NCBI GenBank assembly: GCA_022572725.1
Contig: JACZVJ010000011.1
Span: forward strand, 1-40,567
Reading direction: 5' to 3'
Length of the DNA stretch: 40,567 nt
Source of the DNA: Nitrospinota bacterium
GTDB lineage: Bacteria > Nitrospirota > Nitrospiria > Nitrospirales > UBA8639
Made by a program: the position numbers and the translations under genes. Under the pieces are notes generated by a model. That model was not told where the DNA came from, did not search any database, and worked only from the letters and a program-made list of their open reading frames with translations. Of the stretch, positions 1 to 40,567 are shown one piece after another (positions within the stretch are counted from its first letter, which is position 1; the number at the start of each line of letters is the position of its first letter).

Positions 1-843
1 GCGAAACCCGAGAGCCATGCCTTCCTCCTTTAAGATCTGAAATTCTTCCGGAAGGTAAAAGCGTGCGACGGGCGCATGCTTTGGGGTGGGGCGAAGGTAC
101 TGGCCAATTGTGAGAATGTCACATCCTACCGCTCGAAGGTCCCGCATCACCTGGCGGATCTCCTCTGGAGATTCTCCCAACCCGGCTATCAGGCCTGACT
201 TGGTAGTCCCCCCTAAATGCTTGGCTCGTTCGAGGAGCTGGATCGACCAGCGATACTTCCCCTGAGGTCTAATCGACGGAAACAAGCGAGGGACGGTTTC
301 AATATTATGATTCAGAATGTCCGGGTGCTCGGCCATTACCTCGGCCAAAGCCGATTCCTTTCCCTGAAAATCCGGTATGAGAACTTCCACGGCACAGGTA
401 GGAATCTTTTTGCGGACTTGCCGAATCGTCTCAGCAAAAATGGAAGCGCCGCCATCCGGCAGTTCATCCCGATTCACGGAGGTAATCACGGCATGACGAA
501 GGCCCAATGCTTGAATGGCCTCCGCGACTCGCATGGGCTCTTCCAGGTCCAGTCCGATTGGACGGCCGGTTGTGACCGCACAGTAGTGACAGCTACGCGT
601 GCAAATGTCCCCCAAAATCAAAAAGGTTGCGGTGCGATTATTCCAGCATTCCCATACATTCGGACAGCGCGCCTCTTCGCAGATTGTGTGGAGGCCGCGT
701 TCCGTCATGATTCGTCGAATCTCCTGATAGTCTGGGCCTTGGTGAATTTTGACCTTGAACCACGGGGGAAGTCGTCCATTGGTGGCCGGCTTCTTTTCTA
801 CCTTGGGTGAATGACGGAGCTCATTGATTGCGACAAAGGTCAT
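1..843 (-). CDS. lipA: Lipoyl synthase, C-terminus cut by window edge
   Basis: This is a radical-SAM enzyme that inserts two sulfurs into protein-bound octanoyl groups to make lipoyl cofactor. Reading from ATG at 843 gives about 281 residues that run off the left edge without a stop. Both cluster motifs are visible: the auxiliary CX4CX5C (C55, C60, C66) and the radical-SAM CX3CX2C (C81, C85, C88, in CTRSCHYC). The N-terminal LPPWFKV segment and DELPDGG are typical of LipA. Family members are near 290-310 residues, so only a short C-terminal tail is missing. It lies 56 bases downstream of meaB on the same strand and at the far end of the run that encodes a lipoylated E2, so it plausibly serves that complex. 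The ribosome site before this ATG is weak, so the start is slightly uncertain. Confidence 0.95.
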   Translation of the reverse strand, partial: MTFVAINELRHSPKVEKKPATNGRLPPWFKVKIHQGPDYQEIRRIMTERGLHTICEEARCPNVWECWNNRTATFLILGDICTRSCHYCAVTTGRPIGLDLEEPMRVAEAIQALGLRHAVITSVNRDELPDGGASIFAETIRQVRKKIPTCAVEVLIPDFQGKESALAEVMAEHPDILNHNIETVPRLFPSIRPQGKYRWSIQLLERAKHLGGTTKSGLIAGLGESPEEIRQVMRDLRAVGCDILTIGQYLRPTPKHAPVARFYLPEEFQILKEEGMALGFR

Positions 844-899
844 GGACTCACTCTCAACTACAATAATTGTGTTGTTCGGATTCCCTTTTCACGATTGGT

Positions 900-1706
900 T
901 CACACGTTCGCATGGCTGGCTGCACGGATTTGCTGTTGATGGGCGGCAATAGCCTCCTTCACCGATCCGATCCCTTCTCCCCTCAGGGCCACGGTGGCCA
1001 CGACCTGCGAAACCCAACCTTGCAAATCACGGATCGTGGTATCCGCCCCTTCCCGATCAGCCTTGTTCACCACAACGAGGTGTGCAACCTCAAGCAATCC
1101 GGCTTTCATCGCTTGCACCTCATCGCCGAGGCCCGGAGCCACGACAGCCACAACCGTCTGAGCGACCGTGGTGATCTCTCCTTCCTCCTGGCCGACGCCC
1201 ACTGTTTCGATCAACACCACGTCATACCCGGCAGCTTCGAGAACCCGAATGGCGGAACTCGTGGCCTGGGATAGTCCGCCTCGGTGGCCTCGGGTTGCCA
1301 AACTCCGGATGTAAACTTCTTCGTCCAGCGAATGACTCTGCATTCGAATGCGATCGCCCAGAATAGCCCCCCCTGTCAATGGGCTGCTGGTATCGATGGC
1401 CAGGATACCAACCTTCTTGCCTTCTGCTCGGTACGCTGCCGCGAGTCGATCAACGAGCGTGCTTTTCCCAACTCCAGGATAGCCGGTGATTCCAATGGTT
1501 TCCGTTTGCCCAGTTGATGGCCCGAGGTTTTCTAGGATTGCCCCTGCTTCGAGATCCCCTGATTCCACCATGCTGATCAAGCGCGATATGGCACGAATGT
1601 CCCCGCTTTTAACCTGATTGATCATCATGCTGGTGTCCACGACCCCATTCCCTTTTTGAGGTGCTTGCACCATCATCCCAGGGTAGGATCCCTTGCTCAG
1701 TGTCAT
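900..1706 (-). CDS. meaB: Methylmalonyl-CoA mutase-associated GTPase MeaB (ArgK family)
   Basis: A G-protein chaperone that loads and protects adenosylcobalamin on methylmalonyl-CoA mutase. The Walker A loop GYPGVGKST is at residues 75-83, DTSSPLTGG follows as the Mg/switch region, ETVGVGQ is the third G motif and NKAD gives guanine specificity near residue 214. At 268 residues it is somewhat shorter than typical MeaB (about 310-330), mainly at the C-terminal dimerisation arm. The start overlaps the HMG-CoA lyase stop as ATGA, which implies translational coupling; internal methionines at residues 11-12 and 27-28 are alternatives. The mutase subunits are encoded 4-7 kb upstream in the same run, which supports this role over the old ArgK name. 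Confidence 0.93.
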   Translation of the reverse strand: MTLSKGSYPGMMVQAPQKGNGVVDTSMMINQVKSGDIRAISRLISMVESGDLEAGAILENLGPSTGQTETIGITGYPGVGKSTLVDRLAAAYRAEGKKVGILAIDTSSPLTGGAILGDRIRMQSHSLDEEVYIRSLATRGHRGGLSQATSSAIRVLEAAGYDVVLIETVGVGQEEGEITTVAQTVVAVVAPGLGDEVQAMKAGLLEVAHLVVVNKADREGADTTIRDLQGWVSQVVATVALRGEGIGSVKEAIAAHQQQIRAASHANV

Positions 1707-2653
1707 CCTGTCAATTGTGGGGCAAGGTCGTTCCGAAGAGCTAAGACTTGGAAAAGCTTTGAAGAAATTGTACGGCCGAGTTCCTCTGCGATTTTTTGAG
1801 CTGCTGTCACGACCTTCCTTTCATCCACACTCACCAGTGCCCCTGAGGCTTTGAACGCAGAGGCCAGATCTTCCGTTGCCACATTGCCTGATGCACCAGG
1901 AGCATAGGGGCATCCGCCGAGGCCACCGGCGCTGCCATCAAAGGCGGTGATCCCATATTGTTCCCAGGCGTTTAGGGCGTTCGCCACGGCCAGCCCATAA
2001 GTGTCATGCAGGTGGAGAGCTACCCGTTGAGGAGAGAGGTACGAACATACCTTATCCAACAGGGGACGGAAATCCCGCGGCGAGGCTTTTCCCAGTGTTT
2101 CCCCCAGTGCAATTTCCTCGACCCCGATGTCGAGAAGCTGGCGCATGACCCCCATCACGTTGGCCGGATGAATTGGACCTTCGTAGGGACAAAACACCAC
2201 GGTGGAAATGTAGCCGCGAACCTGCAGCCCTGCCTCCCTGGCCCTTGACACCACCGGGCGAAGACGAGCAATGGACTGGGTGATGGTAGCGTGGATATTG
2301 TGGAGATTAAAGGTATTGGAAGCTGCCGTAAAAACCGCAATCTTCTGGACTCCCGCCTCGAGGGCTCGGTCCAATCCTCGTTCGTTGGGTACTAAAGCCG
2401 AATAGGTGACCCCTTCCATCCGTGTGAGTTGGCGGAATACCTCATCCGACCCACTCATTTGGGGCACGGCATTTGTGGAGACGAAGGCACCGGCTTCGAT
2501 TTCAGAAACTCCCGATGCCGAGAGGGCATTGATGAATTCGACCCTGGTTTTCAGGGACAGGGAACAAGGCTCATTTTGGAGTCCATCTCGTGGGCCTACT
2601 TCGATGATCCGAATTGGGCGCGCCTCTTCTGTTGGTTTACTTGTGAGTGTCAT
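1703..2653 (-). CDS. mvaB: Hydroxymethylglutaryl-CoA lyase
   Basis: Cleaves (S)-3-hydroxy-3-methylglutaryl-CoA to acetyl-CoA and acetoacetate, the last step of leucine catabolism. The 316-residue protein is a DRE-TIM metallolyase: the N-terminal metal/catalytic motif is GPRDGLQNE, the barrel carries HLHDTYG with two metal-binding histidines, and the signature loop GLGGCPYAPGASGN holds the catalytic cysteine. Length matches the family. It overlaps the upstream hydratase stop and the downstream meaB start by ATGA, so the three are almost certainly translated from one mRNA. The neighbouring carboxyltransferase and hydratase give the two preceding leucine-pathway steps, which makes HMG-CoA lyase much more likely than a homocitrate- or isopropylmalate-synthase relative. 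Confidence 0.95.
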   Translation of the reverse strand: MTLTSKPTEEARPIRIIEVGPRDGLQNEPCSLSLKTRVEFINALSASGVSEIEAGAFVSTNAVPQMSGSDEVFRQLTRMEGVTYSALVPNERGLDRALEAGVQKIAVFTAASNTFNLHNIHATITQSIARLRPVVSRAREAGLQVRGYISTVVFCPYEGPIHPANVMGVMRQLLDIGVEEIALGETLGKASPRDFRPLLDKVCSYLSPQRVALHLHDTYGLAVANALNAWEQYGITAFDGSAGGLGGCPYAPGASGNVATEDLASAFKASGALVSVDERKVVTAAQKIAEELGRTISSKLFQVLALRNDLAPQLTG

Positions 2654-3462
2654 CCACTCGCTCCGATTTGGGAGGATTCTTTCACCCAGGTCGGTCGCCG
2701 TTTTTCCACGAAGGCCTGGAGCCCTTCCTGCGCCTCAGGTGTCCCACGGATTCGAGCGTTGGTTTGGGCACAGAAAGACCAGCGATCCTGATCCGGAAGT
2801 GTGAGAAGTCGGCGCAACAGGAATTTCGTTTCTCGCACGGCCTGTGGACCGACTTGGAGGAATTGGTTGCTAAGGATCTGGATGTGGGAGTCCAGCTCTT
2901 CGGCTGGAACCACCTCATGCACGAGCCCCATCGTTTGAGCCATACGCGCCGAGAAGGGCTCACCGGTCAGGCTGTAGCGGCTGGTCCAAGAAAACCCGAG
3001 CTTCCGAAGCAAATAGGGTGCGATCACTGCCGGGACCAACCCGACTCGCACTTCCCGTAAAGCAAACTGGGCCTCCTCTGAGGCCACCACGACATCGCAG
3101 GATGCGACGATTCCTACCCCGCCACCAAAGGCACTTCCATGCACCCGCCCGACAACCGGACAGGGGCATTTGTCAATGGCTTGGTACATCTGGGTCAGGT
3201 GCTCGGCTTCCTGAAGCCACTGGGCTTGGTTTTTTCCGTCGGTGCTCGCCACCCACCGCAGGTCCAACCCGGCACAAAATATGGGCCCGGCTCCGGCAAT
3301 CACGATGGCGCGGACATTTTGGTCTTGCCCCAGTTCCTGAAACACTGAACACAGCTCTACCACCATTTGGGAATTAAAGGCATTGCGGACTTCTGGCCGA
3401 TTCAGGGTGACCTGGACGATTCCATTGTGGGGCTCAACTTTTATCAGTTCGTACTTTCGCAT
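2650..3462 (-). CDS. liuC: Enoyl-CoA hydratase family, probable methylglutaconyl-CoA hydratase
   Basis: A crotonase-fold protein of 270 residues. It contains the oxyanion-hole segment AGLDLRW and the glycine-rich GSAFGGGVGIVASCDVVVA helix, ending in a standard crotonase C-terminal trimerisation region with KRRPTW. The ATG at 3462 was chosen because it lies 4 bases beyond the carboxyltransferase stop and follows a GGTGGTGAAG ribosome site; a longer frame reaching 3576 would run inside the upstream gene. Position between a methylcrotonyl-CoA-type carboxyltransferase and HMG-CoA lyase predicts hydration of 3-methylglutaconyl-CoA. That substrate is inferred from context, since crotonase sequences rarely fix substrate; a general enoyl-CoA hydratase is the alternative. 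Confidence 0.9.
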   Translation of the reverse strand: MRKYELIKVEPHNGIVQVTLNRPEVRNAFNSQMVVELCSVFQELGQDQNVRAIVIAGAGPIFCAGLDLRWVASTDGKNQAQWLQEAEHLTQMYQAIDKCPCPVVGRVHGSAFGGGVGIVASCDVVVASEEAQFALREVRVGLVPAVIAPYLLRKLGFSWTSRYSLTGEPFSARMAQTMGLVHEVVPAEELDSHIQILSNQFLQVGPQAVRETKFLLRRLLTLPDQDRWSFCAQTNARIRGTPEAQEGLQAFVEKRRPTWVKESSQIGASG

Positions 3463-3466
3463 GGCT

Positions 3467-5074
3467 TCACCACCGGAAAATTGGAAGGCGGGCCTCCCCG
3501 CGCATGGGTTTATAGGCCACATCCAAGCAGAACCCGAGAACTTTGCGCGTTTCGGCCGGATCCAGGATTCCGTCATCCCATAGATGGGCTGTGGAGTAAT
3601 ACGCGCTGCTCTCCTGCTCGTATTGCGCTAATGTGGACTCGGTCTGCTTGTGCACCTCTTCTGCGGAAAGAGTCCGCCCTTGCTTGGCCAGTTGTTCCTG
3701 TTTGACGGAAACCAAAACCTGCGCAGCCTGCTGCCCACCCATGACGGAGGTCCGGGCATTGGGCCAGGTGAACAAGAAACGAGGATTGTAGCCCCGGCCG
3801 CACATGGCATAATTTCCTGCTCCGTGCGAGGCCCCAATGATGAGCGTGAATTTGGGAACTCTTGCCGTGGCGACCGTTTGGACCATTTTGGATCCAGCCT
3901 TAATGATGCCCTGTTCTTCATGTTTTTTCCCGACCATAAATCCAGGGATGTTTTGTAGGAAAATGAGCGGGATGCGACGCTGAGAACACATTTGCACAAA
4001 GTGCGCACCTTTAAGCGCCGACTCGGAGAACAGCACTCCATTGTTGGCCACAATCCCCACCGAGTGTCCCATCCAACGGGCAAAACCGCAGACCAATGTC
4101 GTCCCGTACCGAGCCTTGAACTCCTGGAAACGGCTTCCATCCACCAGACGGGCAATGATTTCTCGCACTTCAAAGGGTTGTCGGGCTGAACTCGGAATGA
4201 GGCTGTAGAGGTCAGTGGCTGGGTACAGGGGATCTTCTGTTTTACCATCTCGAGTAGGGACCTGGAAGGGCTTTCCCAAGTTCGAGACCAACGTTCGACA
4301 CAGTTCCAAAGCCTCCTGGTCATTCTCGGCAAGGTAGTCACTCACCCCTGACACCCTGGTATGAAGATCGGCTCCGCCGAGTGCTTCGGCGGTGACGTTT
4401 TCCCCTGTGGCGGCTTTGACCAGGGGGGGACCAGCGAGGTAGATCGTGCCGGTGCCTTTCACGATGATGTTCTCATCGCACATGGCCGGCACATACGCTC
4501 CACCAGCCGTGCACATTCCCATCACGACCGCGATTTGGGGAATGCCTAAAGCGGACATGCGAGCCTGGTTGTAAAAGATCCGGCCAAAGTCATCTTTGTC
4601 GGCGAAGACTTCCGCCTGCTTAGGCAGAAAGATTCCCCCGGAGTCCACCAAATAAATGGCCGGAAGCCCGTTCTGAAGGGCTATGTCCTGGGCACGCAGG
4701 TGCTTCTTGATGGTCAGCGGAAAGTAGGTACCCCCCTTGACGGTGGCGTCGTTGGCTACGATCACGCAGGGGCGGCCGGATATAAACCCGATGCCGGTCA
4801 CGAGTCCGGCGGCGGGGACCTGGCTGTCATACAAATCCCAGGCTGCCAATGGACTCAAATCCAGCCAAAACGATCCTGGATCAAGAAGAGCGGCTATCCG
4901 TTCCTGAGCGAGCAGCTTGCCCCGCTTTCGGTGGAGAGCGACGGCAGCCGAAGAGCCCCCGCTGTGGACCTGTTTTATGCGATCCCTCAGTTCGGACACG
5001 AGCCCTTCGTTGCGAACCCGATTTCCTTTGTGCTGCTCGGAGCTTAAATTCAACGAGGAGGTGAAGACGGTCAT
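3467..5074 (-). CDS. liuB: Acyl-CoA carboxylase carboxyltransferase (beta) subunit, probable methylcrotonyl-CoA carboxylase
   Basis: Transfers CO2 from carboxybiotin to an acyl-CoA. At 535 residues it has both crotonase-like halves: N-terminal acyl-CoA site with [15 protein letters not shown] and VDSGGIFLP, and a C-terminal biotin-binding half with [27 protein letters not shown] and [11 protein letters not shown]. These match methylcrotonyl-CoA carboxylase beta rather than AccD. The start at 5074 follows AAGG at good spacing; the ATG 33 bases upstream has no ribosome site. Downstream hydratase and HMG-CoA lyase fix the likely pathway as leucine degradation. The biotin carboxylase/BCCP alpha subunit is absent from this window, which is unusual because it is normally adjacent. 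Propionyl- or geranyl-CoA carboxylation is a less likely alternative. Confidence 0.92.
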
Positions 5075-5178
5075 GGGGTTTTTACCTTTTTCGGTTTGCA
5101 GCGTCATTCAAAGTGGTTAACTGTTGGGAGAACTCCAGGCCCTATCATTTTGCCCCGACACCTACTTCGAATGGTTTC

Positions 5179-5445
5179 CTAATCTGAATCATCTTTTAAA
5201 CTTTCAAGGTTTTCTAATTCCTGTTTCCCTTCCTCCGTCAAAATATATCTTTCCTTTGATTGATCATCTTTAACATGTTTAACATGACCAGACGGTATCA
5301 AATCCGTCTCCATGTCTATAGCCAATTGAGGACCAGGGCCTTTATTATCAAATTCCTCCCATTCCTTGTTACTGCATGAACCACCCTTTTCTTGGAAAAA
5401 TCTCAGGATCTTCATCCTTCTCCGAGTTTGCTGATCTAATGTCAC
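5179..5445 (-). CDS. Small hypothetical protein, possible winged-helix fold
   Basis: An 88-residue acidic protein that I do not recognise. The start is GTG with a strong AAAGGAG ribosome site 6 bases upstream, which argues it is really translated. The first half (RRRMKILRFFQEKGG) could be a helix pair, and the end (YILTEEGKQELENLESL) looks like the strand plus terminal helix of winged-helix proteins, so a small DNA- or protein-binding role is possible. It sits between the B12-binding mutase subunit and the carboxyltransferase, with about 50 and 100 bases of A+T-rich spacer on either side, and its own base composition is clearly more A+T-rich than the flanking enzymes. Late acquisition is likely; function unknown. 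Confidence 0.7.
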   Translation of the reverse strand: MTLDQQTRRRMKILRFFQEKGGSCSNKEWEEFDNKGPGPQLAIDMETDLIPSGHVKHVKDDQSKERYILTEEGKQELENLESLKDDSD

Positions 5446-5496
5446 TTTAGACTCCTTTTGTTAGCCGATTAATTCTGCAATTCCCAATTTAGGAGA

Positions 5497-5949
5497 CTAC
5501 CCTACTCCCGCACTCAACGACAGTCGGCTATCATCCTCGAGGCTATTGACGAACTCGACGATTTCTTTCATGGGCGTCCCCGGTGGGAACAGGCCCCGTA
5601 CACCTGCGGTGATCAGTTGCGGAACGTCTTCATTGGGGATCACTCCGCCCCCGAACACCACAATGTCGTCAGCGCCTTTCTCCTTCAGCAATTCCAGCAC
5701 GCGGGGAAGCAGGTAATTGTGGGCGCCGGAATGGACGCTCAGGCCGATGGCTCTGACATCCTCTTGAATAGCCGTGTTGACGACCTGCTCAGGGGTTTGG
5801 TGTAAGCCAGTGTAAATCACCTCCATGCCCGCGTCCCGCAGCGCACGAGCAACCAGCTTGACACCACGGTCATGACCATCCAGCCCGACCTTCCCAACCA
5901 ACACTCGAATCGGAGGCTTACAGGACCCTGTATCTTTTCCTTTGATCAT
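5497..5949 (-). CDS. mcmA2: Methylmalonyl-CoA mutase small subunit, B12-binding domain
   Basis: A 150-residue stand-alone cobalamin domain. The lower-ligand motif DxHxxG is present as D24-G-H26-D-R-G29, followed by [13 protein letters not shown] and the [12 protein letters not shown] segment that cradles the nucleotide tail. It pairs with the separate catalytic barrel subunit encoded at 6830-8434 to convert (R)-methylmalonyl-CoA to succinyl-CoA. Split subunits of this kind are known in archaea and several bacterial phyla; proteobacterial and human mutases are fused. Its ATG overlaps the stop of the MBL hydrolase (ATGA), so it is translationally coupled to that gene rather than to the large subunit. 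Confidence 0.95.
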
Positions 5950-6785
5950 GCTGTCGCTTCCAAGAAATATTTGCCCTCGATGTCCTTTTTGACCCGTCCC
6001 ATCTGAATTTTGGGATCGTGCTCAAACACCATCAACCATCCTTCTTCATAAGCCCGGTCTAGCACCCACCGTTTCGTCTCCAGCGTCTGTAGTGGGAACA
6101 AGTCATATCCCATGATGTATGGGAGAGGCAGGTGTGACACGGTTGGAATGAGGTCGCCCAAGAAAAAGGCTGCCTTCCCTTCGGATTCTAGCTTGACTCC
6201 CTGGTGATGTTCCGTGTGTCCTGAGGTGACGGCAACCGAGAGGCCCGGGAGCAGTTCGGTATCTCCGTCCAGGAATTCCCACTGATTCGAGTGCATGATG
6301 GGGGTAAAATTCTCACGACGATAACTGGCCTTGGTCCGTTCGTTGGCTCGGACGGCATCTTCATATTCGCCACGCTGGACGAAATACTTGGCCTTGGGGA
6401 AAGTGGACACAGTTTGACCTTTCTCATCCAGCGTAGTGTTGCCCCCGGAATGGTCGAAGTGAAGGTGGGTATTGATCACGAAATCAATATCCCGAGCGGA
6501 GAGGCCTAACTGTCCCAGAGAATCCAGTAATGTCGGCGTGCGCTCAACGGCAAGCATGTTTTTGAATTTCTCATCGATTTTAGAGCCAAGACCCGTGTCG
6601 ACCAGAATGTTTTTTCCATGGGCGCGGATGAGGAGGCATGTGATACTCAATTCAATTCGATTCTGGTCGTCGGCGGGGCAACATCGTTCCCATAACACGC
6701 GTGGGACGACCCCGAACATGGCCCCGCCATCCAGCCGAAACCGTCCGGCTGTTATTGGAAAGATGTCAAACTGGCCAAGTTTCAT
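5946..6785 (-). CDS. MBL-fold metallo-hydrolase
   Basis: A 279-residue metallo-beta-lactamase-fold hydrolase. It has the zinc motif [12 protein letters not shown] (HxHxDH), an upstream VDTGLGSK strand, SGHTEHHQG supplying the third-histidine region, a GDLIPT aspartate and a C-terminal FEHDP histidine. The overall layout resembles the AHL-lactonase/MBL quinolone-type subgroup, but no substrate can be read from sequence. A ribosome site AGAAGG lies 7 bases before the ATG at 6785. It is inserted between the two mutase subunits, 44 bases after the large subunit and overlapping the small one by 4 bases. A thioesterase or acyl-CoA-related clean-up role would suit this position but is only inference. 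Confidence 0.88.
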
Positions 6786-6829
6786 GTATTAACCTTCTCT
6801 TGTCCCATTATTCGAGTGTTCTCAAGAAT

Positions 6830-8434
6830 CTAGAGAACAACCGGCTCCTGATAAGTGCCGAATACTTTTTGCAGCACGGAACAGATTTCGCCAAGGGTTA
6901 CGTTGGCCTTTACCGCGTCAATCAAGTAGGGCATCATATTTTCGCTGGAGGATGCAGCCTTCTGGATGGCATGGAGGCTGGCTTCAACTTTTTTGGAGTC
7001 CCGACGTTTCCGGAGGTCCGACAATCGGCTGACCTGGTCTCTTTCGACTTCCTGGGTAATTTTGAGGATGGGAATTTGTTGGGAGTCCTCCTCAACGTTT
7101 TCATTGACCCCGATGATAACCCGTTCCTTTCGCTCCACCTCCTGCTGGTAGGCCATGGAGGCATTCAGGATTTCCCTTTGTGGGAATCCCTGTTCAATGG
7201 CTTTCAGCATCCCACCCATTTTGTCCAGTTTTCTGAAATATTCCTGAGCCCCTTCTTCCATCCGGGTAGTCAGGGATTCCAGGAAGAAGGAGCCCCCAAG
7301 TGGGTCTACCGTATTGGTGATTTCGCTTTCCCCGGCGATGATCTGTTGTGTTCGCAACGCCAGCGTCACGGCTTCTTGTGTTGGGAGGGCGAGGGTTTCG
7401 TCCATGGAGTTCGTATGCAGGGATTGCGTGCCTCCTAGCACGGCTGCGAGGGCCTGAAGAGTCGTGCGGACCACATTATTCATCGGCTGCTGCGCCGTGA
7501 GAGAACACCCAGCGGTCTGGGCATGGCAACGCAGTTGAAGTGATCGGGGATTTTGGGGGTGATAACGCTTTTGCATTTCCCGTGCCCACAACCGTCTGGC
7601 TGCTCGGAACTTGGCGATCTCTTCGAAGAAGTCATTATGGGCATTAAAGAAGAAGGAAAGCTGGGGGGCAAAAGCGTCGACCTCGAGTCCGGCTTTGACT
7701 GCCGCTTCCACATAGGTCAGTCCGTTATACAGGGTAAAGGCCAACTCTTGCACGGCAGACGATCCGGCTTCGCGAATGTGGTACCCGCTGATGCTGATGG
7801 GGTGCCATTTAGGAACCTGTTCACTGGAAAAAGCGATGGTATCGACAATCAATCTGAGATGTGGTTCCGGCGGGAAGAGCCACTCCTTTTGTGCAATGTA
7901 TTCTTTGAGGATGTCGTTCTGAAGAGTGCCTCCGAGTTGGTTAACGGAAATTCCACGCCGCTCCGCCACCGCCAGATACATCGCAAAGAGAATGGCGGCA
8001 GGGCCATTGATTGTCATGGAGGTGGTCACTTGATCGAGGGGGATATCCTCGAAGAGGCGCTCCATGTCTTCGAGAGAGGAAATCGCCACTCCGCAATAAC
8101 CAACCTCCCCGCGGGCCCGTGGATCGTCGGAATCCAGCCCCATCAAGGTCGGCATATCAAAGGCGACGCTGAGGCCGGTCTGGCCTTGGCTCAACAGGTA
8201 CTTGAACCGAGTGTTTGTGTCGGAGGCTGAACCGAATCCCGCGAACTGGCGCATGGTCCACAGCCGACCCCGGTACATGGTGGGATGAATTCCACGGGTG
8301 TAAGGGAATTCGCCTGGAGCGCCGAGGTCGCGTTCGGGCTCCCAGTCCTTGAGGTCATCCTTTGTGTAGAAGCTCGCAATCGGTAAGCCCGATAATGAGA
8401 CGAAGCGGTCTTTTCGCTCACGAGCCTGCTGCAT
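6830..8434 (-). CDS. mcmA1: Methylmalonyl-CoA mutase large (catalytic) subunit
   Basis: Catalytic TIM-barrel subunit of 534 residues for the B12-dependent rearrangement of methylmalonyl-CoA to succinyl-CoA. Specificity residues can be read by analogy to the Propionibacterium enzyme: the TMY tyrosine is Y54 (Tyr89 equivalent), the arginine in PHLRL is R194 (Arg207) and the catalytic histidine in ISGYH is H219 (His244). Isobutyryl- and hydroxyisobutyryl-CoA mutases replace the tyrosine and arginine, so a methylmalonyl-CoA substrate is favoured. The C-terminal B12 domain is absent and is supplied by the 150-residue subunit downstream. GAGGT precedes the ATG by 6 bases. It receives propionyl-CoA-derived carbon from valine and isoleucine breakdown. 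Confidence 0.96.
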
Positions 8435-8500
8435 TACTGGACCTCGTATTCGGATGTCCGATGTTGTTCAGCCGGAAACGGGGGGAGCATCACCACTTTA

Positions 8501-9364
8501 TTAATTCTCGTAGACGTAAAACCCTCTTCCCGTTTTCCGTCCCAACCATCCGGCCTCTACGTATTTTCGAAGCAGGGGACAGGGCCGAAACTTTTGATCT
8601 CCTAAATCCCGATGAAGGATCTCGCAGATGGAGAGAACTGTGTCGAGTCCGATTCGGTCTGCGAGGGCCAATGGGCCCATTGGGTGGTTTGTCCCATACA
8701 CCATGGCCTGGTCAATGGATTCGGCGGTGGCGACTCCCTCGGCCAAGGCAAACACAGCTTCATTGACCATGGGCATCAGGATTCTGTTCACGATAAACCC
8801 GGGGGAATCTTTGGACTCTACGGGGATCTTCCCCATTCGGTTGGCAAGGCCCATGAGCAGTTCCATCGTTTCATCAGAGGTCAGCAACCCGCGAGTCACC
8901 TCCACCAATCTCATGACTGGCACAGGATTCATAAAATGCATTCCCGCCACCAGTTCACCGCGACCCGCCGCTGTGCCTAATTTTGTGATGGAGATTGATG
9001 AAGTATTGCTGGCCAAGACAACATCGGGTTTGCAGATCCTGCCGAATTCTTCAAAGAGCCGTAACTTGAGATCAACCTGTTCCGACACCGCTTCTATGAC
9101 CAGGTGAACCTCTGCCATCTCATCGAGAGATTTGGTCGTCTGAATTCGGTTAACGGCTCTTTTAGCCTCGAGTTCGCTGCAACTTCCCTCTTCAACCTGT
9201 TTCTGGAAGCCCTTTTTAATTCGTGCCAGTGCCTTGTCCAGTATGGCTGGTGTGATGTCGTAGAGCAGCACATCCCAGCCGGCCTTGGCCGACACTAACG
9301 CGATGCCGGCTCCCATCTGGCCGGCTCCGACGATTCCTATCCGTTGAATGTCTTGAGGTTGCAA
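8501..9364 (-). CDS. hbd: 3-hydroxyacyl-CoA (3-hydroxybutyryl-CoA) dehydrogenase
   Basis: NAD(P)-dependent oxidation of 3-hydroxyacyl-CoA to 3-oxoacyl-CoA. A Rossmann motif GIVGAGQMGAGIA lies at the N-terminus, the ASNTSS loop and GMHFMNPVPVMRLVE (catalytic histidine) follow, and the C-terminal domain holds DSPGFIVNRILMP and the NHPMGPLALAD segment. Length (about 287 residues) is the usual short single-function type. No ATG exists at the 5' end; TTG at 9364 with GAGGG 5 bases upstream is the better-supported start, and TTG at 9379 is an alternative. It stands between thiolase and mutase on the same strand, fitting beta-oxidation of branched or short acyl chains. Confidence 0.92.
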   Translation of the reverse strand: MQPQDIQRIGIVGAGQMGAGIALVSAKAGWDVLLYDITPAILDKALARIKKGFQKQVEEGSCSELEAKRAVNRIQTTKSLDEMAEVHLVIEAVSEQVDLKLRLFEEFGRICKPDVVLASNTSSISITKLGTAAGRGELVAGMHFMNPVPVMRLVEVTRGLLTSDETMELLMGLANRMGKIPVESKDSPGFIVNRILMPMVNEAVFALAEGVATAESIDQAMVYGTNHPMGPLALADRIGLDTVLSICEILHRDLGDQKFRPCPLLRKYVEAGWLGRKTGRGFYVYEN

Positions 9365-9438
9365 GGGAACCCTCGCCAATGACGTCTACTCGAATATTGA
9401 TTGATTCTTTTTGGGACTTGACCTGAATCTGCTATTGA

Positions 9439-10638
9439 TCAAGATGCAGGATCCATTCGCTCAATCATGACGGCCAAGCCCTCACCACCGCCGATGCAGA
9501 GGCTTGCGATCCCCAAACGACCCCCATTAGCTTCGAGCGCATACAATAGTGTCGTTAAGATCCTTGCGCCGGTCGCCCCAATGGGATGACCAAGGGCCAC
9601 GGCACCCCCATTGATATTGACCTTTTCCGGGTCCAGGCCTAACTCGCGATTGATGGCCAGCGCCACTGAGCTGAAGGCTTCATTGATTTCAAACAGATTA
9701 ATCTGGTCGATGGTATGACCGGTTCGCTTGAGAAGATTACGAATGGCGTGAACCGGTGCCATGGTGAACCACTCTGGGGCCAACGCGGCACCCGCAGAAC
9801 CGACGATTCGGGCACGGGGTGTCATCCCGTGAACAATCGCCTCTTTCTCTTCCATGATTATCAGGGCAGCGGCGCCATCATTACACGTTGGTGAATTGCC
9901 GACTGTGAGGACACCGTCATCCTGGAAGGCGGGCTTCAGTCTTCCCATTTTCCCGAGGTCCACCCGATTGGGTTCTTCATCCTCGGCCACGGTGAGTGGA
10001 GCACCCTTTTTTTGGGGCACCTCAACTGGAACGATCTCCTGTTTGAAAGCACCCGAGGCAATCGCCGCTCGTGCCCGGCGATAACTCTCCAGGGCAAAGT
10101 CGTCCACTTCAGCGCGGGTTAACTGGTACTTGTTTGCGCAGAGTTCTCCGCCATGTCCCATGTGAAAATCGTTGTACACGTCCCACAATCCATCCTTTAT
10201 CAGGCTGTCGATGAGTTCTCCATGGCCCAAGTGGTATCCCTCCCGTGCTCGCGGGAGAAGGTAGGGTGCGCCGGTCATGCTTTCCATTCCACCGGCCACC
10301 AAAGTTCGGGCCTCCCCCAGCCGAATGGATTGTGTGGCCATAATCACTGTTTGCAAGCTGGACCCACACACCTTGTTGACCGTGGTAGCTCCCACGGAGT
10401 TTGGAATGCCTGCGCCTAGAGAGGCTTGACGGGCAGGTGCCTGGCCCAAACCGGCCGTGTACACGCAGCCCATAAAGACCTCTTCGACTTGGTCCCCTCG
10501 CAGACCGATTCGTCGTAGGGCCTCAGCGATGGCCAAACTCCCAAGTTTTGTGGCGGGGATGGAACTGAATGCCCCATTAAAGCTTCCCATCGGAGTCCGC
10601 ACCGCGCTTACAATGACCGGGTTTCGAGGGTTGCTCAT
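9439..10638 (-). CDS. Acetyl-CoA acetyltransferase / 3-ketoacyl-CoA thiolase
   Basis: A thiolase of 399 residues that cleaves 3-ketoacyl-CoA with CoA. The nucleophilic cysteine is in NKVCGSSLQ, the second-domain histidine in NINGGAVALGHPIGATGAR, and the C-terminal cysteine in CIGGGEG, all in normal order. The start at 10638 overlaps the E2 stop (ATGA) and follows GGGAG at 8 bases. Substrate could be acetoacetyl-CoA (finishing leucine catabolism) or 2-methylacetoacetyl-CoA (isoleucine catabolism); both fit, and sequence alone does not decide between them. Confidence 0.94.
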   Translation of the reverse strand: MSNPRNPVIVSAVRTPMGSFNGAFSSIPATKLGSLAIAEALRRIGLRGDQVEEVFMGCVYTAGLGQAPARQASLGAGIPNSVGATTVNKVCGSSLQTVIMATQSIRLGEARTLVAGGMESMTGAPYLLPRAREGYHLGHGELIDSLIKDGLWDVYNDFHMGHGGELCANKYQLTRAEVDDFALESYRRARAAIASGAFKQEIVPVEVPQKKGAPLTVAEDEEPNRVDLGKMGRLKPAFQDDGVLTVGNSPTCNDGAAALIIMEEKEAIVHGMTPRARIVGSAGAALAPEWFTMAPVHAIRNLLKRTGHTIDQINLFEINEAFSSVALAINRELGLDPEKVNINGGAVALGHPIGATGARILTTLLYALEANGGRLGIASLCIGGGEGLAVMIERMDPAS

Positions 10639-11807
10639 TGGGATTTCTCCCAATCCTCTTGTTCAAGCACCGCTTTCACCTTGTGCATAAAATTATCTGC
10701 CGTGGCACCATCGATGACCCGATGGTCGAAGGACAGACTCAAATAGCTCATCGGTCGAATGGCAATGGCGTCGTTGATGACCACCGGCCGTTTTTGAATA
10801 GCCCCGACCCCAAGAATAGCAATCTGAGGTTGGTTGATGATGGGAGTGCTGAAGAGGCTTCCCATTCCGCCATGGTTGGTGATGGTAAACGTCCCTCCCT
10901 GCACTTCCTCCGGGCTGAGCTGCTTGGACCGGGCTCGTTGAGCAAGGTCGGCCACTTCTTTCCCTAATTGGGCGAGTTCCTTTTTATCCGCATTCCGTAT
11001 CACCGGCACCAGCAGGCCGTCCTCAAGAGCCACGGCAACGCTGATGTTGATGTCATGCTTGATGACAATTCCCCCATCGCTCCAGGAAGAGTTAAGAATG
11101 GGGAACTGCTTAATGGCGTGCGTGACGGCGCGAATGACAAACGACAGGGAGGTGAGGTTCCGCCCTTTGCGAACTTTTTCCACCGCGGAGAAGTCGACTT
11201 CAAAAAATGTCCCCACATGGGCTGAGGTATTCCGGCTGTTCACCATTCGTTCGGCAATAGTTCGCCGCATGGATGTCAAGGGAAGGATCTCCTCGGCTGA
11301 GCCAACCGTTTGAACGGGCGAAGGGGTTTGGGTGGTTTCAGGGCTGACCCCTTTACTGTTTCCATTTTTTTCGCTGAAGGCGAGGACATCCTTTTTGGTC
11401 ACTCGACCACCTGCACCTGTCCCGACTACTTGGGAAAGGTCCACACTTCGCTCCTTGGCTAACTGCCTGACAGCGGGGGAATAATAATCTGATGCTTCCT
11501 CGGTAGCTTCGGCGACTTTGGCCGGTGATTCTTTCACTCCGTTTGCCGGGGCCGAAGGTCCATTTCCGGTTTCCGTTCCCAAGCGGGCGAGTAAGGTTCC
11601 AACCGGGACGGTTTCCCCTTCCTGAATCAAGACTTCTGTGAGGGGACCGGAAGCTGGGGAGGGAACTTCAAGGGAAACCTTATCGGATTCTACTTCTAAC
11701 AAGCCTTGATCTTTTTCAACGTACTGCCCGGCCGGGATCAGCCATCTTATAACTGTTCCTTCGGCAATGCTTTCACCAAGTTGGGGCATGATTATGTCAA
11801 TGGCCAC
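10635..11807 (-). CDS. 2-oxoacid dehydrogenase E2, dihydrolipoyl acyltransferase
   Basis: Core acyltransferase of a 2-oxoacid dehydrogenase complex, 390 residues. One N-terminal lipoyl domain carries the lipoylated lysine K43 in ESDKVSLEV. A Pro/Ala-rich linker leads to an E1/E3-binding domain around residues 107-143 (SPAVRQLAKE...GTGAGGRVTKKDVL), then a catalytic domain ending in DHRVIDG with active-site histidine near 362. A strong GAGGAGG ribosome site precedes the ATG by about a dozen bases. E1beta lies 18 bases upstream. Because E1 is the alpha/beta type, the complex is either pyruvate- or branched-chain-specific; the surrounding leucine and mutase genes favour branched-chain. The E3 gene is not in this window. 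Confidence 0.94.
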   Translation of the reverse strand: MAIDIIMPQLGESIAEGTVIRWLIPAGQYVEKDQGLLEVESDKVSLEVPSPASGPLTEVLIQEGETVPVGTLLARLGTETGNGPSAPANGVKESPAKVAEATEEASDYYSPAVRQLAKERSVDLSQVVGTGAGGRVTKKDVLAFSEKNGNSKGVSPETTQTPSPVQTVGSAEEILPLTSMRRTIAERMVNSRNTSAHVGTFFEVDFSAVEKVRKGRNLTSLSFVIRAVTHAIKQFPILNSSWSDGGIVIKHDINISVAVALEDGLLVPVIRNADKKELAQLGKEVADLAQRARSKQLSPEEVQGGTFTITNHGGMGSLFSTPIINQPQIAILGVGAIQKRPVVINDAIAIRPMSYLSLSFDHRVIDGATADNFMHKVKAVLEQEDWEKSQ

Positions 11808-11825
11808 AACGTCCTCCTCTTTTTA

Positions 11826-12818
11826 TTAGTAAGCGGCCAATTGGCGAGCCGCGGTGAGTACATCATCGACCTTGGGCAGAAAGAACTCCTCCAGGGGAGG
11901 GCTGTAAGGAACGGGGGTGTCGGGGGCAGCGATTCTTATGATCGGCCCGTCCAGGGAACCGAAACAGTATTCGGCCAAAAGAGCCGAGATTTCCGCCCCT
12001 ATTCCTCCCGTCTTCGTATCTTCGTGAAGCACGATGGCCTTGCTGGTTTTTCGAACTGACTCCAGGATCATTTCCGTGTCCAGAGGGAGAAGAGTCCGAA
12101 GGTCAACCACCTCCAAGTCAATCCCCTCCTTCTCCAATAACTCTGCTGCCTCCAGGGCGAGTGGAACCATGGCTCCGTAGGTAATCAAGGAAATATCACT
12201 GCCAACCCGTTTGACCTCTGCCTTTCCAATGGGAACGATGTAGTCTTCCGAAGGAAGAACCTCTTTCATCCGCCGGTACAAAAACTTGTGCTCTAAATAA
12301 ATAACCGGGTTGTTGTCCCGGATGGATGCCTTGAGAAGACCCTTGGCATCGTAAGCAGTTGAAGGGGCCACAATCTTCAGGCCTGGGGTATGGAAAAACC
12401 AGGCCTCCGGGCAAGCGGAGTGAAAGGGACCGCCGTGGACTCCGCCCCCATAGGGAGCTCGAATGACCAACGGGACCGCCGCACCCCACCGATAATGGTT
12501 CTTGGCGGCCATCTCGGTAATTTGGTCGAAGGCGCAGGAAATGAAATCGGCAAACTGCATTTCCACGACGGGCCGCATCCCCATCATGGCAGCTCCAATA
12601 GCAGCACCCACGAATCCGGACTCCGACAATGGGGTATCGAGGACGCGCCACGCACCATATTTTTTTTGGAACCCCGCCGTGACACGGAAGGCGCCTCCAT
12701 AAGGCCCAATGTCTTCTCCTAACAAAAAGACTTGTTCATCTCGGGTCATTTCCTCATCCAGTGCTTCTGAGATCGCCTCGAGGTAGGTGACTTCATGTTG
12801 GGTGGTTGCGAGTGTCAT
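11826..12818 (-). CDS. 2-oxoacid dehydrogenase E1 beta subunit
   Basis: The beta half of the thiamine-diphosphate E1 component, 330 residues. The N-terminal pyrimidine-binding part has the LGEDIGPYGGAFRVT and DTPLSESGFVGAAIGAAMMG segments; the middle has MQFADFISCAFDQI, the GGGVHGGPFHS loop and HTPGLKIVAPST; the C-terminal transketolase domain ends with VLHEDTKTGGIGAEI. These match pyruvate/branched-chain E1beta. The start overlaps the E1alpha stop by ATGA. It forms an alpha2beta2 tetramer with the product of the preceding gene and passes the acyl group to the downstream E2. Confidence 0.95.
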   Translation of the reverse strand: MTLATTQHEVTYLEAISEALDEEMTRDEQVFLLGEDIGPYGGAFRVTAGFQKKYGAWRVLDTPLSESGFVGAAIGAAMMGMRPVVEMQFADFISCAFDQITEMAAKNHYRWGAAVPLVIRAPYGGGVHGGPFHSACPEAWFFHTPGLKIVAPSTAYDAKGLLKASIRDNNPVIYLEHKFLYRRMKEVLPSEDYIVPIGKAEVKRVGSDISLITYGAMVPLALEAAELLEKEGIDLEVVDLRTLLPLDTEMILESVRKTSKAIVLHEDTKTGGIGAEISALLAEYCFGSLDGPIIRIAAPDTPVPYSPPLEEFFLPKVDDVLTAARQLAAY

Positions 12819-13801
12819 GCCTGTACCTCCACGGGATTTTCTGCGTAGACGCCCTCGAGAGCTTCCGAACCCTCGGGCATAGGGCTTTTTTCGGCAAAAT
12901 CCACGGCCTTCTGAATCTCTTTGTCTACACGCTCTTGGACTAGGTGAAGAGCTCCCTCATCAGCATACTTCAGCTCTTTCAGCATCCGTTCAGCCTTGAG
13001 AATGGGATCCTTCTCCTTCCACTCTTCCAGCAGTTCTCGTGGAACGTACTTGGCCGAGTCGTGCTCGGAGTGACCGTGCACTCGCATGGTTTTGCATTCA
13101 ATAAACGTCGGCCCCTCCCCATTCCTAGCCCGTTGAATAGCCCGTTGGGCCGTGACATACACTTGAGCGACGTCGTTCCCATCAACGATTTCGCCCGGGA
13201 TGGCGTACGCTTTGGCTCGATCGACGACGTCTGCAATGGCCATCTGGTTTTCAAGGGGAGTGGAATAGGCGTATTGGTTGTTGCAGCAGAAAAATACAAC
13301 CGGCAGTTTCCACACCGAGGCTTGGTTCAAGGCTTCGTGGAAATCGCCTCGGCTGGTTCCGCCATCCCCGACATTGGTCGCAACGACACGGGACTCTCCT
13401 CGGATTTTAAAGGCCAGGGCAGCACCTGTTGCAACCGGGAGGTTGTCGGCTAAATGACTCACAAACGCGAAAATCCCCCGTTTGAGGTCGCCGAGGTGGA
13501 CGTTACCGTCCTTTCCTTTGGTGGGCCCTGTCCGCTTTCCGAGGTATTGCGCCACCATCTCTCCCGGGGTGATCCCTCGGACCAGATATGCCCCCATATC
13601 ACGATGGAACGGCGCAATGATGTCATCTGTTTGAAGGGCGTAGGCATACCCCACAGAAATGGCTTCCATGCCGTAACTGGTATAGACGCCCCCTACGATC
13701 TTCCCCTGACGATAGAGCGCGGTGATTCGTTCTTCCAATGTTCGGGTCAGCAGTAAATAGTAATAGAGTTGTAGAAATTCTGATCTGGGAATATCCACCA
13801 T
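12815..13801 (-). CDS. 2-oxoacid dehydrogenase E1 alpha subunit
   Basis: The thiamine-diphosphate-binding E1alpha, 328 residues. The TPP/Mg motif runs from G145-D-G through NN at about 174-175 (GDGGTSRGDFHEALN...CCNN). GKDGNVHLGD and the later RVHGHSEHDSAKYV segment resemble the phosphorylation-loop regions of pyruvate and branched-chain E1alpha. The ribosome site AAGGAGGGG lies just before the ATG at 13801, the strongest site seen in this run, so this gene may begin its own translational unit. About 140 bases separate it from the upstream ligase gene. The branched-chain assignment comes from neighbours rather than from a diagnostic residue. Confidence 0.94.
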   Translation of the reverse strand: MVDIPRSEFLQLYYYLLLTRTLEERITALYRQGKIVGGVYTSYGMEAISVGYAYALQTDDIIAPFHRDMGAYLVRGITPGEMVAQYLGKRTGPTKGKDGNVHLGDLKRGIFAFVSHLADNLPVATGAALAFKIRGESRVVATNVGDGGTSRGDFHEALNQASVWKLPVVFFCCNNQYAYSTPLENQMAIADVVDRAKAYAIPGEIVDGNDVAQVYVTAQRAIQRARNGEGPTFIECKTMRVHGHSEHDSAKYVPRELLEEWKEKDPILKAERMLKELKYADEGALHLVQERVDKEIQKAVDFAEKSPMPEGSEALEGVYAENPVEVQA

Positions 13802-13941
13802 GAGGGCCCCTCCTTCTTCATAGTCTGTGTCCGTATTAAAAGTCTGAATCGCTCGTTTAGGAATGGTTCTTGGAAATCAACCTGGGGGTTTGTCCAATTG
13901 CGTGCAAATCTCTTTTGTTTTTTCTCTTTCGTTTCATTTGC

Positions 13942-15684
13942 TTAGGAGGCCAAAAGCCCCGGATCATCCCCCATCCTTTTCGGCTGTTCTTCCTTAAAAC
14001 AGAGGTCTCGGTATGGGTTTAATGCGTCTGCTAATCGATTCTTTAACTCCAGTCGCTTGGGCTTCCCCGTGGTCGTGTAGGGCACATCCTCTCCGAACAG
14101 CACGATTTTCGGGCATTTGGCAAAGGGTAATCGCCTCCGGCAAAAATCTATGATGGCGGATTGAGGCGGGGGCGGTTCACCATTGTGGAGGACCACATAG
14201 GCCGCAATTTCCTCTCCGTAGTAACGGTTTTCAAAGGGGACGGCCATGGCAAACTTGATTGATGGATGTCCTCTGAGGACCTCGTCAATTTCCAATGGTG
14301 AAATATTGATACCTCCTCGGATAATGAGCTCCTTCAATCTCCCTGAGATGAAAAAGAAAGGGCGTCCCTGGTCATCCCGCACAAAAAATCCCTCGTCCCC
14401 TGAACGGAACCACCCCCATTGAAAGGCAGCTTCGTTCACTTCCGGCCGTTTTAAATAGCCGGAGCACACTGTTTGTCCTCTAATACAAATTTCCCCTTTC
14501 GCCATTTCCGGGAGAGGCTGACCCTGGTCATCCAGGATGGCCATTTCGTTGTGACGGATCGGCACGCCAATGGAGGGATATTCATATCTGGTCAACCAAT
14601 AACGGTGTTCTTTGTCCGGGAGATCAATTGGCAAAAAGCAGGAATAACAGGTCGTTTCTGAGAGTCCGTATCCATGGCGAATGGGTACGTGGAATTGATC
14701 CTCAAAACGGGAGGCCGTCTCCTTCAATAATGGGCCGGCGCCGCAAATCACGCCACGGAATCGGTCTAGGCTATAGTGGGAGATATCCTCCGGTGCTTCT
14801 AGCAGGAACTCCAAAAGGGTAGGGACGACGCTGACGCATGCCACTTGTTCATCTTGGACCCGACGCCAGAAGGTAGCGGTCTTGAATTTCTTGTTCAGGA
14901 CAGCTTTGCCTTGGAAATAAAAGGGGGTGACCAAGGTCACCACGATCCCGTTGACGTGATGGATGGGGAGGACACACATGACACAATCGCCTCTTTCAAA
15001 TTGGTGCCATGAGGTAATGGCATCCGCATCTACCAAGAGGTTTTCTGCTTTCAACACCACTCCTTTAGGAGGTCCGGTGGTTCCAGAGGTGTACACAATC
15101 AAGGCCTCGTCCTCTAAGGCTCCTTCTAGGGAGAGCGAGGCGGGCTCTGCCCTGTGAAGTGCCTCTTTAAAAGAGCCGTGGGCTGAGGTGTCACCAACCT
15201 TGACCACTTTTCGGAGGTGAGGAAGATTGTTGATCACTTGTTGAATTTCCTCGTAGGCGTCTTCCCAGCAGAACAGCACGGAAGCCTCAGAGTGCTCGAG
15301 AATGTATCGTTTTTTATCCGGTAATTCGGTGAGATTAATAGGGACCACAGCAGCGCCTACGCTCCAGGCGGCAAAATAAATCAGGACTGTCTGGTCATGA
15401 TTGAACAGGACCGTTGCGATACGATCGCCTCTCCTTATCCCCAGGCGATCCCGGAGAACGGTAACCGTTCGTCTCACTGCCTCTCCAAATTCCGCGTAAG
15501 TGTAGATACGATGCTGGGCGTGGTCGTCATCGTAATAGCTCAGAAAGGTTTGCCCCGATAGGTGTGGATCTTGGGTCCTTTCATGAAGCAGTTGAGCAAA
15601 GGACGTGAAGGGAAGTTGGAACGGTGTCCCATTCATCTGATGGGCTTGAAGAATGTTTTCACATGCTTGGATGGAGGCGGCCAT
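13942..15684 (-). CDS. AMP-forming acyl-CoA synthetase/ligase
   Basis: An ANL-superfamily adenylating enzyme of 580 residues that activates a carboxylate with ATP and usually transfers it to CoA. Core motifs are in order: phosphate loop VYTSGTTGPPKGV, GYGLSETTC (A5), the hinge region RSGDEGFFV...ISGRLKELIIRGGINISP (A7-A8) and the C-terminal catalytic lysine in TTTGKPKR. The ATG at 15684 is preferred; GTG three codons upstream is also possible and the ribosome site is poor for both. It lies between the diiron-protein gene and E1alpha on the same strand. The substrate is not evident; a fatty, aromatic or branched acid would all fit. Confidence 0.9.
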   Translation of the reverse strand: MAASIQACENILQAHQMNGTPFQLPFTSFAQLLHERTQDPHLSGQTFLSYYDDDHAQHRIYTYAEFGEAVRRTVTVLRDRLGIRRGDRIATVLFNHDQTVLIYFAAWSVGAAVVPINLTELPDKKRYILEHSEASVLFCWEDAYEEIQQVINNLPHLRKVVKVGDTSAHGSFKEALHRAEPASLSLEGALEDEALIVYTSGTTGPPKGVVLKAENLLVDADAITSWHQFERGDCVMCVLPIHHVNGIVVTLVTPFYFQGKAVLNKKFKTATFWRRVQDEQVACVSVVPTLLEFLLEAPEDISHYSLDRFRGVICGAGPLLKETASRFEDQFHVPIRHGYGLSETTCYSCFLPIDLPDKEHRYWLTRYEYPSIGVPIRHNEMAILDDQGQPLPEMAKGEICIRGQTVCSGYLKRPEVNEAAFQWGWFRSGDEGFFVRDDQGRPFFFISGRLKELIIRGGINISPLEIDEVLRGHPSIKFAMAVPFENRYYGEEIAAYVVLHNGEPPPPQSAIIDFCRRRLPFAKCPKIVLFGEDVPYTTTGKPKRLELKNRLADALNPYRDLCFKEEQPKRMGDDPGLLAS

Positions 15685-15759
15685 GTGACTCACTCAAAAA
15701 TTTTTAAATCCGAAGGTTTGTCCAGCGATGTTAAAGACAACTCACTTAAATCAACCACG

Positions 15760-16485
15760 TTAGACCACCCCCGCCTGGTGAGGCGTAGACCGTTGTTTCT
15801 CAAGACCCATCCAGAACCCTTCAAGGTAGTCCAGAACCATCGTGACCCCCTGGTGAAAATCTTGACCCTCCTCAGGCGACAAGTTCTTTGATCCCGTTGC
15901 TTGTTCTTCCATCGCAGCTACAGCCTTTTCCATAGCCTCTTCATGGGTACTCTCTAGCTCTCGGTGAAAGGTGAAGTAGGTGGTATCCATGTTGGGGTGG
16001 CTCGACTGTTGAAGAGCAACCAACCCGGGGATGAGGTGATCCCACATGGTGATAGCCATATTTTCCAGGCCGAAAGAAGCGCCAAGTGCCTGGGCATGAT
16101 TCCCGCTCCCATAGAGGGCCTCCATCCCATCGATATAGGCCTTCGTGGACGGCATCATGGGTTGGGTAAGGGCCTGATGGATGTCTATGCCAATTGATCG
16201 AAGGAACTTTCGATAGAGGAGTTCATGCCGATGGTGTGGGCTGCCTTCCCCGAGTTCCGAGTACAGCACTCGGGTCAACTCGTCGGCGATCAATTCATCT
16301 TCGGTATTGACTAACTGGGAGACGAGGATCTTGGGGAAGAATCGGGTGAAGTTGTAAAATTCTATAGCGAAATGGCGGAGTTCCGGATCCGACACATCAC
16401 CGGTTCGAAACCAGTCGAGATAAGGGTTGTGAATCGCACTGTGGCCCAGAACGACGTCTCGCATTTGATGGTAGAACCTAGACAT
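15760..16485 (-). CDS. Heme-oxygenase-fold iron-containing redox protein (TenA/PqqC/CADD-like)
   Basis: A 241-residue all-helical protein of the heme-oxygenase-like diiron oxidase type. Metal-ligand-like positions are visible in the expected helices: the E in LYSELGEGSPHHRH with its nearby histidines, the E in SFGLENMAITMWDH, and an HxxxExxxH pattern in FHRELESTHEE. These are typical of CADD/UndA-type diiron proteins and differ from the cysteine-based thiaminase TenA. It is first in the minus-strand run, so it may mark the promoter-proximal end. What it oxidises is unknown. A role in cofactor (for example p-aminobenzoate) synthesis or in fatty-acid decarboxylation, as in known relatives, is only a family-level possibility. 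Confidence 0.8.
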   Translation of the reverse strand: MSRFYHQMRDVVLGHSAIHNPYLDWFRTGDVSDPELRHFAIEFYNFTRFFPKILVSQLVNTEDELIADELTRVLYSELGEGSPHHRHELLYRKFLRSIGIDIHQALTQPMMPSTKAYIDGMEALYGSGNHAQALGASFGLENMAITMWDHLIPGLVALQQSSHPNMDTTYFTFHRELESTHEEAMEKAVAAMEEQATGSKNLSPEEGQDFHQGVTMVLDYLEGFWMGLEKQRSTPHQAGVV

Positions 16486-16877
16486 GGTCTTGTTCCCCCC
16501 TGTGGTTAGCCTTTCTCCTGCAAGTCCTTTTCATGCCCCTCCAACCCTCTTTTGCAATAATAATTATTTTTTATCATAAACCTGTTTTAAGCCCAAGTTC
16601 AATCCTAATGTGAGTAAACAAAATTTTCTACACCCTAAAAATCCTATCAATTTAGCTAATTTTTGTACGATAAGTAATTATAGATGTTTATTTTACAATT
16701 ATTCTATGTTATTATTTGTCGTTGAATCAGGAAAAGATCTTAAGGGCTTGTGAGTCAAGTCCGGTTGAAGTGCTGTAGAGTGGCGAGGCAGGGAGCCGGG
16801 CGAGTGGTGAAAGAGAAGGTCGCCTGCAGAGTTGGCGGAACGGACTAATGGAACGGTCTTCAAGAGGAGGGAAGAAC
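16486..16877. promoter_or_regulatory. A+T-rich divergent intergenic region
   Basis: This gap separates the long minus-strand catabolic run from the plus-strand tyrosine operon, so it should hold both promoters. Bases from about 16555 to 16735 are strikingly A+T-rich compared with the genes on either side, including many short A and T tracts that could act as UP elements or bind a nucleoid protein. A TATAAT-like hexamer occurs on the minus strand near 16678-16683, but I see no convincing -35 partner at normal spacing, so exact promoters are not called. Confidence 0.5.
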
Positions 16878-17444
16878 ATGGAAGGAGCAGTTGGGATTGA
16901 TCATATTACACTTTGCGTTCCTGACCTTCAGGCTGCTGAATACCTCTTCACAAAAATTCTGGGGTTTCACGCCATCTGGTCGGCACAGGATGTCGGAACG
17001 GATAAATCAAGCATGGACACCATCGTTGTGCAGCGTGGGAACGTCAAGGTTGCCCTCATGCAGGGACGAGACAAGCAAGAAAAATCCCAGATCACCGACT
17101 TTGTTGAACGATATGGGCCCGGCATTCAACATGTTGCCATAGAGGTTGATGACATCGAAGCGGTTTGTAAGGAATGGGAAGGGCGGGGGGTGAAGTTCTC
17201 TGGCCCCCTTAAGGAAGGGCGGGATGGGTTTGGCCCATTGAAACAACGGTTTACCTTTCCCTTATTTCCAGGAAGTGGGGTATTTTTCGAACTGACCCAG
17301 CGACAACATGGGGAGGAGAAATCCAAGACCTTTGTCCGGGAAATTGTAGAATCGCTTTATAAGGATATCGAACGCGACCAAGATCTGGGAGTTGATAAGA
17401 CGATCATCGACTATGCTCAGGTCCCTGGAGAATCCCATTCGTAA
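16878..17444 (+). CDS. Single-domain VOC dioxygenase, HPPD-like
   Basis: A 188-residue vicinal-oxygen-chelate protein. A metal-binding triad is readable: H9 (IDHITL), H85 (GPGIQHVAIEVDD) and E138 (VFFELTQRQ). The GPGIQH and FFE..QR sequences closely resemble the C-terminal catalytic domain of 4-hydroxyphenylpyruvate dioxygenase, which converts 4-hydroxyphenylpyruvate to homogentisate. Normal HPPD is about 350 residues with two VOC domains; here the N-terminal domain is missing. The start at 16878 follows AGGAGGG at 6 bases; an upstream in-frame ATG at 16848 lacks a site. Homogentisate dioxygenase begins 35 bases later, strongly supporting an HPPD role. Methylmalonyl-CoA epimerase, another single-VOC protein, is the main alternative. 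Confidence 0.82.
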   Translation: MEGAVGIDHITLCVPDLQAAEYLFTKILGFHAIWSAQDVGTDKSSMDTIVVQRGNVKVALMQGRDKQEKSQITDFVERYGPGIQHVAIEVDDIEAVCKEWEGRGVKFSGPLKEGRDGFGPLKQRFTFPLFPGSGVFFELTQRQHGEEKSKTFVREIVESLYKDIERDQDLGVDKTIIDYAQVPGESHS

Positions 17445-17479
17445 TTGAATGTGACACCCACCACCAAGGGGGAACTTCA

Positions 17480-18580
17480 ATGTACCTGGTCAAAAAAGGA
17501 AACCCTCCGAACCAAGCCCATGTAGGCATTCCACCGGACCTGCATGAAGAGGAGCATGGGCGCAGCGGGTTTTCAGGGCCGGCCTCACATTTATACCGCT
17601 CCCATCCTCCGACGGGATGGACACGAATTGAGGGCCCTTGTCGGCCCCGCGCCTTTTCCTGTGCCGACCTTGTCACTCCCGATTTTCTTTCTGAAGAGAA
17701 TCAGCCGATTGAGATTCTTAGAAGCCCCGATGTCCGGGTTTTCATTTCCCGGCGGGCCAAGTCCATGCCCTATTACTTTCGAAATGCTGACGGAGATGAA
17801 CTTCACTTCGTCCATAGGGGTCGTGGGACATTGGAAACTGATTATGGAACCCTTTCATACGAGCCGGGAGACTATATCCTTTTGCCCAAGGGGACGACGT
17901 ATAGGATCGTCGTCGAAGAGGGACCCGGACTTGCCCTCATCGTTGAATCACCGGACCCCCTGGTGCTTCCGGACCGGGGCCTCCTCGGCCACCACGCCTT
18001 ATTTGACCAAGGCGTCCTCGTCGTCCCTGAGCTGGCCCCCGCCGGCGAAGACCGGCCTGAATGGGAAGTCCGGATTAAACGGGATGGCGCCTATACGCGA
18101 GTGTTTTATCCCTTTTGCCCCATGGACGTGGTCGGGTGGAAAGGCGATTTGTGGCCGACAAAACTCAATGTCCGGGATATCCGGCCAGTGACGAGCCCCC
18201 GCTATCACCTCCCCCCTAGTGTCCATACCACATTCAAAGCCGCTGGGATGATGATCTCCACCTTCGTGCCCAGGCCCCTGGAAACCGACCCGGAGGCGCA
18301 AAAGGTGCCTTTTTACCATCGGAACATGGATTACGACGAGGTGCTCTTTTATCACGAAGGGGATTTTTTTAGCCGATCAGGAATCAAACCCGGAACGATG
18401 ACCCTGCATCCCCAAGGCATTCACCACGGTCCCCACCCCGCCGCTGTGGAAGCTAGTAAAACCAAAAAGCACACCAATGAGGTAGCGGTGATGGTTGAGT
18501 CTCGACGCCCTTTCCAAGTTCTCCCTGAGGCTGAAACGGTTGAACTCAAAGACTACGACAAAAGTTGGAGCCACCCATGA
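17480..18580 (+). CDS. hmgA: Homogentisate 1,2-dioxygenase
   Basis: Opens the ring of homogentisate to maleylacetoacetate using Fe(II) and O2. The 366-residue cupin protein has the N-terminal half with GDELHFVHRGRGTLETD and a GDYILLPKGTTY turn, and a C-terminal half with NMDYDEVLFYHEGDFFSRSG and HPQGIHHGPHP, where the iron-binding H, E and H are expected. It is shorter than the 430-440-residue proteobacterial/human enzyme, like the compact form in several other phyla. AAGGGGG precedes the ATG. The final codons overlap the next gene (ATGA), so it is coupled to the fumarylacetoacetase-like gene, the next step after isomerisation. Confidence 0.93.
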   Translation: MYLVKKGNPPNQAHVGIPPDLHEEEHGRSGFSGPASHLYRSHPPTGWTRIEGPCRPRAFSCADLVTPDFLSEENQPIEILRSPDVRVFISRRAKSMPYYFRNADGDELHFVHRGRGTLETDYGTLSYEPGDYILLPKGTTYRIVVEEGPGLALIVESPDPLVLPDRGLLGHHALFDQGVLVVPELAPAGEDRPEWEVRIKRDGAYTRVFYPFCPMDVVGWKGDLWPTKLNVRDIRPVTSPRYHLPPSVHTTFKAAGMMISTFVPRPLETDPEAQKVPFYHRNMDYDEVLFYHEGDFFSRSGIKPGTMTLHPQGIHHGPHPAAVEASKTKKHTNEVAVMVESRRPFQVLPEAETVELKDYDKSWSHP

Positions 18581-19557
18581 AATTAGTAACTTTTCAAGTT
18601 TCTACGCCTATTGGAAAATTCGCCAGAGTTGGGGCCTTACACCATGAGACGATCGTGGATCTGAATATGGCTTACACCCTCATGCTGGCGGACAATCAGG
18701 AATCCCAACCCCATCGCCTTGCTGGCGCCGAGGTGCCTCCCACAATGAAGGAATTCCTGGAAGGGGGGCCTTCAGCGATGGACAAGGCTCGAAAGGCTTT
18801 TTCCCACGTCACGGAACGGCAGGAACCGGTCCAAGGACCCGAGGGAGAAACGATCGTGTATCAGGCCGATGGAGTTCGTCTCCTTGCCCCGATCCCTAAT
18901 CCCCCAATGATGCGGGATTTCATCGCCTTTGAGGATCACATTGCCGCCACTTCCAAAAGGCGAGGACAGCCGATTCCCCCTGAATGGTACAAAGCCCCGG
19001 TCTACTACAAAGGAAATCCGCTCACCATCATCGGACCCCAGGACGAACTCCCCTGGCCCTTGAACACCACCAAGTTGGATTATGAATTGGAGCTAGCTTG
19101 CGTGATTGGACGACGGGGAAAGGATATTTCCGTGAACGAGGCATCCCAGTACATCGCCGGATACACCATTATGAATGACTTCAGCGCCCGGGACGTACAA
19201 TTCCAAGAAATGGCCTGTCGGCTGGGACCAGCCAAAGGAAAAGATTTTGCGACCGTTCTTGGCCCCTGCCTGGTGACACCGGATGAAATTCCCGATATCA
19301 ATCAACTCACCATGATTGCTCGCATCAACGGAGAGGTCTGGTCGGAAGGGCGTTTTGGCACGATTCATTGGTCCTTTGCCCAGATGATCGGTCATGTTTC
19401 CCAGGGAGAAGCTATTTACCCCGGTGAGGTGTTCGGCTCTGGAACCGTTGGAGGTGGGTGCGGGTTGGAAATGGATCGGTATTTAAAGCCTGGGGATGTT
19501 GTTGAGTTGGAGATCCAGCCAATCGGAATTTTGAGAACCAGGGTAAAGGAAGCTTAA
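18577..19557 (+). CDS. Fumarylacetoacetate hydrolase family protein
   Basis: A 326-residue FAH-fold hydrolase. The metal ligands and signature appear as DYELELACVIGRRGKDI (acidic ligands), YTIMNDFSARDVQ and a later GSGTVGGGCGLEM loop. The start at 18577 overlaps the hmgA stop and has GGAG upstream; a start 12 bases earlier is less likely. Placement directly after homogentisate dioxygenase points to cleavage of fumaryl- or maleylacetoacetate to fumarate (or maleate) and acetoacetate. No maleylacetoacetate isomerase is seen nearby, so the enzyme may hydrolyse the maleyl isomer directly. The family also includes other C-C hydrolases and decarboxylases. Confidence 0.9.
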   Translation: MKLVTFQVSTPIGKFARVGALHHETIVDLNMAYTLMLADNQESQPHRLAGAEVPPTMKEFLEGGPSAMDKARKAFSHVTERQEPVQGPEGETIVYQADGVRLLAPIPNPPMMRDFIAFEDHIAATSKRRGQPIPPEWYKAPVYYKGNPLTIIGPQDELPWPLNTTKLDYELELACVIGRRGKDISVNEASQYIAGYTIMNDFSARDVQFQEMACRLGPAKGKDFATVLGPCLVTPDEIPDINQLTMIARINGEVWSEGRFGTIHWSFAQMIGHVSQGEAIYPGEVFGSGTVGGGCGLEMDRYLKPGDVVELEIQPIGILRTRVKEA

Positions 19558-19559
19558 GC

Positions 19560-20330
19560 ATGGGTACTGTCACTGACCAGAGCAAAAGGCTGTCCGATGT
19601 GATCGAGCGCAATCGGCTGCTGTACTCTGACCCAAACATTGATGCGACGATCCAAGGGATCATCAGTCCCTCGCCACAATCGGGCCTTTCTGAGTGGGAC
19701 ATCTTGCGGATTCTCCGTCATTCCCAGTCGGTCTTTTTCGACACGCACATTGAGGTCGTATCAGGCCAACACACGGCCACATATCTCCGATTTGAATCTA
19801 TCGCGCAGTATCCCCAATTGATTCGGGTCATCGCCCGTGGCATGGGGAAATGGATCGCTCAGCTCACCAAAAACCATAGAATTGAGGGAATTGTGGCCCC
19901 TGCCTCGGATGCCCGACTCTTGGCCGAGGGCATTGCGGCATACCTGGAGGCGGAAATTCCCTTGCGTGTGGTTCTGGCGCCCTTCGACCGCGCAACGGGA
20001 AAAATTGGAACGGATGTCCCTAGCGAAGCTATTCGAGAGGGTGAACATTTCCTCGCCTTGAACGATGTCACCGCTCGCGGCAACTGTGTCAACAAGCTGG
20101 GCCAAATCGTGACGGACCGCGGTGGGAATCTTGTCGGGATGATGGTTTGTGTACGGCGAGATAGCGGCCAGTTTCCTTTTATGGACGAGCTGGCCGCCCA
20201 CTATCCTTTTTACTTTGGGGCGGCCTTGGACATGCCCCAATGGGACCCCTCGGATTGTCCTTTGTGTCGTGCCGGGGAAACGTTATTCTCCTGGAAGGAC
20301 ATGCCGTTTTTGTTGCCGGATGGCTGTTGA
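19560..20330 (+). CDS. Phosphoribosyltransferase-like protein (orotate PRTase type)
   Basis: A 256-residue protein with a type I PRTase core. The PRPP-binding region reads HFLALNDVTARGNCVNK, a variant of the usual hydrophobic-ED-V-TTG-S loop in which the second acidic residue and the TTGG turn are changed. Upstream IEGIVAPASDARLLAEGIA resembles the conserved strand-helix of orotate PRTases. A C-terminal CPLC pair might bind metal. It starts 3 bases after the FAH stop with an AAGGA site inside that gene's end, so it belongs to the tyrosine operon. Why a PRTase should sit here is unclear. Altered PRPP residues mean catalysis is uncertain; a regulatory or divergent role is possible. Confidence 0.72.
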   Translation: MGTVTDQSKRLSDVIERNRLLYSDPNIDATIQGIISPSPQSGLSEWDILRILRHSQSVFFDTHIEVVSGQHTATYLRFESIAQYPQLIRVIARGMGKWIAQLTKNHRIEGIVAPASDARLLAEGIAAYLEAEIPLRVVLAPFDRATGKIGTDVPSEAIREGEHFLALNDVTARGNCVNKLGQIVTDRGGNLVGMMVCVRRDSGQFPFMDELAAHYPFYFGAALDMPQWDPSDCPLCRAGETLFSWKDMPFLLPDGC

Positions 20331-20615
20331 CGGCCAGCGAATTCCAGAATGTAAATCCGACGGGGCGGGAAGATAATCCGCTGAGGCTATTACCAAACCC
20401 TCCGTGCGCCCCCCTAGGCCCTCAAGACAAATGGCAAATTGTTCGAAACAGTGGGAGTTGCCCATTCGTGCTGAGTCCTTTTGTTGGACTCAAGACAGGC
20501 CCATCGATGGACGAGAAGGTCTGTTACAACAGTCTCGAACCAGGCACCTTGCCATAGAGCGCTTTCAACGAAACATGCCAAACCGTTTCGGGCCTTCTTA
20601 TGGGTTATCTAAAAA

Positions 20616-21395
20616 TTATTGGTCCTGGAAATTAGGGGGACGTTTCTCCAAGAAGGCACTCGTTCCCTCTTTTGCATCATGGGTTTCGAAGAGCTGTCCA
20701 AATAGCTCGGCTTCACGGGCCAATCCCTCTGCAAGAGGAAGGTCTTGTCCTGCTCGAAGGGCCTGCAAAGCTGCCCGAATAGCGGGGGCCCCTTTACTTT
20801 TGATGAGATCAGCCAAGGCATGGGCTCGCGGCAATAAATCTGACTGTGGGCAGACTTCGTTCACCAATCCTAGGGTTAGGGCATCATCCGCAGAAATCGT
20901 TGCCCCCGTCAGGATTAACTCAGTGGCCTTTGAGGGACCAATGGTTCGGACCAAGCGTTGGGTCCCCCCGTATCCAGGGATCAGCCCTAAATGAAGTTCT
21001 GGAAGTCCAAACGAAGCCTCTTGAGCGGCTATTCGCATATGGCATGCCAAAGCCAATTCCAAGCCCCCGCCCAGGCAGGGGCCGTTCACGGCGGCAATAA
21101 CAGGTTTGTCGAGACGTTCGATTCGGTTGAGGAGGTCCTGGCCGCGGCTTGAGAGGTCTTTCCCTTGTTGGGCTGTCTGAATTTGCCGAAGTTCTTTCAC
21201 ATCCGCACCGGGACAAAAGAACCGGCCCGATGCGGTGAACACGATGACTTTCACGGTGGGATCGGCTTCAAATCGCTCAACATGCCGATCCAGTTCCTTC
21301 AGGACATGGGTACTCAAGAGATTGGCAGGAGGATTATTGAACGTGACCGTGGCCACGCGGTCCTTCACATCCACGATAAGAAACCCGTCATTCAT
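20616..21395 (-). CDS. Enoyl-CoA hydratase/isomerase family protein
   Basis: A crotonase of about 259 residues. Motifs are FCPGADVKELR (oxyanion hole), NGPCLGGGLELALACHMRIAA and GLPELHLGLIPGYGGTQRL with the catalytic glutamate region, and LEKRPPNF at the C-terminus. It therefore looks like an active hydratase, more canonical than the one at 2650. It is convergent with the tyrosine operon and divergent from the methylcitrate operon, so it is probably transcribed alone. The ATG at 21395 is chosen because a weak GGGTG lies before it; ATG at 21407 is the alternative. Likely a general step in fatty- or branched-acid beta-oxidation. Confidence 0.9.
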   Translation of the reverse strand: MNDGFLIVDVKDRVATVTFNNPPANLLSTHVLKELDRHVERFEADPTVKVIVFTASGRFFCPGADVKELRQIQTAQQGKDLSSRGQDLLNRIERLDKPVIAAVNGPCLGGGLELALACHMRIAAQEASFGLPELHLGLIPGYGGTQRLVRTIGPSKATELILTGATISADDALTLGLVNEVCPQSDLLPRAHALADLIKSKGAPAIRAALQALRAGQDLPLAEGLAREAELFGQLFETHDAKEGTSAFLEKRPPNFQDQ

Positions 21396-21643
21396 AGGAG
21401 CACCCATTCACAGTGTTTTGGGACCAATTGTCTTTTTCTAAAAACCGGAAAGCCAAGCTCATCATGAACCATGTGACAGACCGTAATCAGACGGGCAAGA
21501 TTCGTCAATCAATTCTTTCAGGCATTCATTTTAACAAATCTGAAGATTGTTGATCCCAGGGGGTGTACCCGTGATACCCCAACGCTCCCCGTGAGGCCAT
21601 CTGGTGAGTGGGTTGGGGGACAAAAGCCCGAGGGAGACTGAAT

Positions 21644-23062
21644 ATGGCAGGACATCAGGAACCTTTACTTGTGAGAAGGCTGGCGAATTACGCCCACCGG
21701 CTTTCATTTAAAGATCTTCCTATCGAAGTCATCCATGAAGTCAAGCGCCGAATCTTGGATAGCCTTGGCTGTGCTTACGGGGCGTTACATAGCACACCCG
21801 GTCGGATTGTTCGGCGCCTGGGTGGCGCCATTCCCATACGAAAGGGGGCCACCCTCTGGGGAACCCCTTACCGAACGACCCCGGAGATGGCGGCTTTCGT
21901 CAATGGCAGTTTGGTTCGATATCTCGACTTCAATGACACCTACCTTTCCAAAGAACCGGCTCACCCTTCGGACAATATCCCAGCTTGCCTTGCCATTGGT
22001 GAAGTGACCCACGCCGGTGGGAAGGACGTGATTTTGGCCATTGTCATCGCCTATGAGTTGCAATGCCGACTGTGTGATGCCGCGGCGCTTCGTCCCCTTG
22101 GCTGGGACCACGTCACCTATGGCGCATTCTCGACAGCGCTCGCAACGTCGAAGTTATTGAAGCTTTCCCCTGAAACCACTGCCCATGCCCTGAGTTTAGC
22201 CGGAGTCACCGCTGGGGCTCTTCGACAAACCAGAGTGGGAGAAGTGTCATCGTGGAAGGCCTGCGCCTTTGCCAACGCAGCAAGAAACGGAGTGTTTGCC
22301 ACCCTGGCGGCCCAGCAGGGCATGACTGGGCCACTTGACGTGTTTGAGGGTGAAAAAGGATTTATGCGTGTGATCTCCGGCCAGTTTTCTCTTCCCCGAC
22401 TGGGTGGAGAACAAGGGGCCCCATTTAAAATTTTGGACACGTACATAAAACCTCACCCGGTCGAATACCACGCCCAGTCCGCCGTTGAAGCCGCTTTCCA
22501 AATTCGGCGCATGATGAGGGACTCCGAAGGACATTTTGATGTGGCCTCCATCGCCACAATCGAAGCCATAAGCTTTGACGTGGCCATCGAGATCATTGGT
22601 CGAGACCCCCAGAAATGGCATCCCAAGACCCGAGAAACGGCCGACCATAGTCTGCCGTATTGCGTAGCCGTAGCCCTCAGCGACGGCGGGGTTTCCCCGC
22701 AGTCGTTTTCTCCCAAACGGTTGGCCGACAAACAACTTCATGACCTCGTTCAAAAGGTTCGGGTGATTGAAGAGCCGGAGTTTACCGCCCGGTATCCTGA
22801 GGCCATGTCCACCAGGCTTCGCGTCGTGACCGTGAAGGGCCGTGAGTACGTGGCACAGGTCGATTATGCTCCGGGGCATCCGAGAAGACCCCTTTCTGAT
22901 CAGGGCATTGAATTGAAGTTCCATCGGCAGGCGGATCGGAAGATTGGAAAGCACTCTGCCAACCGTCTGATCGCACGAGTGTGGGAACTTGAAAAAATGA
23001 AAGATGTAGGAAGTTTGATTGGTGCGATGCCCGTGGTGACCAAATACAAGGTGGCGTGTTGA
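21644..23062 (+). CDS. prpD: MmgE/PrpD family, probable 2-methylcitrate dehydratase
   Basis: A 472-residue MmgE/PrpD-fold protein. Typical segments are LDSLGCAYGAL near the N-terminus, FVNGSLVRYLDFNDTYL, HPSDNIPACLAIGE, the ALSLAGVTAG helix and a lid-domain segment with KPHPVEYHAQSAVEAA and ETADHSLPYCVAVAL. The start at 21644 follows GGGAG at 8 bases; an in-frame start at 21608 lacks a site. The stop overlaps the prpB start region, and citrate synthase follows, so the likely reaction is dehydration of 2-methylcitrate to 2-methylaconitate in the methylcitrate cycle. The family also contains cis-aconitate decarboxylase and iminodisuccinate epimerase, but context argues against them. Confidence 0.93.
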   Translation: MAGHQEPLLVRRLANYAHRLSFKDLPIEVIHEVKRRILDSLGCAYGALHSTPGRIVRRLGGAIPIRKGATLWGTPYRTTPEMAAFVNGSLVRYLDFNDTYLSKEPAHPSDNIPACLAIGEVTHAGGKDVILAIVIAYELQCRLCDAAALRPLGWDHVTYGAFSTALATSKLLKLSPETTAHALSLAGVTAGALRQTRVGEVSSWKACAFANAARNGVFATLAAQQGMTGPLDVFEGEKGFMRVISGQFSLPRLGGEQGAPFKILDTYIKPHPVEYHAQSAVEAAFQIRRMMRDSEGHFDVASIATIEAISFDVAIEIIGRDPQKWHPKTRETADHSLPYCVAVALSDGGVSPQSFSPKRLADKQLHDLVQKVRVIEEPEFTARYPEAMSTRLRVVTVKGREYVAQVDYAPGHPRRPLSDQGIELKFHRQADRKIGKHSANRLIARVWELEKMKDVGSLIGAMPVVTKYKVAC

Positions 23063-23961
23063 ACGTGAAAACCAGTCCGTCGGCGAAGCTTCGAGAACTC
23101 CTCCAATCCGGAACTCTGGCAGTCCCAGGAGCCTTTAATGCCTTCTCGGCACGGTTGATTGAGGAAGCGGGTTTTCCCGCTGTGTACATGTCTGGGGCAG
23201 GAATTTCTGCCGGCCGGGCTATGCCCGACACTGGGCTGTTAACGATGACGGAGGTGGCGAAGGAAGCCCGTCATATTTCACGGGCCGTCCAAATCCCCGT
23301 GATCGCCGATGCGGACACGGGCTTTGGTGATGTCGACCAGGTGTACCGCACGGTCCAGGAATTGGAATCCGCCGGGGTCGCAGGAATCCAACTGGAGGAC
23401 CAGACATTGGCCAAGCGGTGTGGGCATCTGCCTGGGAAGCACGTCATTAGTCGCGAGGCCATGTGTGACAAGATTGTTTCGGCTGTGAGGGCCAAACAGG
23501 ATCAGGATCTCCTCATCATCGCCAGGACCGATGCACGTGCCGTTGAAGGCTTGGATCGCGCCATTGAACGCGCAAAGGCCTATAGCGTGGCGGGGGCCGA
23601 TGCAATTTTCCCCGAAGCGCTTGAGTCGGCCGAAGAGTTCCAAAAATTTGCAAAAGGACTGAACGATCCAACGATGGTGTTAATGGCCAATATGACGGAG
23701 TGGGGCAAAACCCCGTTGCTCTCGGTCGATGAATTTTCAAATTTGGGGTACCACATTGTCATTTTCCCCATGATGATGTTTCGGCTTATGGCCAGGGCCA
23801 TGGAAGAGGGCCTAATTGAGCTTCGGGCTTACGGGACTCAAAAGGGATTAATGGGGCGCATGCAGACCAGGAAGCAACTGTACGAAATCCTTCGCTATGA
23901 AGACTACGACCAACCCGAAGTTCCCATGAAAGAAAAAAGAAAGGTGGGTGCTCTATGGTGA
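23056..23961 (+). CDS. prpB: 2-methylisocitrate lyase (isocitrate lyase/PEP mutase family)
   Basis: Splits 2-methylisocitrate to pyruvate and succinate. The 301-residue barrel has VPGAFNAFSARLIEEAGFPAVY, the Mg site ADADTGFGD and the catalytic loop KRCGHLPGK, which is the PrpB form of the isocitrate-lyase loop (KKCGH). RTDAR and GADAIFPEAL follow. Length is normal for PrpB. No ATG is available: GTG at 23056, TTG at 23059 or GTG at 23065 could start translation, all near an AAGGTGG ribosome site that lies inside the end of prpD. The 3' end overlaps citrate synthase by 7 bases, so the three genes are one translationally coupled operon. Confidence 0.93.
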   Translation: MLNVKTSPSAKLRELLQSGTLAVPGAFNAFSARLIEEAGFPAVYMSGAGISAGRAMPDTGLLTMTEVAKEARHISRAVQIPVIADADTGFGDVDQVYRTVQELESAGVAGIQLEDQTLAKRCGHLPGKHVISREAMCDKIVSAVRAKQDQDLLIIARTDARAVEGLDRAIERAKAYSVAGADAIFPEALESAEEFQKFAKGLNDPTMVLMANMTEWGKTPLLSVDEFSNLGYHIVIFPMMMFRLMARAMEEGLIELRAYGTQKGLMGRMQTRKQLYEILRYEDYDQPEVPMKEKRKVGALW

Positions 23962-25130
23962 CAGTGGCGAATAAGGCAGGCCTCGAAGGAATTTCAGCCG
24001 GAGAAAGTGCGATTTGCCAGATTGATGAGGAGAAGGGAGGTCTGCAATACCGTGGGTACAGAGTGGAAGACCTTGCGGAGCAGGCTTCCTTTGAGGAAGT
24101 GGCCTATTTGCTCCTGATGGGGGAACTACCCTCTCATCAAGAATTACAGGCGTGGAAACGCGAGTTGGATTATGCCGGGTTTTTACCCGATCCGATCCCA
24201 CAGGTGTTACGTTTGGTACCTGCAACAGCACACCTCATGGACACGCTTCGAACGGGAGTATCGCTCCTCGGGATGATGGATTCCGAAGCGAATAACCCAT
24301 CGTTTGAGGCCAATGTGCATAAAGCCACGAGATTGATAGCCAGACTCCCATTGATCCTATCCCTGGCATGTCAATCAAAACAAGACAAGCACCAACCTAT
24401 CTCGGCTGGCACATGTGCAGAAAACCTTCTGTACTTGTTGACAGGGACCAGGGATAAAGCCAAGGCAAAGGAATTGGAGGTATCGCTGATCTTATATGCC
24501 GAGCACGAATTCAATGCCTCAACCTTTGCGGCTCGGGTGACTGCCTCAACCTGGGCCGACCTCTATGGAGGGGTCACGTCCGCGATCGCGACGCTCAAAG
24601 GCCCTTCGCACGGGGGGGCCAATGAAGCGGTCGCCGAGATGTTGGTAAAAATCGAGCGACCCGAAAAGGCAAAAGCCTGGGTTCTTGCGGCTCTGGATCG
24701 AAAGGAGCGAGTCATGGGGTTCGGGCATCGGGTTCTGAAGCTCGAAGATCCCAGGTCCGTCATTATGAAACGGCGGGCCAAAGCCCTCAGTGAAAACATG
24801 GGAGAGATGCGGTGGTACGAAATGGCAGAAATCATGGACCAAACCATGCAAGAGGAAAAAGGCCTCCTCCCGAATCTGGATTTTTATACCGCGGTGGTCT
24901 ATTTGCTCCTGAAACTCCCGATTAAGACCTATACCCCGATTTTTGTGACCAGCCGCGTGGCGGGATGGTGCGCCCATATTATTGAGCAGCAGGCCAACAA
25001 CCGAATTATGCGGCCTCGGGCAACATACATCGGCCCACCGACAAGGGAGTATCTTCCAATCCAGCACCGGTCCTCGAGGGGAACAATCGGACCTGGAATC
25101 TCCCCACCTGATGACCCCGTTCTGAATTGA
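23955..25130 (+). CDS. prpC: Citrate synthase family, probable 2-methylcitrate synthase
   Basis: Condenses propionyl-CoA (or acetyl-CoA) with oxaloacetate. The 391-residue protein shows the small-type citrate synthase layout: GGLQYRGYRVEDLAEQ, the active-site histidine segment LYAEHEFNASTFAARV, GPSHGGANEAV, the MGFGHRVLK..DPR loop and a terminal RPRATYIGPP segment. ATG at 23955 follows GGTGGGTG and overlaps the prpB stop. In the PrpD-PrpB context the substrate is most likely propionyl-CoA, but residual or main citrate synthase activity cannot be excluded by sequence because the two enzymes are closely related. Confidence 0.92.
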   Translation: MVTVANKAGLEGISAGESAICQIDEEKGGLQYRGYRVEDLAEQASFEEVAYLLLMGELPSHQELQAWKRELDYAGFLPDPIPQVLRLVPATAHLMDTLRTGVSLLGMMDSEANNPSFEANVHKATRLIARLPLILSLACQSKQDKHQPISAGTCAENLLYLLTGTRDKAKAKELEVSLILYAEHEFNASTFAARVTASTWADLYGGVTSAIATLKGPSHGGANEAVAEMLVKIERPEKAKAWVLAALDRKERVMGFGHRVLKLEDPRSVIMKRRAKALSENMGEMRWYEMAEIMDQTMQEEKGLLPNLDFYTAVVYLLLKLPIKTYTPIFVTSRVAGWCAHIIEQQANNRIMRPRATYIGPPTREYLPIQHRSSRGTIGPGISPPDDPVLN

Positions 25131-25195
25131 CCCGCCGGACCCAGAGCCATTTACGTTGAGACTGTTGAAGGCCCTTTCGCGCGCTTCGACTGGCT

Positions 25196-25243
25196 TATAG
25201 TGTTTTCGCTTTCAATGAGTACATCTCAAATCTCCCTCGCCCC
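25196..25243 (+). repeat. Repeat family B, partial copy 1
   Basis: These 48 bases match 41 of 48 positions at 37262-37309, beginning TATAGTGTTTT and ending CTCCCTCGCCCC. The second copy is bounded by a 15-bp inverted repeat, but the right-hand partner is not present here, so this copy looks truncated or decayed. It lies about 65 bases after the methylcitrate synthase stop and about 95 bases before repeat family A. Confidence 0.75.
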
Positions 25244-25336
25244 TAATAAAATCTCACAAAGCCTTCCTCTCGTAATAAAGAGGGAAGACCAAAGAGCCCA
25301 TCGCGGAGTGAAGGGGGAGAAAGTGCGAAAAGATCC

Positions 25337-25544
25337 TAGCAGGATGTTGAAAAAGTCCGCCAGCTTTGTTCTCGCGGCGCTTGGAGGCTCGACGTACCGA
25401 ACAGAGTACGCCTCGCCTCCTCGCTTGCTGCGGCCGCGCTGGACGGCCTTTTTGACCATCCTGCGGTCCGCTCGGATGCCGTCCCTGATCTCCTAGAGTG
25501 CTGTGTTGCCCCTGTGCCAAAAGGGTTTTTCAACAACCTGCTAG
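25337..25544. repeat. Repeat family A, copy 1, MITE-like with nested ends
   Basis: The first 129 bases (25337-25465) match 37113-37241 with only three differences by eye. The left end CTAGCAGGATGTTGAAAAA and a far-right end at 25526-25544 are inverted copies with one mismatch in 19. An inner end at about 25443-25465 also resembles an inverted terminus, so the locus seems to be a basic element carrying an extra 79-base extension with its own terminus. No transposase is present, so any movement would need help from elsewhere. Small ORFs inside it are by-products of the repeat. Confidence 0.88.
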
Positions 25545-25613
25545 GGTGGGGCGAAGGAAATTCCGCGGAACAAAACGATTGTCTTCAAGAATGGGCGGAG
25601 GTGAGTTCGACGA

Positions 25614-26585
25614 TCATGGGGATGAGTGCCGCTTTCTGTTTTTTAGAAACCGATCAACCTGTGTTTTGAAAGACCGTTCTCCCCGGTATTCCAAAACGTA
25701 TCGAGTTTCAAACAGAGGGGCCGGGTTCAAGTCGTGGAGGTGATCTTGATGCCAGCTAATATGAAGCTGGTCAATCATGGTAATGGGCGGGGCGGTGCCG
25801 TCAATGCCTAAGGAACGCTCATCGTACGAGCGGGAAAAAATAAGAATTTCGTTGTCGAAGAGAGCGGCATTGATCTCGGCCTCCACGCCGTGTTTTTTGT
25901 AATCAGCCGCCAGCCGTTGGAAAGTCAGGGATTGGTCCAGGTCCTCGCCAAACGCAAAATACACGGACACCCCAACCCGCCGTTGATCATTCATCACCTG
26001 CAGCGCATCAGCAACCTGGGTGTCATCGATCACTTGGGAATGCTTGAAGATAAAGACCCGGCGGATTTTGACCCCTTGTCTTACGGCGACCTGGTTCGCC
26101 ATGAGATAGTTTGGAAACAAGGGCCCGTCCCGTTTCCATACCTGCCACCGCTCCATAATGGAGTCCACGGAAACCTTGACCGACCGTATGAGTCGTTCCA
26201 TTTCCGTATGGGCCACATTCCCCTCATACGAAAGCATTTGGCTTTCGAATTGGCGGAGCTCCTGACCGATGTCTTCGACCTTTTGAGGAATATAACGGGG
26301 TCGTTCGGGAACATTGCTCATGACATCAACGGCCGTGAGGGCCATCGCCCAGTGGCTCTTTTCATCCGGAGGAGCTTTATCCTTCTGAGCGACGATGAGA
26401 AGTTCCATGGGATTCTTATCGAGAAGATTCGCCATCCTGATGCAGACTGAGGTATTGGGAACCTTTCGTCCCCGCCGAAACCAATTCGCCTCGGGCTGGC
26501 TGACCTTCAGTTTTTTCGCCAACACGTAGTCATTAGTGATCCCGTATTTTTCTTTGATTTGTTCGATATATTTGGGAATCTCCAT
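25614..26585 (-). CDS. XRE-family transcriptional regulator with unknown C-terminal domain
   Basis: A 323-residue protein. Residues 1-60 form a Cro/CI-type helix-turn-helix (IEQIKEKYGITNDYVLAKKLKVSQPEANWFRRGRKVP...MANLLDKNP). A short charged linker leads to a helical stretch (about 100-165) and an alpha/beta domain with GVKIRRVFIFKHSQ and RVGVSVYFAFGE. That pattern recalls sensor domains of the PLD-like or nucleotide-binding kind, but I cannot name it. The ATG at 26585 has GGAGG five bases upstream; a longer frame to 26666 lacks a site. It faces the methylcitrate operon tail to tail across repeats, and a GTTCT/AGAAC inverted repeat lies about 155 bases upstream. Target genes are unknown. Confidence 0.85.
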   Translation of the reverse strand: MEIPKYIEQIKEKYGITNDYVLAKKLKVSQPEANWFRRGRKVPNTSVCIRMANLLDKNPMELLIVAQKDKAPPDEKSHWAMALTAVDVMSNVPERPRYIPQKVEDIGQELRQFESQMLSYEGNVAHTEMERLIRSVKVSVDSIMERWQVWKRDGPLFPNYLMANQVAVRQGVKIRRVFIFKHSQVIDDTQVADALQVMNDQRRVGVSVYFAFGEDLDQSLTFQRLAADYKKHGVEAEINAALFDNEILIFSRSYDERSLGIDGTAPPITMIDQLHISWHQDHLHDLNPAPLFETRYVLEYRGERSFKTQVDRFLKNRKRHSSP

Positions 26586-26739
26586 TGTGGCCTCCACGCC
26601 TGCCGATACCATAATAGTATTGAATGAAAGAGGGAGCAAATATAATTTAGGTAGGCCCTTTATCAAATAGCCGGTTGAATGAGGCGGTGCTTATCATTAA
26701 GAACAACCTGCGGACGGCTGGGATTTCTCGGGAGGACTA

Positions 26740-26756
26740 GTTCTCTTTTTCAGAAC
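26740..26756. promoter_or_regulatory. Inverted repeat GTTCT-N7-AGAAC, possible operator
   Basis: Perfect 5-bp arms separated by seven bases lie upstream of the XRE gene, with further AGAACAG and TGAACAG half-site-like copies at 26752-26758 and 26790-26796. XRE regulators often control their own promoter through such palindromes. Binding by this particular regulator is inference. Confidence 0.4.
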
Positions 26757-26764
26757 AGTTCGCC

Positions 26765-26785
26765 ATGGGTGTGCCGTTCACCCAT
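26765..26785. other. 7-bp perfect stem-loop in the gap upstream of the XRE gene
   Basis: ATGGGTG (26765-26771) and CACCCAT (26779-26785) are exact complements around a 7-base loop, followed by TTTTCT. It could be a weak terminator on the plus strand, an RNA hairpin or an operator. Nothing here decides which. Confidence 0.45.
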
Positions 26786-26934
26786 TTTCTGAACAGGTGG
26801 GAGGTTGAAGGCTCGGATTATGGCGGAGAACAAAGAGAGAAAAGGGCTGAAGACTAGACTGCGTCAATGGGAGGAGAAGCGCAAGCCAGCGCCGTCCCAG
26901 TCAGCATGCACTGAAATCGTCTCGCCATCACAGC

Positions 26935-26972
26935 GCGCCCCCCACCTTCCTGGTGCGGGGCGCCTTCTTTTT
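26935..26972 (+). terminator. Rho-independent terminator-like hairpin
   Basis: Twelve-base G+C-rich arms (26935-26946 and 26952-26963) pair with one mismatch around a 5-base loop and are followed by CTTCTTTTT. This is the best intrinsic terminator shape I see in the window, yet no convincing plus-strand gene ends just before it. The transcript it would end must start between the XRE gene and here, so a short untranslated RNA or a very small ORF is possible. Bases 26973-27160 hold nothing I can name apart from the ribosome site of the next gene. Confidence 0.6.
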
Positions 26973-27160
26973 GGCGAAACAAAAGGCCCTCGTTGGCCCG
27001 GGACGAAATCCCCGCCTTTAAGAAAAACCTCAGGAGATGGATTCCCAGGATTTAAAAGAACCAGGATCCTTTTCTTGTCCGGTTTCTTGCTTTTAACCCA
27101 GGTCTCCATCCGTAATTTAGCGGTCGTTTTCATCCTATCTTACGAAACGCGAGGTGAAGC

Positions 27161-27361
27161 ATGTCGAAAGTGGAAGACATACAAGCCGCAGTTGAATCTC
27201 TTTCAGAGGACGAGTATCGCCGTTTTCAGACCTGGTTTTCTGAGCGAGAGTGGCAAAAGTGGGATGATCAGATTCAAAGGGATTCAGAATTAGGCAGATT
27301 GGATTTCTTGATCGATGAAGCTGTTGAGGAAAAGGCCAAGAGCCAGCTTCAGAATCTCTAG
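27161..27361 (+). CDS. Type II toxin-antitoxin antitoxin-like protein
   Basis: A 66-residue acidic protein starting MSKVEDIQAAVESLSEDEYRRF with a C-terminal LDFLIDEAVEEKAKSQL segment. This matches the common small antitoxin-like partner of RelE/ParE-fold toxins as I remember it. GAGGTGAAGC gives a good ribosome site. The stop TAG directly abuts the ATG of the toxin reading frame at 27362, the normal antitoxin-first layout. Because that toxin frame is interrupted, this antitoxin may now act alone, perhaps only as a DNA-binding repressor. Confidence 0.8.
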   Translation: MSKVEDIQAAVESLSEDEYRRFQTWFSEREWQKWDDQIQRDSELGRLDFLIDEAVEEKAKSQLQNL

Positions 27362-27616
27362 ATGCATCGAACCACGAAACGGTTTTGGCGGTGTTTCGAA
27401 AACTTGCCGGAACCTATTTAAAAGTTGTCGAAAAAGAATTTCGAACTCCTTAAAGTCAATCCTTCCCACCCTTCTCTTCATTTCAAAAAAATTGGCAGGT
27501 TCCGGTCGGTCAGGGTAGGAATTAACTACCGAGCATTGGCCGTCGCAGATGGTGAGGATTTCGTATGGGTTTGGATTGGGACCCATGACGAATATGCTCG
27601 CCTGATCACGGATTAA
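27362..27616 (+). pseudogene. RelE/ParE-like toxin interrupted by an in-frame TAA
   Basis: From ATG 27362 the frame reads MHRTTKRFWRCFENLPEPI, then TAA at 27419-27421, then continues in the same frame as KLSKKNFELLKVNPSHPSLHF and ends VWVWIGTHDEYARLITD at 27616. The two halves together give an 84-codon protein with the look of a RelE-superfamily toxin (NP.HPSLHFKK, the RVG.NYRALAV strand and the final W.GTH.EY). The simplest reading is one C-to-T change turning CAA (Gln) into TAA. No frame change is needed. Either this is a recent inactivation, a sequencing error, or the cell reads through or restarts at TTG 27425. Confidence 0.8.
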
Positions 27617-27810
27617 AACCACAAGCCACCACCTCATGCGTTCACGGAGCCTTCTCCGCCAAAATGGCTCGTCCGACTCCAATTGCTGCGACCGAAATTG
27701 ATGCGCAGACGTATAGAGCACAAATTACAAATTAGGGTCAGACAATGAGTATTGAGTTAGGCACGGGCACAGACCGAGCACCTTAGTCGAGTCTGGACAG
27801 AAAGCAGAGG

Positions 27811-28602
27811 TTAAGGAGTTGTCGGAGCGTTGGTCTTTTTAGCAGGCGGAGTTTTCTGCACGGCCGCGATCACCTGCTGGAACCTTGCGAGCGGTTGGGC
27901 CCCGCGGACCAGGGTTCCCGTGATGGTCTCGCCGGACCCGCTCTTGCCGATGATGAACGTCGGTGTCCCTCGCACGCTAGCCTTGGCCCCAGCCGCGAGG
28001 TCGTTCTGAACATCAGACCCATACTTACCGCTGTCCAGGCATCCCCCGAAGGCCTCGGCATCGAGCCCCAAGTCCTGGGCGTACTGCTTCAAGGCCTCGA
28101 TGGACAGGTCCTTCTGTTTCTGGAACAGCACGTCGTGCATTTCCCAGTATTTCTCGTGTTCGCCCGCGCAGTGCGCCCCTTCGTGCGCCTTGGCCGCTTG
28201 CGGATGAATCTGGGCAAGTGGGAAGTCGCGAAAGACATATCGAACCTTGCCGGTGTCAATGTAGTCTTCTTTGAGCTTAGGAAAAACGGTCGTGGCAAAG
28301 CGCTGACAATACGGGCATTGGTAATCCGAGAACTCGACGATCGTGACGGGGGCATCTGCCTTTCCCAGCGTGGGCCTGCCGTTGATGCTGACAGTGGCGG
28401 TGGTCAGGGCCGGGGCTCGCCCTTTGATGACTCCTTGAAGGAGCTTCTTGATTTCGGCCACGTCCTTCTTCATCTCCGCCATATCCGTGCGAAGCCTGGT
28501 GATATCCTCCTCCATCCCAGCCAGGCCGACCCCAGGCCATCCAAGAAGGAGCACGATGAACGCGGTTTCCGTGATCCACAAAGCTGAGGTTCTCCAGGAC
28601 AT
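27811..28602 (-). CDS. DsbA-family thiol oxidoreductase, exported
   Basis: A 263-residue periplasmic disulfide enzyme. Residues 1-29 form a signal or anchor segment (ITETAFIVLLLGWPGVGLAG), 30-58 a charged heptad-like coiled coil (EEDITRLRTDMAEMKKDVAEI), and 80-250 a thioredoxin/DsbA domain. The catalytic pair is C96-P-Y-C99 in FSDYQCPYCQRF and the cis-proline loop is RGTPTF near 211. The ATG at 28602 has AAGGAG six bases upstream, whereas the longer frame to 28650 has no site, so the shorter start is chosen. An additional CAGEH and GCLDSG cysteine pair lies in the helical insert. The coiled coil may mediate dimerisation as in DsbG-like proteins. No DsbB partner is visible nearby. Confidence 0.92.
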   Translation of the reverse strand: MSWRTSALWITETAFIVLLLGWPGVGLAGMEEDITRLRTDMAEMKKDVAEIKKLLQGVIKGRAPALTTATVSINGRPTLGKADAPVTIVEFSDYQCPYCQRFATTVFPKLKEDYIDTGKVRYVFRDFPLAQIHPQAAKAHEGAHCAGEHEKYWEMHDVLFQKQKDLSIEALKQYAQDLGLDAEAFGGCLDSGKYGSDVQNDLAAGAKASVRGTPTFIIGKSGSGETITGTLVRGAQPLARFQQVIAAVQKTPPAKKTNAPTTP

Positions 28603-29197
28603 GTGGTGCTCCTTTCGCGAATGCGTGTCGAAGCTTCCGTTTCTCACCATTATCGATAGATCTGATAGCTAAGGCTAGAGAAATCTAGCTCCCCTACGCA
28701 CAACCGAGAGTGAATGTAGGGTGGGGCAGGTCACAATCACATCCCCCGTCTTAGCGCCTCCCCTTGGTGGACATCCGGAATCGGTCAGTCCTCGGCGGGG
28801 CTTAGAGCACCCCCGGTAGGAATAGTTTCCGATTTGTGTGAAAAGGGAAAAAGTGGGGGAAAGGGGGCATTCTGCGTCGCTGTCGTGCGCGGGCTGCCCC
28901 TTTCGCGGGGTGGGCATGTCCAATATTCGATTTTGGAATGGTGACGCCCGCGCACCACACCTTCGGTGGTCCTTGGATCGCACGATGTGAGTCGTCGTTG
29001 TAGGGTGGGCCATGCCCACCCTACAAAAGTTTCGCGAGCAGTCAATCACGTGCCGGATTTCGGATCACCAGCCTCACGCCATTTCTCGACTCAATTCTCC
29101 ATATCTCTCATGCTACTTGTTTCCCTTGAATGACCTGCCTGAAGTCAGTGTGTAATAGGAATATGAAAGTTACACACCATGACTTGATGGGGGGTCT
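28603..29197. other. 595-base gap without a convincing gene
   Basis: Open frames on the minus strand here show no recognisable domain and look like by-products. The stretch contains several copies of a GTAGGGTGGG(C/G)-type motif (near 28716, 28908 and 29000), one of which forms a perfect hairpin described separately. The promoter of the DsbA-like gene should lie near 28650-28750 but I see no clear hexamers. Confidence 0.5.
28999..29025. repeat. Perfect 12-bp palindrome, REP-like
   Basis: TGTAGGGTGGGC and GCCCACCCTACA are exact complements with a 3-base CAT loop. The half-site recurs without its partner at about 28716 and 28908, which suggests a dispersed REP-type motif. An A-rich run (CTACAAAAG) follows on the plus strand. 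Confidence 0.75.
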
Positions 29198-29404
29198 ATG
29201 GGGACGAAACATCGACCTGTTGACCGGAAAAACATTTTGGTCAATGGGCAAAAAGTCAAGCGTCTTCAAAAACTCTTGCAGGTGAGATCCGTGTCGGAAG
29301 CCGTTCAGGTGGCAGTCGATAGGAGCCTTGATGCAAAGGAAGCGATTCACGGCCTTCGGCGTCTGCAAGAACGAGGGACTTGGGGGAGACACCTGGAGGA
29401 ATGA
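29198..29404 (+). CDS. Orphan VapB-like antitoxin
   Basis: A 68-residue basic protein with a ribbon-helix-helix-like middle (QKVKRLQKLLQVRSVSEAVQVAVDRSLDAKEAI) and a tail with RRLQERGTWGRHLEE, typical of small antitoxins of PIN-domain toxins. A G-rich ribosome-site-like run ends three bases before the ATG. The stop overlaps an ATG (TGATG), where a toxin gene would be expected, but the following frame is only 27 codons. It is the third antitoxin-like gene within a 3-kb stretch. Confidence 0.7.
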   Translation: MGTKHRPVDRKNILVNGQKVKRLQKLLQVRSVSEAVQVAVDRSLDAKEAIHGLRRLQERGTWGRHLEE

Positions 29405-29487
29405 TGGCAAGAATTTGGCTTGCCGGTTCCTCTGATAAACAGGTCAGACACGAATTCATGGTCTTCAAGCTTGGATCAGATAGTTGA
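29404..29487 (+). pseudogene. Possible N-terminal remnant of a VapC-type toxin
   Basis: A 27-codon frame beginning MARIWLAGSSD overlaps the antitoxin stop by one base, as toxin genes of this class normally do. After about seven residues there is no PIN-domain acidic motif and the frame soon stops. It could be the decayed start of a lost toxin; the shortness makes this weak. Confidence 0.35.
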
Positions 29488-29541
29488 GTGTAAGCATTGC
29501 TCATCAAAAGGGAAAGCGTGCGGTGGCATTGCCCACCCCAC

Positions 29542-29949
29542 CTACCTGAGATAGTTCGTCCAATCCACTGTTTGGAGGGGGAGAGTCGCTTTCATTATTT
29601 CGAAATCGGTATCGCAGTGGAGAAGGGGGACACCGTGATTGATTGCGACTGTGGCAATGACACAGTCTGCCGCTGTTGGCGAAATGCCCCGTTTTCTTAA
29701 CTGTGCCGCGTTCTCCCACGCTTGTTCCCACCACGCTGCGTCAAAAGGGAGTTGGGTGACGGGTGCCAACCAGTTAAGAAGGGTTTCTTTGCGTTCCGCG
29801 GTCCGTAGCCCGGTCATGAGCTCCAGCATAATCCATTCAGTCAGAGCCGTTTCTCCGCTCACAATCAGCGGCTTGAGCCGCTCCCGGATTGCGGGATGAC
29901 CACTTGGCCGGAGGGCCTGAATCCACACGGAGGTGTCAACGAGATACAC
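29542..29949 (-). CDS. vapC: PIN-domain ribonuclease toxin VapC
   Basis: A 135-residue PIN-domain protein. The first acidic residue is D5 in MYLVDTSVWIQ, the second is the E of WIMLELMTGLR, the third the D of AADCVIATVA and the fourth lies in HCDTDFE. All four positions expected for metal-dependent RNA cleavage are kept, so it should be active. The start is GTG at 29949, inside the end of the antitoxin gene (14-base overlap), giving translational coupling. It is transcribed opposite to the orphan antitoxin at 29198. Cellular RNA target unknown. Confidence 0.93.
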   Translation of the reverse strand: MYLVDTSVWIQALRPSGHPAIRERLKPLIVSGETALTEWIMLELMTGLRTAERKETLLNWLAPVTQLPFDAAWWEQAWENAAQLRKRGISPTAADCVIATVAINHGVPLLHCDTDFEIMKATLPLQTVDWTNYLR

Positions 29950-30157
29950 GAGGGGTGCGCTTCCGGCGCTGGCGGTGGAGTTGCTTGGGGGTTAATTCCA
30001 ACGGGATGTCACCCAAGGCATCAGCCAACGCGTGCAATTGTTGTTGGCGTACCACGGCTTTTAAACTCGCATCCACTGTTCCTTTGATGGTGGGGGTTCC
30101 CAGAACCTTTTGAGCCTTTTTTACGAGAAGAGGGTCAAGCTCGATCGTGGTTTTCAT
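29936..30157 (-). CDS. vapB: VapB-type antitoxin
   Basis: A 73-residue protein beginning MKTTIELDPLLVKKAQKVLG, the classic ribbon-helix-helix start of VapB antitoxins that target PIN toxins, followed by GTVDASLKAVVRQQQL and a basic C-terminus that should wrap the toxin. AGGAAGG lies seven bases before the ATG. The gene precedes and overlaps vapC, the normal order, and VapB should repress the shared promoter that lies within about 100 bases upstream of 30157. Confidence 0.9.
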   Translation of the reverse strand: MKTTIELDPLLVKKAQKVLGTPTIKGTVDASLKAVVRQQQLHALADALGDIPLELTPKQLHRQRRKRTPRVSR

Positions 30158-30850
30158 ATTGGACCTTCCTCTGTGAAAGGCTGTATAGAACGGAGATTAA
30201 TGCCCGTATATTACTGAGTCATTGTATGTCTGTCAATTGATCAGGCACCCGTATTCACCCAACACCCACAGAGGGGACAGAACAAGGCTGTGTAGACAAA
30301 GAGTCGCGGTGATTTGGCGAGCGTTCGCGTCTTCCATCATGAATGTGTGATTCATTGGGGTCATGGATTAAATTGGAATCACATACCGATTACTTAGTTG
30401 AGATTTGGGAGGGCAGGAATACTACTGGACCTGAAGTCGGGGGTGGGAAAATCGGGGATCTTCACCTTCTTCCCGCGGCGCCAAAGCCTTTGAGAGATTT
30501 TTTCACCGTCCTACCCGTGCTAGGTTCTGATCCGCGCTCAACTCGTAAAAACAAAAAGGCACGGAAAATTGGGGTTGTTTAATGCCTTGGCACCTTCGTT
30601 GGGCTCCTCGTGGCTCATGGGATACATTCCTGTCGCGCTCTACACTATTCCCCCACTCCTTTATCCACTAAGATACGGATAATCCCTGATTGTCCCCTTA
30701 CCCTTGGCTATTCTTTAATACCTTAAGGATTGCCCAAGGTCTTCACTGGCATGACACCTGGTGGGTGTTTTCAGTTTGAACGAAATTTTTCAACCCAGAA
30801 AAATTCGCGAGGGAAGAACCACAATGACATTCCCTGAAGGAGGTCGAGTC
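30158..30850. other. 693-base gap, no convincing gene
   Basis: Short plus-strand frames (for example 30343-30582) have no domain, no good ribosome site and uneven composition, so I leave them out. The right end holds AAGGAGG at about 30837-30843, the strong ribosome site of the next gene. The left end should hold the vapBC promoter. No tRNA-like cloverleaf or strong terminator was seen. Confidence 0.5.
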
Positions 30851-31192
30851 ATGAAACGTGAAACGTGGAAAGGTCTTTTTCTGATGGCGTTTTTAGGCGG
30901 TGTGTTGGGGGGTGTCTCGACGACTTTGTACATGGGTACCCCGCTGTACGCTGATTCCCCTCAAGAAATTGTGTCGGCCAAGCAATTTGTCCTGGTAGGC
31001 CAGAATGGAAAAATTCGAGGGTTATGGACCACTTCAGCAGACGGAACGGCATCACTAGCCATGACGCAGGCCGATGGGGAAACCCTGGCTGGAGAATTCT
31101 CGGTGCAGAAAAGTGGAATGGGGAATTTTGCCCTGTTCAATTACCAGGGAAAACTCGACTGGATGGCCAGATGGACGAAGCGGGATAAGTGA
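30851..31192 (+). CDS. Small exported or membrane-anchored protein of unknown function
   Basis: A 113-residue protein that I do not recognise. Residues 8-30 are a hydrophobic, glycine-rich segment (LFLMAFLGGVLGGVSTTLYMG) that is either a signal peptide or an N-terminal anchor. The rest is a compact beta-rich domain with a repeating strand pattern (FVLVGQNGKIRGLWTT, TASLAMTQADGETLAGEF, GNFALFNYQGKLDWMARW), as in small periplasmic sandwich proteins. AAGGAGG precedes ATG 30851 by seven bases, which makes the start firm. It has no operon partner: the next plus-strand gene is 2.4 kb away. Confidence 0.75.
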   Translation: MKRETWKGLFLMAFLGGVLGGVSTTLYMGTPLYADSPQEIVSAKQFVLVGQNGKIRGLWTTSADGTASLAMTQADGETLAGEFSVQKSGMGNFALFNYQGKLDWMARWTKRDK

Positions 31193-31218
31193 GGCAAGGA
31201 TCGTTGACGATCCAGAAG

Positions 31219-31929
31219 TCAATCTTTGGAATTTCGTGAGGTCCGTCCGGAAAATAATGCCGCACACCCCCTCACTTCGACCGCGTATTCCGAGAAGTGA
31301 CTTTGGAGCACCTGCTGGAGCCCATCCAGGTCGTCGCTGGTATTAGAGAAGATTTTTTTCGCGTTGTAGGCCTTCATCAGTTGGCGGGCCATCCAGTTGC
31401 GTTCCACTCCTCCCTGAAGCAAGGTCGATCCGAAGACCACCCCTCCTGGGTTGAGGACCCTTTTCAGGTTATCCAAAGCGATGGTTTTGGTGTGAATGGT
31501 GCCGGGCAGGCAGGGCAGCAGATAGGTCAATGCGATGGAGTCGAACCCTTGGGGCGCCTATATGAATCGGCTCCAGCGCATTAGCCCGGAAGATGGTGGG
31601 CTGAAATCGAGCGAGCCGTTTGGCTGCCATTTCGAGGCAGGTGGGATTTAGGTCCAGGAGGCCGAGCCGCGGGGTCTTCGTGGGAAACTGGCAATGATCC
31701 AGAACATATCCGGTTCCCACTCTGACGTCCAAATGGTTTCCGGAAACGTGGCGGTTGTCATGCTTAAGAAGATGGGGGGGGTAGGGCATTTCCCTATCCA
31801 ATGATTTGACTATCCAAGGACAAAAAAATCGTACAAAGCCAACGTGAACTTTGTGTACACGACTTGGCCGGTTTTCACTTCCTGGGAATAGGGCACGGTG
31901 GGCCGATGATCCTTGAATGTTGAGGTCAT
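31219..31929 (-). pseudogene. Class I SAM-dependent methyltransferase, broken by a stop and two frameshifts
   Basis: From ATG 31929 the frame starts MTSTFKDHRPTVPYSQEV and reads through YDFFVLG to an in-frame TAG at 31810-31812. Similarity resumes in a second frame after an 8-base C run (31774-31781), giving HLLKHDNRHVSGNHLDV and the SAM motif VRVGTGYVLDH (normally VGVGTGY), then LGLLDLNPTCLEMA. A further shift at a 4-base C run (31551-31554) restores FDSIALTYLLPCLPG and the C-terminal half to 31219. Stitched together it is a full-length methyltransferase of about 235 residues. Three independent lesions make a real pseudogene more likely than sequencing error, although two sit in homopolymers. 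Confidence 0.85.
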
Positions 31930-31969
31930 GTATCACGAGTATCCCGAAGACGAGGGGGTGGGCTAAACC

Positions 31970-33337
31970 TTAGGTATGATCCTTGAACAGGCGTTTGTTG
32001 ATGAGTTTCCTCCCCAGCAGGGTAAAGCCTAAGGCAATTCCTATAGAAATTGGGACGAACAGGCCGGAGGCCAGGGTATGACTCTCGATCCAGCCCGCTT
32101 CATGAAGGGCTTCAAACACATAACTGCCCAGGCCGCTCAGGTAGTAAGAGATGACGATGACGGACAGGGCCTCGACGGTATGTTGTAGAACGGCTTGGCT
32201 TCGGGTGGTTTTGTCCATGCTGGTCAGGAGTTTGAGATTCTGATCCTGGAGTCCAAGGTTTTGCTCTTGCAGCAAGAGTTCCACCTTCGTCCGAATGACG
32301 GCGATAGTCCCTTGAAAATCTTGTTCGAGCGCATCGATCCGTTTGAGCAGTTGCTGGTAGCCATCCGCGACCCCCACAACTTTTCCGTTGACATACTCTG
32401 CTATTTTCCGACAGCCGGATAGTGGTTGTTCTTGAAGGGCCTGAAGGTTGGCGCGAATAATGGTGTCGTAGGGGACAGACGCCGAGAGCTTGTAGCGCAT
32501 GGATTCCGCCAGTCGGCTCACTTTCATATAGTCCTGGGTGAGCACCGTGAGCCATTGTTGCAGGTTTTGAGGGGTGGAATTTTCTATTTGGGTGGTGATG
32601 ACCCCCCGCTGGTACAGGTGGCGTTGTTCGAATTTATGGATTTGGTCCATCGAGCGTGAGAACGGTTTGAGCGGGAGCAGGATGAGGTGGGTGTAGTTTT
32701 CAATGGCCACAATTCCATCGGTGGCTCGTCCTATTTGTTCGAGGAGGGTCTCGGCCGATGGGGATATAATGAGGTACCGCTCCCTGAAATGTTCGTCTAG
32801 TGTAAAAGTGGTAAAAATTGAGATGTCCTCACCAAACACTCGACTTCCATAGAGTTGAGGGCCCGGCATGAGTCCTTTGATCTCTTCGGGAGAAAACTCC
32901 GTATAGGGAAGAATGAGAATATCCAGCGCGTTTACCCGAAGTCCCAACGGGGAGATAGGGAATTGGTAGCCAGGGAAGGTAATCGGACCATACTCGAGGG
33001 GTTTCATTTTGTCGTCGGGCATATGCCAGACCTGGTAGCTGTAGTATTCGGTGTGCGCTTCCCAGGTGATGAGGAGACGATCCCCATTGGGTGCGACCCG
33101 GGCTCCATGGCCGAACTTTTCTGAAATGACGGTATTTTCTTCGGGAATGTCGAAACAGTTTAGGAGTGCCTGGAACTCTCGCCGGCTTTGGGGGCGTTCG
33201 ATCGGTGGATTGGCCATCCGGTGGGCCACATGATGAATGTGGGCGGGCACGTCGAACCATTCTTCCAGATATTTTTGGGCGGGGTCATGCAGACGCCTAA
33301 GGAAACCATGTTCAGGAGTTCGAAGCTTGATGCTCAT
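31970..33337 (-). CDS. DUF3422 family membrane-anchored protein
   Basis: A 455-residue protein of a conserved but uncharacterised family. The N-terminal half is soluble with HGARVAPNGDRLLITWEAHTEYY and the FGPG-like GSRVFGEDISIFTTF segments. The middle is helical and likely coiled coil (about 235-380), and the C-terminus has two hydrophobic segments (VEALSVIVISYYLSGLGSYVF and GLFVPISIGIALGFTLLG) with a basic tail, suggesting an inner-membrane anchor with cytosolic head. This is recognition of a family layout; no function is known to me. ATG 33337 is preferred because it matches the usual MSIKLR..EH start; 33379 is an upstream alternative. It is transcribed alone. Confidence 0.85.
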   Translation of the reverse strand: MSIKLRTPEHGFLRRLHDPAQKYLEEWFDVPAHIHHVAHRMANPPIERPQSRREFQALLNCFDIPEENTVISEKFGHGARVAPNGDRLLITWEAHTEYYSYQVWHMPDDKMKPLEYGPITFPGYQFPISPLGLRVNALDILILPYTEFSPEEIKGLMPGPQLYGSRVFGEDISIFTTFTLDEHFRERYLIISPSAETLLEQIGRATDGIVAIENYTHLILLPLKPFSRSMDQIHKFEQRHLYQRGVITTQIENSTPQNLQQWLTVLTQDYMKVSRLAESMRYKLSASVPYDTIIRANLQALQEQPLSGCRKIAEYVNGKVVGVADGYQQLLKRIDALEQDFQGTIAVIRTKVELLLQEQNLGLQDQNLKLLTSMDKTTRSQAVLQHTVEALSVIVISYYLSGLGSYVFEALHEAGWIESHTLASGLFVPISIGIALGFTLLGRKLINKRLFKDHT

Positions 33338-33653
33338 GGCCACACTCGCTGGGGGTGGGTGAAGATTGAGGGGAGTCACATCACTGTGATGGGTTCTTAC
33401 CTCATCATTCTCATAAGATCAAGGGCGAAAGGGAAATTCACAAAGTTCCTCATTTACTTTTTTTGATTGGCCTATACTTCAACAAGCTCTGGGCCTCGCC
33501 TTGACACCTCATGGCTGGTTGACTACTGTGCGACGTTTCAGTTTTCCAGTTTCAAGGCCGCATGAACGGAGTACCTTCCTATATAGCCACAGCGATCACT
33601 CAAGAGAAACCGCATGCGAATTCTAGGGGACAGTAGGGGGGTAGGGTGTGGGA
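33338..33653. other. Divergent gap between the DUF3422 gene and purC
   Basis: This 316-base stretch holds a 13-base palindrome CATCAC-T-GTGATG at 33379-33391, close upstream of the DUF3422 gene, which could be an operator. G-rich runs before 33654 serve as the purC ribosome site. I see no gene and no clear promoter hexamers. Confidence 0.45.
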
Positions 33654-34559
33654 ATGAATAGTGGCTGGATGGGACCAGCCGTTTTCGACACTCACCTGTC
33701 CGGCCTTGGCCCTCGTCGTCAGGGAAAGGTGCGGGACATGTACGACCTGGGCGACTGCTTGCTCGTCATAACCAGCGATCGTATTTCGGCATTCGATGTC
33801 GTCTTGCCCGAAGGCATTCCCGGAAAAGGCTATGTCCTGACCCAGCTCTCCAAGTTTTGGTTTGAGCGGTTGTGGGCACCTGGGGATTTGGTTCCCCATC
33901 ATTTGCGCACAATGGATCCCGACGCCTATCCAGAGCCCTGCCGGCCTCATACAGACATCTTAAGGGGTCGAAGTATGGTAGTGGAAAAGGGGGAGCCTTT
34001 CCCCGTGGAGTGTATTGTGCGTGGCTATCTATCGGGGTCTGCCTGGAAGGAGTACAAGACGAAGGGCACCGTGTGCGGCCAGTCTTTACCCTCGGGGCTC
34101 CAGGAGTCCGATCGGTTTCTCGAACCGCTGTTTACTCCCTCTACTAAGGCGACGGTGGGTCATGATGAGAATATTTCCTTTGACCACATGAAAGCGCTGG
34201 TCGGCGAGGCTTTTGCCGAGCAGATGAAGGAAGTCAGCTTACGAATCTACGAGCGGGCCGCCGCCCTTGCCGTGAAACGAGGGATTATTATTGCCGATAC
34301 CAAAGTGGAATTCGGCCTCCATTTCCAAACCCAAGAGCTGATGGTGATCGATGAACTGCTCACTCCTGACTCCTCCCGGTTTTGGCCTCACGACCAGTAT
34401 ACACCGGGACGGCCCCAGCCCAGTTTTGACAAGCAGTATGTGCGGGACTACCTCGACTCGATTGGGTGGGATCACCAGCCCCCACCCCCACATTTGCCGG
34501 ACGAGGTGATCCGGCAGACCAGCGAAAAATATCGAGAAGCCCTTGAACGGTTTGTGTAG
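33654..34559 (+). CDS. purC: Phosphoribosylaminoimidazole-succinocarboxamide synthase
   Basis: SAICAR synthetase joins aspartate to CAIR in purine synthesis using ATP. The 301-residue protein has the ATP-binding start RRQGKVRDMYDLGD, LLVITSDRISAFDVVLPEGIPGKG, the family signature VECIVRGYLSGSAWKEY, the FTPSTKATVGHDENISF loop, IIADTKVEFG and the DELLTPDSSRFWP signature. It is the longer bacterial/fungal type, about 300 residues. The ATG at 33654 is preferred to a GTG two codons upstream. No other purine genes are adjacent. The α/β hydrolase gene is convergent, ending nine bases beyond the purC stop. Confidence 0.97.
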   Translation: MNSGWMGPAVFDTHLSGLGPRRQGKVRDMYDLGDCLLVITSDRISAFDVVLPEGIPGKGYVLTQLSKFWFERLWAPGDLVPHHLRTMDPDAYPEPCRPHTDILRGRSMVVEKGEPFPVECIVRGYLSGSAWKEYKTKGTVCGQSLPSGLQESDRFLEPLFTPSTKATVGHDENISFDHMKALVGEAFAEQMKEVSLRIYERAAALAVKRGIIIADTKVEFGLHFQTQELMVIDELLTPDSSRFWPHDQYTPGRPQPSFDKQYVRDYLDSIGWDHQPPPPHLPDEVIRQTSEKYREALERFV

Positions 34560-34567
34560 CCCCCTGG

Positions 34568-35575
34568 TCAACTTGAAGGGCAAGTCTCCGAGTTTTGGAT
34601 AAACTCCACAATCCGGTTCTCGGCCCAGTAGTGGTCTTCGGTTTGACGGGTGCGTTGAAAAAATCCGCAATGCCCCCCATGAGGCGGAGCGACAAACCGA
34701 ATATGGGGGTTGGAATGAATGGGGGCGATGTCGAAGGTCTGATAGGGGATAAAGGGATCGTCTTGAGCGGTGATAATCAGGGTCGGCACCCGAATGTGAT
34801 CAAGCACATGTCTGGCGCCGGTCCGTTCATAATAGTCCGCTGCACTCACATACCCGCCATCCGGGGCGGTGTAGGTATTGTCGAACTCTGCCATAGTGCG
34901 AATTTTTGGGAGGAGAGAAAGGTCATACTTCCCAGGATAATGTCCAGCCTTTCGCCGCAGCCGGGCCTTGAGGCGGATGAGGAAATGCAGGTGGTAGATC
35001 CAATTTTGTTTTTGCTGAAGCGTTTCCACACAGACCGCGGGATTGATATTGGGGGAAACGGCGGCGACCCCTCGAAGAGCGGGGAGCCTATCGCCCACCT
35101 CGCCGGCCATTCTGAGGACCAAACTTCCACCCATGGAATATCCGGCAACCCACACCGACTCGATTCCATCCTTGAAGGCTAGCTCTGACACCACGGCGCG
35201 CACGTCGCTGCTGAGTCCTCCATTATAGAGGGTAGGGGTCAGGTGCTCCGTTCCCCCACAGTTGCGTTGGTTCATCCGGACCACATTGAATCCCACGTGC
35301 CAGGCCTTGTGCGCAATCCCGAGCATGTAATGAGACAGAGTGCAACCTTCCAACCCGTGAACCAATACCAATGCCGGGTGCCGTTTTCGGTCGGCCTGCC
35401 AATTACATTCCGCCAAAATCTTTGATTCCGGATCAACCTGGAACAGCCTCTCCTCTTCGGGAATACCCTGCAGCAGATTCGGGCGGGGCCAGAACCTGGG
35501 GAATAGGGTCATGGCATGCGGATTAGTCAGGAGGGGGTGGGGGGTTAGGGTTGGAGTCCAGGAGGTCTTGGCCAT
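34568..35575 (-). CDS. Alpha/beta hydrolase, YheT-like
   Basis: A 335-residue hydrolase of the YheT/ABHD1-3 group. VLVHGLEGCTLSHYM carries the oxyanion-hole turn, GYSMGGSL holds the nucleophilic serine, an acid is in TAQDDPFIP and the catalytic histidine in PHGGHCGFF. The N-terminus (HPLLTNPHAMTLFPRFWPR) is the usual lead-in of this group. Members act on lipid or short-chain esters, but no defined substrate is assigned. The gene ends nine bases from purC in convergent orientation, so the two may share a bidirectional end. Confidence 0.92.
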   Translation of the reverse strand: MAKTSWTPTLTPHPLLTNPHAMTLFPRFWPRPNLLQGIPEEERLFQVDPESKILAECNWQADRKRHPALVLVHGLEGCTLSHYMLGIAHKAWHVGFNVVRMNQRNCGGTEHLTPTLYNGGLSSDVRAVVSELAFKDGIESVWVAGYSMGGSLVLRMAGEVGDRLPALRGVAAVSPNINPAVCVETLQQKQNWIYHLHFLIRLKARLRRKAGHYPGKYDLSLLPKIRTMAEFDNTYTAPDGGYVSAADYYERTGARHVLDHIRVPTLIITAQDDPFIPYQTFDIAPIHSNPHIRFVAPPHGGHCGFFQRTRQTEDHYWAENRIVEFIQNSETCPSS

Positions 35576-35745
35576 GAGTCCTACCTTTTTGGTTTCGGTC
35601 TGGAGAGAATAGGGTATCAGAAAACTCAGGAGGAATTCTCCCCATTGGCCACATTGCTTCCTCCTGAGTTGACCCCCTACGGACGGATTATGATAGACCT
35701 ACACACCTTGCCCAATATCTTTACATTTGAGAGCCGCTAATCAAA

Positions 35746-37116
35746 GTGAAAAATATTCCACCCAAGCTGGTCACTCCGGAAAACCTGGCGGGGCTCATAG
35801 ACCTGTATGAGTTGTCCATGGTGGCGAGTCACTTCGAGCAGGGCCGTGAGGGCATGGCATGTTTTGATCTGTTTGTGCGCCGGTTACCTCCGAATCGATC
35901 CTATCTCGTATTCGCCGGGTTGGAGCAGGCGATCAGGGCTTTAACCTCGCTTTCCTTTTCGCCCGGAGTCATTCGCTACTTGCGCACCATGGGCCTTTTT
36001 TCTCGAGCCTTTCTGTCCTATCTCCGAGGATTTCGGTTTCGTGGGCATGTGGATGCCATGCCTGAGGGGACGGTCTTTTTCCCCAATGAGCCGGTCCTTC
36101 GGGTGACGGGGAATCTGATTGAAGCCCAATTGGTTGAAACCATTTTGCTCAATATCGTGACGCATCAAAGCCTCATTGCGACCAAGGCGACGCGTGTCGT
36201 CCATGCGGCTCAAGGCCGGCCGGTCGTGGAATTTGGGCTTCGACGTTCCCACGGGACCGATGCCGGTTTGCAGGGTGCCCGGGCGGCCTATGTGGCTGGC
36301 TGCGTGGGAAGCTCCAACGTGCTTGCCGGCCAACTCTATGGAATCCCGACGTTGGGGACGATGGCCCACGCCTATGTCCAAGCCTTTCGATCGGAACTTG
36401 AGGCGTTTCGCACGTTTGCGGAGAGTTTCCCCGATGGGACCACCCTCTTGATCGATACCTATGATCCTCTTCAAGGTGCGAGACATGCCGCCCAGGTCGC
36501 CCGGGAATTAGCTGCTCGCGGGGGCAAGCTTGGAGCCGTCCGCCTGGACAGTGGCGATTTGGTTCGATTGAGTCGGAAGGTTCGTGCCATTCTGGACCGG
36601 CAGGGGCTGAGAGCCGTCAAGATTTTCGCCAGTGGGAACCTTTCCGAGTTTGGGATTGCTGAGATGTGCCGACGGCGTGCTCCCATTGATGCCTTTGGAG
36701 TGGGGACGGAGATGAGTGTGTCACAGGATGCTCCCTCGCTGGATAGCGTCTATAAGCTGAGCGAGGTAGAAATTGATGGGAAGCTCGTTTCCAGGATGAA
36801 ATTCAGCACAGGGAAGGCGACGTTTCCCGGTCGGAAGCAGGTCTACCGGCGAGAGAAGCACGGGCGATATATTGGAGATGTGCTGGGGTTGGAAGGCGAG
36901 GCGATTCAGGGGAGCCCGCTGTTAAGGCCCGTGCTGCATGCCGGCAAGCTTCTGCAACGACTCCCTTCGTTGGAGACTATACGAAGGCATGCGGCGGCGG
37001 AGCAACGACGACTGCCGATTTCCCTCCTTCGCCTCCACACGGTCGGGCGCTATCCGGTTCGGCTCAGCGCGGGACTTCGGAGGGAAATTCGCCGGTTTCG
37101 GAAGAGCTTTTCCTAG
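35746..37116 (+). CDS. pncB: Nicotinate phosphoribosyltransferase
   Basis: Makes nicotinate mononucleotide from nicotinate and PRPP for NAD salvage. The 456-residue protein has the N-terminal LYELSMVASHF..GREGMACFDLFVRRLP segment, the central VEFGLRRSHGTDAG and GTMAHAYVQAF, where H208 is the histidine phosphorylated in this family, LLIDTYDPLQGARHA and the phosphate-binding VRLDSGD and FASGNLSE loops. It begins with GTG at 35746 and no strong ribosome site. Its last codon TAG lies within the terminal CTAG of repeat family A, so the present C-terminus (RRFRKSFS) may have been set by that insertion. Length is otherwise normal. Confidence 0.94.
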   Translation: MKNIPPKLVTPENLAGLIDLYELSMVASHFEQGREGMACFDLFVRRLPPNRSYLVFAGLEQAIRALTSLSFSPGVIRYLRTMGLFSRAFLSYLRGFRFRGHVDAMPEGTVFFPNEPVLRVTGNLIEAQLVETILLNIVTHQSLIATKATRVVHAAQGRPVVEFGLRRSHGTDAGLQGARAAYVAGCVGSSNVLAGQLYGIPTLGTMAHAYVQAFRSELEAFRTFAESFPDGTTLLIDTYDPLQGARHAAQVARELAARGGKLGAVRLDSGDLVRLSRKVRAILDRQGLRAVKIFASGNLSEFGIAEMCRRRAPIDAFGVGTEMSVSQDAPSLDSVYKLSEVEIDGKLVSRMKFSTGKATFPGRKQVYRREKHGRYIGDVLGLEGEAIQGSPLLRPVLHAGKLLQRLPSLETIRRHAAAEQRRLPISLLRLHTVGRYPVRLSAGLRREIRRFRKSFS

Positions 37117-37244
37117 CAGGATGTTGAAAAAGTCAGCCAGCTTTGTTCTCACGGCGCTTGGAGGCTCGACGTACCGAACAGAGTACGCCTCGCCTCCTCG
37201 CTTGCTGCGGCCACGCTGGACGGCCTTTTTGACCATCCTGCTAG
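37113..37244. repeat. Repeat family A, copy 2, MITE-like
   Basis: The element begins CTAGCAGGATG and ends CATCCTGCTAG, with inverted ends matching 20 of 23 positions. Bases 37113-37241 are nearly identical (three differences in 129) to 25337-25465. The left end overlaps the pncB stop codon. I recall similar sequences in Nitrospira genomes, but could not check. No transposase is encoded. Confidence 0.9.
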
Positions 37245-37261
37245 AGTGATGACCAGCTCGA

Positions 37262-37362
37262 TATAGTGTTTTAACTTTCAACTCGTACATCTCACTTCTC
37301 CCTCGCCCCTTTGGGGAGGGTTAGGGTGAGGGGTAACCTCGTCAGAGAGTTAAAACACTATA
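37262..37362. repeat. Repeat family B, copy 2, with perfect 15-bp inverted ends
   Basis: TATAGTGTTTTAACT at 37262-37276 is an exact inverted copy of 37348-37362, bounding 101 bases with internal CCCTCGCCCC and GGGGAGGGTTAGGG runs that can also pair, so the whole could fold into one long hairpin. The left 48 bases match 25196-25243. It lies only 18 bases after repeat A copy 2. Confidence 0.88.
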
Positions 37363-37460
37363 CCACCACCAAGGAGCGTCCTCTTATAAATCAGGGTCTT
37401 CGTAGAGTGGAGTGAGTAGAATTGGCTGGTAACTGGTAAATTGTATGACATTCGTTCTGG

Positions 37461-37536
37461 TCCCCCCTTTTGGAAAATCCTTCCTTGCCCCCCTTTGGCA
37501 AAGGGGGGTTGGGGGGGATTTTTGTCAAAGGGGGGA
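37461..37536. repeat. Long imperfect inverted repeat with C/G runs
   Basis: Arms of about 37 bases begin TCCCCCCTTTTGG and end CAAAGGGGGGA and meet at CCCTTTGGCAAAGGG. They form a large imperfect hairpin between pncB and the cytochrome c gene, distinct from families A and B. Bases 37363-37589 otherwise hold nothing I can name. Confidence 0.75.
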
Positions 37537-37589
37537 TGAGCGGAAATACCCAAGCATGACTCACACGATTATGCGAAGAGCCATAATTC

Positions 37590-38108
37590 ATGAAAAAGAG
37601 AAAGCCAGTCACACTCGATCGTGAAAGTTGGCTGATTTTGGGTGTGGTATGCCTTGGAGTCATAGCGACCCTTTCTGTGGTCCTGTTCGACCCCGCTGTT
37701 TCACCAAGTCCAGACTCTTCCTCTGCTCAGAAAACTGAATCCAAGGCGAAACAGGTTTCCTTAGCCAACGTCCCCTTGGCCACTGGGAAGGAACCTATTG
37801 GGAAACTGTTTACTCAATCAGGGTGTGCTGTATGCCATACCATCCCTGGTATTAAAGGCGCCAAGGGTCGGGAGGGTCCTAAGTTGGTGCTGGGCACCAC
37901 CGCTCGCCAACGCCTGGCCGACCCGAACTACCATGGGAGGGCCACCACGGAGTGGGAGTATATCCAGGAATCGGTTCTCAACCCGGGCGCCTATGTTGTC
38001 CCGGGGTATCCTGATCGAGTCATGCCTCGCTGGTATGGGGAAAAATTAAGTGCGGCCGCCCTCCAAAAAATAATCGATTATTTAAAAGGCCTGACAGAAC
38101 GCAGGTAA
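37590..38108 (+). CDS. Membrane-anchored monoheme cytochrome c
   Basis: A 172-residue electron-transfer protein facing the periplasm. Residues 14-34 are a single N-terminal membrane anchor (WLILGVVCLGVIATLSVVLF), 35-65 a flexible polar linker, and the heme site is C79-A-V-C82-H83. The likely sixth ligand is the methionine in DRVMPRWYG near 144, and the C-terminal helix LQKIIDYLKGL is standard for class I cytochromes c. SVLNPGAYVVPGYPDRVMP resembles the cytochrome domain found on heme-copper oxidase or related subunits. No oxidase subunit adjoins it, so partners are unknown. The ribosome site before the ATG is weak. Confidence 0.92.
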   Translation: MKKRKPVTLDRESWLILGVVCLGVIATLSVVLFDPAVSPSPDSSSAQKTESKAKQVSLANVPLATGKEPIGKLFTQSGCAVCHTIPGIKGAKGREGPKLVLGTTARQRLADPNYHGRATTEWEYIQESVLNPGAYVVPGYPDRVMPRWYGEKLSAAALQKIIDYLKGLTERR

Positions 38109-38181
38109 TGTGCGCATGAGCCGAGTCATTGGTGTCTGACGCCATATTCTTCGGCCGACGGCCTCATATTCCCTCCGGATT

Positions 38182-38350
38182 CAGAAAGCGGGATAGGCTG
38201 ACCACGCCTGCAGCGTGTGTCCTGTAGGAAGGAGGAGGGAGTCTTTCTCAGGCATGAAAAACACGATAGAATCGTGGGTCAAACGATCGGGCTCCCCGCC
38301 GATAGACTGCCCCCTTCGGGGAGCTACACTGACCAATATGCTCAATAGTT
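38182..38350 (+). repeat. 169-bp direct repeat, left copy
   Basis: It begins CAGAAAGCGGGATAGGCTGAC, matches 38988-39039 with one difference over the first 52 bases, is diverged in the middle and matches again at the end (CAATATGCTCAATAGTT). Total length equals the right copy exactly. It stands just upstream of the brnTA promoter; identity breaks immediately after GTT at both copies. Confidence 0.85.
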
Positions 38351-38377
38351 CGGATCCAAAGTGTCAAGCCAACTGGG

Positions 38378-38405
38378 TTGACATCCGATACCTAAACGGT
38401 ATACT
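38378..38405 (+). promoter_or_regulatory. brnTA promoter: TTGACA, 16-base spacer, TATACT
   Basis: A consensus -35 (38378-38383) and a near-consensus -10 (38400-38405) lie directly before brnT. The expected start point, about 6-8 bases beyond the -10, falls at 38411-38413, within a few bases of the brnT ATG at 38415, so the message would be leaderless or nearly so. No ribosome-binding sequence precedes the ATG, which fits. Confidence 0.8.
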
Positions 38406-38414
38406 CCGTATACC
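38398..38414. promoter_or_regulatory. Operator candidate GGTATAC-TCC-GTATACC
   Basis: A perfect 7-bp inverted repeat with a 3-base spacer overlaps the -10 element and ends one base before the brnT ATG. BrnA antitoxins are DNA-binding ribbon-helix-helix proteins known to repress their own operon, so this is the natural binding site. Binding here would block the -10 and start point. Confidence 0.8.
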
Positions 38415-38675
38415 ATGGAATTCGATTTCGACCCGCGCAAGAGCGCCTCAAACAAGAAAAAGCACGGGATTGATTTCGTCGAGGCTCAAGTGCTCTGGGA
38501 TGATCCGGACAGGCTCGAAGTCCCTGCGCGAACGCAAGGAGAGAAGCGCTTTGTGCTAATCGGGAAAATCGCAGACACGCATTGGTCGGCCGTGTTTACA
38601 CTGCGCGCGGAGAAAGCCCGCATCATTTCCGTTCGCCGAGCGTGGAAGCAGGAGGTTGAAGCATATGAAAGCTGA
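38415..38675 (+). CDS. brnT: BrnT family toxin
   Basis: An 86-residue ribonuclease toxin of the BrnT family, with a RelE-like fold. The family start FDFDPRKSASNKKKHGIDFVEA is complete, as are RFVLIGKIADTHWSAVFTLR and the terminal RIISVRRAWKQEVEAYES. It blocks translation by RNA cleavage when free of BrnA. The gene is first in the operon, the usual order for this system, and overlaps brnA by 11 bases. No ribosome site is present because the transcript probably starts at or just before the ATG. Confidence 0.94.
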   Translation: MEFDFDPRKSASNKKKHGIDFVEAQVLWDDPDRLEVPARTQGEKRFVLIGKIADTHWSAVFTLRAEKARIISVRRAWKQEVEAYES

Positions 38676-38892
38676 GGAATTCGACAAGAAATTCGACAGG
38701 GGTGAAGACATCACCAAGTATCTCGACTTCTCGAAGGCAAGACGCCCGGGGAGAGAACAAAGGAGAGTCAACGTGGATTTCCCCGTCTGGATGATTCAAG
38801 GCCTAGACCGCGAAGCTCAGCGCCTTGGAGTTGCTCGGCAGGCTTTGATCAAGATGGTCATCGCTCAGCACATTGAGAAGGCACACGCCTGA
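38665..38892 (+). CDS. brnA: BrnA family antitoxin
   Basis: A 75-residue antitoxin of the BrnA family. The N-terminal half (EEFDKKFDRGEDITKYLDFSKARRP) wraps the toxin, and the C-terminal half (RRVNVDFPVWMIQGLDREAQRLGVARQALIKMVIAQHI) is a ribbon-helix-helix DNA-binding domain. ATG 38665 has GGAGG nine bases upstream, inside brnT; an upstream TTG is less likely. It should neutralise BrnT and repress the operon through the palindrome at 38398-38414. Confidence 0.93.
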   Translation: MKAEEFDKKFDRGEDITKYLDFSKARRPGREQRRVNVDFPVWMIQGLDREAQRLGVARQALIKMVIAQHIEKAHA

Positions 38893-38987
38893 GAAGATTC
38901 AGTAATGGGCAGAGTAGAGCACTGGTGCTTACCTGGTCGCAGTAATGGGGTCAGCACCTGATGGGGTCAGGCATGAGTATTGACTTA

Positions 38988-39156
38988 CAGAAAGCGGGAT
39001 AGGCTGACAACGCCTGCAGCGTGTGTCCTGTAGGAAGGAGTCGGGAATGTTTCTAAGTCATGAGAAACATGAAGGAATCGTGGTCAAGATGATCGGGCAT
39101 TCGTTGGACACACTGACCCAGAAAAAGAGTTAAACTGATCAATATACTCAATAGTT
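38988..39156 (+). repeat. 169-bp direct repeat, right copy
   Basis: The partner of 38182-38350, in the same orientation. It begins about 95 bases after the brnA stop. Between brnA and the repeat are two ATGGGGTCAG copies (38945-38954, 38961-38970). The repeat contains GTGTGTCC and GGACACAC as an internal inverted pair, and ends in GTT of the GTTAGCC at 39154-39160. Confidence 0.85.
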
Positions 39157-39160
39157 AGCC
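39154..39160 (+). other. GTTAGCC, integron core-site-like sequence
   Basis: GTTAGCC lies ten bases before the ATG of the unknown ORF. Gene cassettes of integrons normally begin at such a GTTRRRY-like site, cut between G and TT. Its exact complement GGCTAAC occurs at 39813-39819 over the stop codon of the same ORF, which is the cassette pattern. Confidence 0.5.
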
Positions 39161-39170
39161 ATTCAATAGA

Positions 39171-39818
39171 ATGTACACTCTGATCAAACAGAACATCGAA
39201 GCGCTGCTGGCCGCTATCAATCGCCAGGACGACATCCAGCCATATGTCTGGCTCTTAGAAACGTTGCCGAATGTTGACATTGCCGAACATGCGGAATTTC
39301 AGCGGGTATATCGTCGTTATTGGCAATTAAACCCTGCACGACTTAGCCCAGAGTATTTAGCTGCATACTTCGCCTATTTGGAACAACTGAAGCGTCAACC
39401 TATTGAGGAAGTCACAGTCGAAACTGCTGCTCGTCATTTCCTTACGGTACCTACGCATCGCAACGGTCGCCAATCGCTCCAGTTTTCTTTTGCAAGCAAG
39501 CTCGTTCACATGCTGCGTACCGAGCAGCCTGTGTACGACAGCATGGTAGAAAGTTTCTCCTTCCTACCCTCGGGAGGAGCAAAAAAAACGACTGAACAGA
39601 AACTTGCTCGTCTGCTAGTCTCGCACACGTTTCTGTACCATGAATATGAGCGCGTCCTACAACGAGGTTTACTTGCGGCAGCAATTGCCCGATTTCGAGA
39701 GCATTTCCAGGTCAATGAAGGCTACTCGGACAGAAAAGTTATTGATACACTAATTTGGAAGTTCGTAGGTTTCCTCAAGTCTGGAGCCATCAGAGATGGT
39801 GTTGTGGTCTATGGCTAA
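39171..39818 (+). CDS. Hypothetical protein in a cassette-like unit
   Basis: A 215-residue protein, probably complete and mostly helical. I do not recognise a named domain. The middle (SLQFSFASKLVHMLRTEQPVYDSMVESFSF) and C-terminal (DRKVIDTLIWKFVGFLKSGA) segments are well ordered and look conserved rather than random. There are no cysteines or signal peptide, so a soluble cytoplasmic protein is likely. No ribosome site is evident. The gene fills the space between GTTAGCC at 39154 and GGCTAAC at 39813, with the TAA stop inside the latter, as in integron cassettes. It follows brnTA on the same strand. Function unknown. Confidence 0.75.
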   Translation: MYTLIKQNIEALLAAINRQDDIQPYVWLLETLPNVDIAEHAEFQRVYRRYWQLNPARLSPEYLAAYFAYLEQLKRQPIEEVTVETAARHFLTVPTHRNGRQSLQFSFASKLVHMLRTEQPVYDSMVESFSFLPSGGAKKTTEQKLARLLVSHTFLYHEYERVLQRGLLAAAIARFREHFQVNEGYSDRKVIDTLIWKFVGFLKSGAIRDGVVVYG

Positions 39819-39840
39819 CAACGCCATCAACTCGGTCAAC
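39813..39840 (+). other. Truncated attC-like site start
   Basis: GGCTAACAACGCC followed by ATCAACTCGG resembles the left half of integron attC sites, where TAACAA and a CAA-containing inner box follow the gene stop. The right half is missing because the sequence switches to G+C-rich foreign DNA at about 39840-39846. Confidence 0.45.
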
Positions 39841-39845
39841 AAAAA

Positions 39846-40332
39846 GCGGCGCACCTTCGGCGCGCCGCTGACGGTACCGGCCGGGAAGCACGCGGCGAGC
39901 GCGTCCAGGGCGTCGCGTCCGCTCGCCAGGTCGCACTCGACGCGGCTGACCAGGTGCTGCACGCGCTGGAAGCGCTCCAGCGTGGCGTGCTCCTTGACGA
40001 CGACGGTGCCCACGCGGGCCACGCGCCCGATGTCGTTGCGCGCCAGGTCGACCAGCATGTCGTGCTCGGCGCGCTCCTTGGGGTCGGCGGCGAGCTCGAG
40101 GCCGAGGCGCTCGTCCTCGTCCGGGTCCTCGTGCCGCGGGCGCGTACCCGCGATGGGCACCACCTGGATGCGGCCGTCGCGGACCGAGACCAGGCGCTCG
40201 GGCGAGGAGCCGACCAGCGTCGAGCCGTCGGTCTCGAAGAAGAACATGTGCGGCGCCGGGTTGGTGAGGCGCAGCACGCGGTAGAGCGTGAAGAGGTCGC
40301 CCTCGCAGCGCTGCTCGAAGCGCTCGTGCGCT
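39846..40332 (-). pseudogene. trpE: Anthranilate/aminodeoxychorismate synthase component I fragment, both ends cut
   Basis: A very G+C-rich minus-strand frame encodes about 162 residues from the middle of the chorismate-binding fold: GDLFTLYR, NPAPHMFFFETD, LVGSSPERLV, PIAGTRPRHEDPDEDE, the Mg-site region ERAEHDMLVDLARNDIGRVA, and FPAGTVSGAPKVR. All catalytic motifs read normally, so the gene itself is not decayed. It stops matching directly after APKVRR on one side and before ERFEQRCEGD on the other, in the middle of the domain. PabB is an alternative to TrpE. Composition and abrupt ends suggest DNA from another organism joined by assembly rather than a native pseudogene. Confidence 0.8.
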
Positions 40333-40337
40333 CTCCT

Positions 40338-40567
40338 CGCTTCGCCCACCTCTACGCGACCATCCCGGTGCTGTTATTAACGGGGGCAGCCGGCGCCGTC
40401 GTCGCGGTGCTGGCGGGTCTGTTCCTGGAAATGAGCAGCGGGTACGACGAGGATACGGTGTTCTGGCACAAGCGCCTGGGCATCGGAGTTGCCGTGCTGG
40501 CCTTTCTGGCGTATGGGCTGAAGGCGAAGGCCCGTCCGGGGACGTCAGCGAGGCTACGCAAGGCCTA
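40338..40567 (+). CDS. Membrane protein fragment, DUF2231-like, cut at both ends
   Basis: From about 40338 a plus-strand frame reads RFAHLYATIPVLLLTGAAG, a second hydrophobic segment, GYDEDTVFWHKRLGIGVAV and a third hydrophobic segment, then runs off the window. The GYD..T.FWH..LGI pattern resembles DUF2231-type membrane domains found beside cytochrome c proteins in Planctomycetes, Verrucomicrobia and Bacteroidetes; this is recognition from memory. There is no start codon context, and the frame begins at the join with the TrpE-like fragment on the opposite strand. Confidence 0.55.

Follow-up and report, generated by a model that had tools for sequence, protein, structure and literature searches.

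A conserved HPPD/HMS-group protein with a single domain, paired with hmgA in Nitrospira, and its probable role in tyrosine breakdown

Described VOC enzymes and half-size relatives

4-Hydroxyphenylpyruvate dioxygenase (HPPD, EC 1.13.11.27), a major herbicide target and also a drug target in tyrosinaemia, has two VOC domains per chain, and the HPPDs compared here carry an N-terminal VOC domain without known catalytic function. The window analysed here (the whole stretch of DNA, 40,567 nucleotides) encodes a protein of half this length, with one VOC domain and a C-terminal helix, which we refer to as the Nitrospira protein. It resembles HPPD in its catalytic fold and gating helix, in its triad of two His and one Glu, in having equivalents of Gln293, Gln307, Gln379, Phe381, and Ser267, and in its operon with homogentisate dioxygenase (HGD) and a gene of the fumarylacetoacetate-hydrolase (FAH) family. 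It differs in lacking the N-terminal domain and an insert of 30-40 residues, in having Val/Tyr for Phe/Phe in the helix and Met for Asn282, and in branching outside the clade formed by HPPD and 4-hydroxymandelate synthase (HMS, or HmaS). HMS, also a two-domain enzyme, shares with the Nitrospira protein the triad, Met46, an aliphatic residue at position 61, and an aliphatic/Tyr helix pair, but again the Nitrospira protein lacks the N-terminal domain and insert, and its gene lies with HGD and FAH rather than with mandelate oxidase and an HpgT-type aminotransferase. Methylmalonyl-CoA epimerase is alike in its single VOC domain and His/His/Glu metal positions, but the Nitrospira protein is without the extra ligand and catalytic Glu of that enzyme, has a C-terminal helix, and scores higher to HPPD. 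Searches of the open-licence literature turned up neither a half-size HPPD nor a tyrosine operon in Nitrospira.

Other half-size VOC proteins exist. Proteins of about 180 residues, annotated as “VOC family protein”, are encoded on plasmids of rhizobia, Vibrio europaeus, and Paraburkholderia (L032-L035 and L178), in most cases next to NRPS and aminotransferase genes, the latter of PLP type at several of these loci. They have one VOC domain, a C-terminal helix, and the triad, lack the insert, are 28-35% identical to the Nitrospira protein, and likewise carry Val at the position of human F364, but they differ in having Phe at the Tyr161 position and in their NRPS context. We regard them as candidate single-domain hydroxymandelate synthases. 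On the Sinorhizobium meliloti plasmid accessoryA (L031:5686-6468), a chorismate mutase is fused in front of a half-size HPPD/HMS-like domain within an NRPS cluster, adjoined by pabB, prephenate dehydrogenase, and a class IV aminotransferase, a gene set that suggests aminophenylpyruvate as the dioxygenase substrate. A third half-size VOC type, of 171 residues, occurs in another Nitrospirota family (L165-L168), and at one of these loci (L166) it adjoins a saccharopine-dehydrogenase-like gene.

The gene, its predicted fold, and its operon

The gene, the codons of its predicted metal site, and its neighbours lie as follows:

16878..17444, + strand: predicted single-domain HPPD-like Fe(II) dioxygenase gene, 188 aa, half HPPD length; AlphaFold model with a structural match to the C-terminal half of HPPD/HMS
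16902..16904, + strand: codon of His9, predicted Fe ligand 1; invariant in 37 orthologues and all compared HPPD/HMS rows
17130..17132, + strand: codon of His85, predicted Fe ligand 2; invariant, preceded by Gln84 (Arabidopsis Gln307)
17289..17291, + strand: codon of Glu138, predicted Fe ligand 3; invariant
17337..17384, + strand: C-terminal gating helix, residues 154-169 (DSSP on the model), with V157/Y161
17480..18580, + strand: hmgA, short-form homogentisate 1,2-dioxygenase, 366 aa (PF20510, PF04209, TIGR01015)
18565..19557, + strand: FAH-family gene, 330 aa (PF01557, E 2.6e-58); third gene of the cassette, conserved
19560..20330, + strand: phosphoribosyltransferase-like gene (TIGR01367, 54.6 bits, under cut-off); conserved neighbour
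15760..16485, - strand: divergent haem-oxygenase-like diiron-family gene (PF14518; weak BesC and CADD matches); conserved neighbour
13942..15693, - strand: AMP-forming acyl-CoA ligase; adjoins the cassette in many, not all, relatives

The frame runs uninterrupted through 188 codons, with a Shine-Dalgarno-like GAGGAGGGA directly 5' of the ATG at 16878, and an alternative in-frame start at 16848, giving a longer protein, is unsupported by the starts of orthologues. The first-pass annotation had described a single VOC domain of 188 residues with the triad H9/H85/E138 and the motifs GPGIQH and FFELTQR; the translation and the model agree on the single domain, the triad is where it was placed, and both motifs are present (residues 80-85 and 136-142). 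Its proposal of kinship with the HPPD catalytic domain is borne out by family, PDB, and structural comparisons alike. The best family match is to HPPD, in its C-terminal (catalytic) half only (TIGR01263, 89.7 bits, E 2.5e-25, model positions 157-263 and a second stretch); this is far under the curated cut-off of 277 bits, which counts against HPPD, though any protein of half length would fall short likewise. HPPDs top the 46 matches of a PDB sequence search, and the Pfam families Glyoxalase (PF00903), Glyoxalase_4 (PF13669), and Glyoxalase_3 all match above their cut-offs.

An AlphaFold2 model built from 37 orthologues, all from Nitrospira, reached a pLDDT of 85 and a pTM of 0.80. Its first module comprises a strand (6-13), a helix (17-27), and strands 31-40, 44-53, and 56-65, and its second a helix (71-79), a strand (82-89), a helix (93-102), and strands 107-116, 119-126, and 136-142, followed by the C-terminal helix. 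Residues 1-172 align with the catalytic C-terminal halves of HPPD and HMS, with the gating helix in place. Structural Z scores were 20.1 to HMS 3zgj, 19.4 to rice HPPD, 19.3 to human HPPD, and 19.2 to HMS 2r5v, against 14.0 to methylmalonyl-CoA epimerase; as we treat differences within 1 as ties, the HPPD and HMS values tie and the fold does not discriminate between these two enzymes. The paired beta-alpha-beta-beta-beta modules round a metal site that characterise the VOC superfamily are thus both found in the model of one chain. The earlier statement that VOC enzymes need paired modules holds insofar as the pairing is present, but a single domain already contains both modules. That a homodimer would be needed to recreate the fold is not supported: metal barrel and gating helix are both complete in the predicted monomer, and a site that is whole within one VOC domain does not require a homodimer. 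A dimer of the 188-residue protein may exist.

As the first-pass annotation also had it, the gene heads a tyrosine/homogentisate operon, with hmgA and the FAH-family gene downstream on the same strand. HmgA matches the P. putida HGD structure (E 7.6e-20) with its Fe-ligand motifs retained, is 39% identical to the HGD adjoining Tsukamurella hppD, and resembles HGDs next to true hppD genes. In nearly all relatives the PF14518 gene lies next to the cassette in divergent orientation. Elsewhere, the window codes for hydroxymethylglutaryl-CoA lyase, a carboxylase, enoyl-CoA hydratases, 3-hydroxyacyl-CoA dehydrogenase, and thiolase, as well as 2-oxo-acid dehydrogenase components (from translations) and methylcitrate-cycle genes (Pfam/NCBIfam). 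It reads as an amino-acid catabolic island, a setting with which tyrosine breakdown would be consistent.

Distribution and phylogenetic position

The genome of origin (3.17 Mb, 98.96% complete, 3% contamination) was searched in full for a two-domain HPPD, and apart from the 188-residue protein itself the only match was a second VOC protein, and a weak one. The earlier observation that no full-length HPPD lies beside hmgA therefore extends to the whole genome, and the search did not find a hidden two-domain HPPD, which would have spoken against the half-size enzyme. The second, more distant VOC protein (contig C171, L171:6352-7194) also occurs at L025-L030 and in many Nitrospirales; it has about 200 residues in relatives, and its LRQIF and LELTERHAGYQGF motifs resemble the HPPD catalytic domain.

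Scanning named genomes yielded 65 loci with the half-size gene, apparently all from Nitrospira and kin, at 68-81% identity and with the frame intact at nearly all of them; N. moscoviensis (L078) and Ca. N. defluvii (L080) both have the cassette. At all sufficiently long loci, the half-size gene has the divergent PF14518 gene upstream and is followed by hmgA, FAH, and the phosphoribosyltransferase-like gene. Of the 395 Nitrospirota genomes searched, a strong match to the half-size protein occurs in 52 and hmgA in 54; all 52 are among the 54 (Fisher p 4e-63, kinship ignored), and the half-size gene lies directly upstream of hmgA wherever the contig is long enough. One of the two remaining genomes (G361, 87% complete) has an hmgA fragment only. 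The other (G014) encodes a two-domain HPPD of 387 residues (253 bits, slightly below cut-off) in an operon with the order HPPD-FAH-HGD, an ordinary tyrosine operon that was probably acquired separately. This operon (L163, from the same family) also contains a flavin reductase-like gene, a thiolase, and a CoA ligase. None of the 395 genomes has both the half-size gene and a two-domain HPPD, and an HPPD without the half-size gene, as in G014, fits a view of the two as mutual substitutes.

A phylogeny against HPPD and the epimerase had been suggested in the first-pass annotation; ours sampled both domains of HPPD and HMS, catalytic as well as N-terminal, together with epimerases and three half-size families. 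By their catalytic domains, HPPD and HMS group in a single clade (100/98); the Nitrospira protein falls next to it but just outside (91/82), not within HPPD. Constraining it to group with HPPD alone (AU p 0.014) or with HMS alone (AU p 0.013) was rejected, while a single clade of all half-size families gave AU p values of 0.27 and 0.14. The topology was stable when the N-terminal domains and the helix columns were left out (HPPD+HMS 98-99/96-97), with a long-branch warning from the tool. The insert, of roughly 30-40 residues and common to the catalytic domains of HPPD and HMS, is absent from all half-size proteins. We reject a trimmed modern HPPD, as the Nitrospira protein lacks this insert and does not lie inside HPPD on the tree, and it is no recent truncation because its lineage split before HPPD and HMS separated. 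The half-size form may be ancestral or may reflect an old loss; the root of the tree is not fixed.

The pocket and the probable function

We compared pocket residues in Arabidopsis numbering, using published mutagenesis (PMC6750108). Ser44, Gln71, Gln84, Gln123, and Phe125 correspond to Ser267, Gln293, Gln307, Gln379, and Phe381 and, like the triad, are invariant in the 37 orthologues. Of the Ser267-Asn282-Gln293-Gln307 hydrogen-bond network (PMC6750108), three positions are retained as Ser44, Gln71, and Gln84, but Asn282 is Met61; Asn423 is replaced by Thr156 in orthologues and by Ile156 in the window protein. Both replacements count against HPPD function, and N282A in Arabidopsis HPPD cuts efficiency by a factor of about 160 (PMC6750108). 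What argues most strongly against a plain HPPD is the helix, where all 37 orthologues have V157/Y161 instead of the Phe/Phe of HPPD (human F364/F368): in S. avermitilis HPPD, F337I abolishes about 98% of activity, with some hydroxymandelate and an oxepinone as products, and F341Y abolishes about 80% (PMC3739788). An aliphatic/Tyr pair is a feature of HMS (I or V / Y in the HMS rows, of which L176 adjoins genes for an alpha-hydroxy-acid oxidase and an aminotransferase, a context that supports its role as HMS). Judged from these residues, the pocket mixes features of HPPD and HMS. The earlier reading as an HPPD-type enzyme, which we share in part, had overlooked the HMS-type helix pair, the missing insert, and the branching outside HPPD+HMS.

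Established here are the open frame, the fold as predicted, the triad, the kinship, the strict co-occurrence with hmgA, and the lack of any other HPPD. We consider it probable that the gene product is a stand-alone arylpyruvate dioxygenase of one domain, which stands in for HPPD and feeds homogentisate to HmgA. This reading is based on the C-terminal HPPD match, the structural alignment, the pairing with hmgA, the two-domain HPPD found instead in G014, and the retained catalytic residues, from which we infer the iron, substrate, and product. One 188-residue chain would form a complete VOC barrel from its two modules, hold Fe(II) by H9, H85, and E138, and seal the pocket by means of the helix at its C-terminus. 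4-Hydroxyphenylpyruvate, derived from tyrosine, would react with O2 by decarboxylation and then ring hydroxylation to give homogentisate, which would pass to HmgA, the product of the next gene, and on to the FAH-family hydrolase. The N-terminal domain of HPPD and the insert in its catalytic domain are both simply missing. Given the V157/Y161 pocket, the product may be homogentisate or 4-hydroxymandelate.

It is unlikely that the protein is instead an Fe(II) dioxygenase acting on a different arylpyruvate or 2-oxo acid, with a product (e.g., a ring-substituted homogentisate) that still enters the HmgA step. The changes of Asn282 to Met61 and Asn423 to Thr156 affect residues that contact the phenol ring or help to position it, a search for phenylalanine hydroxylase in the genome of origin found none, and the conserved CoA-ligase and diiron-family neighbours are not accounted for; however, there is no positive evidence for a different substrate, and the HmgA and FAH neighbours look ordinary.

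A little less likely still is a single-domain HMS, in which the Fe(IV)-oxo would attack the benzylic carbon to yield 4-hydroxymandelate, with substrate and triad unchanged. The helix pair V157/Y161 fits HMS and not HPPD, Met46 and Met61 lie where HMS has Met and Ile/Val/Leu and most HPPDs have Leu and Asn, Thr151-Phe152 resembles the TFG of HMS, the Z scores to HMS and HPPD are equal, and the half-size relatives in NRPS clusters have genes for aminotransferases and for an Ldh-type oxidoreductase beside them, a context shared with HMS genes. Yet the invariant partner of the Nitrospira gene is homogentisate dioxygenase, not mandelate oxidase or an aminotransferase, the protein has one domain in an hmgA/FAH context instead of two in an NRPS/hydroxyphenylglycine context, and the tree excludes it from HPPD+HMS. 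As grouping with HMS was rejected, the residues it shares with HMS may be inherited from an ancestor instead of indicating function.

Methylmalonyl-CoA epimerase, named as an alternative to HPPD in the first-pass annotation, would serve the propionyl-CoA/B12-mutase genes of the window:

6830-8434 or 6857-8392, - strand: B12 acyl-CoA mutase, large subunit; methylmalonyl-CoA mutase by general models
5497-5949: B12 subunit of the mutase
900-1706: MeaB

We weighed this reading seriously because the genome has no epimerase above cut-off and a B12 mutase lies within about 10 kb, a spacing kept in most relatives; known epimerases also have a single VOC domain, and the 188-residue protein is the best TIGR03081 match in its genome. 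That match, however, is about 61 bits (60.6-61) against a curated cut-off of 115, whereas genuine epimerases in deeper relatives reach 154-163 bits and adjoin their own mutase; among 24 genomes tested, epimerases above cut-off occur in three such deep relatives only. All 37 orthologues carry Ala59 where epimerases have an additional metal-binding Gln (or Glu, in those of the relatives), residues vary around the place of the catalytic Glu (D/E/N/H/A/K at position 42), and the C-terminal helix is absent from epimerases. Six Nitrospirales genomes with the mutase and without the half-size gene also have no epimerase above cut-off. The best PDB match of the mutase is 2-hydroxyisobutyryl-CoA mutase, and it has Phe at IRQ[Y]AGF, where human methylmalonyl-CoA mutase (MCM) has Tyr, and Gln at KEFMV[R]NTY, where MCM has Arg, a pattern we associate with isobutyryl- or 2-hydroxyisobutyryl-CoA mutase; on this presumed meaning of the residues, the mutase would require no epimerase. 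On residues, scores, and the active site of the mutase itself, we reject the epimerase as very improbable. An inactive, decayed HPPD fragment, which half length and two altered pocket residues might suggest, is scarcely credible for a gene with an intact frame, found in 52 genomes, with triad and pocket residues invariant over 37 diverse orthologues and no nesting inside HPPD on the tree.

The Nitrospira protein is real and conserved, belongs to the HPPD/HMS group with one domain only, and occupies the place of HPPD, with HPPD activity as its probable function. Such an enzyme would fill an apparent gap in Nitrospira tyrosine breakdown, where HGD and FAH are otherwise annotated without an HPPD. 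We also entertain, more tentatively, that it is a single-domain survivor predating the HPPD/HMS split, the N-terminal domain, and the insert, and that it makes homogentisate with an HMS-like pocket; if this is true, the N-terminal domain and the Phe/Phe pair, held to be essential in HPPD, would be later refinements. A half-size enzyme would allow the pocket residues that decide between homogentisate and hydroxymandelate to be tested, and a natural enzyme without the N-terminal domain would reveal the purpose of that domain and offer a minimal scaffold.

Follow-up and report, generated by a model that had tools for sequence, protein, structure and literature searches.

A probable relic of a reverse-oriented integron with two attI sites and one gene cassette in a Nitrospinota bacterium

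The whole stretch of DNA analysed here, 40,567 nucleotides long and hereafter called the window, very probably holds a decayed chromosomal integron of the reverse-oriented type, in which two attI sites surround a brnT-brnA gene pair, one attI-anchored cassette has been retained and the integrase (IntI) has been lost. The features are collected in Table 1.

Table 1. Features of the integron relic and of the adjoining contig end (positions in the window).
Feature	Position	Strand	Basis or remark
Relic of intI 3′ end, before attI copy 1	38152..38181	+	matches end of C128 IntI remnant
attI copy 1 (older; ends in GTT, followed by CGG)	38182..38350	+	homologous to attI beside intact IntI
attI copy 1 direct repeats	38192-38203, 38301-38312, 38323-38334	+	
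Promoter-like site of brnT-brnA, TTGACA-16-TATACT	38378..38405	+	11/12 consensus matches; consensus match only
BrnT-type RNase toxin gene	38415..38675	+	Pfam BrnT_toxin, E 1.4e-25
BrnA-type antitoxin gene	38665..38892	+	NCBIfam NF047399, 127 bits (cut-off 60)
REP-like 22-mer (RAYT-associated end), abuts attI copy 2	38963..38984	+	44 genome sites
attI copy 2, ends at GTT cut point	38988..39156	+	91% to C128 copy; homology to G087 and G088
attI copy 2 direct repeats	38998-39009, 39107-39118, 39129-39140	+	
Junction core GTTAGCC (attI GTT + cassette AGCC)	39154..39160	+	L084 homology starts; complements GGCTAAC at 39813
Cassette ORF, 215 aa	39171..39818	+	69% aa identity to L084 cassette protein
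5′ part of cassette attC, R′ = GGCTAAC, right half missing	39813..39858	+	aligned to L084:4640-4726
Chimeric contig end, foreign DNA outside integron	39842..40567	.	PF00425 on minus strand; GC rise

Results

The ORF and its boundaries

An earlier, sequence-only reading of this DNA had assigned to an unknown ORF the architecture of an integron gene cassette, and the motifs on which it relied are in place. GTTAGCC (39154-39160) lies ten bases upstream of the ATG at 39171, while its exact complement GGCTAAC (39813-39819) overlaps the TAA stop codon (39816-39818) and is followed by TAACAACGCC..CAACTCGG. By itself this 7-mer pair proves little as evidence for a cassette, about 2.5 occurrences of GGCTAAC being expected in the window from its composition and 2 being seen. 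What makes the cassette reading decisive is a homologue and not the 7-mer match alone. A scan of 84,980 species, with one genome per species, returned a single protein closely related to the 215-aa product, from the gammaproteobacterial MAG REEB260 (locus L084). The DNA of window and L084 is 73% identical over a stretch that opens with the A immediately preceding GTTAGCC, spans the ORF and reaches into the attC, which is complete in L084 (4640-4726). This attC folds into a bottom-strand hairpin with R′ paired with R″ (z -3.9, no shuffle equal), and the element over the stop codon in the window, which aligns to it, is the attC left half that had been suspected. With a single gene, a GTT core, a matching attC R′ and boundaries identical in L084, the ORF at 39171-39818 is, as judged from its sequence, an integron gene cassette.

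A second attC-like hairpin (z -4.7) is found upstream of the cassette in L084. Moreover, a distant homologue (39%) from another family of the window's own phylum has an attC-like element downstream (z -2.7) and a Y1 transposase gene directly upstream. No homologue of the cassette protein was detected in viral contigs or plasmids. Searches of Pfam, NCBIfam, PADLOC and PDB gave no match to the protein, those of PHROGs gave nothing significant, and the AlphaFold model of the 215-aa protein (pLDDT 43) is too poor for use.

The attC of the window is incomplete, and we infer the 3′ end of the cassette from L084. The alignment to L084 allows the attC to be followed to about 39858, after which foreign DNA continues to the contig end; there GC climbs from about 0.5 to 0.75 and a fragment of a chorismate-binding gene (Pfam PF00425) lies on the minus strand. 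Since attC and foreign DNA join in a stretch common to both sequences, as in a misassembly, the start of the chimeric end at 39842 is approximate. Apparently, another foreign piece lies within this end from about 40335.

The 169-bp repeat as attI

In its homologues from G087, G088 and C128 the 169-bp repeat is adjacent to IntI and ends at the GTT insertion point, which identifies it, by homology, as attI. In the relative G087 an intact IntI gene (TIGR02249 score of 464 bits, cut-off 265) shares its strand with the repeat homologue, which starts right where this gene ends; this attI ends in GTT followed by AGCC and leads into a cassette whose attC starts with GGCTAAC, after which come more attC sites. 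A second relative, G088, has the same intact order of IntI, attI, cassette and attC array, here with GTT followed by GGGC and with GCCCAAC. In both relatives, IntI, attI and cassettes are on one strand. When nine of the copies were used to build a sequence model of the repeat, the model matched 19 of 98 genomes, counting that of the window, in 8 genera; among these 19 an intact IntI adjoins attI only in G087 and G088.

A third copy in the same genome, on contig C128, is 91% identical to copy 2 and follows an IntI remnant 83% identical to the IntI of G087. IntI adjacency together with a terminal GTT is thus seen in G087, G088 and C128, and in the window a 30-bp intI trace precedes copy 1. Homology with the C128 copy can be traced back to 38988 for copy 2 and to 38152 for copy 1; from the latter position it extends through attI at 78% identity. 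Copies 1 and 2 are 79-80% identical to each other and both end at GTT, as had been stated for the repeat preceding the ORF. The further statement that this repeat begins with GGCTGAC holds for the presence of the motif (39002-39008) but not for the repeat start: the motif falls inside an internal direct repeat of copy 2. The direct repeat GATATACTGACC (≤3 mismatches) is located at -159, -50, -28 and, in some copies, -16 from the cut point; each attI copy contains 2-4 of them as compared with about 0.05 in shuffles, and we regard them as predicted IntI-binding sites.

The cut-point core was also compared with the DNA that follows it. At 8 of 15 attI-like loci the exact reverse complement of the 7-mer core occurs within about 1.3 kb downstream, whereas permuting the cores among loci gives 2.0 matches on average and none of 2000 permutations reaches 8. 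At the other 7 loci no R′ corresponding to the core is seen within 1.3 kb, a distance before which some contigs stop. On one contig of the genome G037 (C13, locus L029) two same-strand attI copies are found on the minus strand, at 8223-8389 and 3576-3739. The first copy retains a vestige of the IntI 3′ end, and the attC of its cassette has a matching GCCCAAC; the second copy has lost the GTT.

The sequence-only reading had taken the locus for a possible cluster of attC sites lacking an integrase (CALIN), with the repeats as attC sites and with brnT-brnA and the ORF as successive cassettes. Repeats that end at GTT, a gene pair between the two copies and a window devoid of IntI agree with such a cluster; nevertheless, we give it very little credence. 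On bottom-strand folding the repeat copies yield z values of +0.46 and -0.65, copy 2 lacking R′/R″ pairing, while five of six attC controls give z from -2.7 to -8.8 (the G037 attC control, folded with its flanks, reaches -0.78 only). Likewise, the attC scan of the window returned no complete attC; this custom scan serves as support only, because it gives spurious hits in shuffled DNA and fails to find some genuine sites, among them the first attC of G088. An Rfam search gave no matches. The repeat was accordingly rejected as an attC on both folding and scanning. In addition, its homologues are single sites beside intact IntI and not the spacers of an array. Finally, a CALIN takes at least two attC sites without intI, and the window has no complete attC and one truncated attC up to the contig end.

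The brnT-brnA pair

No recognisable attC was found for the brnT-brnA pair in the attC scan of the window; since the pair also has a promoter-like site of its own, we do not assign it to a cassette. Its position between two attI copies of the same orientation recalls the arrangement attI1-aadB-attI1, which is mobile in experiment (PMC12901181), and the pair could be conceived as an attI-bounded unit (attI-brnTA-attI) moved as a block by IntI, in the manner of the unusual attI-type cassettes known from class 1 integrons. This appears highly improbable, as identity is higher between copy 2 and the C128 copy (91%) than between copies 1 and 2 (79-80%), which accordingly do not look like a recent duplication, and as a REP end, not a clean attI boundary, stands before copy 2.

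Remnants of the integrase gene

None of the TIGR02249 matches of the genome lies on the window contig (C155), in agreement with the earlier remark that no integrase is visible, and no intact IntI adjoins attI at the window locus, as it would in a complete integron. The assembly (99% complete, 221 contigs) contains no intact IntI either, its best match scoring 118.8 bits against the cut-off of 265, although an intact IntI could be missing from these contigs. The remnants on C128 and C86 read MIGP where intact IntI has MIYTHV; the catalytic Tyr is consequently gone in both. C-terminal IntI scars, about 25-110 aa long, occur at several places in the genome, on C86 (L037), C128 (L026), C184 (L039), C186 (L038) and C200 (L010). 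After the C184 scar a different attI with a GTTAGGC core seems to come next.

REP and Y1-transposase sequences

Copy 2 starts abruptly, 3 bp past a REP-like 22-mer. This 22-mer has 44 genome sites within 3 mismatches (reversed control: 0) and occurs beside Y1 transposase genes on C28 and C158. Its position suggests, without proving it, that the intI once joined to copy 2 was deleted or detached by a RAYT-type element. REP or Y1-transposase sequences are repeatedly found at the broken edges of integron parts: ahead of attI copy 2, near the C86 IntI remnant, on the upstream side of the truncated homologue of the cassette in G346 and, as judged solely from reading the sequence, also upstream of an IntI remnant in G006 (38963-38984 in the window, L037:10705, L123 and L071:5785-6465). 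That the 169-bp repeat is an unrelated dispersed repeat, e.g., of a transposon, with motif matches arising by chance, would accord with its several copies, the nearby REP and the chance-level frequency of GGCTAAC, but it can be practically dismissed in view of the IntI adjacency in G087, G088 and C128, the result of the core/R′ test and a cassette homology that stops at the core in another phylum.

Discussion

The integron relic can be derived from the intact arrangement of G087 and G088. There, transcription of IntI runs towards attI, a site of about 150-170 bp that begins where intI ends. IntI would bind the attI direct repeats and cut at the terminal GTT, and circular cassettes would be inserted there via their folded attC, giving the order attI-GTT, core, gene and attC. 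The 215-aa gene would have been captured behind attI copy 2 and thus stand first in line. Later, intI probably decayed, leaving the 3′-end trace before copy 1 and, in place of the intI of copy 2, the REP end. With its integrase gene lost, the cassette would be frozen, unless IntI acts from elsewhere.

Reverse-oriented integrons are known from Treponema chromosomes, in which intI is transcribed towards attI (PMC3607928). The window differs in that the integrase has been lost and two attI copies are left, in a different phylum, and in that its attI type of about 169 bp is conserved across genera. Clusters of attC sites without IntI (CALIN) are common (PMC9024848); IntegronFinder 2.0 reports two of them in one Nitrospira genome, a case relevant to the window only if both belong to one phylum. 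The window resembles them in carrying cassette DNA without a neighbouring integrase, but its anchor is an attI and it has at most one (truncated) attC, while default CALIN calls need two attC sites and attI is searched only for class 1 integrons (PMC9024848). The attI-type cassettes of integron classes 1 and 2 (e.g., attI1-aadB-attI1) likewise have a gene enclosed by two attI sites, an arrangement known to be mobile in class 1 integrons (PMC12901181), and brnT-brnA is placed in the same way. These cassettes, however, sit in mobile integrons with an active IntI, whereas in the window the integrase is gone and the two attI copies did not arise by recent duplication.

Cassettes and reverse integrons are thus already known, while recurrent IntI-less attI relics in this order appear to be new; our literature search, outside the coverage of which many journals lie, returned no earlier report of IntI-less relics of attI plus cassette. 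The occurrence of the cassette in both the window and a gammaproteobacterium clearly illustrates transfer between phyla.

A more speculative idea, to which we give a low probability, is that in this order attI outlives the integrase, forming modules that recur with an intI 3′ end, an attI and a cassette and are perhaps separated or dispersed by RAYT/REP single-strand transposition rather than moved by IntI. If this were true, attI would persist as a docking and first-cassette module. Standard software misses attI outside class 1 integrons, where the site is also poorly described (PMC9024848). A conserved attI whose direct repeats are recognisable offers a handle on first cassettes and on dead integrons that current tools miss, and it makes IntI-attI recognition in reverse-oriented integrons testable.
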